In this document: piece after piece, positions 1-64,000 of the stretch
Position numbering within the stretch: position 1 is the stretch's first letter
Layout of the letters: the number at the start of each line of letters is the position of its first letter
NCBI RefSeq assembly: GCF_031181385.1
Contig: NZ_JAPSKV010000005.1
Span: 222,612-286,611, forward strand
Direction of reading: 5' to 3'
DNA length: 64,000 bases
Source of the DNA: Fredinandcohnia onubensis
GTDB taxonomy: Bacteria > Bacillota > Bacilli > Bacillales > Bacillaceae_L
Program-made: the position numbers and the translations under genes
The notes under the pieces: model-generated
Told to the model about the DNA's origin: nothing
The model's input: only the letters and a program-made list of their open reading frames with translations
Database searches by the model: none

Positions 1-785
1 AAAGCTGGGCGGAAAAAGTATTCCCAAACCTCTCATCTGAAGAACAAGTTGAAAAGTTATGGGAAGCGATTTTTCAAGCAACTCGTGTCGATACTGATAA
101 TCCTGTACAAGCATGGAAGGATCACAATGCAACTTTACACGCTAAGGTTGAATACTTAAACAAGAAAAAATATAAAAAATTGCATTATACAGCACCTGGA
201 ACTGACTTGATGGTGGAACTTCCTGATGGCCATGTTTGGATTGGCGGTGGTGGTGAAAACGAACAAAATATTCAATTCGTAGCCAATATGCCGACTGAAG
301 AGGTCTTCACCGTTCCTGCGAAAGAAGGTGTGAATGGTTATATTAGCAGCACGAAGCCCCTTAATTACGGGGGAAGCTTAATTGATCAATTTACGTTAAC
401 TTTTGAAAAAGGAAGAATTGTGGATGTAAAGGCTGAAACAGGTGAAGATACTCTCAAACGCCTGGTGGAAACTGACGAAGGCAGTCACTATTTAGGTGAA
501 GTTGCATTAGTTCCACATAGTTCACCTATTTCACAATCAAAAATTCTTTTTTACAATACTCTTTTTGATGAAAATGCATCCAATCACTTTGCAATCGGAA
601 ACGCATATGCCTTCTGTATTGAAGGTGGTAAAACGATGTCACGTGAAGAGTTGGTGAAAAAAGGGGCAAACTCAAGTATCACACATGTTGACTTTATGGT
701 CGGTTCAAGTGAAATGGACATTGACGGCATCACGGCTGATGGCACCATAGAACCCGTTTTCCGTAAAGGTGACTGGGCATTCTAA
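1..785 (+). CDS. M29 family aminopeptidase (AmpS-like), 5' end outside window
   Basis: Frame 3 is open from the window start (SWAEKVFPNLSSEEQVEKLWEAIFQATRVD...) and continues through the listed ORF at 180. M29-type motifs ELPDGHVWIGGGGENEQ, EVFTVPAKEGVNGYISSTKPLNYGG and GNAYAFCIEGG. Confidence 0.9.
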   Translation, partial: SWAEKVFPNLSSEEQVEKLWEAIFQATRVDTDNPVQAWKDHNATLHAKVEYLNKKKYKKLHYTAPGTDLMVELPDGHVWIGGGGENEQNIQFVANMPTEEVFTVPAKEGVNGYISSTKPLNYGGSLIDQFTLTFEKGRIVDVKAETGEDTLKRLVETDEGSHYLGEVALVPHSSPISQSKILFYNTLFDENASNHFAIGNAYAFCIEGGKTMSREELVKKGANSSITHVDFMVGSSEMDIDGITADGTIEPVFRKGDWAF

Positions 786-804
786 TATCGTACCAAGCGA
801 CAAA

Positions 805-850
805 AGGCACCACTGGAGAGTATGTTTCTCTCTTAGTGGTGCCTTTTCCA
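805..850 (+). terminator. intrinsic terminator after aminopeptidase
   Basis: AAAAGGCACCACT...AGTGGTGCCTTTTCC inverted repeat directly after the stop codon. Confidence 0.75.
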
Positions 851-1063
851 TCTAATACTCCCCTGTCACTGGCAAAGTTTTGCACATCCTAAACCTGAAA
901 TTTTATTTAATGAGACTATTGAAATTCAGCTGTTAATGTGTAAATATAGATGACAAGACACATGTATTTTCAGTCGTGTCACTTAAACTTCTTTATATCC
1001 AAAAACTACTCTACCTAAGTTTGTGAAATTATTATCAAACTTATTTATCCTAGGAGGCAAACA

Positions 1064-1924
1064 ATGAATCTATTAAAATTGCGAAAAATGTTACAGGAGT
1101 TTTTACTCGAAGATATTGGCGAACTGGATGTAACAAGTCAATCGATATTCCCAATTGAACAAACAAATCAAGGCGTGTTTATTGCCAAAGAAGACGGAAT
1201 TATTTCTGGATTAGCCATTATTAAAGAAGCCTATCACCTGTTAGATTCAACCATTGTAGTCGAACTTCGTTTTTCTGATGGAGATCGTGTATCTGCTGGC
1301 GATACCATTGCGACTGTAAGCGGACCGACATCCCATCTACTCACTGGTGAGAGAGTGATACTGAATCTCATTCAACGAATGAGTGGAGTTGCAACCATTA
1401 CAAACAGATGTGTAGAGACTTTAAACGATCCTTCCATTCGGATTTGTGATACTAGAAAAACCATTCCAGGACTAAGGATGCTGGATAAATATGCTGTTGT
1501 AACGGGTGCTGGCAAAAATCATCGATTTGGGCTATATGATGGAGTAATGATCAAGGATAACCATATCGCCTATTGCGGTTCAATTACAAAAGCTGTTGAA
1601 GCTGTACGCGAAAAAATTGGCCATATGGTAAAGATTGAAGTGGAAACGGAAAGCAAAGAAGAAGTTTTGGAAGCTGTTGAAGCTGGAGCAGATGTCATCA
1701 TGTTTGATAATCGTAGCCCTGAAGAAGTGAAAGAATTCACAAAGTTAGTACCAAAGGGAATCATCACCGAAGCATCTGGCGGAATAACTTTAAATAATTT
1801 AGCCACCTATTCCGGTACCGGTGTCCAGTATATATCATTAGGATTTTTAACCCATTCTGTAAAAGCCCTTGATATTAGCTTGCAAGTAAAAGAAGGAAAC
1901 AAGAAAACTTCTTTCAATGAATGA
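1064..1924 (+). CDS. nadC: nicotinate-nucleotide pyrophosphorylase (quinolinate phosphoribosyltransferase, NadC family)
   Basis: NadC signatures: ERVILNLIQRMSGVAT, DTRKTIPGLRMLDKYAV, NHRFGLYDGVMIKDNHI, EASGGI. RBS taggaggc upstream. Confidence 0.88.
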   Translation: MNLLKLRKMLQEFLLEDIGELDVTSQSIFPIEQTNQGVFIAKEDGIISGLAIIKEAYHLLDSTIVVELRFSDGDRVSAGDTIATVSGPTSHLLTGERVILNLIQRMSGVATITNRCVETLNDPSIRICDTRKTIPGLRMLDKYAVVTGAGKNHRFGLYDGVMIKDNHIAYCGSITKAVEAVREKIGHMVKIEVETESKEEVLEAVEAGADVIMFDNRSPEEVKEFTKLVPKGIITEASGGITLNNLATYSGTGVQYISLGFLTHSVKALDISLQVKEGNKKTSFNE

Positions 1925-1996
1925 TGGTATGCACCTGAGTACATCTGACTTGTTAAAAGTACGGGTGTAACTCGATCGCATAACCTTTGGGGGTAA

Positions 1997-3010
1997 ATGT
2001 GGATGTCTAAAAAAAATTGGACTTATTCTTTCTTACTTTTAATTAGCAGTGTTCTTCTGGCAGGTTGCTTGAACAAAGTTGGAGCGGTGTCTGTCGCAGA
2101 TACAGACGATATTCGAACGACCATTATTGGCGGACGGACAGGAGGCGCATGGTCTGTTTTTACAGAAGGTATCGCCGAGTCGATTCGTCGTGAAAATAAA
2201 GGTTCACTTATTACGGTTGAGCCTGGCGGGATTGTTGAGAATCCAGCTAGTGTTGGAACAAACACGGTCCCTTATGGAATCTCTTATGCCATGACAGCTT
2301 ATGCAGCATTCAGTGGGACAGAACCTTATAAAGAAGCCTATCCAGATATACGGGCGATCAGTGTGGTAATTCCTGCTAACTATTATCAATTAATCGCACG
2401 AGCTGACGTAGAATTCGATTCATTAGCCGAGGTGATTGAAAAGAAGGCACCGATGCGGCTAGCAGTTGACCAAAGAGGTTCAGCAGGTGAAATCATTACA
2501 CGGACGATTTTACAAGAATATGATGTAACCTATAAAGACATTGCCTCTTGGGGTGGTTCTGTTGAACATTTAAGTGGTTCAAAGACGTTTGAATTAATGG
2601 GAGATAATCGAATTGATACCACCGGAGATGCCGTATCCGTTCCATCCAGTGACATTTTAGAAGCGGCCATCACAAATGACATGAAATTTATTTCGATGGA
2701 CCAAGAAATACTTCAAGATGTGGCAGATAAGCTAGGAATGGAACTAGGTACAATTGAGGCAGGGAGTTATGATTTTTTAAACCAAGATATACACACCCTA
2801 TATACTCCTGCTATTTTAATTGTTCACAAGGATGTTCCTGAGGAAGAAGTGTATCGCGTTACAAAGGCTATCTATGAAAATATTGAATATTTAGGCACGG
2901 TCCATAAAGAATTTAAGAAGCTATCAGACGAAAACTTTAGCAAAGTTGGGAAGGTCCCTCTTCATCCTGGTGCAAAGAAATTTTTCAAAGAAAAAGGACT
3001 AATCCATTAA
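1997..3010 (+). CDS. TAXI family TRAP transporter solute-binding lipoprotein
   Basis: Lipobox LLISSVLLAGC; TTIIGGRTGGAWSVFTEGIAESI...GGIVENPASVGTN typical of TAXI binding proteins. Next to a fused TRAP permease. Confidence 0.85.
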   Translation: MWMSKKNWTYSFLLLISSVLLAGCLNKVGAVSVADTDDIRTTIIGGRTGGAWSVFTEGIAESIRRENKGSLITVEPGGIVENPASVGTNTVPYGISYAMTAYAAFSGTEPYKEAYPDIRAISVVIPANYYQLIARADVEFDSLAEVIEKKAPMRLAVDQRGSAGEIITRTILQEYDVTYKDIASWGGSVEHLSGSKTFELMGDNRIDTTGDAVSVPSSDILEAAITNDMKFISMDQEILQDVADKLGMELGTIEAGSYDFLNQDIHTLYTPAILIVHKDVPEEEVYRVTKAIYENIEYLGTVHKEFKKLSDENFSKVGKVPLHPGAKKFFKEKGLIH

Positions 3011-3034
3011 ATTTAGAAGGGAGTTCCCAAGAAA

Positions 3035-4963
3035 ATGGGCTTTACAAATTATATAACTAGAGCCTTTTCTGAAGGTAAAAAGCGTGACATGACAGGTCCC
3101 GCTTTTACATTATTTATAAGTATCGCATTCATTTTATCACTATTCCAAATTGTGTCTGTTGTTTGGGGAAAATTAGATCCAATCCAACTGTTGGCAACTC
3201 ATCTATCTCTTATTCTAATCTTGACCTTTTCGTATTATAGTTTTTCAAAACAAAGCGGAACAAGCGCTACACCGACAGTCCCTGACTATATTTGTTCATT
3301 CTTCGCCTTAGGTGCCGGAATCTATTTTTACATCCATGCAGAACGGATTTCGGAACGGATTCCCATTGTCGATCCATTGTCCCCGTTGGATATTTTTGTT
3401 GGCTTCGTATTTATCATATTAAGTATCGAAGCAGCCCGCCGCACAATTGGAATGCCGATCGTCATCATCGTGTTAATTGGAATCAGTTATGCACTGTGGG
3501 GCCATCATTTAGGCGGAATCATTTGGCATCGAGAATTTTCATTTTCTGAAGTAGTTGAAGATTTAGCTTATAGTTTTAACGGCCTTTGGGGTTCACCAAT
3601 TGCGGTTGCAGCATCATTTGTGTATATGTTTTTACTGTTTGGGGCGTTTTTACAAAAGGCTGGTGCGGGTGAGTTCTTCTTTCAATTGTCGTCCGCTTTA
3701 GCTGGAAGGACACGTGGTGGAGCAGCCAAGGTGGCCGTCATTGCGAGTGCGTTTTTTGGCATGATTTCCGGAAGCCCAACAGCTAATGTCGTAACGACAG
3801 GCTCATTTACGATTCCTGTGAGTAGACGGTCCGGTTACAAACCATCATTTGCGGCAGCAGTTGAGGCAGCTGCATCGACTGGTGGTAGTATCTTACCACC
3901 GATTATGGGGTCCTCTGCCTTTTTAATGGCAGCAATTACTCAGATTCCGTATATTTCGATTGTTATTGCTGCCATTATTCCTGGTATACTCTACTATACT
4001 TCATTGCTTGCGATGGTTCATTTTGAGGCAATTAGATTAGACTTACCAAAGGCGAATAAAGAGGACATTCCTAACGTTTCAAACGTGTTAAAAGAAGGAT
4101 GGTACTATTTTATCCCGTTGGTTGTCTTACTCTTCTTTCTTTTAAGTGGCTATAGCGCATCTAGAACTGGTTTTTACGGTGTATTGGCCATCATCGTAGT
4201 GAGCTGGTTTCGTAAAAAAACCCGAATGGGTGTTAAGCAAATTTTTGAAGCGATGGTTGATGGTGCAAGATCTTCAATCCCCGTAACAACTGCTTGTGCA
4301 GCTGCTGGGTTAGTCATTTCAGGTATCATGTCAACTGGACTTGGTGGTAAATTAACGAGTGTTGTCCTTGGGCTAACTGAAGGTATGCTCCTTCCTACCT
4401 TGATTCTAGTCATGCTCATTTGCATTATTTTAGGAATGGGAATGCCGGTAGCTGCTGCTTATATTTTGACAGCGATGTTAGCTGCTCCAGCTTTAATGGA
4501 ATTAGGAGTTTCGTTAATGGCTGCCCATTTATTTATCGTTTATTTCTCTATTTTTTCAGCGATTACACCACCTGTTGCAGTCGCAGCTTATGTCGCTGCA
4601 GGTATTGCCGATAGCAACCCTAACCAAGTTGGGCTAGAAGCGGTTCGACTAGGTTTAGTGGGCTTCATCGTTCCATTTATGTTTGTTTTAGAACCATCAT
4701 TATTGCTAGATGGTTCACCTGTTGAAATTTTTGTTTCATTCTTTACCGCAGTTATAGGTGTTGTTGCTCTAAGCGCAGGTGTCATTGGCTGGCTTAAACA
4801 GGGTACCACAACAGTAGACCGAATTCTATTAATCACAAGTGGTCTATTGCTCATATATCCTCATGTCTTATTCAGTGGTATCGGCATTATTTTATTTATT
4901 GTGGTGTTTGCACTTCAAAAAAAGCGCCAAATCCAATACACGCCACTCGAAAAAGGGGCTTAA
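3035..4963 (+). CDS. TRAP transporter fused permease subunit (4TM/12TM)
   Basis: Long polytopic protein with ISGSPTANVVTTGSFTIPVSRRSGYKPSFAAAVEAAASTGGSILPPIMGSSAFLMA, typical of fused TRAP permeases. Confidence 0.9.
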   Translation: MGFTNYITRAFSEGKKRDMTGPAFTLFISIAFILSLFQIVSVVWGKLDPIQLLATHLSLILILTFSYYSFSKQSGTSATPTVPDYICSFFALGAGIYFYIHAERISERIPIVDPLSPLDIFVGFVFIILSIEAARRTIGMPIVIIVLIGISYALWGHHLGGIIWHREFSFSEVVEDLAYSFNGLWGSPIAVAASFVYMFLLFGAFLQKAGAGEFFFQLSSALAGRTRGGAAKVAVIASAFFGMISGSPTANVVTTGSFTIPVSRRSGYKPSFAAAVEAAASTGGSILPPIMGSSAFLMAAITQIPYISIVIAAIIPGILYYTSLLAMVHFEAIRLDLPKANKEDIPNVSNVLKEGWYYFIPLVVLLFFLLSGYSASRTGFYGVLAIIVVSWFRKKTRMGVKQIFEAMVDGARSSIPVTTACAAAGLVISGIMSTGLGGKLTSVVLGLTEGMLLPTLILVMLICIILGMGMPVAAAYILTAMLAAPALMELGVSLMAAHLFIVYFSIFSAITPPVAVAAYVAAGIADSNPNQVGLEAVRLGLVGFIVPFMFVLEPSLLLDGSPVEIFVSFFTAVIGVVALSAGVIGWLKQGTTTVDRILLITSGLLLIYPHVLFSGIGIILFIVVFALQKKRQIQYTPLEKGA

Positions 4964-4970
4964 AACAAGA

Positions 4971-5004
4971 AAAAGTTCAGTGTTGAAACATACTGAACTT
5001 TTTT
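4971..5004 (+). terminator. intrinsic terminator after TRAP permease
   Basis: AAAAAGTTCAG-tgttgaaacata-CTGAACTTTTTT. Confidence 0.8.
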
Positions 5005-5484
5005 CTCCTTCTTTAACTTTTCACAGCTCTCTTTTCTTTTTCATTAATGCTAAAAGTCTTTTGTCTAGACAGTAGGTATGGCAACGAATGTTCCACCGCA
5101 TCAATTAGGTGAGGTTATTGATGGTGTACTACGTTCTTGCTTCACTTATCTCATCTCTAGCAGTAACATCAAGATATTCTAGAATTGTCACAAATAAATG
5201 TACAATTGTATTGTACAAAAGGACATGGAAATGGGCATACGAATCCTATTCTCTAGATACACGTTTTTTCCTTAATGAAAAATCGGTACGAAAATAAGAT
5301 TAGTTATCCATTGCCCCTTACCATTCCTTTCGAGTTTTGTTAGGTTTAGTATATTATTGATACCTAATTTCTGTCAAATCCAACTAACAAGGTTCCTACT
5401 TTTCCTAATAAGCAATTATTCGCTATAATAGAGGTTATTCACCTTTACTAAGAAAAGGGACTATTAATAAAATGAGGAGTTTTT

Positions 5485-6417
5485 ATGGAAAAAGTTGAGG
5501 TTTTTATTTTATCTGGATTTTTAGGAAGTGGTAAAACCACTTTATTACAAAATATTCTTACTCAAGAAAAGCAATTAGATCGAAAAATTGCTGTTGTTAT
5601 GAACGAATTAGGTCAAGTATCGATTGATTCAAATGCAGTTTCAGATAACACCCCGCTTAAAGAGCTGCTTAATGGCTGTGTTTGTTGTACGATTCAAGGC
5701 CAGCTTGAGGTCCATTTGCAAGGACTACTACAAGATTATGACTTGGATGCCATCTATATTGAAACAACGGGTGTTGCTCATCCAATTGAAGTGCTTGATG
5801 CTTGTATGTCACCGCTTTTTGCCGATCAATTATTTGTTCAGTCGATTGTCACACTTATTGATGTGAATCGTTGGAAAGAAAGAGATTCCTTAAGTCCACA
5901 ATTACAAATGCTTTTACGTGAACAAATTCATCATGCGGATGTCCTGCTACTTAATAAAATCGACCAGCTGTCTGAAATGGAACAAGGTCAGATGTTATTT
6001 GAAATTCAATCCATTAATAGCGAGGCACGAAGTTTGCTAACGAAGCATGCAGCGGTGAAGCTTGATGATCTCCGTACAATTAAAAAAGCTGAACGAAAAC
6101 CACATGAGCGAGCACATGTACATCTCGATTTGAAGCTAAAAACATATGTGCATACATTTTCAAATGCACTTGATCTCGATATATTTGAAGAATGGCTCAG
6201 AAAGATGCCCGAAACAATTTACCGGATTAAGGGCTATTTAAAGTTTACCCATTCAAACAACACTTATTTATTCCAATACTCCTATGGAACACCCATTTAC
6301 TTAAAAGAGCTTATGAATTATAAGCCAACTTTGGTATTTATCGGTAAAAAATTGGACCCAACATGGATGAAGGCAGAAATGGAGAAACTAGAGGAAGAAA
6401 GTTTGAAGGTTGAATAG
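5485..6417 (+). CDS. CobW/P47K family GTPase (putative metal chaperone)
   Basis: N-terminal GFLGSGKTTLLQNIL P-loop, ELLNGCVCCTIQG metal-binding CxCC motif, NKID GTP motif. Confidence 0.9.
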   Translation: MEKVEVFILSGFLGSGKTTLLQNILTQEKQLDRKIAVVMNELGQVSIDSNAVSDNTPLKELLNGCVCCTIQGQLEVHLQGLLQDYDLDAIYIETTGVAHPIEVLDACMSPLFADQLFVQSIVTLIDVNRWKERDSLSPQLQMLLREQIHHADVLLLNKIDQLSEMEQGQMLFEIQSINSEARSLLTKHAAVKLDDLRTIKKAERKPHERAHVHLDLKLKTYVHTFSNALDLDIFEEWLRKMPETIYRIKGYLKFTHSNNTYLFQYSYGTPIYLKELMNYKPTLVFIGKKLDPTWMKAEMEKLEEESLKVE

Positions 6418-6453
6418 GTACTTCAGGAAGAATTGTACCAAAGTTTAGGGTGC

Positions 6454-6580
6454 ATTGTGCCCTAGTTAGAAATAATTGTGCCCTAACTTTGAATAATTGT
6501 TCCCTAACTGGCTAAGATTGTGCCCTAACTTTGATTTATTGTGACCTAACCCAAGTTAATTGTTTCCTATCCAACTGAAG
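6454..6580. repeat. 21-bp tandem repeat array, about 6 units
   Basis: Unit ATTGTGCCCTAACTTTGAATA; ATTG starts at 6454, 6475, 6496, 6517, 6538, 6559 (exact 21-bp spacing). Confidence 0.88.
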
Positions 6581-6686
6581 GAATAAATTGGTCCACATTT
6601 CCAAGCATGATTATCACATTACGTGGGAAGTTAAGAATGAGTAATCGTTTGGTTACTCAAAAAACTTCTGTCGGGAGTGATGTATC

Positions 6687-6881
6687 ATGGCAAGAAACAA
6701 ACTATTGGTTCCTGGTAGCGAAAATGCTCTAGATCAAATGAAAGAAGAAATCGCCAATGAGTTTGGAGTTCAGCTTGGTGCAGATACGACCGCACGTGCG
6801 AACGGCTCCGTTGGAGGCGAGATGACGAAACGCCTCGTTGCAATGGCGCAGCAGCAACTTACAAATGGTTCACAACAGTAA
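6687..6881 (+). CDS. alpha/beta-type small acid-soluble spore protein
   Basis: [47 protein letters not shown]; canonical SASP signatures. Confidence 0.95.
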
Positions 6882-6930
6882 CAATTCACGTAAAAGGGGG
6901 TCCATATTCTGGGCCTCCTTTTTTAAAACA

Positions 6931-6967
6931 AAAAAACCGTCATTCCCCTAGAAATGAACGGTTTTTT
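6931..6967. terminator. bidirectional intrinsic terminator
   Basis: AAAAAACCGTCATTcccctagAAATGAACGGTTTTTT. Confidence 0.7.
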
Positions 6968-7103
6968 CAACATATATTTCATCTGTTGTCTTCATCACTG
7001 TTGGATTTCCCTTTGCCTCAATTGTCCTTACCCCAAGTAAAATCATTCCCACCACTAACAGTGCAAACAGTACGACAATAATACAATTTTTAATTAATGC
7101 CAT
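6948..7103 (-). CDS. small hypothetical membrane protein (51 aa)
   Basis: Not in supplied ORF track. Minus-strand ATG...TAG gives MALIKNCIIVVLFALLVVGMILLGVRTIEAKGNPTVMKTTDEIYVEKTVHF. One N-terminal TM segment; weak RBS (GGTGGGAAAG). Confidence 0.5.
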   Translation of the reverse strand: MALIKNCIIVVLFALLVVGMILLGVRTIEAKGNPTVMKTTDEIYVEKTVHF

Positions 7104-7281
7104 CTTTCCCACCCTATCGTTTTCTAACCTTAAATTTTATCCACTTTTTTCCGACATGACCATTCTATTCACGAAAAAAGTTTTTATTCCTAATTATGAA
7201 AAAATGAGTAAAACATCGTTGTTTTCCTCACTTTCCACACAATTGGGACATATGATGAAGTAAAAGGGGGGAAAAATCACC

Positions 7282-7467
7282 GTGGAGAAGTTCGCTATTT
7301 TATTTTTGGCGTGTATTTTAGCAGGTTTTGCCCTTATTAAAGTAACAGAATATGATAACGTATTAACAAGCCTACACTCTGTCTTTTCTCTTGTTGGGGC
7401 TCTTACGATTATCGTCTTTTCATTTGTTCTAATTTTTAAAGGAATTTTAGCCTTATTGGGTAAGTGA
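7282..7467 (+). CDS. small hypothetical membrane protein (61 aa)
   Basis: GTG start with RBS (aaaagggggga) upstream; two predicted hydrophobic segments. Confidence 0.6.
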   Translation: MEKFAILFLACILAGFALIKVTEYDNVLTSLHSVFSLVGALTIIVFSFVLIFKGILALLGK

Positions 7468-7579
7468 TAAGCCAAACAATGTCTTACCCTTTTTAAGTTT
7501 TTAGGGGTTTGTACCTTTCACATTTCCATAGAAGTCATATGCTAGTACTACGTAGATGAACGAAGGTGGTGCAAAGCAT

Positions 7580-7795
7580 ATGGCTTCTATCTTTTTAGGA
7601 CCAATACGAATTAACAGCAATGAAGGTGTTATCACCACAGGTAATTCCTTTTATGTCTCTCCTACTTCAACCAGTAAAACAATCGCAGGTTCGGGATCAT
7701 TTAATACGGGTATCAATATTACAAATAATAATGATACGAGTACTTCCAACACCTTTGACCCGGACGGCGTCGACTCAAATATTTCCGACACATAA
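7580..7795 (+). CDS. GerPA/GerPF-family spore germination protein
   Basis: MASIFLGPIRINSNEGVITTGNSFYVSPTSTSKTIAGSGSFNTG; GerPA/F-like. Start moved to ATG 7580 (ORF track 7556). Confidence 0.8.
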   Translation: MASIFLGPIRINSNEGVITTGNSFYVSPTSTSKTIAGSGSFNTGINITNNNDTSTSNTFDPDGVDSNISDT

Positions 7796-7831
7796 AAACC
7801 GTCTACCTATAAGGTAAGACGGTTTTTCATA

Positions 7832-9475
<1,644 letters not shown>

Positions 9476-9664
9476 TCATTGCTACTGATTATACCATTTT
9501 CATAGAAACAACACTAGTTTTGGGTCCACGTTTTGTGGTCTCAAGCCGTTGCCACATTGTGACATATTTGTTTATCCGAAAAATAAAAATGACCCCTTCC
9601 ACAGTTTCCCTGCCAAAAGAGTCATTAAAAAACACCACGTTTTTCTTTTTTAAATTTTCTACAT

Positions 9665-10006
9665 TCAAATAGCATCATTCTTCTTATTGCTCTCCTGTTC
9701 TTGATTTTTTGGCGGCAATTCGTTTGGTGGACCTGGTTGTCTTACGGCTCCAAATCCCTGAATAATTTTTTCACCACCGTAACCTGCTATAATCGAAAGG
9801 AATATGACTCGAAATATCGATTCCGTGTCACTCGAAGCTACGATTAATACTGCCGCAATGGTTCCAATAAGCATTTCTTCTAAGAATCCAAGGTAGATGA
9901 AGCGTTTTGTTACACGAGGTTTTTCAATTTTCCCTTGTTTTTTAGCATGTCCTAATAACCCCATAGAGCCACCAATAAAGATTGCTAGCACAAGATGCAA
10001 CAACAT
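9665..10006 (-). CDS. DUF4257 family membrane protein
   Basis: MLLHLVLAIFIGGSMGLLGHAKKQGKIEKPRVTKRFIYLGFLEEMLIG; resembles Bacillus DUF4257 proteins. Confidence 0.7.
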   Translation of the reverse strand: MLLHLVLAIFIGGSMGLLGHAKKQGKIEKPRVTKRFIYLGFLEEMLIGTIAAVLIVASSDTESIFRVIFLSIIAGYGGEKIIQGFGAVRQPGPPNELPPKNQEQESNKKNDAI

Positions 10007-10202
10007 GTCATCACCCCCTAAAGTCCAGATTTAGTAATGCTTGACCTTAGGCAACAAATGGAAGCTTCCTTATTAACATTATATGCCAAATGCGAACAAG
10101 AAAGCTTGGGTATATTTTCGGAAAATTAAAAATACTTTTGTGATACCAATGTCCCATTTTCATTCTGAAAACTATTTCGAGCCCCTAAAGGACTGCATAA
10201 AA

Positions 10203-11162
10203 CTACCTATCCACTCTACCGTTTGTCATTATTTGAATAAAATCAGTTATGAACTTTTCATAATTAAAACGCAATGCAATCCGATCTAATGTTTCAACAG
10301 GCTCCTTGTCTGGATTCGCACGAAAATCTGCGACGCTCACCCCTTTTAATATCCCGGACATTTCTATCTGTACTCTGCGCCTAGCATATTGCATAATAGA
10401 AGGATTTACAATTGCGCTTAGGGCAACTACATCATGAAGTGGTGTCCCTTGAATTCCAGGCATGCTTTTCTTATAAAATTCATAATAATAATCAAAAATT
10501 GGACGAATTAAATTTCGATATGGATTATTTGTTCCCTGGCTCACAATTTGGTCAACTACTTCAGAAGTTAAGATAGCTTGAATTGTTACATTTAGCGGAT
10601 GAATGGCGAGGTTATGTGCACGTTCACATACAAGGTTTGAGGCGATTGGGTCACCATAAAAATTCGCCTCTGCTTCAGCGGTGACATTTCCAGGAACAAA
10701 AAAGGCCCCTCCCATAATATAAAACCCTTTTACTTTATTCATTACCTCGTCACCAAGGATGAAGGCAATCGCAAGTGATGTAGAACGCCCAACATCGACA
10801 ATATAAAGTTCATTTTCATATTTATCAATTATTCTAAAGATCTCATCAAAGTTTAACAACTCAGATGAAGGCAGTGTATCAGGTGGTTGAATGGGGCCAA
10901 GACCCTCTTCCCCATGGATTTCAGGGTAATAAGCTGTGGCTTCTCCAGATAGCGGTCCCTTTGCACCCGCTATGATTGGAATATCCGTTTTGCCTGCTAA
11001 GGATAATAAATAGGCAACATTTTGAATCGCTTGTTCTTGTGTCACATTACCGTAACTCGGAACAATCCCGACTATTTCAATAGCAGGATTGAGTAATCCA
11101 TACATTATTGCAATGGAATCATCGATTCCCGGATCTCCAAAAAACAATACCTTTGCTGCCAT
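10203..11162 (-). CDS. nucleoside hydrolase (inosine-uridine preferring family)
   Basis: N-terminal VLFFGDPGIDDSIAIMYGLLNPAIEIVGIVPSYGNVT; IMGGAF; HPLNVT. Start taken at ATG GCA GCA (11162). Confidence 0.85.
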   Translation of the reverse strand: MAAKVLFFGDPGIDDSIAIMYGLLNPAIEIVGIVPSYGNVTQEQAIQNVAYLLSLAGKTDIPIIAGAKGPLSGEATAYYPEIHGEEGLGPIQPPDTLPSSELLNFDEIFRIIDKYENELYIVDVGRSTSLAIAFILGDEVMNKVKGFYIMGGAFFVPGNVTAEAEANFYGDPIASNLVCERAHNLAIHPLNVTIQAILTSEVVDQIVSQGTNNPYRNLIRPIFDYYYEFYKKSMPGIQGTPLHDVVALSAIVNPSIMQYARRRVQIEMSGILKGVSVADFRANPDKEPVETLDRIALRFNYEKFITDFIQIMTNGRVDR

Positions 11163-11269
11163 TAACACCGCTCCTTTTTCAAAAAACTTACATAATATTC
11201 ACTATATGTTGGAAAGTAAAAAAAAACACCCACTTCGATATGAGACGAAATGAGTGTTTTGGGAACGTA

Positions 11270-11860
11270 TTATTTTGCAAATCGATGATTTCCAATGACA
11301 GTTGTTACTTCTCTAGCCATCATAAATGGGTTTGAACTTTTATCTGGATTAAAGAAAAATAATGACCCTTTACCTTGTCCGCGGAACGTAATGGCTTCGT
11401 CTACTGCACGTTTTGATTCTTCATCAGCCTGTTGATTGATTGAACCATCAGCCACTGGGCTAAATGCATATGAACCACCTTCTACTTTTTCGTAAATTAC
11501 TTCTTTAATCGTATCAGGGAATTCAGATGAATCGACACGGTTTAACACAACAGTAGCCACGGCAACCTTCCCTGCATATGGCTCACCTTTCGCTTCAGCA
11601 TGTACAAGTTTTGCTAGTAATTCCTTATCTTGACTAGTCACTACTTCTGGTATTTCAAGCTCTTCACCTAGATAGATCAAATCACTTGTTCGGTCATTTG
11701 CTTCCTTAAGGTCTAATACTGATACACCATACTGCATGCCAAGATTCCAAAATGTATCACCTGATTTTACAGTATGAGTTTCTGCCGATGCACTCACGCC
11801 TGAAGCTAATAGTGAAAATGTTAATGCAGTTGCAAATCCAATCTTCTTAAGGTTTTTCAT
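11270..11860 (-). CDS. LysM domain cell wall hydrolase (SleB/CwlJ family)
   Basis: Signal peptide MKNLKKIGFATALTFSLLASGVSASA, LysM HTVKSGDTFWNLGMQYGVSV, hydrolase_2 domain LLAKLVHAEAKGEPYAGKVAVATVVLNRV. Start moved to RBS-preceded ATG at 11860. Confidence 0.88.
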   Translation of the reverse strand: MKNLKKIGFATALTFSLLASGVSASAETHTVKSGDTFWNLGMQYGVSVLDLKEANDRTSDLIYLGEELEIPEVVTSQDKELLAKLVHAEAKGEPYAGKVAVATVVLNRVDSSEFPDTIKEVIYEKVEGGSYAFSPVADGSINQQADEESKRAVDEAITFRGQGKGSLFFFNPDKSSNPFMMAREVTTVIGNHRFAK

Positions 11861-12100
11861 GTTTTTTCCTCCTAGTATCGTCGTTTTTGGCTCTACTAGA
11901 AGGTTAACAGCTGTAATATTTCGATTCATTGCCCAAAAAGTGGTAGAATAATAGAGCCTTAGAGACACTTTGTCTCAAATTATGAGTGGAAAAAATATCC
12001 TCACTATATTTACCACCTAAATCATGGATAAGATGGAAAAATACAGAATTAATTTTACAAACATCTCAGCCATGTTATCAACATTGTTATCATATTTCCC

Positions 12101-13474
12101 TTATTTCATAATCATCTTAATCAGCTTCAAACTATATTTGGTAGTTGGGTAGCGCAACGGAAGGTCAAACTTTGTTGTTTGCTTCATGATCCCTTTTTCA
12201 TGAGAAAATACATCAAAGCTTCCTTTCCCATGGTAAGCACCAATTCCACTATCCCCTACACCGCCAAATGGTAGATGGGGTGAAGTAAAATGATAAACCG
12301 CATCATTTACACAACCACCACCGAAAGAGATGGATTCTAGCACCTTATTTTGCACTCGTTCCACTTCTGAAAAAATATACAATGCAAGTGGTTTTGGGCG
12401 CTTATTGATCTCATCGATGGTTTGTAAAATATCATCGTACCCCATCACAGGCAAAATTGGGCCAAAAATTTCATCCTCCATGATCGGGTGCTCCCATGTA
12501 ACATCAGTCAGAACGGTAGGCGCAATCAAATGCTTATCGGCATCCGATTCACCACCATGGTATATAACACCACTATTATCGATAAAGGTAGTAAGTCGAT
12601 TGAAATGCCGCTCACTTACAATTTTCGTAAATTTGCTATCTTTACTTAACGCATTCCCATACAATTCCTGGATCGCTTCTGTTAACAGATTCAAAAATTC
12701 TTCTTTGACTTCATTATGAACATACAGATAGTCCGGAGCGACACAGGTTTGTCCAGCATTCGTATACTTCCCCCAAGCAATTCGCTTTGCCGCATACCGA
12801 AGATTCGCATCCTTGTGGACGATACAAGGGCTTTTTCCTCCAAGTTCAAGGGTAACGGGTGTTAAATGCTTAGCTGCAGCCTCCATTATTACTTTTCCAA
12901 CGGCCACACTACCTGTAAAAAAGATATAATCTGTCTTTTCCTCTAAAAGGGCCGTGCTTGTTTCAACACCACCTTCAACAATTGCAATGTAGTCCTCTTG
13001 AAAATGTTCACGAATCAGTTTTGTTAGTAATTCAGACGTTTTTGGGGTTAGCTCAGAAGGCTTTAAGATTGCACAGTTTCCTGCTGCGATTGCCCCAATT
13101 AATGGTGCAAATGCAAGCTGAAACGGATAATTCCAAGGTGATATGATTAAGACCACCCCATATGGTTCTGGATAAATATAATTTTTACTTCCAAACCCTG
13201 TTAAGCTTGTTTTTACCTTTCTTGGTTTCGCCCATTTTTCAAGATGCTTCATCGTATACCTAAGCTCTTCTAATACAAAACCAATTTCAGTCGTATATGA
13301 TTCAAACTCAGATTTGTTTAAATCTTTATGTAATGCTTCCATAATTTCATTTTGATTTGTTTTAATTAGATTTCGAATTTTTTTAAGAGCTTCAATCCGA
13401 TAAGCAACTTCCTTTGTTTTCCCTGTAGAAAAAAATTCACGTTGTTTTTTTATTAATGCACCATAGCTTTCCAC
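12101..13474 (-). CDS. aldehyde dehydrogenase family protein
   Basis: ISPWNYPFQLAFAPLIGAIAAGNCAILKPSE, VTLELGGKSPCIV, NAGQTCVAPDY. Confidence 0.93.
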   Translation of the reverse strand: MESYGALIKKQREFFSTGKTKEVAYRIEALKKIRNLIKTNQNEIMEALHKDLNKSEFESYTTEIGFVLEELRYTMKHLEKWAKPRKVKTSLTGFGSKNYIYPEPYGVVLIISPWNYPFQLAFAPLIGAIAAGNCAILKPSELTPKTSELLTKLIREHFQEDYIAIVEGGVETSTALLEEKTDYIFFTGSVAVGKVIMEAAAKHLTPVTLELGGKSPCIVHKDANLRYAAKRIAWGKYTNAGQTCVAPDYLYVHNEVKEEFLNLLTEAIQELYGNALSKDSKFTKIVSERHFNRLTTFIDNSGVIYHGGESDADKHLIAPTVLTDVTWEHPIMEDEIFGPILPVMGYDDILQTIDEINKRPKPLALYIFSEVERVQNKVLESISFGGGCVNDAVYHFTSPHLPFGGVGDSGIGAYHGKGSFDVFSHEKGIMKQTTKFDLPLRYPTTKYSLKLIKMIMK

Positions 13475-13613
13475 TATATATCCCCCATTTCAACAGGATT
13501 TCCTACTATTTAAAAATAGTACATACTATTTTTAAACAAAAAACAAGATATTACTACATGAAGAGCAGAAAAAAGGTAAGCCCTCATTTTTCTGGCTTAC
13601 CTTTGATTTCGTA

Positions 13614-14357
13614 TTAGATTGTTGCAACCTTTTCTTTTACTCGAATATGACCTGATTTTTCAACCTTTGTGGCTAAATATTTTTGATTGTATTCAGAGAC
13701 ATCTCCCCAAAGTGGGACATGAGTATCTGATAATAGTCCGTATTCTTGTAATGCAGCTAGTTTTTTCGGATTGTTCGTGATTAAGGTAACTGGCTTCGAA
13801 CGTAGCTCAGAAAGCACGCGAATAGCATCTTCATAGTTGCGGCTATCATCGTTAAAGCCTAATGCAAGGTTTGCTTCGACTGTGTCTAGCCCTTCTTGCT
13901 GCAGAATATACGCTAATGATTTAGAGAATAATCCAATCCCTCTTCCCTCGTGATCTGCAAGATAAAAGAGAGCCCCACAGCCATTTGAGACAATCATTCT
14001 CATGGATTCCCGCAATTGGAAACCACAATCACAACGCTTGCTTCCGAATATATCACCAGTATGGCATATACTATGCATTCTAATTAGCGCATCTTGTTCT
14101 GAGTCAAAATCACCATATACAAGAACAGATGATTGCTGCATTTCTGCTAAATTAGCTGTAGGAAGAGCGTTTAGAACTTCCTCTTTACTCATTCCATTCT
14201 CCATTTTTAGCCATGTATACCATTTAAAAGTCACAACTTGATCATCTAATTGAACGGGTAATGTTACAGGTCCAACTAAGCAAATATCCTGTTCCCCTTG
14301 CTTATGAATCATGTTCATTTTATTTAAAAGAAGGTCTTTCACCTTTTCTGAAACCAT
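13614..14357 (-). CDS. GTP cyclohydrolase II (stand-alone RibA-like)
   Basis: RMHSICHTGDIFGSKRCDCGFQLRESMRMI zinc-site cysteines; YLADHEGRGIGLFSKSLAYILQQEG. Confidence 0.88.
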   Translation of the reverse strand: MVSEKVKDLLLNKMNMIHKQGEQDICLVGPVTLPVQLDDQVVTFKWYTWLKMENGMSKEEVLNALPTANLAEMQQSSVLVYGDFDSEQDALIRMHSICHTGDIFGSKRCDCGFQLRESMRMIVSNGCGALFYLADHEGRGIGLFSKSLAYILQQEGLDTVEANLALGFNDDSRNYEDAIRVLSELRSKPVTLITNNPKKLAALQEYGLLSDTHVPLWGDVSEYNQKYLATKVEKSGHIRVKEKVATI

Positions 14358-14495
14358 AAGAATTCTCCCTTTCTAATGTCACCACTTGTAAATTTATTTC
14401 TACTCTATGTTTTGAAAGTATAGAATTATTAAAAAGGGAGGTCAAGAAATATACACTTCATATCCTTTATCTAATAGCCCCTCATTTAGTAAAAT

Positions 14496-14957
14496 TTACA
14501 GTTTATCAGCGTGATATCCAAGCTTTTTCAATAGCACCATCATTTCTTCTTTTTCAGAATCAGACAGAACCCCGACAATTTCTTCAATAGCCTGTTCATG
14601 CTTTGGAAATATCGAATCCATAAATTGTTTACCTTCATCCGTAATGGATGCCCATGTAACACGTCGGTCCTTTGGACATGGTTTTCTTGAAATATAATTC
14701 TTTTTTTCTAATTTATCCACAACATATGTTATACTTCCACTCGATAATAAGACCTTCTTACCAATATGTTGAATTGGTTGGTCCCCTTTATGATAGAGAA
14801 GTTCTAACACGGCAAATTCAGTTAGATTTAATCCGTATCCTTTTACATCCTCTTCTACCCGCTCATTTACAGATCGAAATGCTCTAGATAGTATGACAAA
14901 AAATTTTAAGGAGAGGTTAGGAACATTAACGGCTTCATTTGCTTCCATACGATCCAC
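14496..14957 (-). CDS. MarR family transcriptional regulator
   Basis: LTEFAVLELLYHKGDQPIQHIGKKVLLSSGSITYVVDKLEKKNYISRKPCPKDRRVTWASITDEG; MarR winged helix. Confidence 0.92.
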   Translation of the reverse strand: MDRMEANEAVNVPNLSLKFFVILSRAFRSVNERVEEDVKGYGLNLTEFAVLELLYHKGDQPIQHIGKKVLLSSGSITYVVDKLEKKNYISRKPCPKDRRVTWASITDEGKQFMDSIFPKHEQAIEEIVGVLSDSEKEEMMVLLKKLGYHADKL

Positions 14958-15040
14958 CCTTTTTCATTATCTCGAATTCAAGATAATTTTACTAAATTTT
15001 TATGTTCTCTGTCAAGTTTGGTTCTGTGACTTATTTCCCA

Positions 15041-15235
15041 CTAGCTCCTTGCGACTTCCGTATATCGGTACAGGACATCTCCACCGTGATGGGCAATTCC
15101 TCTAAAATGCTTAAAATCTTCCCGTTTAACCAATGTATTTCGGAACTCAAGGAATTGATCTTTCTTCACAAGGTATTCATTCAACTCTCCATCCCTGAGC
15201 TTATTTAATATTTCATTTACAAATTCTTCATTCAT
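15041..15235 (-). CDS. hypothetical protein (64 aa)
   Basis: MNEEFVNEILNKLRDGELNEYLVKKDQFLEFRNTLVKREDFKHFRGIAHHGGDVLYRYTEVARS; RBS AGAGGTG upstream of ATG. Confidence 0.65.
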   Translation of the reverse strand: MNEEFVNEILNKLRDGELNEYLVKKDQFLEFRNTLVKREDFKHFRGIAHHGGDVLYRYTEVARS

Positions 15236-15457
15236 ATGTATACACCTCTTTTAAAATTATAGTGGTTCTAATTATTAGAAACAAGGCTAATACCCATTTA
15301 TACCTCTACCCTACACACTATACGTCATTAGGCATAAGATATGGGGAAATGTCTAGTAGGCATTATGACGAAGTAGAAAATTAAAAAGCCCTCAATAAAT
15401 TTAACATTGTGTTTGCTGACTTTTTAACTGTATGAATTCAATAAAGAGGTGGTTTTT

Positions 15458-16240
15458 ATGAAGAATTATCAAAACTCGTATGGTTTTAATCCGAATATGA
15501 GTAATCAACAAGGCTTGGGATATGGACCTGGCGCTGGCTACGGACCGCAAGGAATGCCTATGGAAATGAATATTCCACAAATGGGATACCCAGGAACTGG
15601 CTTTCCACAAGAGGTTCAAGGTAGCTACTCTTTACCTCCCCAACAACACATGATGGATGATGATTGTGGATGTGGTGCTGGTCCCGGCGACGAGGAAGCT
15701 GTAATGCCAGCAGCATTTAATCCATATGGTCCTGGAATGGCACCAAAAATGATGGCTCCACATGGACCGCATGGCCCTGGCTGCACCTGTGGACAGCAGC
15801 ATGGCCCAATGGGCGGACCTGGAATGATGGGCGGTTTTGGCCCTCAGGGACCTAGTGTTGGACCGATGAGCGGTTTTGGACCTCAAGGACCAGGTGCTGG
15901 ACCGATGAGCAGTTTTGGACCTCAAGGAACTGGTGTTGGACCGATGAGCGGTTTTGGACCTCAAGGACCTGGTGTTGGACCGATGAGCGGGTTTGGACCT
16001 CAAGGACCAGGTGTTGGACCAATGAGCGGGTTTGGACCTCAGAGACCTGGGATGGCTCCTGGTGAGATGGATGGATTCGGACCTGGGGGAGCAGGTAATC
16101 CTGGGATGATGTCCCCTCAAGGCCCTGGAATGGCACCAAATATGATGATGCCTCATGGACCACATGGCCCTGGCTGCACCTGTGGACAGCAGCATGGCCC
16201 AATGGGTGGCCCTGGGATGATGGGCGGTTTTGGTAGATAG
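15458..16240 (+). CDS. Gly/Pro/Met/His-rich repeat protein of unknown function
   Basis: RBS agaggtgg before ATG 15458 (ORF track 15449). Six 13-aa repeats (GFGPQGPGVGPMS) flanked by two copies of GPGMAPxMMxPHGPHGPGCTCGQQHGPMGGPGMMGGFG. Confidence 0.82.
   Translation: MKNYQNSYGFNPNMSNQQGLGYGPGAGYGPQGMPMEMNIPQMGYPGTGFPQEVQGSYSLPPQQHMMDDDCGCGAGPGDEEAVMPAAFNPYGPGMAPKMMAPHGPHGPGCTCGQQHGPMGGPGMMGGFGPQGPSVGPMSGFGPQGPGAGPMSSFGPQGTGVGPMSGFGPQGPGVGPMSGFGPQGPGVGPMSGFGPQRPGMAPGEMDGFGPGGAGNPGMMSPQGPGMAPNMMMPHGPHGPGCTCGQQHGPMGGPGMMGGFGR
15833..16054 (+). repeat. 39-bp in-frame tandem repeat inside the Gly/Pro/Met-rich CDS
   Basis: Unit GGTTTTGGACCTCAAGGACCTGGTGTTGGACCGATGAGC; starts at 15833, 15872, 15911, 15950, 15989, 16028. 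Confidence 0.92.
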
Positions 16241-16250
16241 ATTTACATTA

Positions 16251-16276
16251 TAGGTGTCTCCTTTGAGGCACCTTTT
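16251..16276 (+). terminator. intrinsic terminator
   Basis: AGGTGTCTCctttGAGGCACCTTTTT. Confidence 0.75.
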
Positions 16277-16289
16277 TCTGTTCAGCCTT

Positions 16290-17141
16290 TTATGCCAAAA
16301 CCCATTCCTGAAACTTATTAAACTGAGCAGCCGCATCCTTAAGCCCAAGCTCGTAAAGGTTCGTTAGTTTAACAGGATCCCTTTCAACCCTTCCCACCTC
16401 AAGTGGCTCTGACGGGCTAAATACAAAGACCCTACCCGCTTTTTCTTCTTTCTCTAAGTAAGCAATTGTCTCGTTATAACGCTGATAACGTGTTTCTATT
16501 GCCTTAACCAAATTGGGATATTTTTTATAAGAACGCCTCACAACCCATGTCATATTTGATTTCTTTTTCAAATAACCGCGATTGCGAGTCAATATGACAA
16601 CATTTCTCTGATTTCCATCCTGCTGAGCTTTTATCAATGGAATGGGATCCGTGATGCCTCCATCCAATAATTTTTTTCCATTAAATTCAATGATTGGTGC
16701 AACAAACGGCAATGAACTCGAGGCACGAATAACCTTTAACATGTCATTCCCATAATCCTCTCTATGAAAATAAATAGGTTCCCCTGTTTCACAATCCGTT
16801 GTACCTACCACAAATTCTTCTTTTGCTTGATAAAAAGATTCATAGTCATATGGCACATGTTTATTAGGAATTTCATCAAAAATAAAATCCATTCCAAACA
16901 GCTGCTTGTGCTTCACAAAATTCCTGAAAGACAAGTAGCTTGGGTGATTAACGTAGTCAATATTAACCGTACGATTTCTTCCCATTTGTCTAGATAAATA
17001 AGATGCTGCCATACACGCCCCAGCAGATACGCCAACGACATATGGGAAATAGATATTTTGTTCCATAAAATATTCAAGGATGCCTGCGGTATAAACACCA
17101 CGCATGCCTCCACCTTCTAATACCAATCCTGTATCTTTCAT
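16290..17141 (-). CDS. patatin-like phospholipase family protein
   Basis: GLVLEGGGMRGVYTAGIL, GVSAGACMAASYLS (GxSxG), DGGITDPIPL (catalytic Asp). Confidence 0.92.
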   Translation of the reverse strand: MKDTGLVLEGGGMRGVYTAGILEYFMEQNIYFPYVVGVSAGACMAASYLSRQMGRNRTVNIDYVNHPSYLSFRNFVKHKQLFGMDFIFDEIPNKHVPYDYESFYQAKEEFVVGTTDCETGEPIYFHREDYGNDMLKVIRASSSLPFVAPIIEFNGKKLLDGGITDPIPLIKAQQDGNQRNVVILTRNRGYLKKKSNMTWVVRRSYKKYPNLVKAIETRYQRYNETIAYLEKEEKAGRVFVFSPSEPLEVGRVERDPVKLTNLYELGLKDAAAQFNKFQEWVLA

Positions 17142-17356
17142 TATTATCTCTCTCCCTTTAGACAGGCATATTAAATAATATAAAAAAAAATTTATAGATT
17201 GTCATATTTTTTACAAAAATTTTAAATAAAATATCATTGAAAACGCTTTACTATTTTACAAAAGTAAGGCAAAATATAAAAAAAATGGATTTTTTGTAAA
17301 TAAAAGCACGATTCGCTTTTGTTTGAAGATTCATAGAATTCCATGGAGGTGACATT

Positions 17357-17539
17357 ATGAAAATTGCAGAAATTGGGGATGTCATTGAGTTCAAAGAAGG
17401 ACTAAAAGGCGTCGTTGAAAAAGTAAATGAAAACTCAGTTATCGTGGACTTAACATATATGGACAATTATAGAGATCTAGATTTAGAGAGTCGTACTGTT
17501 GTAAATCATAAAAACTATAGGATTGTCACAGCAATATAA
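17357..17539 (+). CDS. DUF2187 family protein (YkvS-like)
   Basis: MKIAEIGDVIEFKEGLKGVVEKVNENSVIVDLTYMDNYRDLDLESRTVVNHKNYRIV; RBS ggaggtg. Confidence 0.82.
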   Translation: MKIAEIGDVIEFKEGLKGVVEKVNENSVIVDLTYMDNYRDLDLESRTVVNHKNYRIVTAI

Positions 17540-17578
17540 AAGAAAGAGAGCTGACCATTTGGTTCGGCTCCCTTTTTG

Positions 17579-18553
17579 TTATGCACCTAAAGATTTATCT
17601 TTCGTAAATTTTGGTTGAATGGATGTTAAGAATTTTGTTTTTGAAAAAGAGTATATGAGTAATGCTGACCAAATACATAAAAATGTAACGAAATGTGCCT
17701 TTGTAAAATGCTCTTTGAATAAAAATACTCCTAATACAAGGCTTATGGTTGGCGAGATATATTGCAAGATTCCTAGCACAGACAACGGGATTCGATTTGC
17801 TCCCGCCGCAAACCATAGCAATGGCAATGCTGTTACGACCCCAGCACCCATTAATAATAGTTGCACGTTAATAGTTGCGCTACTGAAGGAATCAATCCCA
17901 CTGTTGTATAGAACTCCTAAATAAATTAGGGCAATCGGTGCAACCACCATTGTTTCCATCGCGAGTCCAATTAAGGAATCTAGCTTTGCAAGTTTCTTTG
18001 TTAATCCATAAAATCCAAAGCTTAATGCAAGTGTAATGGCAACCCAGGGAAAACTTCCGTACTGTAAAGTTAGTATGAGAACCCCAAGACCGGCCAACAC
18101 AAATGAAACGCCTTGCCAAAACAATAAACGTTCCTTAAGAACAATAATCCCCAAAAGAACACTAACCAATGGGTTGATATAATACCCTAGACTTGCATCA
18201 ATAATATGATCCGTATTAACAGCCCAAATATAAGTTGCCCAGTTCACCGTAATAAGGAGTGATGAAGCGATAATCCCAATTAGTTTGGTTTTATTTTTGA
18301 CAATCTCTTTGAGGGTTGTTACTAGGTGGTTTGCTTTCTTTGAGATTAGGATGATAACAAGCACAAAAACGAGCGACCACACAATCCGATGTGCTAAAAT
18401 CTCGATTGCCGGGACATAGTCGATTAATTTCCAATAAAGAGGCAGAACTCCCCACGCAATATACGCAATCGCCGTATACAAGATTCCAATTTTATACTCC
18501 CTCATGTCATCTTGACCCATCATGATCCTTCTTTCCAATTCATTTTTTATCAT
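17579..18553 (-). CDS. rarD: EamA family transporter RarD
   Basis: GILYTAIAYIAWGVLPLYWKLIDYVPAIEILAHRIVWSL, IWAVNTDHIIDASLGYYINPLVSVLLG. Likely start MGQDDM about 18520. Confidence 0.87.
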   Translation of the reverse strand: MIKNELERRIMMGQDDMREYKIGILYTAIAYIAWGVLPLYWKLIDYVPAIEILAHRIVWSLVFVLVIILISKKANHLVTTLKEIVKNKTKLIGIIASSLLITVNWATYIWAVNTDHIIDASLGYYINPLVSVLLGIIVLKERLLFWQGVSFVLAGLGVLILTLQYGSFPWVAITLALSFGFYGLTKKLAKLDSLIGLAMETMVVAPIALIYLGVLYNSGIDSFSSATINVQLLLMGAGVVTALPLLWFAAGANRIPLSVLGILQYISPTISLVLGVFLFKEHFTKAHFVTFLCIWSALLIYSFSKTKFLTSIQPKFTKDKSLGA

Positions 18554-18690
18554 TTGTTAATTATATTTCGGTTTCCTATATTTCACAATGAAAATGAATT
18601 GGAATTTTGAGGATATCTGACTGTAAGTGGTCCACAAATCTTCTGGAGCTACATTCTGACTGCCCTGGAGGTATGTTACAGTCCGCTTTT

Positions 18691-19058
18691 AGGAGGTTGG
18701 TGCTACTCCAATGCTTCTGGACTTATATCACTTTCCACTTTTTAGGACGTTGGTGGTACTCCAACCCCTTTGGACTTATATCATTTTCCACCTTTTAGGA
18801 CGTTGGTGGTGCTCCAACCCCTCTGGACTTATATCATTTTCCACCTTTTAGGACGTTGGTGGTGCTCCAACCCCTTTGGACTTATACCACTTTCCGTTTT
18901 TTAGGAGGTTGGTGGCACTCCAATGCCTCTGGACTTATATCACTTTCCAACTTTTTAGGTGGTTGGTGGCACTCCAATGCCTCTGGACTCACATTACTTT
19001 CCATTTTTAGGAAATCGATGATACTCCAAAGCTTTTAAGCTTTCACTTTTGGGTATTT
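18691..19058. repeat. 53-bp intergenic tandem repeat array (7 units, period 52-54)
   Basis: Unit AGGACGTTGGTGGTGCTCCAACCCCTCTGGACTTATATCATTTTCCACCTTTT; AGG starts at 18691, 18744, 18797, 18850, 18903, 18957, 19009. Confidence 0.9.
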
Positions 19059-19059
19059 C

Positions 19060-19321
19060 AGGAAAACCTCTACTGTTATTTCACGTATATAACACCACAT
19101 TTGGAAATAACTAGAAAAACCATAGTGTTAAAACCCTTTTATGTTATGAGTTCTGGATAACTTTGGAAAACCCGTACCTATAAACTTCCTTTATGTCTTA
19201 ATTTTTGTAAAATTAAGGAAAAGCCTCTTCCTTAAACCCTATTTATGACACCACTTTTGTAAGACTATGGAAAAACACATCTTAAATACCACTTATTTGC
19301 ACCTTTTAGATATTCCCGTAA
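19060..19321. repeat. degenerate 52-bp tandem repeat continuing in phase with the preceding array
   Basis: GAAAAnCC anchors at 19062, 19114, 19166, 19218, 19270 (exactly 52 bp apart); shared TTATGTnnTnAnTTTTGTAA core in most units. Confidence 0.72.
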
Positions 19322-19362
19322 TACCAAGTCACCTCTAGAACCCCCGCCAAAAAAACACACAC

Positions 19363-19385
19363 CCAAAGCAGAGTGTGTGCGCCGC
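19363..19385 (-). terminator. probable intrinsic terminator of the small minus-strand gene
   Basis: CACACAC...GTGTGTG inverted repeat followed on the minus strand by a T-rich stretch. Confidence 0.55.
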
Positions 19386-19391
19386 ATTTAC

Positions 19392-19517
19392 CTATACTTT
19401 TGTATCCTTGCCAGCTTCTTCAGCCAGCTGTTCAAAGGACTTTACTTTTCCATGTGGGTTTTGTGATTGTTTTCTAACTGTCCACTGGCGTTCTTGTTGA
19501 CGTTTTGATTGTGTCAT
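19392..19517 (-). CDS. small basic protein (41 aa), DUF6254-like
   Basis: Not in ORF track. MTQSKRQQERQWTVRKQSQNPHGKVKSFEQLAEEAGKDTKV; RBS GGAGAG upstream. Confidence 0.68.
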   Translation of the reverse strand: MTQSKRQQERQWTVRKQSQNPHGKVKSFEQLAEEAGKDTKV

Positions 19518-19641
19518 GTAGAATCTCTCCTTCATTTAGATCATCATCATTAGGATGAGTCTCCGTGTGTTATTTATTCTAAAAAAATGACGTACATGTT
19601 AAAATGACTACGACATAATCTAAGTAAAGAGGAACGACAAT

Positions 19642-20241
19642 ATGCATAGAAACTTTTATCTTTTATTACTATTAGTACATATTTTATTGGCGACGAGTTT
19701 CCTGTCAGCCATCCCTTTTTGGGTGATTTTCACTATATCCTTCTTCCTTTTATCAGCAGCAGCCATTCGTTTTGGCAATTTTGATAATAAATCTATATCT
19801 GCATCCAACCTAGCAATTGCTGTCCTCTCTGGCATTTTGATGTATGGCCTTTTCTCGATTGGCAAACTGGGATCAGCACTCCTCTTTCCAAACATGCTAG
19901 ATGAGGTAGCTGATTTATATATGAAGATTCAGCCACAGCTATTCTGGCATTTTGTCGTACTCTTTCTCATCATCATTCCAGGTGAAGAAGTTTTTTGGAG
20001 AGGCTATATACAGAAGAATATCGAGGCAAAGTTCGACAGCAAGCTAGTCGCAATCATCATCTCCTCTCTTCTTTATACGTCAGCCAATCTTTATACCCTT
20101 AATCCACTTTTCTTGCTTGCGACATTTGCAGGTGGGGTTGTTTGGGGAACATTATATATGTGGAAACGAAATATTTTTCTAACAATCCTTTCCCATCTTG
20201 TCTTCAATTTATTTTTACTAGTGCTTTTCCCACTATTTTAA
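19642..20241 (+). CDS. CPBP family intramembrane glutamic endopeptidase
   Basis: Polytopic; PGEEVFWRGYIQ motif (EExxxR) and C-terminal LSHLVFNLF. Confidence 0.88.
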   Translation: MHRNFYLLLLLVHILLATSFLSAIPFWVIFTISFFLLSAAAIRFGNFDNKSISASNLAIAVLSGILMYGLFSIGKLGSALLFPNMLDEVADLYMKIQPQLFWHFVVLFLIIIPGEEVFWRGYIQKNIEAKFDSKLVAIIISSLLYTSANLYTLNPLFLLATFAGGVVWGTLYMWKRNIFLTILSHLVFNLFLLVLFPLF

Positions 20242-20259
20242 ATAAGGGGGCATAATTAC

Positions 20260-20424
20260 ATGAAGAAGCGTAAAAAAAGGAGAGCGAAGGATGGTAAGTA
20301 TACCTTCTCCGATCTCCTAGGTGATATTTTATTCGCTTTGCCTGAGATTATTATTTTCCCATTTCGGATCATTTTTTACCTATTTAGAGGTCTCTTTAGG
20401 AATATATTTGATTTCTTTAATTAA
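20260..20424 (+). CDS. small basic/amphipathic membrane-associated protein (54 aa)
   Basis: Not in ORF track. MKKRKKRRAKDGKYTFSDLLGDILFALPEIIIFPFRIIFYLFRGLFRNIFDFFN; RBS aaggggg upstream; immediately follows the CPBP gene. Confidence 0.65.
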   Translation: MKKRKKRRAKDGKYTFSDLLGDILFALPEIIIFPFRIIFYLFRGLFRNIFDFFN

Positions 20425-21818
20425 GCCAAATTTATCGTTTTCGGTTTAACATTTTCAGGAATTCCTGCAACATATGGCTTATCTTTGGTGCTTAGATTAA
20501 ACTCCTCTTTTGCTCTTTCAAGTATATGATCTTTATTTAGTAATAAATCATAGGCTGATAATGCCATTGTTTGCGCGGCAAAGTGCATTCCCTTGAAACC
20601 AATGGATGAACCAAATGAGGCTGTGGCCTGCCAAGTATGTAACTGTATACCTACAGGGGCACAAGTTGCCATAATTGAACCCACAGGCGTAATCCAACTA
20701 ACATCACCGACATCTGTTGAACCAGTTAAAACTTTGCCCTTTGTCAATTTATCATTTTGTAAGTCTGACGCCAGGGTTTCATTTGTAGCATTATGGGTCT
20801 TTTTTACGATGTTAGAATCTACTGTCTTAAGTAATTCCTGAGCAAATTTCGCTTCTTCAACAGTATATACTAAGGGTTCTGCTAGTTTCATATTTTCAAA
20901 CATGAGATCATTTAAAGCTTCATTTGGAAGTGTGTCATAAGCAAAAGCATCAATTTCTGAATAGACCTTAGTTTCTGTCATAAGTGCTGCTCCTTGAGCA
21001 ATTTTCTCTACCCTTCTAAGGATATCTTCAACTTGTTCTTTTGTAGATGCCCGTAAATAATACCAAACACTAGCATGTTCAGGAACAATATTAGGAGCAA
21101 GTCCCCCGTTTGTAATGACATAATGTATTCGCGAACCGTCCAACACATGCTCTCTTAAAAAGTTAGTGCCGAAATTCATTAATTCAACAGCATCTAGTGC
21201 ACTTCTTCCAGCATGGGGTGATGCCGCTGCATGGGCTGGGATGCCTTTAAAATGAAACCTAATGGATACAATTGCTTGCATACTCATATTTAATGTCATG
21301 TTAGATGTCCATGGATGCCAAGTTAACGCACAATCTAAATCGTCAAAGACGCCTTCTCTCGCCATGAACGTTTTTCCAGACAATACTTCTTCAGCTGGAC
21401 AGCCATAATAACGAATAGTCCCAATGATATCACACTCATCCATTACTTCTTTTAATGCGATTACTGCTTCAACCCCTGCTGTTCCGAGTAAATTGTGACC
21501 GCAGCCGTGACCAGGGCCATCTAATTCAACTGGTTCCTGAACTGTATTAACCGTTTGAGAAAGTCCAGGCAAAGCGTCGTATTCCCCTAATATCCCTATT
21601 ATTGGTTTACCTGAGCCATATTCCGCAACAAACGCAGTAGAAATTCCTCCTATCGGGGAATGAATTCGAAATCCTTCTTCTTTTAATTTAGACACTTGTA
21701 GATCACTTGCATAGTTTTCCTCATATGCAATTTGCGGATGTTCCCATATTTTTTTTGCCATTTCAGTAAAATCTGATCGGTTGGTTTTAATCCACTGTAA
21801 AATATTCTGTTTACTCAT
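20421..21818 (-). CDS. M20 family amidohydrolase (AbgB-like)
   Basis: GILGEYDALPGLSQ, ELDGPGHGCGHNLLGTAGVEA, YYGCPAEEVLSGK, TGSTDVGDVSW; AbgB-like M20 peptidase. Confidence 0.9.
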   Translation of the reverse strand: MSKQNILQWIKTNRSDFTEMAKKIWEHPQIAYEENYASDLQVSKLKEEGFRIHSPIGGISTAFVAEYGSGKPIIGILGEYDALPGLSQTVNTVQEPVELDGPGHGCGHNLLGTAGVEAVIALKEVMDECDIIGTIRYYGCPAEEVLSGKTFMAREGVFDDLDCALTWHPWTSNMTLNMSMQAIVSIRFHFKGIPAHAAASPHAGRSALDAVELMNFGTNFLREHVLDGSRIHYVITNGGLAPNIVPEHASVWYYLRASTKEQVEDILRRVEKIAQGAALMTETKVYSEIDAFAYDTLPNEALNDLMFENMKLAEPLVYTVEEAKFAQELLKTVDSNIVKKTHNATNETLASDLQNDKLTKGKVLTGSTDVGDVSWITPVGSIMATCAPVGIQLHTWQATASFGSSIGFKGMHFAAQTMALSAYDLLLNKDHILERAKEEFNLSTKDKPYVAGIPENVKPKTINLA

Positions 21819-21892
21819 CTTTTAATCCATCTACTTAATGGATTTTCACCCCTTCCCAAAAATTCAATACATACAAGGTCGACAACAAGGCT

Positions 21893-22615
21893 TTAATTAT
21901 TTTTCTCTTGTTTTTTGAACTTCTCTAAAAGTAAACAAACTACAACTGTTCCGAGTATGCAGACAAATGTTTGGAAGGCACGGGGAACAGGACCTAAATT
22001 AACAAATAAACCAAACGCAATCCCAACTACACCGAATAATGGCTTCTTTATAGCAAACTGAGCAATGACTCCTCCAAAAATAGCCGGAAGCACGAAGTTT
22101 AGGCTATTTAAGACTGGTTCAGGCAAGATTGTTAAAATGTATGAACCACTTAGTATTGCTAAAATAAGAATGATAGCATTCACGATCGAAGCAGTCGCAA
22201 TTGCCAATGAGGCAGTGATTTCTCCCTTTTTAGTTCCTGGTTCTGCATCAACAACACGTTGAGCAACCGAAGCACATGGAAGACACATGTTTCCGATATT
22301 ACCTGTAAGAAAAGCAAGATATGTACCAGAAACCCCCAAAACAGGATAATAGCTAATTGGTTCCAACACCCAAACAAACATGATAATAGCTGCATAAGCA
22401 GTAAAACCTGAAATTATAGTAGTCCAGCCTGGGTGGTAACCAAGAACATATGATAGATATAGGGGCACAATTAAAGTTAATGCAATGATTCCCCAAATTG
22501 TTAAGCGTCCCCAAAAATGAGACTTTAATTGAAAGGTTTCAAAGTCCATTGATGATGCAGACACTGGCACAGCTTCGTTTATAGATAGATTATTTTCCTC
22601 TCTAGTAACTGGCAT
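21893..22615 (-). CDS. polytopic membrane protein, partner of DUF5058 protein (putative transport subunit)
   Basis: Multiple hydrophobic segments; stop-to-start distance to the upstream DUF5058 gene is 22 bp, same strand. Confidence 0.75.
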   Translation of the reverse strand: MPVTREENNLSINEAVPVSASSMDFETFQLKSHFWGRLTIWGIIALTLIVPLYLSYVLGYHPGWTTIISGFTAYAAIIMFVWVLEPISYYPVLGVSGTYLAFLTGNIGNMCLPCASVAQRVVDAEPGTKKGEITASLAIATASIVNAIILILAILSGSYILTILPEPVLNSLNFVLPAIFGGVIAQFAIKKPLFGVVGIAFGLFVNLGPVPRAFQTFVCILGTVVVCLLLEKFKKQEKNN

Positions 22616-22637
22616 ATAGCTCTCCTACCTTTCTTTT

Positions 22638-23345
22638 TTAAGATATCAAGTAACCAGCAAACATACCCACTATAATAACCAGACCTAATGACCATTCTTT
22701 TATCCACCTCATCTGGGTTTTATCTCCGATCCATATAATGATGGGCATAACAATAAAGGCTACAATAAATACGACGAATTCACTTATTCCTTTTACCATT
22801 TCTCCCCCACCAAGATAACTAAAAGCCCCAATCATTGCAGCAACTGATACTGTGCTTAACATCGTTACATTTTTTGGATTAGCTTCTGCTTTTTTCTGTA
22901 TTTTCCCTAGAGATTTAGTAAATAGAGCAACGAATAATAACCAGCCCATTCCACCAAGACACATCACCCATACTGCATTTGTAAAGGCTTGTAACGTATA
23001 ACCTTGAGAACCTAAATCAACCCCAGCTGCTTTAGACCCTATACTTGCACCAACTGTTTCTATTGCTGCTGATCCAATAATAGAGATTCTCATCAATGTA
23101 ACTGGGCTTCCAATTAAAGAAATCATGGAAATAGCGACAACGATGATTGCTAAAGATGGTCCAAGCGAACTAATCGCACCAGCCCTTATCGCAGACTTTA
23201 CATCTGTAGAAGTCATACCGACGGATTGGCTTGTTTTTGATGCAAGCCGAATAAAGATTATAGCTTGAAAGATTACGACACCAACTACCAGTGAAGCCAA
23301 TATCCAGAGTGGTAAGCTATTTGCCGTTTGTAATACTTTTTCCAA
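22638..23345 (-). CDS. DUF5058-like membrane protein
   Basis: LPLWILASLVVGVVIFQAIIFIRLASKTSQSVGMTSTDVKSAIRAGAISSLGPSLAI; resembles DUF5058 membrane proteins. Confidence 0.75.
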   Translation of the reverse strand: MEKVLQTANSLPLWILASLVVGVVIFQAIIFIRLASKTSQSVGMTSTDVKSAIRAGAISSLGPSLAIIVVAISMISLIGSPVTLMRISIIGSAAIETVGASIGSKAAGVDLGSQGYTLQAFTNAVWVMCLGGMGWLLFVALFTKSLGKIQKKAEANPKNVTMLSTVSVAAMIGAFSYLGGGEMVKGISEFVVFIVAFIVMPIIIWIGDKTQMRWIKEWSLGLVIIVGMFAGYLIS

Positions 23346-23545
23346 AATAATCTTCCTCCTTTTTTTAATTACTTTTAATTACTACCTCTAACCTCTAAAG
23401 AAAGCGCATCCAATTTTAATAGTTGAAAATTCTATATTTTCTAATTCTTATAGTAATTTATTGAATTACCGATTACAATGTAATAAATTACATAAATGAT
23501 ACGGATGAGATAGAACTTTCTACATTTTCTTTGTCTTGGAGGTTA

Positions 23546-25630
23546 GTAATGAAAATAAATCAGCAAATTTTATCTTTTCTAGATAAGATGTTTAAAGGCG
23601 CTTCCTATGAAATCTTGGTACAAAAAGCACATGATACTTCGTTCAACCTTATGTATAAAAAAGGAACTCTAAGAAAAGAGAATATTAGTTTACTAACATG
23701 TAATGGAGAGAGCAAATACAATATCACGACAAAAAAGGGGTACTTATATATTTCATTTTCTTACGTAAACGAGCATTTAGTGCTTCTTCGCTCTAACTGT
23801 GAATCTTGTCCTTTTGATGAAAGAGATTTGGATTATTTATATGTATGCTTCGAACTTATAGATGCTAAAAGTCAAATCCAAGCTAAAGGTGCAGAACTAG
23901 AGATGTTAATCGAGGGAATACGTTCTGTTTCTTCCTCTCTTGTCCTTGATGATCTATTAGAGAAGATTACAAAAAATGCATTATCAGTAATACCAGTTGC
24001 AAATGCAGGTTATCTACAACTCTATGACTATGATCAAGAAAAAATCATTACAAAAACAAGTGTTGGATTTGAACCGAACATCAGAAAGCTTAAAATGAAG
24101 GTCGGAGAATCGATTACGGGTATGGTTTTTAAGGAAGGAAAACCGTTGATTTATCATTCTAAAGAACAGATTTATAAAGTAATGAGTGAGAATTCTATTT
24201 CCGAGAGAAATCTAAATATTATCAAGTCTTCGTACAAAGGAAAAGAAATTCAAGCAATAGTTAGTGTGCCTATATCTATTAGGAACAAACGTATTGGAGT
24301 CATGACGATTCACCAATTTAATAAAGTAGGGAAATTTACGGATGATGACGTGCGACTTTTACAAGGATTTGCATCCCAGGCTGCAATTGCAATTCAAAAT
24401 GCACGTCTTTATACAGAGGTAAAGCAACAATTAAATGAGCTCGCAAAAAGAAACGAAGTCCACGACAGACTTGTTAAGATTTCTATACAAAACAAAGGTT
24501 TAAAGTCAATTATCAGAGAAATAGGTAAAATGATAAATGGTCCGTTTTCTTTCTACGACTATTTAGAAAACGATTGGTACCATAATCAAGAGAAAGAAAA
24601 AATTTATTTTAGCGTGGATGAAATTACTACTATTTTTAAACATAGAAGAAATGCTGTTTTCGTGGAATTGCGTAAGCCTGATGAGGGAAAATTTTATCTT
24701 TACCCAATACTCAATGGTACTATTTTTCTTGGATGTTTTATTTACCCCTACTCTAATACATTATCAATCATTGATCGAATAATTATCGAACAAGGTGGCT
24801 CCTTACTCGCACTTGAACTTGTAAAGAAACACACACTAGTAGAAATCTATTATAAGAAATCTCATGAATTTTTTAATGAATTGATTCAAAGCAAAGAGCC
24901 AGAAATCTTACTTAAGAAAAGAAAGGAGTTTAACCTAAATCCTTCTCATATGTTTTATGTGGTCTTAATTGAACTTGTTAATTATAAAGATTTATATAAG
25001 CTTGGTACTGATATTCATAGTATTATCTCATTGATAAAAAAGAACATCCAAGTCGTGCAACTTATCTACGGATTTCATAATAAAATCATTTTACTTGTTT
25101 CATTTGCACACAATTCAGTATCTGACGACACGATAAGGGGATTGAAAACAATTATTACTAACTGGAAAACTAATAATGATTCGTTTGTGTGTGTGGGTAT
25201 TGGTTCTGAAAAACAGGGAGTATATCACATAGGAAAGAGTTATGAGGAAGCAAAGAAGGCAGTTGCCTATCTAGTTAATAAAAAAGAATCTGGAATGATT
25301 GCCTATGAAAGCATTGGAGTTAATCGCTTGTTTATTAATCAGGATACAAATGAGATTCAGGAATTCATAAATAACTTTTTCCAGCCTTTAAATACAGCAA
25401 AATCAAAGAAAAATGATTTAGAACAAACATTGCTAACATATGTAAAGTTAAATAAGTCTATTAGTGAAACTGCGAAAAAACTTCACGTTCATATTAATAC
25501 ACTATATCAGCGTCTTAAAAAAATTGAGGACATGCTAAATTTGAGTTTTAATGACCCTAAAGACTTTCTTGAAATACAGCTAGCCTGTCATCTTAAAGAA
25601 ACATTCGCCTATTCTAAGGATGTACATTAG
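23546..25630 (+). CDS. GAF domain transcriptional regulator with PucR-type C-terminal HTH
   Basis: GAF-like region (ALSVIPVANAGYLQLYD...AIVSVPISIRNKRIGVMTIH...DDVRLLQGFASQAAIAIQNARLY) and C-terminal LKLNKSISETAKKLHVHINTLYQRLKKIEDML. Start probably the ATG AAA ATA near 23549, just after RBS ggagg. Confidence 0.85.
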   Translation, partial: VMKINQQILSFLDKMFKGASYEILVQKAHDTSFNLMYKKGTLRKENISLLTCNGESKYNITTKKGYLYISFSYVNEHLVLLRSNCESCPFDERDLDYLYVCFELIDAKSQIQAKGAELEMLIEGIRSVSSSLVLDDLLEKITKNALSVIPVANAGYLQLYDYDQEKIITKTSVGFEPNIRKLKMKVGESITGMVFKEGKPLIYHSKEQIYKVMSENSISERNLNIIKSSYKGKEIQAIVSVPISIRNKRIGVMTIHQFNKVGKFTDDDVRLLQGFASQAAIAIQNARLYTEVKQQLNELAKRNEVHDRLVKISIQNKGLKSIIREIGKMINGPFSFYDYLENDWYHNQEKEKIYFSVDEITTIFKHRRNAVFVELRKPDEGKFYLYPILNGTIFLGCFIYPYSNTLSIIDRIIIEQGGSLLALELVKKHTLVEIYYKKSHEFFNELIQSKEPEILLKKRKEFNLNPSHMFYVVLIELVNYKDLYKLGTDIHSIISLIKKNIQVVQLIYGFHNKIILLVSFAHNSVSDDTIRGLKTIITNWKTNNDSFVCVGIGSEKQGVYHIGKSYEEAKKAVAYLVNKKESGMIAYESIGVNRLFINQDTNEIQEFINNFFQPLNTAKSKKNDLEQTLLTYVKLNKSISETAKKLHVHINTLYQRLKKIEDMLNLSFNDPKDFLEIQLACHLKETFAYSKDVH

Positions 25631-25745
25631 TTATTAAAGTAGTTACCGTTAATCACCATAAAAAAGTAAATAAAGAGGTTGAATATACCTCTTTATTTTT
25701 CCTCATATATAGTTTCATTTATCCAGGTTTTGATTATTCCCTCGG

Positions 25746-26792
25746 TTAGCGCTTCATCGGTCGTGCCAACAGTACTAATAAAATCAAACTCATGTATCCA
25801 AACAACGGATATAAGAATGAAATCAATGAGCCATAACCTAATTGACTTATCACATAGGCAATTGATAATATACCAAACACAATTAAAATGGATGGTAGTT
25901 TGACGACATTTTTCAGTTGGCGCTCAAGGCCAAATAGGTTCCCGATTACAGACGTAAAGATTTCTCCATAAATCACAAGGATGTACAACCAGTAAAACGC
26001 AGCCATGAAGTTTTTCATAACCTCAGCCATCGGGATTTCAAAACTTTCTACATTGGGTAGTGCAGATAATGATATGTGGCTCGTAAATAAAATGAGACAT
26101 AACGCGCCACCGCCGATAAAACCGCCCCATCTTAATGTTTTTTCATGGTCAATTTCCTTTGCAAGCGGAACTAATACGGGCATCGCCATTGTCAAATTAA
26201 AAGCCGAATATAAAAACGGCGAAATCAACCATTTAGCGCTTTGGGACTCAATTTCTGGCCGACTCAATAGACCCGTTGCATCCGTTGCTAGTACCTCTAC
26301 TGCTAAAACAACACTAAAGAATATCATAATTGGAACAACAAACATGTTTACACCAAATAAACCCTTCACTCCATATGTCAAAACAAAGATGGAAAGACCA
26401 CTCGTCAACAGGATTCCGAGCTGATAGGATATTCCTAGTTGTTCATGAAAAACCGCTCCTGCACCAGAAAGCATAACGGAAGTTACTCCAATTAGGACAA
26501 AAAGCATAAGTGCATTGACAACAAACCCTATTTTCTTTCCGAATAAATATTCATTAAATTCTTTATATGAATTTGCTCGAATTCGGTTTGCGATAATCAT
26601 AATTCTTGTTCCTAACCATATAAATAGGAAACCGCTGATGCAGATTCCAACCAAGCCAAAAACACCGTACCGGGTAAAAAACTCAACAATTTCTCTCCCT
26701 GTTGCAAAGCCTGCTCCAACGATTGTTCCTACATATACAGCACCAATCTGGAATGCTGCTCCCCAATTCCCTCGCACAAATAGCCACCTCAT
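25746..26792 (-). CDS. ykvI: YkvI family membrane protein
   Basis: GAAFQIGAVYVGTIVGAGFATGREIVEFFTRYG; resembles B. subtilis YkvI. Confidence 0.82.
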   Translation of the reverse strand: MRWLFVRGNWGAAFQIGAVYVGTIVGAGFATGREIVEFFTRYGVFGLVGICISGFLFIWLGTRIMIIANRIRANSYKEFNEYLFGKKIGFVVNALMLFVLIGVTSVMLSGAGAVFHEQLGISYQLGILLTSGLSIFVLTYGVKGLFGVNMFVVPIMIFFSVVLAVEVLATDATGLLSRPEIESQSAKWLISPFLYSAFNLTMAMPVLVPLAKEIDHEKTLRWGGFIGGGALCLILFTSHISLSALPNVESFEIPMAEVMKNFMAAFYWLYILVIYGEIFTSVIGNLFGLERQLKNVVKLPSILIVFGILSIAYVISQLGYGSLISFLYPLFGYMSLILLVLLARPMKR

Positions 26793-26889
26793 TGTTTATC
26801 TGTATTACTTGATATATATGTACAAGTTCTATAAATAAGACGAGCTATTATTTCGGAAACACGCGGAAAAAATTGCTAGGACTTTTCAC

Positions 26890-26918
26890 TTGAAAGTCAA
26901 AGTTGGTCAAAGTATAAT
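26890..26918 (+). promoter_or_regulatory. sigma-A-type promoter for clpE
   Basis: TTGAAA (26890-26895), 17-bp spacer, TATAAT (26913-26918). Confidence 0.75.
26895..26913 (+). promoter_or_regulatory. CtsR operator 1 (within promoter spacer)
   Basis: AGTCAAAGTTGGTCAAAG matches the CtsR direct-repeat consensus RGTCAAANANRGTCAAA approximately. Confidence 0.8.
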
Positions 26919-26928
26919 GTAGTCATAA

Positions 26929-26947
26929 GGTCAAAGATGGTCAAACC
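26929..26947 (+). promoter_or_regulatory. CtsR operator 2
   Basis: GGTCAAAGATGGTCAAACC. Confidence 0.85.
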
Positions 26948-26987
26948 CTATGTATCATCATAAATGACCTATTTCATTTATTTTATT

Positions 26988-27006
26988 GGTCAAAGATAGT
27001 CAAAAA
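26988..27006 (+). promoter_or_regulatory. CtsR operator 3
   Basis: GGTCAAAGATAGTCAAAAA, just upstream of the clpE RBS. Confidence 0.82.
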
Positions 27007-27025
27007 TTCAAGGAGGTATTTGTTT

Positions 27026-29161
27026 ATGATTTGTCAAGCATGTAATCAAAATGAAGCTACTGTTCAATTGCATCTTCAACTTAACCATGAAAAGCGACAA
27101 ATTCAACTTTGCAGTGAGTGTTATGCGAAGGAGAAGAACAACATGAAAATACCTTCAGGATTGAACGGTTTCCCTAATTTCACATTTGATGACCTATTTA
27201 AAGGCAATGCCTTCGGTCAACAAATGGGAATCAACCAACAACAAACACAAACAAAACACGGAGGAAATGGCGGAGGTCTTCTCGATCAATTTGGACGGAA
27301 CCTTACTCAAATGGCGAAAGCTGGACTAATTGACCCAGTGATTGGCCGTGACGATGAAATCCAACGTGTCATTGAAATATTAAACCGCCGAAATAAAAAT
27401 AACCCCGTTCTTATTGGGGAACCGGGTGTAGGTAAAACTGCAATTGCAGAAGGATTAGCCCTACTTATCGCTGAAGGAAAAGCACCTAACAAGCTTTCAA
27501 ATAAACAGGTTTATTTACTAGATGTCGCATCATTAGTTGCAAACACTGGTATTCGTGGTCAATTTGAAGAGCGTATGAAACAATTAATTGCGGAGCTTCA
27601 AAAACGTAAAAATATTGTTTTATTTATCGATGAAATTCACCTATTAGTTGGTGCAGGATCTGCAGAAGGGTCAATGGATGCAGGTAATATATTAAAACCA
27701 GCTCTCGCTCGTGGTGAGCTTCAAGTGGTCGGTGCAACAACCTTAAAAGAATATCGAGAAATTGAAAAAGACGCTGCACTTGAGCGCCGCTTCCAACCTG
27801 TTATTGTGGAAGAACCATCGATTGATAAAGCGATTCAGATTCTTGAAGGAATTAAAGGAAAATATGAAGACTTCCATGGCGTAAAATATTCAGATGAAGC
27901 GATACGCGCCTGTGTTACATTATCACATCGCTACATTCAGGATCGCTTTTTACCAGACAAAGCCATTGACTTACTTGATGAAGCTGGGTCAAAAATGAAC
28001 CTAGTATCTGGTGGAACAAATACAAAGAATATTGAAGAAGAGCTTTCAAAAATTGCAGCAGAAAAAGAAAAAGCTGCTGGTGAAGAAAATTATGAATTAG
28101 CAGCAAAATTAAGACATCAAGAAATTCTACTTGAAAAACAATTAAATAATCCGGAAAACAACGTAGAGCATGTGATTGATGTTGAAAACATTCAACAAAT
28201 TATTGAAAAGAAAACGGGTATTCCTGTTGGTAAGCTCCAAGAAAATGAACAAAAAAAAATGAAGCAACTTGCAGAAAATCTTGCCAAAAAAGTAATTGGT
28301 CAAGATGAAGCAGTAACGAAGGTTGCGAAAGCAGTTCGTCGTAGCCGTGCTGGTTTGAAGGCTAAAAACCGCCCAATCGGTTCCTTCCTCTTCGTTGGAC
28401 CAACTGGTGTAGGTAAAACAGAGTTAACGAAGACCCTTGCAGAGGAACTATTCGGCTCGAAGGATGCCATGATTAGACTCGACATGAGTGAGTATATGGA
28501 GAAACACTCAGTCTCTAAAATCATTGGTTCACCTCCTGGATATGTCGGCCATGAGGAAGCTGGCCAACTTACTGAAAAAGTCCGTCGTAATCCTTATAGT
28601 ATCATTCTTTTAGACGAAATTGAAAAGGCACATCCGGACGTTCAACATATGTTCCTACAAATTTTAGAAGATGGTCGTTTAACAGACAGCCAAGGACGTA
28701 CAGTAAGCTTCAAAGAAACAGTCATTATCATGACAAGTAATGCCGGAGCTGGTGCTCCTAAGAAAATTACGGTCGGCTTTGAAAAGGCTGAAACTGATGC
28801 CTACAAGGAATCATCTATCCTTGAATCACTTGGTACCTTCTTCAAGCCTGAGTTCTTAAACAGATTTGATGCAATCATCGAATTCAAACAGCTTGAAAAA
28901 GAACATCTGCTACAAATTGTCGACTTAATGTTACATGATCTAAAAGCAACTCTTAAAGAACAAGAAGTAACCATTACTGTTGACGATGAAGCGAAACAAA
29001 AATTAGCTGAGCTTGGTTACCACCCGGCCTTTGGTGCACGTCCACTACGCCGTGTCATCCAAGAACAGCTTGAAGACCAAATCACAGATATTCTTCTAGA
29101 AAATGAAGATAAAACAAGCTTGAATGTAACAGTTGAAGAAAATAAAATTGTAGTTAAATAA
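27026..29161 (+). CDS. clpE: ATP-dependent Clp protease ATP-binding subunit ClpE
   Basis: N-terminal zinc finger [33 protein letters not shown], two AAA+ modules ([35 protein letters not shown]). RBS aaggagg; ATG at 27026. Confidence 0.94.
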
Positions 29162-29173
29162 TCTTCCCACTAA

Positions 29174-29208
29174 AAATGCAGAGCCCAAAAAGCTCTGCAT
29201 TTTTTTAT
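29174..29208. terminator. bidirectional intrinsic terminator
   Basis: AAAATGCAGAGCccaaaaaGCTCTGCATTTTTTT between convergent genes. Confidence 0.85.
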
Positions 29209-30185
29209 ATTGACTTAGTCTCCAGGTCAGTCACTTTAATCGGTGTCTTTCGATTCGAGAACAGGCTGTGTAGCACCATGCCACCAGCAATCATAAAGAG
29301 TCCAATAAAAGAATACATCGTTGGCATTGGTGCACTTAATAAAAGGACCTCACCGAATATGACAAAAATAATCTGTGTAGCTTGGGTTGCTTCTACAGCA
29401 GCAAGTTTACTTTGATCATGTTTAACAAGCTCTGTTGCAAAAAAGAAAAGCACGGTTGCGATAATCCCAGAGGAAATCCCTACAATAAAGGACTGAAACA
29501 CCTGATCCTTACTTGGAAGTCCAACCGTAGCACCGCCAATTCCAGCAATGATTAGCCAAAATGGAGTCGATGCAAGTGTCATTCCAAGCACACGCTGAAA
29601 CGTATCAAAGTTATTATTACAATGTTGCATCATTTTCCTGTTACCTAATGGATACGCAAAAGCTGCCACCACAACTGGAAGAATACCTACAAGAAACATC
29701 TCCATTCCAATGCCTTCATTTGCTGCCTGAAGTTGGATCAAGATAATCCCAATAAAAATGAGACTAGAAAAAATAAGACCTTTAACCGGGATTTTTTCTC
29801 GAACCCTTTGCATTCCATTCTTAGTTTCTATTGTCTTATAGAAAAACGGTACAACGAGTAATCCAGCAATAATCACAAATTGCCACGTTCCCGCAACCAG
29901 CCAACCTGGACCTGATGCAGCTGCAAATGTAAGGGGTGCATAAAACAATCCAAACCCAATCGTACTCCATAATATCCATGTAACGGGATTTGTTTTTAAC
30001 TCATGTAACAGTTCCCTCATATTCCCTCTTATGAGAACAATGCCAATCAAAAATGGCACCATAAAAAAATAACGCAATGAAGAGCTCCAAAGCCAACTAC
30101 CACCTGAAAGCTCCATTGAACGATTTAGAATAAAAGTAACTGCAAAAAATAAAGATGAAACAATTCCAATAAGTATTGCTTTCAT
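29205..30185 (-). CDS. DMT-type multidrug resistance efflux transporter family protein
   Basis: About 10 TM segments; MKAILIGIVSSLFFAVTFILNRSMELSGGSWLWSSSLRYFFMVPFLIGIV. Confidence 0.78.
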   Translation of the reverse strand: MKAILIGIVSSLFFAVTFILNRSMELSGGSWLWSSSLRYFFMVPFLIGIVLIRGNMRELLHELKTNPVTWILWSTIGFGLFYAPLTFAAASGPGWLVAGTWQFVIIAGLLVVPFFYKTIETKNGMQRVREKIPVKGLIFSSLIFIGIILIQLQAANEGIGMEMFLVGILPVVVAAFAYPLGNRKMMQHCNNNFDTFQRVLGMTLASTPFWLIIAGIGGATVGLPSKDQVFQSFIVGISSGIIATVLFFFATELVKHDQSKLAAVEATQATQIIFVIFGEVLLLSAPMPTMYSFIGLFMIAGGMVLHSLFSNRKTPIKVTDLETKSI

Positions 30186-30199
30186 TCATTTACTCCTTC

Positions 30200-30664
30200 C
30201 TACACCTTAAAACAATATACATCTTCGTCCACAAAGCCTTTAATGATTTCACCTGTTTTCGTAAATCCCGCTTTTGTATAAATATGGATTGCAGCTTTGT
30301 TCGTTGGAATAACCGACAAGTAAATCTCGTCACAATAGGGTAATGTCCTTATCATTTCTGCAATAATTTCCTTTACTGCCGCTGTCCCATAGCCTTTCCC
30401 TTGAAATTTATAATCAATCATAATCCTACATAGTTCAAACCTATTTCGTTCATTTTCTAGGCCGAACATCGTAAATCCAATTAACTGTATTCCATCATAA
30501 ATTGCCTTTGTTATCCAATCTTGTTGGACTTTTGCCTGGGCAAGTGAAAAAACATTTGAAGCAACCCATTTTTCAAATAAAGTAAACTCTTTGTCCTCTG
30601 ATTTCAATCGAATGACATCCAGTAAATTTTCCATCGTGACATCACGTAAAATGATTTTTTTCAA
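30200..30664 (-). CDS. GNAT family N-acetyltransferase
   Basis: ELCRIMIDYKFQGKGYGTAAVKEIIAEM acetyl-CoA motif; IPTNKAAIHIYTKAGFTKTGE. Confidence 0.87.
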   Translation of the reverse strand: MKKIILRDVTMENLLDVIRLKSEDKEFTLFEKWVASNVFSLAQAKVQQDWITKAIYDGIQLIGFTMFGLENERNRFELCRIMIDYKFQGKGYGTAAVKEIIAEMIRTLPYCDEIYLSVIPTNKAAIHIYTKAGFTKTGEIIKGFVDEDVYCFKV

Positions 30665-30723
30665 TTACCCTCCCCCACTTTACAATTGGTTTGGTAACCG
30701 ATTGGTAGGAATATTCTAATAAT

Positions 30724-31597
30724 TTATTTTATCATAAAGACTTGCTCTGCTTTCACATTAAATCCATCTTTTTCTAATAAATCCCGTAAAATATTATTCG
30801 ACATTGAAATATTGGCTGCTGTCCTTGCTACTTGTAGACTAGTTGGTTTATAAACCATACATAGCAGATTTCTTACAATGTCCTCTTTCATTAGCTGCGA
30901 AGGCTCGGCCTCACATTGAAATAGAATAATAGATTGAAGTGTACCTTCCTCATTAAACAACCTTTTAAAGATTGCATAACCGACGACACTGCCGTTCTCA
31001 TCTAAGGCTAGAATTGATTCTCCGTCACGTGCATTGTTCCACTGCGTTTGCCACGGAACTAGTGCTTTATAAAACGGTGCCTGCAATGTGTCAATTGGAA
31101 TCCCAGTTTTATATGTATAACGGTTATTTTCTGATAAAAATGCATCCTTTGATAATTCACCCGTATGTTGGAGGTGAACTATCTCATCTACAATTTTATA
31201 ACCGACCTTTTCGTATAAAGAGATAGCTTTCTCATTTTCTTTCACAGCCTCAAGCGTGGCAACTTCTACACCTTCCTCTTCATAGATTGCTAGAACAGCA
31301 TCAATCAACTTTTTGCCAACGCCCTTCCTGCGGTAATCAGGGTCAACACCTGTTCCACCATTCCAAGAAACCTTCTTACCGTTAATAAGGCGAATGCCGT
31401 TTAATATAATTTCCTACTGGTCGCTCCTCATCATATGCTATCACGGAGAGGGTCGGAGAAAGCCCTTCCAAAATTAATCGTCTTGTAAAAAAATCGACTG
31501 TAGTGGTCATATCAAAGTAGTAACCTTCAAATCCTTTATTCCAAGCAACCACTGCATCCTCAAGTGTACATTGGGACAACCGCTTTATCGTGATCAT
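30724..31597 (-). pseudogene. GNAT family N-acetyltransferase split by a frameshift near 31410
   Basis: N-terminal frame (31382..31597: MITIKRLSQCTLEDAVVAWNKGFEGYYFD...YDEERPVG) ends early. Another frame continues ...IILNGIRLINGKKVSWNGGTGVDPDYRRKGVGKKLIDAVLAIYEEEGVEVATLEAVKENEKAISLYEKVGY. One extra A in the A-run would restore PVGKIILNGIRLINGKK. Confidence 0.8.
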
Positions 31598-31732
31598 GAT
31601 TTTATCGCCTCTTCCTAAAAAAAGTAATTTAGTTGATTTATTTAACCATATTTTTGGAAGGGCTACAAGTAATTTTTGGAAGTGTGTCATCTCCCTCTTT
31701 TCCCCCTCATATATATTAATGAGGTGGAAAAC

Positions 31733-32032
31733 ATGTCCATTATTCCAAAAATTTTCTTAATCATGTCCTTTGTCTTATTATTTTTAAATGGTTCAGCATT
31801 AGGGTTTATTTTGTTTACTGAAAGGTTTAATTCTTTGTTTGGATATGGCTTTTTTATCTTTACGTGTCTAGTGGGGGCAGTTTTTGCGTCGATTGCTGAA
31901 GAGCCAAGTTCACCAAAGAGGTTTTATTGTAGATATTGTTTATATGGAAACCTGCTTGTTATAGTTTTCCCGCTCTATTTTCACTGGGTTGCGGACTCCA
32001 TCTTCCCAGTATTAATCGAAACCTTTCTTTAA
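31733..32032 (+). CDS. hypothetical membrane protein (99 aa)
   Basis: RBS gaggtgg then ATG 31733; MSIIPKIFLIMSFVLLFLNGSALGFILFTERFNSLFGYGFFIFTCLVGAVFASIAEE. Confidence 0.65.
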   Translation: MSIIPKIFLIMSFVLLFLNGSALGFILFTERFNSLFGYGFFIFTCLVGAVFASIAEEPSSPKRFYCRYCLYGNLLVIVFPLYFHWVADSIFPVLIETFL

Positions 32033-32071
32033 CAAAAAAGTGCCACAATGGATGTGACACTTTTTTTGTTA

Positions 32072-32824
32072 TTATGCATCTTGGTCGGTTAAAATTAGTG
32101 GACCATCTTGTGTAATTGCAAGTGTATGTTCATATTGTGCGGAAAGGCTGCCATCGATTGTGCGCGCAGTCCAGCCATTTTTATCCATGGTTGTTTGATA
32201 TTTTCCGACGTTGACCATTGGTTCGATTGTGAAAACCATACCTTCTTTTAAGCGCAATCCTTTGTTTGGAAGACCATAGTGTAACACTTGCGGCTCCTCA
32301 TGCATTGTTGGCCCGATTCCATGTCCGATAAAATCACGAACAACTGAGAATCCTTCACCTTCTGTGTAAGACTGGATAGCGTGACCGATGTCCCCAAGTC
32401 GGTTGCCGATTACCGCTTGTTCAATTCCCTTGTACATTGCCGTCTTTGTAACATCGAGAAGCTTAGCTGCCTTTGGTGAAATTTCGCCGACCCCATAAGA
32501 CCATGCAGAATCTGCCAGTGCACCCCCAAGGTTTACGACCATATCAATTGTCACAATATCACCATTTATTAATGGTTTCTTTCTAGGAAACCCATGACAA
32601 ATTTCATCGTTAATTGATGCACATGTTGCATATTTATAGCCCTTGTAGCCTTTTTGTTCAGGCGTGGCACCATTTTTCTTTATAAAATCCTCAGCAAAGC
32701 TGTCGATCTCAAGACTTGTGATTCCAGGCTGAATCAATTTAGCGATTTCCTTATGACAAGCAGCTAAAATTTGGCCCGCTTCACGCATTAATTCAATTTC
32801 TCTTTTTGTTTTTAAATGAATCAT
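32072..32824 (-). CDS. map: type I methionyl aminopeptidase
   Basis: KTKREIELMREAGQILAACHKEIAKLIQPGITSLEID, GDIVTIDM, GHGIGPTMHEEPQV, FTIEPMV. Confidence 0.94.
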   Translation of the reverse strand: MIHLKTKREIELMREAGQILAACHKEIAKLIQPGITSLEIDSFAEDFIKKNGATPEQKGYKGYKYATCASINDEICHGFPRKKPLINGDIVTIDMVVNLGGALADSAWSYGVGEISPKAAKLLDVTKTAMYKGIEQAVIGNRLGDIGHAIQSYTEGEGFSVVRDFIGHGIGPTMHEEPQVLHYGLPNKGLRLKEGMVFTIEPMVNVGKYQTTMDKNGWTARTIDGSLSAQYEHTLAITQDGPLILTDQDA

Positions 32825-32963
32825 GAAAACACCCTCAATTTCAGTTTGATGTTCTTATTATATCCTTAATTAATACCTTTTGCATAACATACAACTTAAT
32901 TCGGAAAATTTGAAAAAAATAACACAGAAAAGACCGCGGATTCCTCCACAGTCCTTATGTTTC

Positions 32964-34658
32964 TTATAATGTTTTGTCGTCAACGCTATTTAGCCATGCT
33001 TCGATTTCACCAATAACAGATTCTACAGTTCCCTCTTCAAATGGAGATAGTAGATTTGCAACCTCCACTAATTCGGTGAAAGGCTTGCTTCCACCTTGTT
33101 TACATAGATGAAGATAATCCGCCCAGGCTGCTTCATGGTTTTCTCTTGATTTTTTCCAGAACTGGAATGCACAAATTTGTGCTAATGTATAATCAATATA
33201 ATAGAATGCAGTTGTGTAAATATGTCCTTGACGCTGCCAAAATCCACCTTCTTCTAAGTACTGATTACCATCATAATCACGTAGTGGCATATACTTCTTC
33301 TCAATATCTCTCCAAGCTTTATTGCGTTCAGCAGGTGTTAATTCAGGATTTTCATAGACAAAATGTTGGAATTCATCTACTGCAACACCATAGGGTAAGA
33401 ATAATAGTGCTTCACTTAAATGAGAAAACTTGTATTTATCTGTATCTTCTTTGAAGAATAACTCCATCCATGGCCATGTGAAGAATTCCATGCTCATTGA
33501 ATGAATCTCTGCAGCCTCATATGTTGGCCAGTTGTATTCAGGAACCTCATAATGTCTACTTGAGTAAACTTGGAATGCGTGACCAGCCTCATGTGTCAGA
33601 ACATCAATATCTCCTGAGGTTCCATTGAAGTTTGAGAAAATAAACGGAGCTTGATAATCGCTAATATACGTACAATAACCACCACTTGCTTTCCCTTTCT
33701 TCGCAACAAGGTCCATTAAATTCGTTTCAATCATATAATTGAAGAATTCTTTTGTTTCCTCAGATAGCTCCTCATACATTTTCTTTCCATTATCAATAAT
33801 CCACTCAGGGTCACCCTTTGGTACAGCATTACCAGATTTAAAGCTGAATGACTCATCATAATATTTTAGGCTATCAATTCCAATACGCTCTGCTTGGCGC
33901 TCACGAAGCTTTACTGCTAATGGAACAATATGTTCCTTCACTTGTTTTCTAAAGTTAGCGACCATTTCCGCATTATAATCTGTTCTAGATAATCGAACAT
34001 ACGCTAACTCTACAAAGTTTTTAAATCCTAGCTTATGTGCAATACGTGTGCGTACTTTTACAAGCTGATCATATATCTCATCGAATTTCTCTTGGTGCTC
34101 TTGGTAAAATGCAAATCGTACTTCATTCGCTTTTTTACGCATACCTCTGTCTTTCGATTCCATAAATGGCTGTAACTGCGCTAATGTACGCTCTTCTCCC
34201 TCAAACATAATTTTTGCTGAAGCCACAAGCTTTGTATACTCTGAAGAAAGCTTGTTTTCTAATTGTAGATCCTCCACAACTTCTGGAGAGAATGTTTTGA
34301 TTTGTGTTTCAGCAAAATCAAATAGCTGTTTGCCCCATTTGTTTTCTAATTCGGTACGGAATTTAGAATTAACAAGAGCTTCGTAGTATTTCGTTGTTAA
34401 GCCTTGAACTAATGGCTGTATTTCATCAAGATAATCTTGTTCATTTTTGTAAAATTCATCATTTGTATCAACCGTATGCCTGATATAGCAAATATTAAAA
34501 GCTGTATCAACTGTTCGTTGTATGGCAATGATTTCTTTCATCGCTTCATCTTGTCTGGCAGGATTTTCCGCATTTTTAAATTTTTCAAGCGCTACATTAA
34601 ATGTTTGCTCCACTTCGTCCATGTTCGGGCGGACATACTTAAAGTCATTAAAATTCAT
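32964..34658 (-). CDS. M3 family oligoendopeptidase
   Basis: DVLTHEAGHAFQVYSSR (HEAGH zinc motif), EIHSMSMEFFTWPWMELFF. Confidence 0.92.
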   Translation of the reverse strand: MNFNDFKYVRPNMDEVEQTFNVALEKFKNAENPARQDEAMKEIIAIQRTVDTAFNICYIRHTVDTNDEFYKNEQDYLDEIQPLVQGLTTKYYEALVNSKFRTELENKWGKQLFDFAETQIKTFSPEVVEDLQLENKLSSEYTKLVASAKIMFEGEERTLAQLQPFMESKDRGMRKKANEVRFAFYQEHQEKFDEIYDQLVKVRTRIAHKLGFKNFVELAYVRLSRTDYNAEMVANFRKQVKEHIVPLAVKLRERQAERIGIDSLKYYDESFSFKSGNAVPKGDPEWIIDNGKKMYEELSEETKEFFNYMIETNLMDLVAKKGKASGGYCTYISDYQAPFIFSNFNGTSGDIDVLTHEAGHAFQVYSSRHYEVPEYNWPTYEAAEIHSMSMEFFTWPWMELFFKEDTDKYKFSHLSEALLFLPYGVAVDEFQHFVYENPELTPAERNKAWRDIEKKYMPLRDYDGNQYLEEGGFWQRQGHIYTTAFYYIDYTLAQICAFQFWKKSRENHEAAWADYLHLCKQGGSKPFTELVEVANLLSPFEEGTVESVIGEIEAWLNSVDDKTL

Positions 34659-34869
34659 AGAAGGTTCCCCTTTTCAATAAGAGATTCGTATATGTATACT
34701 CTTACATTGTAAACCACTCCTACATATATTTTCCACTCCGAAATATTCGCGATAAAATGATAAGTTTCGCTAAATAATCTAGTAAGTTTGTCGATAAAAA
34801 TAGTAGAATGTTAGATACACTATTATAAACAACTTTAGTTGTTACGTATGAAAGTATAGGTGATATTAA

Positions 34870-35661
34870 TTGGATAAATCGTCATTAATAGGTGTAATAC
34901 TTGGTTTAATTGCCGTCTTTATAGGTATGATTTTAAAAGGGGTTTCAGTAACAGCTTTGATAAACCCCGCTGCCTTTTTAATTATTATTTTAGGAACGAT
35001 TGCAGCAGTAACAATTGCTTTTCCTACCAGTGAATTAAAAAGGGTGCCACAATTATTTGGGGTCCTTTTTAAAGAAAAAAAGTTGTTAGGTGTTGAAGAA
35101 TTAATTCCAATGTTCTCAAACTGGGCAACGATTGCTCGTAAGGAAGGCCTATTAGCACTTGAAGTCAAGGTTTCTGAAGTGGATGATCCCTTCTTAAAAA
35201 ATGGTTTAAGCATGGCAGTTGATGGACAAAGTGCGGAATTTATTCGTGATGTGATGACAGAAGAATTAGAAGCAATGGAAGACCGCCATTTATCTGGCGC
35301 TTCAATTTTCTCCCAAGCAGGAACATATGCCCCAACACTTGGAGTATTGGGTGCAGTTGTAGGTCTGATTGCAGCATTGGGCCATATGGACGATACAAAT
35401 GCACTTGGGGAAGCTATTGCAGCTGCGTTCGTTGCAACTCTATTAGGGATTTTCACAGGTTATGTACTGTGGCATCCTTTCGCAAATAAATTAAAACAGA
35501 AATCAAAGCAGGAAATAAAAATTAAAGAAGTCATGATTGAAGGCGTTTTGTCTGTCCTTGAAGGTCAATCCCCTCGAGCAATTGAACAAAAACTTTCAAT
35601 GTACCTATCAAACAAAGACCGTGAAAAGGTTATGACTGAAGGTGAAATGATAGATGGCTAG
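34870..35661 (+). CDS. motA: flagellar motor stator protein MotA
   Basis: MDKSSLIGVILGLIAVFIGMILKGVSVTALINPAAFLIIILGT... closely resembles Bacillus MotA; TTG start. Confidence 0.93.
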   Translation: MDKSSLIGVILGLIAVFIGMILKGVSVTALINPAAFLIIILGTIAAVTIAFPTSELKRVPQLFGVLFKEKKLLGVEELIPMFSNWATIARKEGLLALEVKVSEVDDPFLKNGLSMAVDGQSAEFIRDVMTEELEAMEDRHLSGASIFSQAGTYAPTLGVLGAVVGLIAALGHMDDTNALGEAIAAAFVATLLGIFTGYVLWHPFANKLKQKSKQEIKIKEVMIEGVLSVLEGQSPRAIEQKLSMYLSNKDREKVMTEGEMIDG

Positions 35662-36406
35662 AAAAAGAAGAAAGCAAAAGCACGATGAACACATGGATGA
35701 ATCATGGCTCGTGCCGTATGCGGATATTTTAACATTATTACTGGCCTTGTTTATCGTTCTGTTTGCAGCTAGCAATGTAGATGCTCAGAAATTTAATGCA
35801 CTCCGAAGCTCTTTTAATAATGTTTTCACAGGTGGAACCTCTGTTTTAGAATACGAGAGTCCGACACCAGTTGAAATTGATACAGTCGCAATTCAAAATG
35901 ATAAAGACAAAGAAAAAGAACGAGAAAAGCAAGAGCAAGAAGAACTGAAGGAATTGCAAAAGAAGATTAATGGCTATATCGCCGAGAGTGGTTTAGATTT
36001 AAGTCTTAAAACGCGATTAACGGAAGAAGGTTTACTAGTTACCATTCAGGATGGTGCCTTCTTTAATCCGGCAAGTGCAAAGGTTCGTCCAGAGGATATT
36101 AAAATTGCCAGAGAAATTTCTGAGCTGTTGGTTATGGATTCTCCTCGCAATATCATAGTAAGTGGACATACAGATACTGTTCCTATTAATAATCATGAGT
36201 TTAAAAGCAACTGGCATTTAAGTGTCATGCGTTCCGTTAATTTTATGAGTATTTTATTAGAGAATGAAAAACTGGATCCAAGCCGTTTCAGCGCTCGCGG
36301 CCTTGGTGAATATGAACCAGTAGCAACAAATGACACACCTGAAGGTCGTAGTCTAAACCGTCGAGTAGAAATACTAATCCTGCCAAATGGTGTAGAGCAA
36401 GAATAA
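35654..36406 (+). CDS. motB: flagellar motor stator protein MotB
   Basis: DESWLVPYADILTLLLALFIVLFAAS; OmpA-like peptidoglycan-binding domain VSGHTDTVPI...SARGLGEYEP. Overlaps motA by 8 bp. Confidence 0.93.
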   Translation: MARKRRKQKHDEHMDESWLVPYADILTLLLALFIVLFAASNVDAQKFNALRSSFNNVFTGGTSVLEYESPTPVEIDTVAIQNDKDKEKEREKQEQEELKELQKKINGYIAESGLDLSLKTRLTEEGLLVTIQDGAFFNPASAKVRPEDIKIAREISELLVMDSPRNIIVSGHTDTVPINNHEFKSNWHLSVMRSVNFMSILLENEKLDPSRFSARGLGEYEPVATNDTPEGRSLNRRVEILILPNGVEQE

Positions 36407-36441
36407 AGAAATCCCGCGGAGCACATCCGTGGGATTTTTTA

Positions 36442-38007
36442 TTACCATATTACCTTCCAATTTTCATCAACAGTGGCTTCAATTGTCCCTCTTTTAAGGA
36501 TATAATTTGCGATTAACTCGGACATATCTAGTGGAATATCTTTAATAACTGGCTTATCCTTAAACATCACATATTCTCCACCACCACCTGCACGGTAATT
36601 GTTCATGACCACATCATACTCAGCTTCTAGCTGAATGGGTTCACCCTTAAAGGTTAACTGCACGACTCGCTCTCCAATAGGCTTTGAAATATCGAAAATA
36701 TATTCAATACCCTCCCACATATCATAATTGTAATGCTGTGGCTTTGGTGTTGCGAAGGTCGGATTGACTGCTACCTTCCCATTATCGAGGATAAAATAAC
36801 TTGCACTTCTTTCTAGTGCCGCCTTCATGTCCTCCCCTGTTATCCGAATGACCGTTAATGTGTTCGGGTAAATATAATTAGATACCACATCTCTCATCGT
36901 TATCTTTGATGGAAAACCTTTCGTTATATTATTAAAAAGAGCTGTATTTGAAATCGGGACCTTGGCAACATCCATTTGCACCTTATTAATAAATTCAACA
37001 AGCGCATTATCCTTTAAGCGTGCTTTTAATGGATCATCAATTGTCATATTTCCGATAACCCGGCCAATTGGTTTATCCAACCATTCTTGTGTCGCAGCCT
37101 CATATTCGTTTACTAGTTCAATTGAACCTTCGTCTGCTTTTTTATCTTCTACTAAAATAAGTTCAGGCTTAGATTCTGAAATGGTCCACTTTTCCTCTTT
37201 TTTTATAAGTGTTAGAGTGACTTTACCAATTGCCTGGCCATTAAAGCTTGGCTGAACAATCGGTATGCCGTTTACTTTCCTAGCAAGTGAACGATGTTGA
37301 TGGCCAGTTAATAAAACGTCAATCCCCTCAATCTCTTTACAAATTCGGTACCCCTGATTTTCTCCTGTTAGCTTTTCGGTGGGTTCACCGGTTTCCAAAT
37401 CTGCTTCAAAGCCACCGTGGTAGGAAACAATCATCAGATCTGGATTTTCATCTTTACGGATTTTCTCCACCCAATTTTTCGTTGTTTCAAATGCATCATT
37501 AAATGTTAGACCTTTAATATGTTCCGGATTCTCCCAATTCGGAATGTAATGAGTGGTTACACCCAGAATCGCAGCCTTTATTCCTTCTTCAAGCTCAACC
37601 ACGATATATGGTTTTCCAATAAATGGCTCTCCTTTTTCATTTACTATATTTGCAGAAAGCCATGGAAAAGTTGATTCTTTTATCGCCTGCTGTAAAACAT
37701 CAATTCCATAATTGAATTCATGATTTCCAACTACAGCTGCATCATATTTTAAATCATTCAATATTTTGATCATTGGATTTTGTTTATGACGACTTGATCT
37801 TACATAATAATAGGTTAAAGGTGTTCCTTGGATTAAGTCTCCATTATCAATAAAGATGGCATTCTTATTACGACTTCTCTCCTCTTTAATAACAGTGGCA
37901 ATCTTTGTAAGTCCAAGTCCAATAGGCTCATTGTTCCCATAGTTAATTGGAAAGATATTACCGTGTACATCACTCGTTTCAAGAATTGTAATTGATATCG
38001 ATCTCAT
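36442..38007 (-). CDS. bifunctional metallophosphatase/5'-nucleotidase
   Basis: ITILETSDVHGNIFPINYGN, FIDNGDLIQGTPLTYYY, AAVVGNHEFNYG, LTGHQHRSL; C-terminal nucleotidase domain. Confidence 0.92.
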   Translation of the reverse strand: MRSISITILETSDVHGNIFPINYGNNEPIGLGLTKIATVIKEERSRNKNAIFIDNGDLIQGTPLTYYYVRSSRHKQNPMIKILNDLKYDAAVVGNHEFNYGIDVLQQAIKESTFPWLSANIVNEKGEPFIGKPYIVVELEEGIKAAILGVTTHYIPNWENPEHIKGLTFNDAFETTKNWVEKIRKDENPDLMIVSYHGGFEADLETGEPTEKLTGENQGYRICKEIEGIDVLLTGHQHRSLARKVNGIPIVQPSFNGQAIGKVTLTLIKKEEKWTISESKPELILVEDKKADEGSIELVNEYEAATQEWLDKPIGRVIGNMTIDDPLKARLKDNALVEFINKVQMDVAKVPISNTALFNNITKGFPSKITMRDVVSNYIYPNTLTVIRITGEDMKAALERSASYFILDNGKVAVNPTFATPKPQHYNYDMWEGIEYIFDISKPIGERVVQLTFKGEPIQLEAEYDVVMNNYRAGGGGEYVMFKDKPVIKDIPLDMSELIANYILKRGTIEATVDENWKVIW

Positions 38008-38221
38008 TTTTTGTTACCTCTTTTGTATAGGTTCAATTTTAGTATACATAATTTTACAATTTTGGGGTTAAGAATTATAAACTTTTAACATTAGAGTTTT
38101 TCCATTCACTCCTAAATAATGTACCATTAGACCAAAATTGTTTGTTTCTGTCGAAATTTTATATGTTTCTCTTTGTCATTTTGATATACTATTTTTACAG
38201 GAAAATGGCAAGGAGAATGTA

Positions 38222-39728
38222 TTTGAGAATAAAATCGAATGTTCTAAAAAATATTCTTGTATATCTAATAATTGTAATCTTACCTACCACAATTGGTAGT
38301 AATTTATTTGCGAATTATCATTATAATACGGCAATTATTAAACAAACTGCCGAAACAAAAGAGATGGTAAACTTTCAATCTAGCTATATTGATCGATTTA
38401 TTGGAGAAGCAATAGCTAGCACCGAAACACTTGGAATTGTCTTTGAAAATAAGAATAGTAATGAAGAGATTAAGAACATGTTACATTCAATTCATAAAAA
38501 GGATGATCGCTTTTCTGGTCTATATTGGGCTAACCCTAACGGTGATATACTTGTGTCTACTCTCGACATAGATAAAAAAGTGAACATTTCCTATCGCGAG
38601 TATTTCCAACAGGCGCTTCAAACAAAACGGACCGTCATCTCACCAGCACATAAAGGAGTTATAACAGGGAGATTTATTGTTACAATTGCCACACCCGTTT
38701 TAAAATCGAATGAAGTTAAGGGTGTTGTACTCTTTAGCTTACGCTTAGATTATTTAGAAAACGTATTGAAGGTTCTTGCACCTGATGAAATTTTAAGAGT
38801 CATCGACCAAACTGGCCAGGAATTAATTACCACTAATTTGGATTCACATTCTCTTGATAGCGATATCATCCGTACAGAACTTACTAATGTGAATTGGACA
38901 GTTGAAGCATGGCCACGAACAACGTTAACGAATAAAAGAATATACATTTTAAACTCAGTTATTTTTAGTGGTATTTTATTGATTCTTACACATATTCTAT
39001 TTCTTCTTGGAAAATATCTTCTTCTCAGACGCCAAACCATTCGTGAACGAGAGGAAAATGAGTTACAGAAATTAGAATTAGTCGGAACATTAGCAGCTAG
39101 TAGCGCACACGAAATTAAAAACCCTTTAACTGGGGTAAAAGGACTCATTCAATTATTAAGTGAAAAACATAAGGATCCGAACGATCAATTTTATTTTTCG
39201 GTAATTCAGCAAGAGATTACAAGAATCAATGATATTGTAAATGAGTTTTTGATTCTTGGAAAACCTACTGCTGATAAACGAAAAAGCTATGATTTAAATG
39301 ATATTGTGAAAGAAGTCCAACCCATTATACAATCTGAAACAAACCTATATAATGTGGAATTTGATGTACAGTTTTCTGAAACGCCACTCTACATCATGTG
39401 CTCAAATGATAATATTAAACAGGTTGTTTTAAATCTATCCAAAAATGCAATTGAATCAATGCAAGCAGATGGTGGCAAACTGACAATTTCGATTCAAAAA
39501 GAGGGACAGTCTTGTTTATTGTCAATCACCGATACAGGTGTTGGCATCCCAAAACATATCCTTTCAAAAGTGTATACACCATTTTTTACAAATAAGGATA
39601 CTGGAACTGGGCTTGGTCTCGTGATTTGTAAAAGAATTGTCAATATGTATAATGGAACAATTAGAATTGATAGTGTGGAAGGTAAAGGCACAACAGTTCA
39701 AGTACACTTACCCCTACACAAAGATTAA
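38222..39728 (+). CDS. Cache-domain sensor histidine kinase (orphan, sporulation-kinase-like)
   Basis: TM, extracellular Cache-like region, TM, then SSAHEIKNPLTGVKGLIQLLSEKH (H box), NLSKNAIESM, DTGVGIPKHILSKVYTPFFTNKDTGTGLGLVICKRIV. TTG start at 38222 after RBS aaggaga is more likely than 38142. Confidence 0.85.
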
Positions 39729-39774
39729 AAACAAACCCACTTTCTCGAAAGTGGGTTTGTTAATGCTTATGGGA

Positions 39775-40722
39775 CTATACAGTCAAAATAGATTCGATTC
39801 TCTTGATCTCTTCAAATCCAAGCACAAGGTCAGAAGCTTTGGCATTTGCTTCAATTTGTTCGGGATTTGTCGCCCCGACAAGTGTACTCGCAATATTGTG
39901 CTGTCTCAAAATCCAGGACAGAGCTAATTCTGGTAGGGTCACACCTAGTTCTGTTGCAAATTCTTCGAGACGATCTAATTTAGTTGAAACAATTCCATTA
40001 ATAATATTTTTCACCCATGTATTTACCTGAGAATTTGCTCCTCTGCTACCAGTTGGAATCGTACCTCCTCTATACTTACCTGTTAATACCCCTTGGGCAA
40101 GCGGTGAATATACAACCTGAGAAATTCCATTTTTCTCACAAACTGGTATAATCTCATCCTCGATGTCACGATGGAGCATATTGTATTGAGGCTGATTTAC
40201 AATAATCCGATCTAATAAATACTTATCCGCAATGGCTACAGCTTCCTGGATTTGAGCTGCACTCCATTCACTTACACCCACATAAAGAATTTTTCCTTGC
40301 CTAATTAAATCGTCAATTGCCCGTAGTGTCTCATCCAGAGGAGTATCTTCATCATAGCGGTGACAGTAAAACACATCCACATAGTCTAGTTCCATGCGTT
40401 TTAAACTCGCATTAACTTGTTCGATTACATGTTTCCTTGATAAGCCCCTATCGTTTGGACCATCCCCCATCGGACCATATGCTTTTGTTGCGATAACATA
40501 AGATTCACGCGGGTATTCTTTTAACGCACTTGCTACGATTCGCTCTGCTTCCCCACGCTCATACACATTTGCCGAATCAAAAAAATTTATTCCAAGTTCA
40601 TATGCTTTATGAACGGTTTTCGTCGCCATTGATACATCTACTGTTTTTCCAAAAGTTAGCCAACTACCCAAACTAATTTCACTAACTTTAAGACCAGAAC
40701 GTCCTAATCTTCTGTATTTCAT
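39775..40722 (-). CDS. aldo/keto reductase family protein
   Basis: MKYRRLGRSGLKVSEISLGSW, GINFFDSANVYERGEAE, LDYVDVFYCHRYD. Confidence 0.92.
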   Translation of the reverse strand: MKYRRLGRSGLKVSEISLGSWLTFGKTVDVSMATKTVHKAYELGINFFDSANVYERGEAERIVASALKEYPRESYVIATKAYGPMGDGPNDRGLSRKHVIEQVNASLKRMELDYVDVFYCHRYDEDTPLDETLRAIDDLIRQGKILYVGVSEWSAAQIQEAVAIADKYLLDRIIVNQPQYNMLHRDIEDEIIPVCEKNGISQVVYSPLAQGVLTGKYRGGTIPTGSRGANSQVNTWVKNIINGIVSTKLDRLEEFATELGVTLPELALSWILRQHNIASTLVGATNPEQIEANAKASDLVLGFEEIKRIESILTV

Positions 40723-40951
40723 GTCATGCCTCCCCCTTCAAGCGAATATTATCTTACTATTAAACTTATCAGAAATTTCAAACAAGGTAAAGCAATTGTT
40801 CAATGAATAAAATGTTGACTTTTGTCTTGATTTACCTATATTTACTTTGAATTTTCACTTTACAAAATTGGAAAAAAGGTTTTTCATAGAGTAAAGGATT
40901 ATACTGATTAAAATTACTTCATCGGTAAGTAACAAAGGGGAAATAAATAAA

Positions 40952-42187
40952 ATGCTCGCAGCAAAAACACAAGCTACAAGTACTGAATACGACGCGAATA
41001 AAACACTTTATGGGATTTTATTTATCATTGGATTTGTCCACATGCTCAATGACTCAATACAAGCGATCATTCCAGCAATGTTTCCAATTTTAGAACGTTC
41101 GATGGGATTAACGTTTACACAGCTTGGATTAATATCCTTCGCGTTACAAATTGTATCTTCAGTTGCTCAACCTGTTGTCGGTTGGTATACAGACAAAAAA
41201 CCAATGCCATTTGCTTTGCCAATTGGATTAACCTCTACCTTTTTTGGAGTAATTGGACTCGCATTTGCACCCAACTTTTTAACGATCATTCTTTCTGTAT
41301 TGTTTATTGGAATAGGTTCAGCTATTTTTCATCCTGAGGGGTCACGTGTAGCCTACATGAGCGCTGGGAACAGACGCGGATTGGCACAATCGATTTATCA
41401 AGTTGGAGGGAATTCAGGGCAAGCCCTTGCACCCGTCATTACCGCTTTAATTCTTGTCCCATTAGGACAATTTGGGGCCATTTGGTTTTCGTTAGTTGCA
41501 GCACTTGCAGTCGGACTACTTATCTATATTGCAAAATGGTACTCAAAAACGTTAAAAACAGTTGAGCTTCAAAAGAAAGTAAAAAAGGTCGTTTCAACTG
41601 TTCCGCGAAACATGAAAGCTGTCAAATTCGCATTAGTTGTTATCGTGCTATTTGTATTTGCTCGCACATGGTACATGTCAAGCATCACAAATTTTTACTC
41701 ATTTTATGTAATTGAAAAATATGGTTACAGCATTTCACAAGCTCAAATTTTTATTTTCTTATTCCTAGCCACAGGGGCATTAGGAACATTCTTTGGAGGA
41801 CCATTAGCTGATAAATTCGGAAAACGGAATGTCATCATTGTTTCCCTTTTAGGTACAGCACCATTAGCACTGATTCTTCCGTTTGTGGGACCACATGTGG
41901 CAATCGTGCTCGTAACGGTTATCGGGTTTATGCTTTTGTCCAGCTTCTCTGTAACTGTTGTATATGCGCAGGAATTGGTGCCTGGTAAAATCGGAATGAT
42001 GTCCGGGTTAATTGTTGGCCTTGCCTTCGGTATGGGGGCTATCGGTGGTGTTGGAATTGGTGCCATCATCGACGCAATCGGTTTAACACCAACCATCATC
42101 ATGATGGGCTTCCTTCCATTGTTGGGATTGTTGGCCTTCCTATTACCAACTGATGAAAAGTTAAATGAATGGAATAATGCAGGTTAA
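40952..42187 (+). CDS. MFS transporter, fosmidomycin-resistance (Fsr)-like
   Basis: HMLNDSIQAIIPAMFPILERSMGLTFTQLGLISFALQIVSSVAQPVVGWYTDKKP; 12-TM MFS. Confidence 0.87.
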   Translation: MLAAKTQATSTEYDANKTLYGILFIIGFVHMLNDSIQAIIPAMFPILERSMGLTFTQLGLISFALQIVSSVAQPVVGWYTDKKPMPFALPIGLTSTFFGVIGLAFAPNFLTIILSVLFIGIGSAIFHPEGSRVAYMSAGNRRGLAQSIYQVGGNSGQALAPVITALILVPLGQFGAIWFSLVAALAVGLLIYIAKWYSKTLKTVELQKKVKKVVSTVPRNMKAVKFALVVIVLFVFARTWYMSSITNFYSFYVIEKYGYSISQAQIFIFLFLATGALGTFFGGPLADKFGKRNVIIVSLLGTAPLALILPFVGPHVAIVLVTVIGFMLLSSFSVTVVYAQELVPGKIGMMSGLIVGLAFGMGAIGGVGIGAIIDAIGLTPTIIMMGFLPLLGLLAFLLPTDEKLNEWNNAG

Positions 42188-42196
42188 TCATTTATA

Positions 42197-42222
42197 AGGA
42201 CGCTTCTGGCGTCCTTTTTTTG
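42197..42222 (+). terminator. intrinsic terminator after MFS gene
   Basis: AAGGACGCttctgGCGTCCTTTTTTT. Confidence 0.8.
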
Positions 42223-42243
42223 TTGCTTGGGGCTTTGGAACAT

Positions 42244-42570
42244 GCGGTATATCATTTATCTGTTATACTGCTTGGTGGTATACCGATTACCTCGTTTGCG
42301 GTATACCATTTATCGTTTTACGACATGATGGTATACCGATTACCCCATTTGCGGTATACCATTTATCGTTTTACGACATGATGGTATACCGATTACCCCA
42401 TTTGCGGTATACCATTTATCGTTTTACGACATGATGGTATACCGATTAGCACGTTTGCGGTATACCATTTATCGTTTTACGACATGGTGATATACCGATT
42501 ACCCCATTTGCGGTATACCATTTATCGTTTCTCGGCTCTTCAATATACTGATTACCTCGCTTACGGTTTT
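42244..42570. repeat. 53-bp intergenic tandem array of hairpin-forming units (about 6 units)
   Basis: Unit GCGGTATACCATTTATCGTTTTACGACATGATGGTATACCGATTACCCCATTT; GCGG starts at 42244, 42298, 42351, 42404, 42457, 42510, with a degenerate copy near 42562. Confidence 0.95.
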
Positions 42571-42653
42571 ATTCCTCTATCCCCCACCCCATTCACCCCT
42601 TTTTTCGCAAAAAAATAAACAATCCATCTTTATGAATTGTTAAGTAAATTATA

Positions 42654-42914
42654 TTATGATTGTGATTTATAGCTGACTTTTTGAAGTGCGAAAAATAACA
42701 TGACTCTCTTTAAAAACTGACGAAAAAGTGAATGGTTTCGTTCTGCTGATTCTGCTCGTTGATAGATATTTATAAGTTCATCAAGTTCTTGACTACATTC
42801 AATTGTTTCATTACTTGTAAACCCCGTACTATTAGCAATAGTGATCATTTCTTCTCTTTTTCTATTAATTTCCTCTAATAGTATCTGTTTGTAATCTATA
42901 CGTCTAGTTTCCAA
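42654..42914 (-). CDS. Spo0E family aspartyl-phosphate phosphatase
   Basis: LLEEINRKREEMITIANSTGFTSNETIECSQELDELINIYQR (SQELD motif). TTG start at 42914 with RBS AAAGGAGTGG preferred over 42935. Confidence 0.83.
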   Translation of the reverse strand: METRRIDYKQILLEEINRKREEMITIANSTGFTSNETIECSQELDELINIYQRAESAERNHSLFRQFLKRVMLFFALQKVSYKSQS

Positions 42915-43221
42915 AACTTCCACTCCTTTATTCACACGTTAGAAGATTCTAACGCCGCATACAACTATCGTATGCCAACCAATACTACCTTTGGTGCATG
43001 CTGAGTTGCTATTACTCTATGAATTATTACAAAATCTACTATTTATGTAAATAGATTCGCAAAAATAGACATTTTTTTCTTAAAAAAATTTACAAATTTG
43101 TGTACGAAATCGCTTCCAAGCCGTCTTTCAACTTTTTTCGACATCTGAAATAATACAAGAAACGACATAAATCTCAATAAAAAACCTATAGGTATACACC
43201 CATAGGTCTCTAAACATTCGC

Positions 43222-43851
43222 TTATTTAATTCGGTCGATATGTGTAACACGGAATTCTTTCGCTTCGAGCTTCCTTTTGATAGCCTGAATCTTATCTTCT
43301 CCAAGTGATCCTGGTAGATTTAGAATGATGCGGCGGAGGTATTTTTCACCATTATCAAGTGTTAACATGCCATCAATGTTAACGTCACGGACTAGAGATA
43401 CAAGATCTTTTATCGCACCTTTATGTTCAATCGTAGCAATTGTTAGTGTATATCCGCCTGTTCGCATTCCAAACGAATCCTCAAGGACATCCATTACATT
43501 TGAATGTGTAATAATTCCAAGAAATTCATTCTCGGAGTTAACCACCGCAATAAATGGCAAACGACGAATCGTTAAAAATGTCTTAAAGAAGGAATCCTCA
43601 TCGTAAACAAAAGCATCCTTGCTCTCGACGAGGGTAAGAATACTTGCATTTGCATCTCCATTTCTTTCATAGAGGTACTCTAAAATGTCGACTTTATAAA
43701 TTAAACCTTCAAATGTTGTTCCATTTTTTGATAATACCGGGACTGACCGAAAGCCTGTTTCATTTACAAATTGTAGGGCTTGTTGAACGGTAAAATCGTC
43801 GTGACAATATTTCACATCTGATTTTTGGACAAAATTATAGCGAATCTTCAT
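43222..43851 (-). CDS. CBS domain-containing protein
   Basis: Tandem CBS pattern FTVQQALQFVNETGFRSVPVLSKNGTTFEGLIYKVDILEYL...FFKTFLTIRRLPFIAVVNSENEFLGIITHSNVMDVL; C-terminal ACT-like part. RBS-preceded ATG at 43851. Confidence 0.85.
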   Translation of the reverse strand: MKIRYNFVQKSDVKYCHDDFTVQQALQFVNETGFRSVPVLSKNGTTFEGLIYKVDILEYLYERNGDANASILTLVESKDAFVYDEDSFFKTFLTIRRLPFIAVVNSENEFLGIITHSNVMDVLEDSFGMRTGGYTLTIATIEHKGAIKDLVSLVRDVNIDGMLTLDNGEKYLRRIILNLPGSLGEDKIQAIKRKLEAKEFRVTHIDRIK

Positions 43852-44029
43852 AATCTCCACTCCTCATACAGTAGAAAGAATTCCCAACTACCTATAGTAT
43901 ATGCAACAAAATATTTCTCTTCCAATGAACAAAAATGTAACATATTTATATTCTCATGTAAAGAATATTCTAAACATTTAGATATAAAAAAAGAGCTTTA
44001 TGGAAAACACCATAAAGCCCTTTCTATTT

Positions 44030-44575
44030 CTATTTTGTACCAGCAAATTCTGGGTCTTGGAATGGGTGAGCAACCCAACCATCTGGATCAATAAATAATC
44101 GAACTGCAACGACTTCACGATCATCCATTAGGGTGAAAAAGTGTGGTGTGTCAACAGGTACAGAAATAACATCCCCTGCCTCTAGTTCAACATCAAAGTA
44201 ACCAGTATCGCCACTTCCTTTAATAATGAATATTCCATGGCCTGCTACGATTGCACGTACTTCATCTTCTGTATGAACATGTACTTGTTCAAATTTCTTT
44301 AGAAGCTCATCAAGGTTTGGAGTTGCATCAGACAATGCGATGACATCCCATTTTTGATATCCGTTACGCTCACCAAGTGATTTGATTTCTTCTTCGTAAA
44401 TCGATAGGATTTGCTCTTTTTGCACATCATTAATTCTGCAATTTCCTCTTAATTCCTCTGGTAGTTTACTAGTGTCCCAGTGCTCATAAAGGACACCTTG
44501 TTCTTGTAAAAATGCTGCTACCTTTTCTTGTCCCTCTAGTCTTTCACCTGTATTACGTAATTTTATATTTGCCAT
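44030..44575 (-). CDS. mtnD: acireductone dioxygenase
   Basis: HVHTEDEVRAIVAGHGIF cupin metal site; in mtn cluster. Confidence 0.93.
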   Translation of the reverse strand: MANIKLRNTGERLEGQEKVAAFLQEQGVLYEHWDTSKLPEELRGNCRINDVQKEQILSIYEEEIKSLGERNGYQKWDVIALSDATPNLDELLKKFEQVHVHTEDEVRAIVAGHGIFIIKGSGDTGYFDVELEAGDVISVPVDTPHFFTLMDDREVVAVRLFIDPDGWVAHPFQDPEFAGTK

Positions 44576-44597
44576 TTTTCTTCACCTCGTAAATTAT

Positions 44598-45218
44598 TTA
44601 TACCCGTAAAGGGGCTAATGCTAATAGTTTTAAATGATAGCTAAAAAGAAACTCATACGCTTCTAAATGTTTTTTTGCATCAAATGCATTCTTGGCCCAG
44701 ACAGTGATTCCATGGTTTCGGATCAGAACAGCGCCAAAGTCCCCAGTGACATACTTGCCAAAATTTCTTGCAAGTGTTGGGATATCAGCATCATTATGGA
44801 TGATTGGTATTCTGATTTCTGCATCCTCATCCCATAAACCAAGCGCTTTAATAATCTCCTGCCCCTTGAATACAACCTCTCCTTTGCCAGCATATAGTTC
44901 AGAAATGACATTGTTATCAACTGTATGGACATGAAGGCTACATCCTGCATTTGTTTTGTTATAGATTTCAACATGCAGAAGTGTTTCTGCTGAAGGCTTC
45001 AAATGAGTCTGAGTAACCGGATAGCCAGCCCCGTCCACTAATAAAAAGTCCTCGTCAGTTCTTTTCTTCTTATCCTTGCCACTTGCTGTAACGAGGAATG
45101 TGATAGGATTGTCGGTTACTTTTATGGCAAGATTTCCACTTGTACCCATAAACCAATCACGTGCTGCAAGTTCATCTTTTATATCTGCAAGCTCTGTCCA
45201 TTGCTTAATTCGAAGCAT
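44598..45218 (-). CDS. mtnB: methylthioribulose 1-phosphate dehydratase
   Basis: Class II aldolase fold: [40 protein letters not shown]. Confidence 0.93.
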
Positions 45219-45873
45219 TTGTTAGAACCTCCTTTTTTAGAATCTCAATTACATCAAAAAAGGAATGGAAAGAAGAATGTTCAATTCCGAGTTCTTCACA
45301 TTTTTGTACAAGAAAATCTCTAGCAATGACCTTATCTCCTAGTTTAGCTGCTTGAAGATCGGTAATGGAATCACCAATAACAATTTTAAAATCATCCTGA
45401 TTTGCAAATTTACGAATCAATGTTGGCTTACAACAGCCGCACTCATTTGTGCACTCATCGTCACAAGTGTATGGCCATACAATCTTTATTTTTTCATTGG
45501 TAAAATCAGATTTGTTACAGTAAATTTTTTCCTTTGGGACAAGTCCATCTAGCAATGGCTCTACAAAAAAATCAATCCCACCGCTAACAATGTATAATGG
45601 AATTCCCTCTTCTTTTGCAAACGCAACAAATTCCTTAAAGCCTTCACGTATTTCAGCATGGTTGAGTATATAGTCGGTAATTTCCACACGCGATGCTGAA
45701 GGTAAGAGGGAAAACATTCTACTCACTCCCTCCTGAATCGGGATTGTTTGTGAGAGAACTTGATCCTTGATTTCCTCCCATTCAGGAGGAGCGAATCTTT
45801 TCATGATGGCAATAATGTTATCTGTATTCGTGATTGTGCCATCAAAATCACAGAAGATAATTGGTTTATTCAT
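45205..45873 (-). CDS. mtnX: 2-hydroxy-3-keto-5-methylthiopentenyl-1-phosphate phosphatase
   Basis: HAD motif [44 protein letters not shown]. Confidence 0.93.
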
Positions 45874-47114
45874 CGCTGTACCTCTTTATATCCCCATAAT
45901 TCGATTGCTTTTTTTAGCTCTGGACTATTTTCTGCATATTCTACAAGCGTCTTTCCAGAGAGCACTGCATCAACAGCTGCTTGAAAAGCTTTCCCGCCAC
46001 CAATTGCTCCATCAGGATGTCCGTGAACACCGCCACCGGCATTTATGACACTGTCTTTCCCGAAATCATTAATAAGTAGCGGCACCAAGCCTGGATGGAT
46101 TCCCGCAGAAGGAACAGGAAATGATGGTTTTAATGACTCATCATTTTTTAGTAATTCATCAGCAATCGCCAGTGTTTGTTCTCTTTCAAGTGCAACACTT
46201 CCATAAGGTGAAGGGAACAAGACAAGATCCGCCCCAGCATATCTAAGCAACTTGCCAAGTAATAGTTGATTTGAAAACCCGTAAAATTCAGATGGTGTGA
46301 GTGTTCCACTTACAGCTGGATGAGCCATAATCGGTATCGAAATTTGCGGCTCCTCCGCTAAACTTTGGAGTACGTCGATTCCATATGCAAAAACATTAAA
46401 CAATAACAGGTCAGCACCAAGATCTACTGCTTTCCTTGCCTTTTCCTTCAGTTCGAATGTTCTTCCGCTTAAGTTAACAGCATAAAGTGCTCGATGTCCG
46501 GTTTCTTTGTACACATCTTCAAGTACTTTTTTCCCTTCAATGATTCTCGTTTCAAAAGGTGTTAACGTGTTGTCAAAGAGGATTTCATCATCCTTGATGA
46601 TATTCACACCACCAAGTGCCTGCTCACGAAGCTGTTCCTTAAGGTACTCTATATCTCTTCCAATAACTCCTTTAAAAATGCTCATCACTAGCGGTCTATT
46701 GTATACTCCAAGTTTTTCACGGATGCCTTCGATTCCAAATTTCGGACCAGGGAATGTGGACTTCAATTCACAAGAAAACTCCAAGTCTAGTAACTTAACT
46801 TCCCCATCCAAGGAAAGCTTACCAAACGTAGTTGTTAGGATAGCTGGTAAATCCGCACTAAAATTAGCACTTGGGTATCCAATTTTTATTATGCCCTTTT
46901 TAACTTGTATCCCAAAATAGTCACTTGCTCGTGGATCCACTTCATATTGTTCAACACTAATTACTCTTCCTTTATGCTTTTTAAGCTGGTCTTGCTCGAG
47001 TTTCGGCAAATTTGTCCAGGAACCTACCGTTAATCCGAGTGCAATACCTTCAGCTTTTTTCTCTAAGTTGTCACTCGAGTCATGCACTAAATATGTAGCA
47101 ATCACTTCACTCAT
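45870..47114 (-). CDS. mtnW: 2,3-diketo-5-methylthiopentyl-1-phosphate enolase (RuBisCO-like protein)
   Basis: RuBisCO-like: [76 protein letters not shown]. Confidence 0.94.
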
Positions 47115-47147
47115 GTCTAACCCTCATTTCGAAATTTGTTACTAACA

Positions 47148-47272
47148 AGAAAAGTGTAAGGCGCTCAGCCTTAGGCGACAAGCATAAGGCAAGCGCTGAC
47201 AGAAGGTGCTTTTTGCCTTCAGAAGCGATTGACTTAGACCAGAGAGCCGATGGCGCCTAAAACTAGACAAAC
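47148..47272 (-). repeat. dispersed intergenic element, copy 1 (in the mtnW leader)
   Basis: AAGCATAAGGCAAGCGCTGACAGAAGGTGCTTTTTGCCTTCAGAAGCGATTGACTT... aligns ungapped over 79 nt with 57297 region (about 58/79 identical by hand count). Confidence 0.7.
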
Positions 47273-47278
47273 AACGCA

Positions 47279-47424
47279 AAAAACCTCTTCATAAGAAGAG
47301 GTTAGCAAACTAACATCTTCTTATCTCTCAGCTTAACGCTGCAAGAATTAGCACCGTGCTTACGATTTTGTAAGTCGGTTGCCGGGCTTCACTGGGCTAG
47401 TCCCTCCGCCTGCTCTTAATAAGA
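47279..47424 (-). ncRNA. SAM-I (S-box) riboswitch with terminator, upstream of mtnW
   Basis: Minus strand: CTTATTAAGAGCAGGCGGAGGGACTAGCCCAGTGAAGCCCGGCAACCGACTTACAAAATCGTAAGCACGGTGCTAATTCTTGCAG...; followed by AACCTCTTCTTATGAAGAGGTTTTTT. Confidence 0.94.
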
Positions 47425-47566
47425 AAATAGATTCTATATAACATGTTGAACCTTCTTAATAGGAGGCTCAACCTTTATTCAATTTTTCCAAAAAGTAATT
47501 CAATTAGGATTATGACAGGAATTTTTTTTCATGTCAAACCTTTTTTTATTTATTAATCAACACGGT

Positions 47567-48742
47567 TTATTTAAAAAGATTTAATTTTTTGATGCGGTTT
47601 GCAGCTTCAACGAGTCGCTCCTCGTCAGTTAAAAGTCCGACGCGTACATAACTGTCCCCAAATTCGCCAAAGCCAATTCCTGGTGCAACAGCAACATGAG
47701 CTTTTTCTAGTAAAAGATTGGCAAAGCTAACTGATGTGTATCCTGACGGCACTGGTAACCAAGCGAAAAATGATCCTTCAGGTGCTTTTACATTCCACCC
47801 TATTGACTGTAATGCACCAATAAATGCGTTCCGTCTTGATTCATACTTATCTACTAATTCTTTTACACAATCCTGCGACTCAGTCAATGCGGCTGCAGCT
47901 GCTGCTTGAACAGGGCTAAACAAGCTCACGTACATATGGTCTTGAATTAGATTAATCGCTTCGATTACACTTGGGTTTCCAACCGCAAAACCCACTCTCC
48001 AGCCTGCCATATTATAGGTCTTTGAAAGTGTGTAAATTTCAATACCAATATCCTTGGCACCTTCAACTTCTAGAAAACTAATCGGCTTTTTCCCCTCAAA
48101 ACCGATTGCTCCATATGCAAAATCATGTACCACACAAATATCATGTTCTTTTGCAAAAGAAACCGTATCTTCAAAAAATTCCTTAGTTGCTACAGCCCCT
48201 GTAGGGTTATTAGGATAATTTAAAAACATCACCTTTGCTTTTTCAAGCTTCTCCGAATCAATTTCTGTATAATCTGGTAAAAAGGCTTTTTCCTCTTTGA
48301 GGGGCATATATGACATTTCAGCTCGCGCAAGTTCAACACCTGACCAATAGTCTGGATATCCAGGATCTGGAACTAGTGCAACATCACCTGGATTTAAAAG
48401 GCATTGTGGAATCTCTACCAATCCAGCCTTTCCACCAAATAAAACGGCTACTTCCGTTTCAGGATCAAGTTCAACACCATATTCGCGTTGGTAAAATTCA
48501 GCTGCTGCTTTCTTTAAAAACGCATGGCCACGAAACGGAGAGTACTTATGAAATTTAGGCTGATCGGCAGCATTTTTAAGAGCTTCAACTATATGTTGAG
48601 GTGTTGGTTGGTCAGGATTCCCTTGTCCTAAATTTATAACATCATGCCCCTCTGCAACTACATTGTTCACTTTAGCAACTAGTGAAGCAAAAAACTGTTT
48701 CGGTAATTTTTGTAGGATTTCAGATTGTTGGAAATTTTTCAT
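47567..48742 (-). CDS. mtnE: methionine-salvage PLP-dependent aminotransferase
   Basis: HDVINLGQGNPDQPTPQHIVEAL, NYPNNPTGAVA, TLSKTYNMAGWRVGF; position matches B. subtilis mtn locus. Confidence 0.9.
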   Translation of the reverse strand: MKNFQQSEILQKLPKQFFASLVAKVNNVVAEGHDVINLGQGNPDQPTPQHIVEALKNAADQPKFHKYSPFRGHAFLKKAAAEFYQREYGVELDPETEVAVLFGGKAGLVEIPQCLLNPGDVALVPDPGYPDYWSGVELARAEMSYMPLKEEKAFLPDYTEIDSEKLEKAKVMFLNYPNNPTGAVATKEFFEDTVSFAKEHDICVVHDFAYGAIGFEGKKPISFLEVEGAKDIGIEIYTLSKTYNMAGWRVGFAVGNPSVIEAINLIQDHMYVSLFSPVQAAAAAALTESQDCVKELVDKYESRRNAFIGALQSIGWNVKAPEGSFFAWLPVPSGYTSVSFANLLLEKAHVAVAPGIGFGEFGDSYVRVGLLTDEERLVEAANRIKKLNLFK

Positions 48743-48837
48743 ATCTACACCTTCTTTAAAATACTTGAAATATTAGTTGAAAATCATATATTGTTAGTAA
48801 TAACTTGTAAAGTATCATTTTGTATGGAGGCAACCAA

Positions 48838-49623
48838 ATGAATCTAAAAATTGCATGTATTCAGTATGATATCCAATTCGGAAAACCGCAAGAAAATTTT
48901 GACCGGATTTCAAAAGAAATAGAAAATACAATGAATCAAGACAAACCCGATATTATTGTCCTTCCAGAGCTTTGGACAACTGGATACGATTTAACAAGAT
49001 TAGATGAAATTGCTGACGAAAATGGCGATGAAACAAAAACGTTTATAAAATCCTTAGTAAAACAATACTCTGTAAATATTGTAGCAGGCTCTGTAGCTAA
49101 AAAGACGGAGCAAGGTGTGACAAACTCAATGTTCGTCTTTAATCGAGACGGAGAATTACTTAGTGAATACAGCAAACTTCATTTATTCAAACTCATGGAT
49201 GAGCATTTATATTTACAGGCAGGCGAAGCAAAAGGTGATTTTACCATTGAAAATGTACCAGCAGCTGGAGTAATTTGCTATGACATTCGCTTCCCAGAAT
49301 GGATTCGTGCACATACAGCAAGCGGCGCTGAAATTTTATTCGTGGTAGCCGAATGGCCACTCCCTCGCCTTGAGCATTGGCGGACATTGCTTCTTAGCCG
49401 CGCCATTGAAAATCAATGCTATGTTGTTGCATGTAACAGTGTTGGAAGTAATCCTGATAACGTATTTGGGGGACATTCAATGATCATCGATCCATGGGGA
49501 ACCATTGTTGCTGAAGCCGGTACCCAAAGCACAACATTAGTCGGGGAAATCGACCTAAACAAGGTTCAAGAAGTGAGAAAACAAATTCCCATTTTCCAAG
49601 ACCGTCGCCCTACTTTTTATTAA
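48838..49623 (+). CDS. mtnU: carbon-nitrogen family hydrolase (omega-amidase-like)
   Basis: Nitrilase motifs VLPELWTTGYDL, YSKLHLFKLMDE, GVICYDIRFPEWIR; RBS tggaggc before ATG 48838. Confidence 0.88.
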   Translation: MNLKIACIQYDIQFGKPQENFDRISKEIENTMNQDKPDIIVLPELWTTGYDLTRLDEIADENGDETKTFIKSLVKQYSVNIVAGSVAKKTEQGVTNSMFVFNRDGELLSEYSKLHLFKLMDEHLYLQAGEAKGDFTIENVPAAGVICYDIRFPEWIRAHTASGAEILFVVAEWPLPRLEHWRTLLLSRAIENQCYVVACNSVGSNPDNVFGGHSMIIDPWGTIVAEAGTQSTTLVGEIDLNKVQEVRKQIPIFQDRRPTFY

Positions 49624-49713
49624 TCGTTAAAATAAAATGTATATTGACAATTATGTATATTCATTGTTATGATTTTTATCAGTATTATAAAAATTTAAAT
49701 ATCGTTGTTTTAT

Positions 49714-49925
49714 CTCTTATCAAGAGCAGGCAGAGGGACTTGGCCCGATGAAGCCCAGCAACCGACCGTAAAACCATCGTAAGGTGGGGCGCTATTTTTT
49801 CTAGCGCTGGGGAAACCCACAAGGCACGGTGCTAATTCCAACAGGAAGTGTAGAACTTCTTGGCAGATAAGAGGTGCGAAGCCATGACTTCAAGCCTCTT
49901 TCTATGAAAGAGGCTTTTCTGTTTT
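49714..49925 (+). ncRNA. SAM-I (S-box) riboswitch with terminator, upstream of mtnK-mtnA; enlarged P3
   Basis: CTCTTATCAAGAGCAGGCAGAGGGACTTGGCCCGATGAAGCCCAGCAACC...CACGGTGCTAATTCCAACAGG...CAGATAAGAG; terminator AAGCCTCTTtctatgAAAGAGGCTTTTCTGTTTTT. Confidence 0.95.
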
Positions 49926-49948
49926 TAGAGAAGCCTCCAAACTACTAA

Positions 49949-51163
<1,215 letters not shown>

Positions 51164-51167
51164 CATC

Positions 51168-52217
51168 ATGACATACACAAAAACAGTTCCGCAATCCGTT
51201 CAGTGGAATGAAACCCATATTAAACTATTAGATCAAACAAAGCTTCCGTTGGAGACTGTATTTATCGAACTTTTTTCAATTGAGGATGTTTGGGACAGTA
51301 TTACCACTTTAAAAGTCCGCGGGGCTCCAGCGATAGGAATTACAGCTGCTTTTGGATTAGCTTTGTCTGCTCAAGGCTATGAGGTAACATCCTTAGAAGA
51401 ATTCAAGGAAAGCCTCCTAAAAGATAAAGAATACTTAGCAAGCTCACGCCCTACTGCTGTAAATCTAATTTGGGCTTTAAACCGTCTAGTAACAAGTATC
51501 GAAGAATCAAAGTCTGTGAATGAAGCAAAAACAACTCTTGTCCATGAAGCAATTCGAATACAAGCGGAAGATGAAGGAATCTGCCGCCTAATTGGTGAAA
51601 ATGCTCTTACTCTATTCAAAGATGGATTTAAGGTGTTGACAATATGTAATGCGGGTTCGATCGCAACAGCTCGCTATGGAACAGCACTAGCACCATTTCA
51701 TCTCGCAGCACAACAAGGAATTAATCTATCAGTCTATGCATCTGAAACAAGGCCAGTATTACAAGGAGCTCGGTTAACAACTTGGGAACTCCTACAGTCA
51801 GGTGTGGATGTAACACTCATTACGGACAATATGGCTGCCCATACGATTTTGGAAAAAGGCATTGATGCCATCATCGTAGGTGCTGATCGAATTACAGCAA
51901 ATGGGGATACTGCCAATAAAATCGGAACCTTCAATTTGGCAGTATTAGCAAAAACTTTCGGTATTCCTTTTTATGTCGCGGCACCACTTTCTACTTTTGA
52001 TGTGACATTAGACAGTGGTAAAGAAATTCCAATTGAGGAACGAAATCCAGAAGAAGTGACTCATTTGGGTGGTGTACGCGTCGCTCCAGAAGGCGTAAAA
52101 GTGTACAATCCAGCGTTTGATGTTACACCAAATGAACTTATTACAGCCATTATTACGGAAAAAGGGATTTTACAAGGTGATCTCAGAGGGGAAATCCAGC
52201 AGGTGTTTGAAAAATAA
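51168..52217 (+). CDS. mtnA: S-methyl-5-thioribose-1-phosphate isomerase
   Basis: [67 protein letters not shown]. Confidence 0.95.
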
Positions 52218-52219
52218 AA

Positions 52220-52250
52220 GAAAATCCAGTGTGAAATCACACTGGATTTT
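52220..52250 (+). terminator. intrinsic terminator after mtnA
   Basis: AAAATCCAGTGTGaaatCACACTGGATTTTT. Confidence 0.88.
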
Positions 52251-52268
52251 TTATGGGTTGAACGCTCT

Positions 52269-52781
52269 TTATAACACGCCTTCCAATTCCAACAGTTTTT
52301 CTTTTAAATCTGTTCGTGTACCAGAGTATCCAGTCAATGACCTGTCTTTTCCAATAACACGATGGCATGGAACAACAATCGGAATTGGATTTTTCCTGTT
52401 GGCTTGCCCAACCGCACGAACAGCTTTTGGATTATCGATGGCATTCGCAATATCTGCGTAACAGCGAGTTTCACCGTAAGGAATATTCAAAAGTTCATTC
52501 CACACCTGTTCTTGAAACACTGTACCGCGAAATTTTATTGGGAAGCTGAATGTCTTCCGTTCCCCTCTAAAATATTCCTCGAGCTGATTTTTAATTTCAA
52601 CGAGAGTAGCATCCTCCGGCGCATAGGTAGCCTCATATTTTTTATTAGCCACCTCCCAATCCTCTTCAGAGAGTGAGATGTCAACTAACTCCATTTCATA
52701 GGCAAGAATATAAATGGTTCCAAATATATCGGTTTTCATTTCACTATATTTATACATCACGCAGTGCTCCCTTCTCTTCAT
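52269..52781 (-). CDS. ogt: methylated-DNA--[protein]-cysteine S-methyltransferase
   Basis: [56 protein letters not shown]-like active site (PCHR). Confidence 0.93.
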   Translation of the reverse strand: [170 protein letters not shown]

Positions 52782-52869
52782 TTATTTTACAAAATCCTGA
52801 AACATTTTGGAAATCCTATATTTACAAATTAGAAAGCCAGTGCTTTGAATTTGCACTGACTTCCCCGCC

Positions 52870-54630
52870 TTATAGTTTGAATCTAGTAATCATAGTGTTC
52901 AGTCTATTCGCTAATTGTGATAATAGCTCTGAATGGTCAGAAATTGTTTCCATCGTACTCGTTGTCTGTTGAACAGAGGCTGAGGTTTGCTCAACACCTG
53001 CTGCTGACTGCTCGGAAACGGCAGCGATATTATCAATCGATACATTCATTTCCACCGTATTGCTTGCGATCGTATCGAGGTTTTCAGAAATCGATTGAAT
53101 CCTTTCAACCATGACCGTAACGGCATCATAAATATCCTTGAATGTTTGACCCGTTATTTGAATTTGTTTGGACCCTTCATCTACCTGGCTGTATCCATTT
53201 AATAAACCCTGAGCAACTGAGTTTGATTCCTTTTGTATACTATTTACAATTTCAGTTATGTCTTTGACTGAATGAGATACTTGTTCAGCTAATTTCCGAA
53301 CCTCATCTGCAACAACTGCAAATCCCCTTCCATGTTCTCCTGCACGTGCTGCTTCTATTGCAGCATTAAGTGCTAGCAGATTCGTTTGATCTGCAATATC
53401 TCGGATGACCTTAACAAGGGTTGAAATTTGCTTCGTTTGTTCGTCGAGTCCTTTTACCTTTTCGACAGAAAACTGCATGATGCTGTTTATTTTATTCATT
53501 TGCTCCGTTGAGGCACTCATATATTCATGGCCCTTTTTCGTCATTTCCAATACGCTTTGAGACGACTCATTAATTTGGATTCCACTTTGATTTGCTGTTT
53601 GAATTTTTTCAGCATAATCATCCATCATTTTAGCTAATTGCGTAGAGGAGTTTGCCTGCTCTTCAGCTCCTGTCGACAACTCTTGGACGGTAGACGCAAT
53701 TTGCTGGCTCGCTGCTTTCACTTCACTTGATGAGATCATTAATTCGGAACTCTTTGTTGTTACTTGTTCGGAAACTGTTGTAATTTCGCGAATCATCGAC
53801 CGAAGGCTTTCATTCATTACATTTAATGACTTGCTGAGCAACCCTATTTCATCATGTCCTTTCACTTGAATAACATCGACATTGAGGTTCCCCTCCGCAA
53901 TTCGATTCGAAATTCCAATCAATTTTTTAAGCTGCTTTCCAATATTTCGACCGATTATCACAAGGCTCAAAATTGCAATTACCGTCGATATGACAATTGA
54001 AACGAGTAAAACAATAGCCGTTCCAGTTACATTCGAATTTGCTACTGTAATGGCACTTTCACTTTTTACTTTCATGTTAGCTCGCAACTGGTCCAATTGT
54101 CTGACCGTATCCTTAATTATTTGTTCAGCTTCCCTGCTCGCTTCTATTGAACTTAGCTTGTTTGCCGAAACAACGGCAGGAAAAACTTTCTCATCAAATA
54201 AAGTGGTGAGCTTTTGTTTATTTTCTCCAACCTTGTTATAATGTTGAAGCTCTATTGGACTTAGAGTTGGTTCAAGCCCATCAGATAATTCGTCATATCG
54301 TTTACTTAAGTCTTGGAATGCCGTAACATGTTTTCCATTACTATCTTGTATGTAAATACTAATCTCGCTGCCTAACTGGTTGAAAACGCTAGCAATTTCG
54401 GTAATCATTATGGATTGCTCTCCGCTTTTTTTCACTTCTTTCATTTCATTGTTTACATGATACAACTGTACAAAAATGATGAAGGCCGATAAACAAAATA
54501 AAAGAATGGTAATCGTAAATGCCACTCCATATTTATAGCCAATCTTTAAATTATGCCACCATGTGGCTAGTTTTGTAGGTGACTTTTTATGTGCGTTTTT
54601 TTTCGGTTTTTCTCTTTTTGACCCCTTCAA
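52870..54630 (-). CDS. methyl-accepting chemotaxis protein
   Basis: Two TM segments, HAMP, signalling hairpin [42 protein letters not shown]. Confidence 0.94.
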
Positions 54631-54840
54631 TTGCCTACCCCCTTGCTTACTTCGTTTCTCTATTTTAGATATTTCGACAAAATCTCTGTTTCGCTATTCT
54701 TTATTATAGTGGAAATTGTCGAACTTTGGAATGAATTCTGAGAATTAAACAAAAGAATATTCACTTGTATTTGGTGCAAGTAGTCTCCTGTGGTAAAATA
54801 AATAAGTTAATCATAGTGTTTTTAGGTAAGGAGCAAGAGA

Positions 54841-56586
54841 ATGAATATTGTTGTTAGTACGTTAAATGCAAAGTATATCCATACAAGCCTGTCCATTCGG
54901 TACTTAAAGGCTTTTGCAGCACCTGAATTTGATGTTACACTTGCGGAATATACAATTAAGGATCCAGCAATGAACATCGTTACTGACTTGTATCGAAAAA
55001 AACCGGATATTATCGGCTTTAGCTGTTACATTTGGAACATTGAAGAAACCATTAAAGTCATTAAAATGCTCAAAAAAATAAATCCTGATCTAGTTATCAT
55101 CCTTGGCGGTCCTGAGGTGACTTATGACGTTCACGAATGGCTTGAACGCATACCAGAGGTTGATTACATTGTCGTGGGTGAAGGTGAAGAAACCTTTAAA
55201 GATCTACTCACTGCAATTCGTGATAATGAAAGTAAAGATGACATTAGTGGTGTCGCATTCCGTAAAGAGGATCGATTGAAAATCAATCCACAACGAAATA
55301 AACTCAATCTTAAGGATTTACCTTCACCATTTCGGTTTGAAGAGGACCTTGAACATTTATCAAAACGCGTGACATACATTGAGACAAGTCGTGGTTGTCC
55401 ATTTAATTGCCAATTTTGCCTTTCCTCCATTGAAGTTGGAGTGCGTTATTTTGATCGTGAAAAAGTCAAAGCCGACATTCGTTTCTTAATGGATCATGGT
55501 GCTAAAACCATTAAATTCGTTGATCGCACCTTTAATATCAGCAGAAGCTATGCGATGGAAATGTTTCAGTTCTTAATTGATGAACACCGTCCAGGTACTG
55601 TTTTCCAGTTCGAAATTACAGCAGACATCATGAGACCTGAAGTCATTGACTTTTTAAATAAAAATGCACCAGCTGGGCTGTTCCGATTTGAAATTGGGGT
55701 TCAATCTACAAACGACCTAACAAATGAATTGGTTAAACGTAAGCAAAACTTTGCAAAGCTGCAGCGGACCGTAATGATGGTAAAAGAAGGCGGAAAAATC
55801 GATCAGCATTTAGATTTAATTGCCGGTCTACCTGAGGAAGATTACCAATCCTTCCGAAAAACATTTAATGATGTGTTTGAAATGCGTCCAGAGGAGCTTC
55901 AGCTTGGCTTTTTAAAAATGCTTCGTGGAACAGGAGTCAGAATCACTGCTGCACAGCATGATTATATCTATATGGATCACTCGCCTTATGAGATTCTAGG
56001 AAATAATGTTTTAAGTTTTGAGGATATAACAAGAATTAAACAGGTAGAGGATGTTCTCGAAAAGTATTGGAATGACCATCGAATGAATGAGACGGTGGAG
56101 TTTTTGGTTACTCATAGTTTTGAGACACCATTTGATTTCTTCCAAGAATTTGGCACGTATTGGGATGAGCGTGAATGGTCTCGAATTGGTCACCAGTTAG
56201 AGGATTTATTCAAGCGTCTGTATGAATTTTTACAAGCGACAAACCAACATCAGCTTCCAGTTATAGAAGCTATCATGAAATATGATTATTTAAGAAATCA
56301 AAAATACAAGCCACGGAAACCATGGTGGCAGGACTTTGTGAGCAAGCAAGATCGAGCAACCTTCTATCAACAGATTGTGGAAGACCCGAATGCCTTAGGT
56401 GAGGAATATAGCAAACTGAAGCTTCAGGAAAAAGATTTGTACAAGCATACAGTTGTAGAAAAAATCCCATTTGATCTTGAGACTTATAAACATACGGGTG
56501 AAATTAAATTACAAGATACGTATTTGCTCGTTTATTTTGATCCAATTGAAAGACAAGCAAAAGTCTATTCCCGAAAAGTTTCTTAA
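54841..56586 (+). CDS. B12-binding-domain radical SAM protein (DUF4080 type)
   Basis: VVSTLNAKYIHTSLSIRYLKAF; ETSRGCPFNCQFCLSS (CxxxCxxC); long C-terminal region. Confidence 0.92.
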   Translation: MNIVVSTLNAKYIHTSLSIRYLKAFAAPEFDVTLAEYTIKDPAMNIVTDLYRKKPDIIGFSCYIWNIEETIKVIKMLKKINPDLVIILGGPEVTYDVHEWLERIPEVDYIVVGEGEETFKDLLTAIRDNESKDDISGVAFRKEDRLKINPQRNKLNLKDLPSPFRFEEDLEHLSKRVTYIETSRGCPFNCQFCLSSIEVGVRYFDREKVKADIRFLMDHGAKTIKFVDRTFNISRSYAMEMFQFLIDEHRPGTVFQFEITADIMRPEVIDFLNKNAPAGLFRFEIGVQSTNDLTNELVKRKQNFAKLQRTVMMVKEGGKIDQHLDLIAGLPEEDYQSFRKTFNDVFEMRPEELQLGFLKMLRGTGVRITAAQHDYIYMDHSPYEILGNNVLSFEDITRIKQVEDVLEKYWNDHRMNETVEFLVTHSFETPFDFFQEFGTYWDEREWSRIGHQLEDLFKRLYEFLQATNQHQLPVIEAIMKYDYLRNQKYKPRKPWWQDFVSKQDRATFYQQIVEDPNALGEEYSKLKLQEKDLYKHTVVEKIPFDLETYKHTGEIKLQDTYLLVYFDPIERQAKVYSRKVS

Positions 56587-56587
56587 A

Positions 56588-56620
56588 GAAAGAGTCAGTT
56601 CGGCTGACTCTTTTTTTCGT
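56588..56620. terminator. intrinsic terminator
   Basis: AAAGAGTCAGttcgGCTGACTCTTTTTTT. Confidence 0.85.
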
Positions 56621-56629
56621 CTATGGGGC

Positions 56630-56785
56630 TTATTCGCCAGTGCTGTTTCCTTTTTTGGAATTACGATTTGCACCCTTCATTGGGTTTTCATAATCTGCTT
56701 CTGCTGAAAATTCTGTATCAGGCATACTTTCTTTTGGTGTAAAATTACTCTTTCTCGCTGCGTCAAATTTCACCTTACGTTTCAT
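56630..56785 (-). CDS. small hydrophilic hypothetical protein (51 aa)
   Basis: Not in ORF track. MKRKVKFDAARKSNFTPKESMPDTEFSAEADYENPMKGANRNSKKGNSTGE; purine-rich AAAAGGGGG upstream. Confidence 0.62.
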   Translation of the reverse strand: MKRKVKFDAARKSNFTPKESMPDTEFSAEADYENPMKGANRNSKKGNSTGE

Positions 56786-56929
56786 GTTTTTACCCCCTTT
56801 TCATCTGTAGTTTTCACCATGAATGGTTTCTGCATAAATGGTAAAATACACCTCTTGATAAGCTCTCCATTTTATAAATTTCTGGTTGTTGCAAACACTA
56901 TAGAAAATGAATATGTGAGGTGTGTAAGA

Positions 56930-57286
56930 TTGACAAAAAAGAAAAAACAATCAGAAGAGATTGAATCACCTATTTTAGATGAAACAATGCCCCATCAAAT
57001 TTCCGCACCATCTTTTAAAGGTACCGGAATTAAAATGGAAAAACCATTTGTAAATGAGCATGGAGTGGTTATAGGCGATAGCCTGTATGACTCCCCCAAT
57101 TCACCATTGAATAATTGGAGCGATGAAGTGGATCCAGAAATAATGGCCGGTGACCAATGGGTGCATCCCACAAACGATATCGGCTGGAATACAACCGAAA
57201 ATCGAGAATTGCTTGAAAGCAAAAAACAACCTAAAGGTGTTCCATTCATGCACCCATCGCAAGACACTAGCTATGGAAACGACTAA
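56930..57286 (+). CDS. DUF3905-like protein
   Basis: LTKKKKQSEEIESPILDETMPHQISAPSFKGTGIKMEKPFVNEHGVVIGDSLYDSPNSPLNNWSDEVDPEIMAGDQWVHPTNDIGWNTTENRELLE; RBS gaggtg before TTG 56930. Confidence 0.75.
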   Translation: MTKKKKQSEEIESPILDETMPHQISAPSFKGTGIKMEKPFVNEHGVVIGDSLYDSPNSPLNNWSDEVDPEIMAGDQWVHPTNDIGWNTTENRELLESKKQPKGVPFMHPSQDTSYGND

Positions 57287-57292
57287 TTAGAA

Positions 57293-57375
57293 AAGCACCA
57301 GGCAAGCCCTGACAGAAGGCTCTTTTTGACTAAAGAAACGATTGGCTTGTGACGTCAAGCAGACGGCGTCTTGTT
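57293..57375. repeat. dispersed intergenic element, copy 2
   Basis: AAGCACCAGGCAAGCCCTGACAGAAGGCTCTTTTTGACTAAAGAAACGATTGGCTT...ACGGCGTCT; aligns with the 47148-47272 element. Confidence 0.7.
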
Positions 57376-57410
57376 TATAAAAGAGCACCCAATTCGGATG
57401 CTCTTTTGAA

Positions 57411-58772
57411 TTATCCAATTATTAGCCTTTCTTTCGGGTAATGGTATTTTACATCCTTTCCTTTCTTTCCGATAATGAAGATAAAGTTTAGGATACCGAC
57501 CCGGCCAATAAACATTAATAACATAATAAGGATTTTTCCGAAATTACTTAAATCAGGGGTAATTCCCATTGATAGACCACATGTACCGAAAGCAGATGCT
57601 ACCTCAAAGAAAATTTCCATAAATGTAAAATCCTCAGTAATGGTTAATAAAAATACAGAGATAAAGCAAGTAAAAAAAGCAAAAATCGTGACTATAAGTG
57701 ATTTTTTAATATCATCTTCATGAATTTCACGTTTGAAGATTTTAATATTTTTGTTTCCCCTTGCAAAGTGATATAAAAACAATATATTAATCGCGAAGGT
57801 CGTAGTACGAATTCCCCCACCAACAGAACTAGGTGAAGCTCCTATAAACATCATTGCACCCAGAAACAGTAATGTAGGCTCCGAAAATTGATTTACATCC
57901 ATCGTTGCAAGACCAGCACTTCTTGTTGTTGTCGATTGAAATAAGGCATAGAAGAAGGTTTCATGCCAGTCCATCCCTTTAAAGAAATGGTTGAATTCCA
58001 ATAGCACGATCATGAACGTACCAAAAACAACTAAGGATAAAAACGTAACAGTCGTAAGTTTCGTGAATAGTGAAAAACGATATCTTCCTTTTTTCTGAAA
58101 AAGAAAATCTTTTATTTCGACTAATACTGGGAAACCAATTGCGCCTAAAATGATTAATATAATCGTAACAAATTGGACGAAATAATCGTTCGCATACGGC
58201 ACTAAAGAGGTTCCTGTAATATCAAACCCTGCATTCGTGGTCGCACTAACAGCGGCAAATATACCATGAATGAAAGCTTCCTGCCAAGTATCAAAAAACT
58301 GCATAAAATAAAGACCTAAGATCAAACTGCCAAAAAACTCAATAATAACCATAATAATAATAATTTGTTTAAGCAGATTTACTAAACCTGATAACTGTGA
58401 TTGATTCTGGTCAACCATAATTAACCGTCTTTCACGAAGACCAATTTTCCTACGAAATAATAACCAAATGAAGGTTCCCATTGTCATAATTCCAATACCG
58501 CCAACCTGTAGAACGAAAATCAAAATAAAAATACCAGAAACGGTATATGTATCTTTGACTGAAATTACACTTAATCCTGTTACGCTTACTGCACTTGCAG
58601 CTGTAAATAACGTATCAATGAAGGCCACCTCTACCCCTTCTTTGATAGCAATAGGAAGACTAAGTAATATAACGGAAATCGTAACAGCCAATAGATAGAA
58701 TGCAAAAATTAATTGAGCTGGAGAGAGATCATTGAAATACAAATTTAACTTTTTCCACATTTTTTCTTTCAC
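57411..58772 (-). CDS. TrkH/KtrB family potassium uptake channel subunit
   Basis: Repeated SAVSVTGLSVI, SATTNAGFDITG, TTTRSAGLATMD, SAFGTCGLSMGI pore-loop motifs typical of Ktr/Trk; KtrD-like. Confidence 0.9.
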   Translation of the reverse strand: MKEKMWKKLNLYFNDLSPAQLIFAFYLLAVTISVILLSLPIAIKEGVEVAFIDTLFTAASAVSVTGLSVISVKDTYTVSGIFILIFVLQVGGIGIMTMGTFIWLLFRRKIGLRERRLIMVDQNQSQLSGLVNLLKQIIIIMVIIEFFGSLILGLYFMQFFDTWQEAFIHGIFAAVSATTNAGFDITGTSLVPYANDYFVQFVTIILIILGAIGFPVLVEIKDFLFQKKGRYRFSLFTKLTTVTFLSLVVFGTFMIVLLEFNHFFKGMDWHETFFYALFQSTTTRSAGLATMDVNQFSEPTLLFLGAMMFIGASPSSVGGGIRTTTFAINILFLYHFARGNKNIKIFKREIHEDDIKKSLIVTIFAFFTCFISVFLLTITEDFTFMEIFFEVASAFGTCGLSMGITPDLSNFGKILIMLLMFIGRVGILNFIFIIGKKGKDVKYHYPKERLIIG

Positions 58773-58990
58773 CCTAACTTAATTGCGAAATCTATTCCTC
58801 TATATTAAAGAATTATTTACCATATTGAAAGTCTTTTTGTGTAAACGAACGGTCTTCTTTTAAATACTTTGTTTCGATTGTTTTTCGTTATGGTGATTAG
58901 TATGCATTTCCAGTATTGAAATTAATTATATTCTCATACTAAACATACAACGAATTAAACGTTGTTCATATCGAAAAAGGAGTGAGTTAA

Positions 58991-59185
58991 ATGGCTAGAA
59001 GTAGTAATAAATTGCTTGTTCCTGGAATCGAACAGGCTTTAGATCAAATAAAGTTTGAAATTGCCCAAGAATTCGGTGTTAAGCTTGGTTCAGATACAGC
59101 TTCACGATCAAATGGTTCTGTAGGTGGAGAAATTACAAAACGCCTTGTTTCCCAAGCACAACACCAATTAAGAGGCGGAGAATAA
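58991..59185 (+). CDS. alpha/beta-type small acid-soluble spore protein (second copy)
   Basis: [48 protein letters not shown]. Confidence 0.95.
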
Positions 59186-59207
59186 AAAACTTCATAAATG
59201 GACGAAA

Positions 59208-59236
59208 GCCGAGGCGCGTATGCCTCGGCTTTTAAT
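59208..59236. terminator. bidirectional terminator
   Basis: AAGCCGAGGCgcgtatGCCTCGGCTTTTAA. Confidence 0.8.
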
Positions 59237-60260
59237 CGTCATCATCGTGTTTTCTGTCTTGTACACGATTATTGTTTTCTTTCCTTTGTTCTCTCTCTTC
59301 GTTTTTCCGTTCCTTTTCTTCCTGCTTCTGCTGTCTCTTTTCCCACTTCTCTTCAATTTTCTCTATTTTTTTTTCTTTTAAGTGGGCTGGCATATTGGAG
59401 TTTTCAATATTATTTTTGACTTTTTCTTTTATCTGTTCTTTTTTCTCTTTAAGTTCTTCCTGAACTTCTGTAGCCTTTTGTTTTTGATTGTTCCTAAATT
59501 CGTTTGTCTCTTTCTGTTCAACGGCCTTTTCCTGCTGATTCTTTTTCTCTTGTTCTACAGGCTGGGCATTTTCTTGAATTGGATTAGGAACCTTATCCTC
59601 TTCAATTAACAGTTTGCCCGTTGAAATCCCCTTTTCTAGAGCAGCCTTCCTTGTTTCAACCGTACTTGTTATTGAAGTAACTGCTATCTTTTCTTTTTTA
59701 TATTCTTCTTTTATTTCTTCAATACCTTGCTCCAGTTCTCGGTCTACATCTGTATTATGTGAGTCCGTCACAACGGTTGTAATTAAAACTTGCTTACCAT
59801 CCTTAAGATAGCCGCTATTTTTACTATTTTCGATGATTTCTTCAGTGATTGAATCTAACGTGCTATTTTTCCAATCTGGAATGGATTCAAGCAGTTTTTT
59901 CGCCTCATCATTTAGAGCTTCTAAGCTTATGACTCGTAGGTTCTCATCTAATCCAACTTCAAAACTTGGATTGATATCAATGGACATGTATGCATACACT
60001 TCTTCACGCGATGAAAAAGGTATAAATAAAGATAAAAATAAAATTGCAACTAAAGAACTTGCTAATGCATAACGCCATTTCTTTACCTGAAAAAATCGAG
60101 GCTTTGAAGCACTCCTTACCCGTTCGTCGATTGGAAAACAGGTTATTTCTTCGCCAATTTCATAGCTCGTTTTAGTATGTTTGGCTTTTACGAACTCACC
60201 ATCAGGGGTTAGCATCGTAACATAATCATCGTTCACATCCATAACGATCCCCTTTTTCAA
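59232..60260 (-). CDS. rsgI: anti-sigma-I factor RsgI
   Basis: MKKGIVMDVNDDYVTMLTPDGEFVKAK N-terminal domain, single TM, YAYMSIDINPSFEVGLDENLRVISLEALNDEAKKLL; charged coiled-coil C-terminus; 4-bp overlap with sigI. Confidence 0.92.
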   Translation of the reverse strand: MKKGIVMDVNDDYVTMLTPDGEFVKAKHTKTSYEIGEEITCFPIDERVRSASKPRFFQVKKWRYALASSLVAILFLSLFIPFSSREEVYAYMSIDINPSFEVGLDENLRVISLEALNDEAKKLLESIPDWKNSTLDSITEEIIENSKNSGYLKDGKQVLITTVVTDSHNTDVDRELEQGIEEIKEEYKKEKIAVTSITSTVETRKAALEKGISTGKLLIEEDKVPNPIQENAQPVEQEKKNQQEKAVEQKETNEFRNNQKQKATEVQEELKEKKEQIKEKVKNNIENSNMPAHLKEKKIEKIEEKWEKRQQKQEEKERKNEEREQRKENNNRVQDRKHDDDD

Positions 60261-61009
60261 CTCTCGAGCACCCCTTTTAGATAATCTTTTAAATAGACAT
60301 AGTCGCTAGATAAAATGATCGCCATTGCAATAATGTATTTTCTGTTTCGCTCTATCGTTTTACGACTGACCGAAACCTTCGATTCAAGCTGTTTAATTGG
60401 AAGGTGTTTCTTTTCAAACAGCGTCTCCATCAGTTCTTCATTATCTACAACGGCCTTTGATACCATAATAGCATTTTGTCTAGCATCTGCATGTTTTGGT
60501 GAAATTTCAAGGAGCTCTTGAAATGACAAACCAAATTCCTGCAAAACCTGATGGAAGTGGAGAATTTCCTCTTTTCTCTGTTCTTGCTCCACTTTCCTTT
60601 GATAATCGTCAACAGATAGATGAGCCTCGAGCTTTGATTGTGCTCCTTCCTCATCGGTTTCACCATTAGAGATAAAATTAATATTGCGTACTCGTGCTTC
60701 TTTACGAATGTAGTCAATCACTCGTCGTTTAATGAGGAGTTCACTAAACGATAAAAAGGAGCTTCCCTTTTCTTTCGAGTATTTTTCAATGGCCTCATTA
60801 AATGCAATAAGACCGATACTAAATTCATCGTCCGATTCATTTATATATCGTTTACAAACAGCAGAAACATTCTTTGCAATAAAGGGTTTATAGTCATCAA
60901 TTAGTTTATTTTGTAGTTGTTGATTTCCATTTTGAATCTCTATAACGGTTTCTTCCAGAGTGCTTTTTCGTTTTCCAATTTTAAATAAAAGGCTAAGCAC
61001 CTGTTTCAC
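60257..61009 (-). CDS. sigI: RNA polymerase sigma factor SigI
   Basis: QLQNKLIDDYKPFIAKNVSAVCKRYINESDDEFSIGLIAFNEAIEKYSKEKGSSFLSFSELLIKRRVIDYIRKE. Confidence 0.92.
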   Translation of the reverse strand: MKQVLSLLFKIGKRKSTLEETVIEIQNGNQQLQNKLIDDYKPFIAKNVSAVCKRYINESDDEFSIGLIAFNEAIEKYSKEKGSSFLSFSELLIKRRVIDYIRKEARVRNINFISNGETDEEGAQSKLEAHLSVDDYQRKVEQEQRKEEILHFHQVLQEFGLSFQELLEISPKHADARQNAIMVSKAVVDNEELMETLFEKKHLPIKQLESKVSVSRKTIERNRKYIIAMAIILSSDYVYLKDYLKGVLES

Positions 61010-61364
61010 CTCAATTCTCTTTACTATCTGTTAATAGTAGCAAGAGTTTGAAGCGAGATTCAATAACAATTTTTCACATTGGAATGCTACAACTGAAAAT
61101 ATTACAAAAGAACTAATACGAAAGACTATTATTTTATTGAAAAGATGACAAGCTTCGTAACATATATTTCTTTTCCGTTACATCTGCTTCTATTTTTGTA
61201 ATGTTTGACTCATTTAAAGTTTACGTCTTCTGTATTATTTTTGAGGGGGTAAATAATACTTTTTTATAAAATATATTTTACGAATTAATATGAGGTTATT
61301 ATTACCAACATTCCTTCCCCATTTAAAGGAACAATAGTAGTAAAAAAGGAAAGTAGGAAATCAT

Positions 61365-62297
61365 ATGCATACGATGTGGAAGGGCTCAATTAGCTTTGGT
61401 CTCGTCAATATTCCAATAAAGCTTTTCTCAGCAACTGAAGACAAGGATATCAAATTACGAAATCTTCATAAAGAATGCAATACCCCCATTCAATATGAAA
61501 AAACCTGCCCGAATTGTGAAAAAGACATTGGAAATGATGACATTGTTAAAGGCTACGAATATGTAAAAGGGAAATTCGTCATCTTGAACGATAAAGAACT
61601 GAAAGAACTAAAGGACGAGCACGAGGATAAAAGTGTAGAAATCATTGATTTTGTGAAGCTTGAGGAAATTGATCCAATCTATTTTAGCCGTTCTTACTTT
61701 ATGGGGCCTGGTGAAAATGGAAGCAAAGCCTATGCGCTACTTCGTGAGGCTCTCCAAAAATCAGGTAAAATCGGAATCGCTGAAATTACAATACGTTCCA
61801 AACAACAAATGGCCATTATCCGAGTTTATAAAAACAGCCTAGTAATGGAAACGATTCACTATCCTGACGAAGTTCGGAATGTAGGCGAGGTTCCAGGTGT
61901 CCCAGAAAATGTGGATTTAAATGAAAAAGAACTTGATACTGCCATTATGCTGATTGACCAATTAACAACAGAATTTAATCCTGAAAAGTATAAGGATGAA
62001 TACCGCACTGCTCTCATGGAGCTCATCGAATCGAAAATTAATAATAATGAGGGGACGACCTCTAAAGAAGCGCCAAGGACAAATGTTGTAGACTTAATGA
62101 GTGCCTTACAGGCTAGTATCGAACGAACAAAATCGAAGGAAACAGCGGCACCAAAAAAAGCAGCAGCACCAAAAGGAACATCAAAGGCAACGGGAACTGC
62201 AAAGCCAAAAGCAACACCTGAAGCACCAACAGGCACGGATAAAACGACATCTGTCAAACCAAAAACAAGAACAACTCGTAAAAAAGTTGGTACCTGA
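61365..62297 (+). CDS. ku: Ku protein (bacterial NHEJ)
   Basis: MWKGSISFGLVNIPIKLFSATEDKDIKLRNLHKECNTPIQYEKTCPNC; Lys/Ala/Pro-rich C-terminal tail. Confidence 0.95.
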   Translation: MHTMWKGSISFGLVNIPIKLFSATEDKDIKLRNLHKECNTPIQYEKTCPNCEKDIGNDDIVKGYEYVKGKFVILNDKELKELKDEHEDKSVEIIDFVKLEEIDPIYFSRSYFMGPGENGSKAYALLREALQKSGKIGIAEITIRSKQQMAIIRVYKNSLVMETIHYPDEVRNVGEVPGVPENVDLNEKELDTAIMLIDQLTTEFNPEKYKDEYRTALMELIESKINNNEGTTSKEAPRTNVVDLMSALQASIERTKSKETAAPKKAAAPKGTSKATGTAKPKATPEAPTGTDKTTSVKPKTRTTRKKVGT

Positions 62298-62342
62298 TAA
62301 GAGCTCCTAACAAGGTGCTCTCCCCTTAAATAAAGGAGTGGT

Positions 62343-64000
62343 ATGATGCTGAAACCAATGCTTCCAACCCTTATTTTCGAAGCCCCTACTGGCCAAAACT
62401 GGGTATATGAAATTAAATATGATGGTTTCCGCGCCATGCTATATTGGGACAAAGATCGGATTCAGCTGATCAGCAGGAACGGAAACCTTTTAAATGAACA
62501 GTTTCCAGAGATTATTAAGCAATGTGAACATCTTTCGGATGAAATGATTCCCTACCTGCCACTCATTTTTGATGGAGAACTATGTATTTTAGAATCACCG
62601 TATAAAGCTAGTTTTGAATTCATTCAGCAACGTGGCCGATTAAGGAGCACCGATAAAATAGCACAAGCATCCGCTTCAAAGCCTGCTCATTATTTGGTAT
62701 TTGATTTGTTAGAGCTTGGTGGTCAGAATCTCAAGGCCAACTCATTTCAGTTAAGGAAAGATGAACTCTATAAACTTTTTAGTAAAGCTGAACTCGCTCA
62801 CATCATTAATCCAAATAGTGACCAACTACTCCAATTAATTAAATACGAGGAAGACCTAGATGCGATTTGGAAGAATGCTACTGAACATATAGCTGAAGGG
62901 ATTATTGCTAAGAAAGTAGATAGTACCTGGGAGGAAGGTAAGCGCACTACTAACTGGTATAAAATTAAAAATTGGCAAGCTGGTGTGTTTTTTATTCTAG
63001 GCTACGATAAAAAGAATGCCTTTTTTCATGTCGGAGTTATAAGAAATAAACAAATCTATGAAGCAGGCTTGTTTTCACATGGTCTCTCTCCTGATGAAAG
63101 ACAAGCACTCCTTCAGGTCATACAAACTAATTCCACCGAAGAAACAACTAGTTTTATAAAAGTCGAACCTGGCATTTGTGTTGAACTTTTTTATCTAGAA
63201 TTGTATAAAGAGCAATTACGACAGCCTAGCTTCTCAAAGTTCCGGTTTGATGTAGAATGGCAGGATTGCACATGGGAAAAGCTCGTAAAAAATGCCCCGC
63301 TTCTACCTAAAGAAATTGAGATTACCCATCCTGACAAGCCACTTTGGAAGGATAAATCAATAACAAAACTCGATTATATTCAATATTTGGTTGAGGTTTC
63401 ACCCTATATGCTACCTTTTTTAAAGGAGCGTTTGTTGACTGTAATTCGTTATCCACATGGTATGTATGGTGAGTCCTTTTATCAAAAAAACTGCCCGGAG
63501 TATGCACCTGAGTTTATCCAGACCTCATTGTCAGATGGGATTGAATATATTGTGTGCAATGATTTAAAGACCCTCTCTTGGTTAGGAAATCAACTGAGTT
63601 TCGAGTTTCATATCCCGTTTCAAACGATTCATTCAAAAGGACCATCTGAGATTGTTTTTGATTTGGATCCACCGTCCCGCGCGGCTTTTCCACTCGCTAA
63701 AAAAGCCGCGACCATATTAAAAGAAGTATTTGACGGACTAAAACTACTATCATTTGTAAAAACTTCCGGAAATAAGGGTTTGCAAATTTATATACCGCTG
63801 CCGGAAAACAAGTTCACTTACGAGGATACGAGACAATTTACAGAGTTTATTGCTAATTATTTAATAAACCTTGAGCCTGATCTATTTACTACGGAGAGAT
63901 TGAAAAAGAATCGGGGAAACCGCATGTATGTAGATTACGTACAGCATGCTGAGGGTAAAACCATTGTAGCACCCTACTCGGTCCGCGGTAATGATGGAAC
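62343..64000 (+). CDS. ligD: DNA ligase D (ligase plus polymerase/primase domains), 3' end outside window
   Basis: Not in ORF track because it runs off the end. MLKPMLPTLIFEAPTGQNWVYEIKYDGFRAMLYW (KYDGFR ligase motif), AEGIIAKKVDSTWEEGKRTTNWYKIKNWQ; then primase-polymerase domain (EIVFDLDPPSRAAFPLAKKAATILKEVFDGLKLLSFVKTSGNKGLQIYIPL). Confidence 0.94.
   Translation, partial: MMLKPMLPTLIFEAPTGQNWVYEIKYDGFRAMLYWDKDRIQLISRNGNLLNEQFPEIIKQCEHLSDEMIPYLPLIFDGELCILESPYKASFEFIQQRGRLRSTDKIAQASASKPAHYLVFDLLELGGQNLKANSFQLRKDELYKLFSKAELAHIINPNSDQLLQLIKYEEDLDAIWKNATEHIAEGIIAKKVDSTWEEGKRTTNWYKIKNWQAGVFFILGYDKKNAFFHVGVIRNKQIYEAGLFSHGLSPDERQALLQVIQTNSTEETTSFIKVEPGICVELFYLELYKEQLRQPSFSKFRFDVEWQDCTWEKLVKNAPLLPKEIEITHPDKPLWKDKSITKLDYIQYLVEVSPYMLPFLKERLLTVIRYPHGMYGESFYQKNCPEYAPEFIQTSLSDGIEYIVCNDLKTLSWLGNQLSFEFHIPFQTIHSKGPSEIVFDLDPPSRAAFPLAKKAATILKEVFDGLKLLSFVKTSGNKGLQIYIPLPENKFTYEDTRQFTEFIANYLINLEPDLFTTERLKKNRGNRMYVDYVQHAEGKTIVAPYSVRGNDG

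Follow-up and report, generated by a model that had tools for sequence, protein, structure and literature searches.

A dispersed extragenic family of 53-bp tandem arrays, polar relative to GC skew, in the genus Fredinandcohnia

The tandem array at positions 42244–42563 of the window (the whole 64,000-nucleotide stretch of Fredinandcohnia onubensis DNA that was analysed, contig NZ_JAPSKV010000005.1) is a member of a dispersed extragenic satellite family, hereafter family A, which is spread over the genus and is polar relative to GC skew. Two features stand out, a fixed period of 52–53 bp recurring across unrelated sequences and an orientation tied to GC skew, and both were invisible to an earlier sequence-only reading confined to this one window. 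We infer that the satellite is best understood as a series of phased DNA recognition sites, used either by a protein of the host or in the satellite's own mobilisation, and the arrays hint at an undescribed system of DNA recognition or DNA spreading.

The array is composed of six units of 53–54 bp following each other head to tail on the forward strand (Tandem Repeats Finder: 42243–42530, period 53, 5.4 copies, 92% match, score 476). It occupies the intergenic space between two convergent genes, an MFS transporter gene (PF07690, 40952–42187, + strand) on the left and a Spo0E-like gene (PF09388, 42654–42935, − strand) on the right, and is immediately preceded by the intrinsic terminator of the former, registered by the terminator scan at 42196–42216 (+). 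On the far side of the array, reading by eye reveals a stem resembling a terminator of the Spo0E-like gene, which the scan did not report. This location had been correctly described before, as had the non-coding nature of a repeat whose period of 53 is not divisible by 3, and the GCGG anchors at 42244, 42298, 42351, 42404, 42457 and 42510 with their spacings turned out to be exact on re-reading. CRISPR had also been rightly dismissed: all columns repeat inside an array and unique spacers are absent, while columns 25–31 and 45–49 vary only between arrays and are short. The statement that every unit encodes a perfect 11-bp stem holds for units 2, 3 and 4 (42299–42351, 42352–42404 and 42405–42457, anchored at 42298, 42351 and 42404) but not for the units anchored at 42244, 42457 and 42510, the defects of which the same reading had listed accurately. 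Unit 1 (42245–42298, 54 bp) carries the variant CGGTATATCAT / GTGGTATACCG with two G:U pairs, the stem of unit 5 (42458–42510) has a single A:C mismatch, and the right arm of unit 6 (42511–42563) is decayed (TTCAATATACTG). Within a tandem array there are two registers in which to draw the stem, one with an 18-nt loop TTATCGTTTTACGACATG and the other with a 13-nt loop ATTACCCCATTTG (folding energies −19.0 and −14.3 kcal/mol, respectively), and the unit boundary is therefore a matter of choice.

The source genome (G000; 4.26 Mb in 39 contigs) contains approximately 11 family-A arrays, and those that were read have a period of 53 bp or its multiple. With up to three mismatches allowed, 57 units were found in it, every one of them in a head-to-tail array and none solitary. 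Relatives identified via the MFS protein put this genome beside Fredinandcohnia onubensis and Bacillus timonensis. Of nine genomes belonging to the genus (the Fredinandcohnia / Bacillus timonensis group) eight carry family A, whereas it was found in none of 8 genomes from sister genera of the same family. Plasmid and phage sequences gave no family-A match, two viral contigs having one 19-mer match each. A search of the genome and its relatives and a comparison of copy number between strains had both been proposed on the basis of the single window; the former yielded related arrays in both, and by the latter the counts at the window locus differ, the B. timonensis array having 3.4 copies and the orthologues in two strains of F. 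onubensis 7.4 and 18.5. The sequence-only reading had reserved the name of a neutral, locally expanded minisatellite for the case that related arrays existed nowhere else. They do exist elsewhere in the genome and in the genus, which disfavours this explanation. In four related species the locus is empty and both neighbour genes are intact, the MFS terminator being followed at a short distance by the Spo0E-side region, so that the array is dispensable there. Several more loci are orthologous across G000, G001 and G002, as follows from flank homology and matching neighbour genes, and in the empty-site comparison of three lineage-specific arrays the flanking DNA was largely missing from other genomes. 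The distal unit is decayed alike in the window and in both F. onubensis strains, which suggests that the edge of the array is old, while its interior grows and shrinks. Some arrays show higher-order periods of 106 or 159 bp, which is what unequal exchange is expected to produce. At many loci family A is inherited vertically, with a variable number of copies.

The constraint acting on the unit was estimated from 380 units taken from arrays of the genus, with column information weighted by locus (65 loci). Spacing between successive units is 53 in nearly all steps. Information varies from 1.99 bits per column down to 0.02 bits in column 45, reaching 1.8–2.0 bits in the TAT triplets of the arms and of the loop. 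Conserved blocks CGGTATA, CA.TTATCGTTT..CG, TATACCG and.TTA...TTT alternate with loose columns 25–31 and 45–49; CGGTATA and TATACCG represent inverted half-sites forming the arms, and the TTATCGTTT..CG block lies between them, in the “loop”. Such contrast between columns is not obtainable by mutation alone in intergenic DNA. A neutral VNTR should be free of position-specific constraint, and this is at variance with the range observed over the 65 loci.

The hairpin, which had been considered the central feature of the array, does exist, but across the family it is the less conserved feature. The most conserved columns 13–15 fall inside the loop of the drawn hairpin and stem pair 8–33 is unpaired (non-Watson–Crick) in most family-A units. 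It is thus the sequence, rather than pairing, that is kept, and this argues for recognition at the level of DNA. In stem pairs 1–40 to 7–34 the G:U and A:C changes are about equal in frequency, so neither RNA strand is favoured there. Compensatory change is weak, and real units fold more favourably than column-shuffled ones by only about 2 sd. RNA folding of 42244–42562 gave z = −10.5 against dinucleotide shuffles, a value that any palindromic tandem array would give. Per unit, the + strand of family A is nevertheless more stable as RNA than the − strand, the difference being 1.9 kcal/mol, which would fit a role as RNA. Scanning of the locus revealed no sigma-70-like promoter for the window array, and in the Rfam search of 42100–42760 nothing reached the gathering score, weak microRNA matches being far below it. 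In the entire window this score was passed only by two SAM riboswitches (RF00162), at 47318–47425 (−) and 49714–49873 (+), both away from the array.

Orientation of the arrays relative to local GC skew is highly uneven: 54 of 60 share one orientation, in which the written sequence of the unit falls on the C-rich strand. After merging of loci by flank similarity the ratio was 18 to 3 (n = 21, p = 0.0015), with rRNA-flanked loci over-merged by this procedure. Of the six arrays that disagree, two are members of a nearly self-palindromic subfamily (L093, L121 and L135), for which automatic phasing is unreliable and orientation is ambiguous. Agreement within other families was the same in kind, 6 of 6 arrays in family C and 2/2, 2/2 and 3/3 in three small families. 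GC skew is correlated with gene strand, and these counts therefore demonstrate polarity with the contributions of replication and transcription not separated. Since most arrays are situated behind leading-strand genes, it could be transcription that sets their orientation. Arrays flanked by convergent genes, either of which might determine the orientation, mostly track the skew, a hint that falls short of proof.

For the same 60 arrays, all having at least two units, the genomic context was classified on the basis of simple ORF calls of at least 100 amino acids, by which small genes are missed: 13 arrays are located between convergent genes, 22 between co-directional genes and 25 at contig ends. 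None of the 35 classifiable arrays lies between divergent genes, so divergent promoter regions are avoided as they are by REPs and BIMEs. Many arrays begin shortly 3′ of an intrinsic terminator, L094 and L102 having none before them, and between tandem genes the majority of arrays are antisense to the adjacent genes. Arrays also sit behind ribosomal RNA operons. The source genome has eight 5S genes. Four rrn operons have 5S as their last gene, with no tRNAs behind it, and each of the four precedes a family-A array. Another operon extends into two tRNA genes, and behind these lie two neighbouring 52-bp arrays that differ in sequence from family A and from each other (L192:664–1126, contig C18 of G000). 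Of the remaining 5S genes two lead into tRNA clusters of greater length, and one belongs to a divergent type. Functional grouping of upstream genes was tried and rejected, as SDR dehydrogenases, leucyl aminopeptidase, EF-P, MFS, Dus and a beta-lactamase-like protein share no theme.

The period of 52–53 bp extends beyond family A. Unbiased samples totalling approximately 1.42 Mb were taken from four genomes, of which three belong to the genus and the fourth to a sister genus. They contained 20 non-coding arrays with a period of at least 43 bp, and in 18 of these the period was 51, 52 or 53 bp or a multiple of it (104, 106, 262). The arrays of the surveyed genomes form 18 sequence clusters at 60% identity; some of these are clearly related via ATGAAG/CTTCAT arms and two or three look like coding sequences, so that the number of independent families is lower than 18. 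The sister genus has the same period with sequences of its own. In the genus member G003, on the other hand, no 52–53 bp arrays were registered in the 222 kb sampled, and 20-bp arrays were found there instead. Inverted arms exceed chance expectation in 9 of 18 clusters (mononucleotide shuffles, combined p about 3e-8), and the gap between the arms is frequently as long as 25–27 bp. A universal hairpin had to be rejected: clear inverted arms are missing in families C, L214 and L228, and family C forms no hairpin, which leaves a single mechanism for all 52–53 bp arrays unproven. The period, common despite differing sequences, is thus the shared feature of the arrays, and hairpins are a frequent one.

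Other repeats were encountered in the same material. The window itself carries a second array of period 53 with an unrelated sequence (family B, 18687–19012, 6.2 copies, TTTTAGGACGTTGGTGGTACTCCAACG...), a relative of which at C29:1–550 (L092) is oriented in the same way with respect to GC skew. Another 52-bp array, of the ATGAAG-arm type, is very long: at L236:15853–20000 of G004 it contains 23 copies, and at least 9 more are found 2.4 kb further on. A 21-bp tandem array (ATTGTGCCCTAACTTTGAATA) is located at 6454–6563 of the window, and a 39-bp tandem repeat at 15826–16050 has a period divisible by three and is possibly coding. Arrays of 20–21 and 39–42 bp recur in relatives and in other Bacillaceae genera, and may represent a second class with a two-turn pitch.

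Sequence-specific constraint, polarity and a nearly integral number of helical turns suggest, taken together, a co-aligned stack of DNA-binding protein. In B-DNA a length of 52–53 bp makes about five turns; CGGTATA and TATACCG, the half-sites, are 33 and 20 bp apart, i.e. about three and two turns, although helical phasing is so far a numerical coincidence only. One may tentatively propose that a putative sequence-specific host protein recognises the unit as DNA, an estimate to which its particular host role does not belong. The pitch would then place successive sites on the same face of the helix, and the array would load a co-aligned protein stack just past the end of a transcription unit, where replication would meet it asymmetrically, while the number of copies would drift via unequal exchange or slippage. 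Candidate host roles are organisation of the chromosome or of its supercoils, or a barrier between transcription and replication. Alternatively, the sites may serve the spread of the repeat itself, and the constraint could benefit the element's own propagation instead of the host.

The latter idea is the main rival to recognition by a DNA-binding host protein. According to it, a transposase or recombinase specific for single-stranded DNA, IS200/IS605-like or similar, inserts units where lagging-strand DNA is exposed, in many cases close to terminator hairpins, and local amplification follows, so that both constraint and polarity stem from the mechanism of propagation. An orientation bias relative to GC skew is expected of elements targeting the lagging-strand template, as IS608 and ISDra2 do (PMC6006769). 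Frequent starts right after terminators, the window locus being occupied in some members of the genus and empty in others, and Y1_Tnp genes in 7 of 9 genomes of the genus are of the same tendency. However, solitary units are absent from the source genome, some arrays (L094, L102) have no terminator before them, and the three closest genomes bear no sign of recent dispersal, their shared loci being orthologous. The lineage-specific arrays tested lie in DNA that other genomes lack. Moreover, the Y1_Tnp genes of the source genome are all broken, and G005 contains arrays without any Y1_Tnp match. On balance we consider self-propagation rather unlikely.

A functional RNA and pure neutrality are both less likely than either of these readings. 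In the former case the array would be transcribed and its hairpins would protect 3′ ends, act as antisense to readthrough or serve as a sponge or sRNA, for which the stable hairpins, the better folding of the + strand and the mostly antisense position of arrays between tandem genes speak. We find it improbable in view of the location of the window array behind a terminator without a detectable sigma-70-like promoter, the lack of a credible Rfam match, pair coupling just about 2 sd over column shuffles with pair 8–33 mostly unpaired, and family C being devoid of a hairpin. Expansion by slippage with chance copying around the genome would easily account for copy numbers of about 5, 7 and 18 at one locus, for decayed end units and for higher-order repeats of 106 and 159 bp resembling unequal exchange. 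Yet it leaves aside position-specific conservation, the period common to unrelated sequences, orientation bias, the absence of singletons and avoidance of divergent intergenic regions, which makes it, in our estimation, slightly more improbable still. Recognition of the unit by a protein at the DNA level is thus the reading we prefer.

If the shared pitch and the polarity hold, they provide a simple sign, open to testing, that some undescribed protein or process acts in the spaces 3′ of transcription units, including rRNA operons. It is conceivable, though we regard it as doubtful, that the arrays belong to a general class of non-coding satellites in this group of Bacillaceae, in which the 52–53 bp pitch and the polarity relative to replication are constant and sequence is free to differ between families. 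If true, this constancy would imply an undescribed molecular ruler, be it a machinery of amplification or a DNA-binding protein that forms multimers. Practically, the arrays are usable as variable-number typing loci.

The initial assignment to REP-like or protein-binding arrays has to be divided. Its general part, a dispersed extragenic family with sequence-specific conservation, is retained; membership in REPs is not, since the tag, solitary or alternating units and RAYT all fail. As described previously (PMC2817692, PMC3733652), REPs are dispersed extragenic palindromes that form regularly spaced arrays, with protein binding proposed; they are 20–40 bp long, usually exceed 100 copies, carry a GTAG or CGTC tag and alternate in orientation within BIMEs. 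Family-A arrays are likewise extragenic, palindromic, dispersed, regularly spaced and similarly located, but their units are 53 bp long, all head to tail, tagless, polar relative to GC skew and, in the source genome, never single. Neither GTAG nor CGTC, the terminal tags of REPs (PMC3733652), occurs on either strand of the consensus unit. Single or alternating units in more than 100 copies are replaced in the source genome by 57 units in head-to-tail order, and in place of a cognate RAYT flanked by the repeats this genome has two PF01797 (Y1_Tnp) matches, each with an internal stop codon. By all these criteria family A is not a REP/BIME, and REP-type elements do not explain the arrays of the Bacillus group concerned.

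In the open-access literature searched there was no description of matching repeats in Bacillaceae, which does not demonstrate the absence of any. MIRU-VNTR minisatellites of Mycobacterium tuberculosis form a dispersed family of intergenic tandem units of about 50–60 bp with variable copy number, in a different phylum and with a different sequence; to our knowledge, neither polarity nor any period common to unrelated families has been reported for them. The Bordetella repetitive element (BRE) resembles family A in being a dispersed intergenic tandem repeat, the copy number of which at shared loci varies between species (PMC3110155). It is, however, a GC-rich repeat of Betaproteobacteria reported not to be co-oriented with replication (PMC3110155), and no sequence relation is claimed. 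With the tandem repeats of Borgs, the formation process of which is unknown, our arrays share the abundance of unrelated arrays per genome (PMC9879509). Borg units are perfect, have many lengths and fall into ORFs in about half of the cases (PMC9879509), whereas the arrays of Fredinandcohnia are non-coding, consist of divergent units and are dominated by one period.
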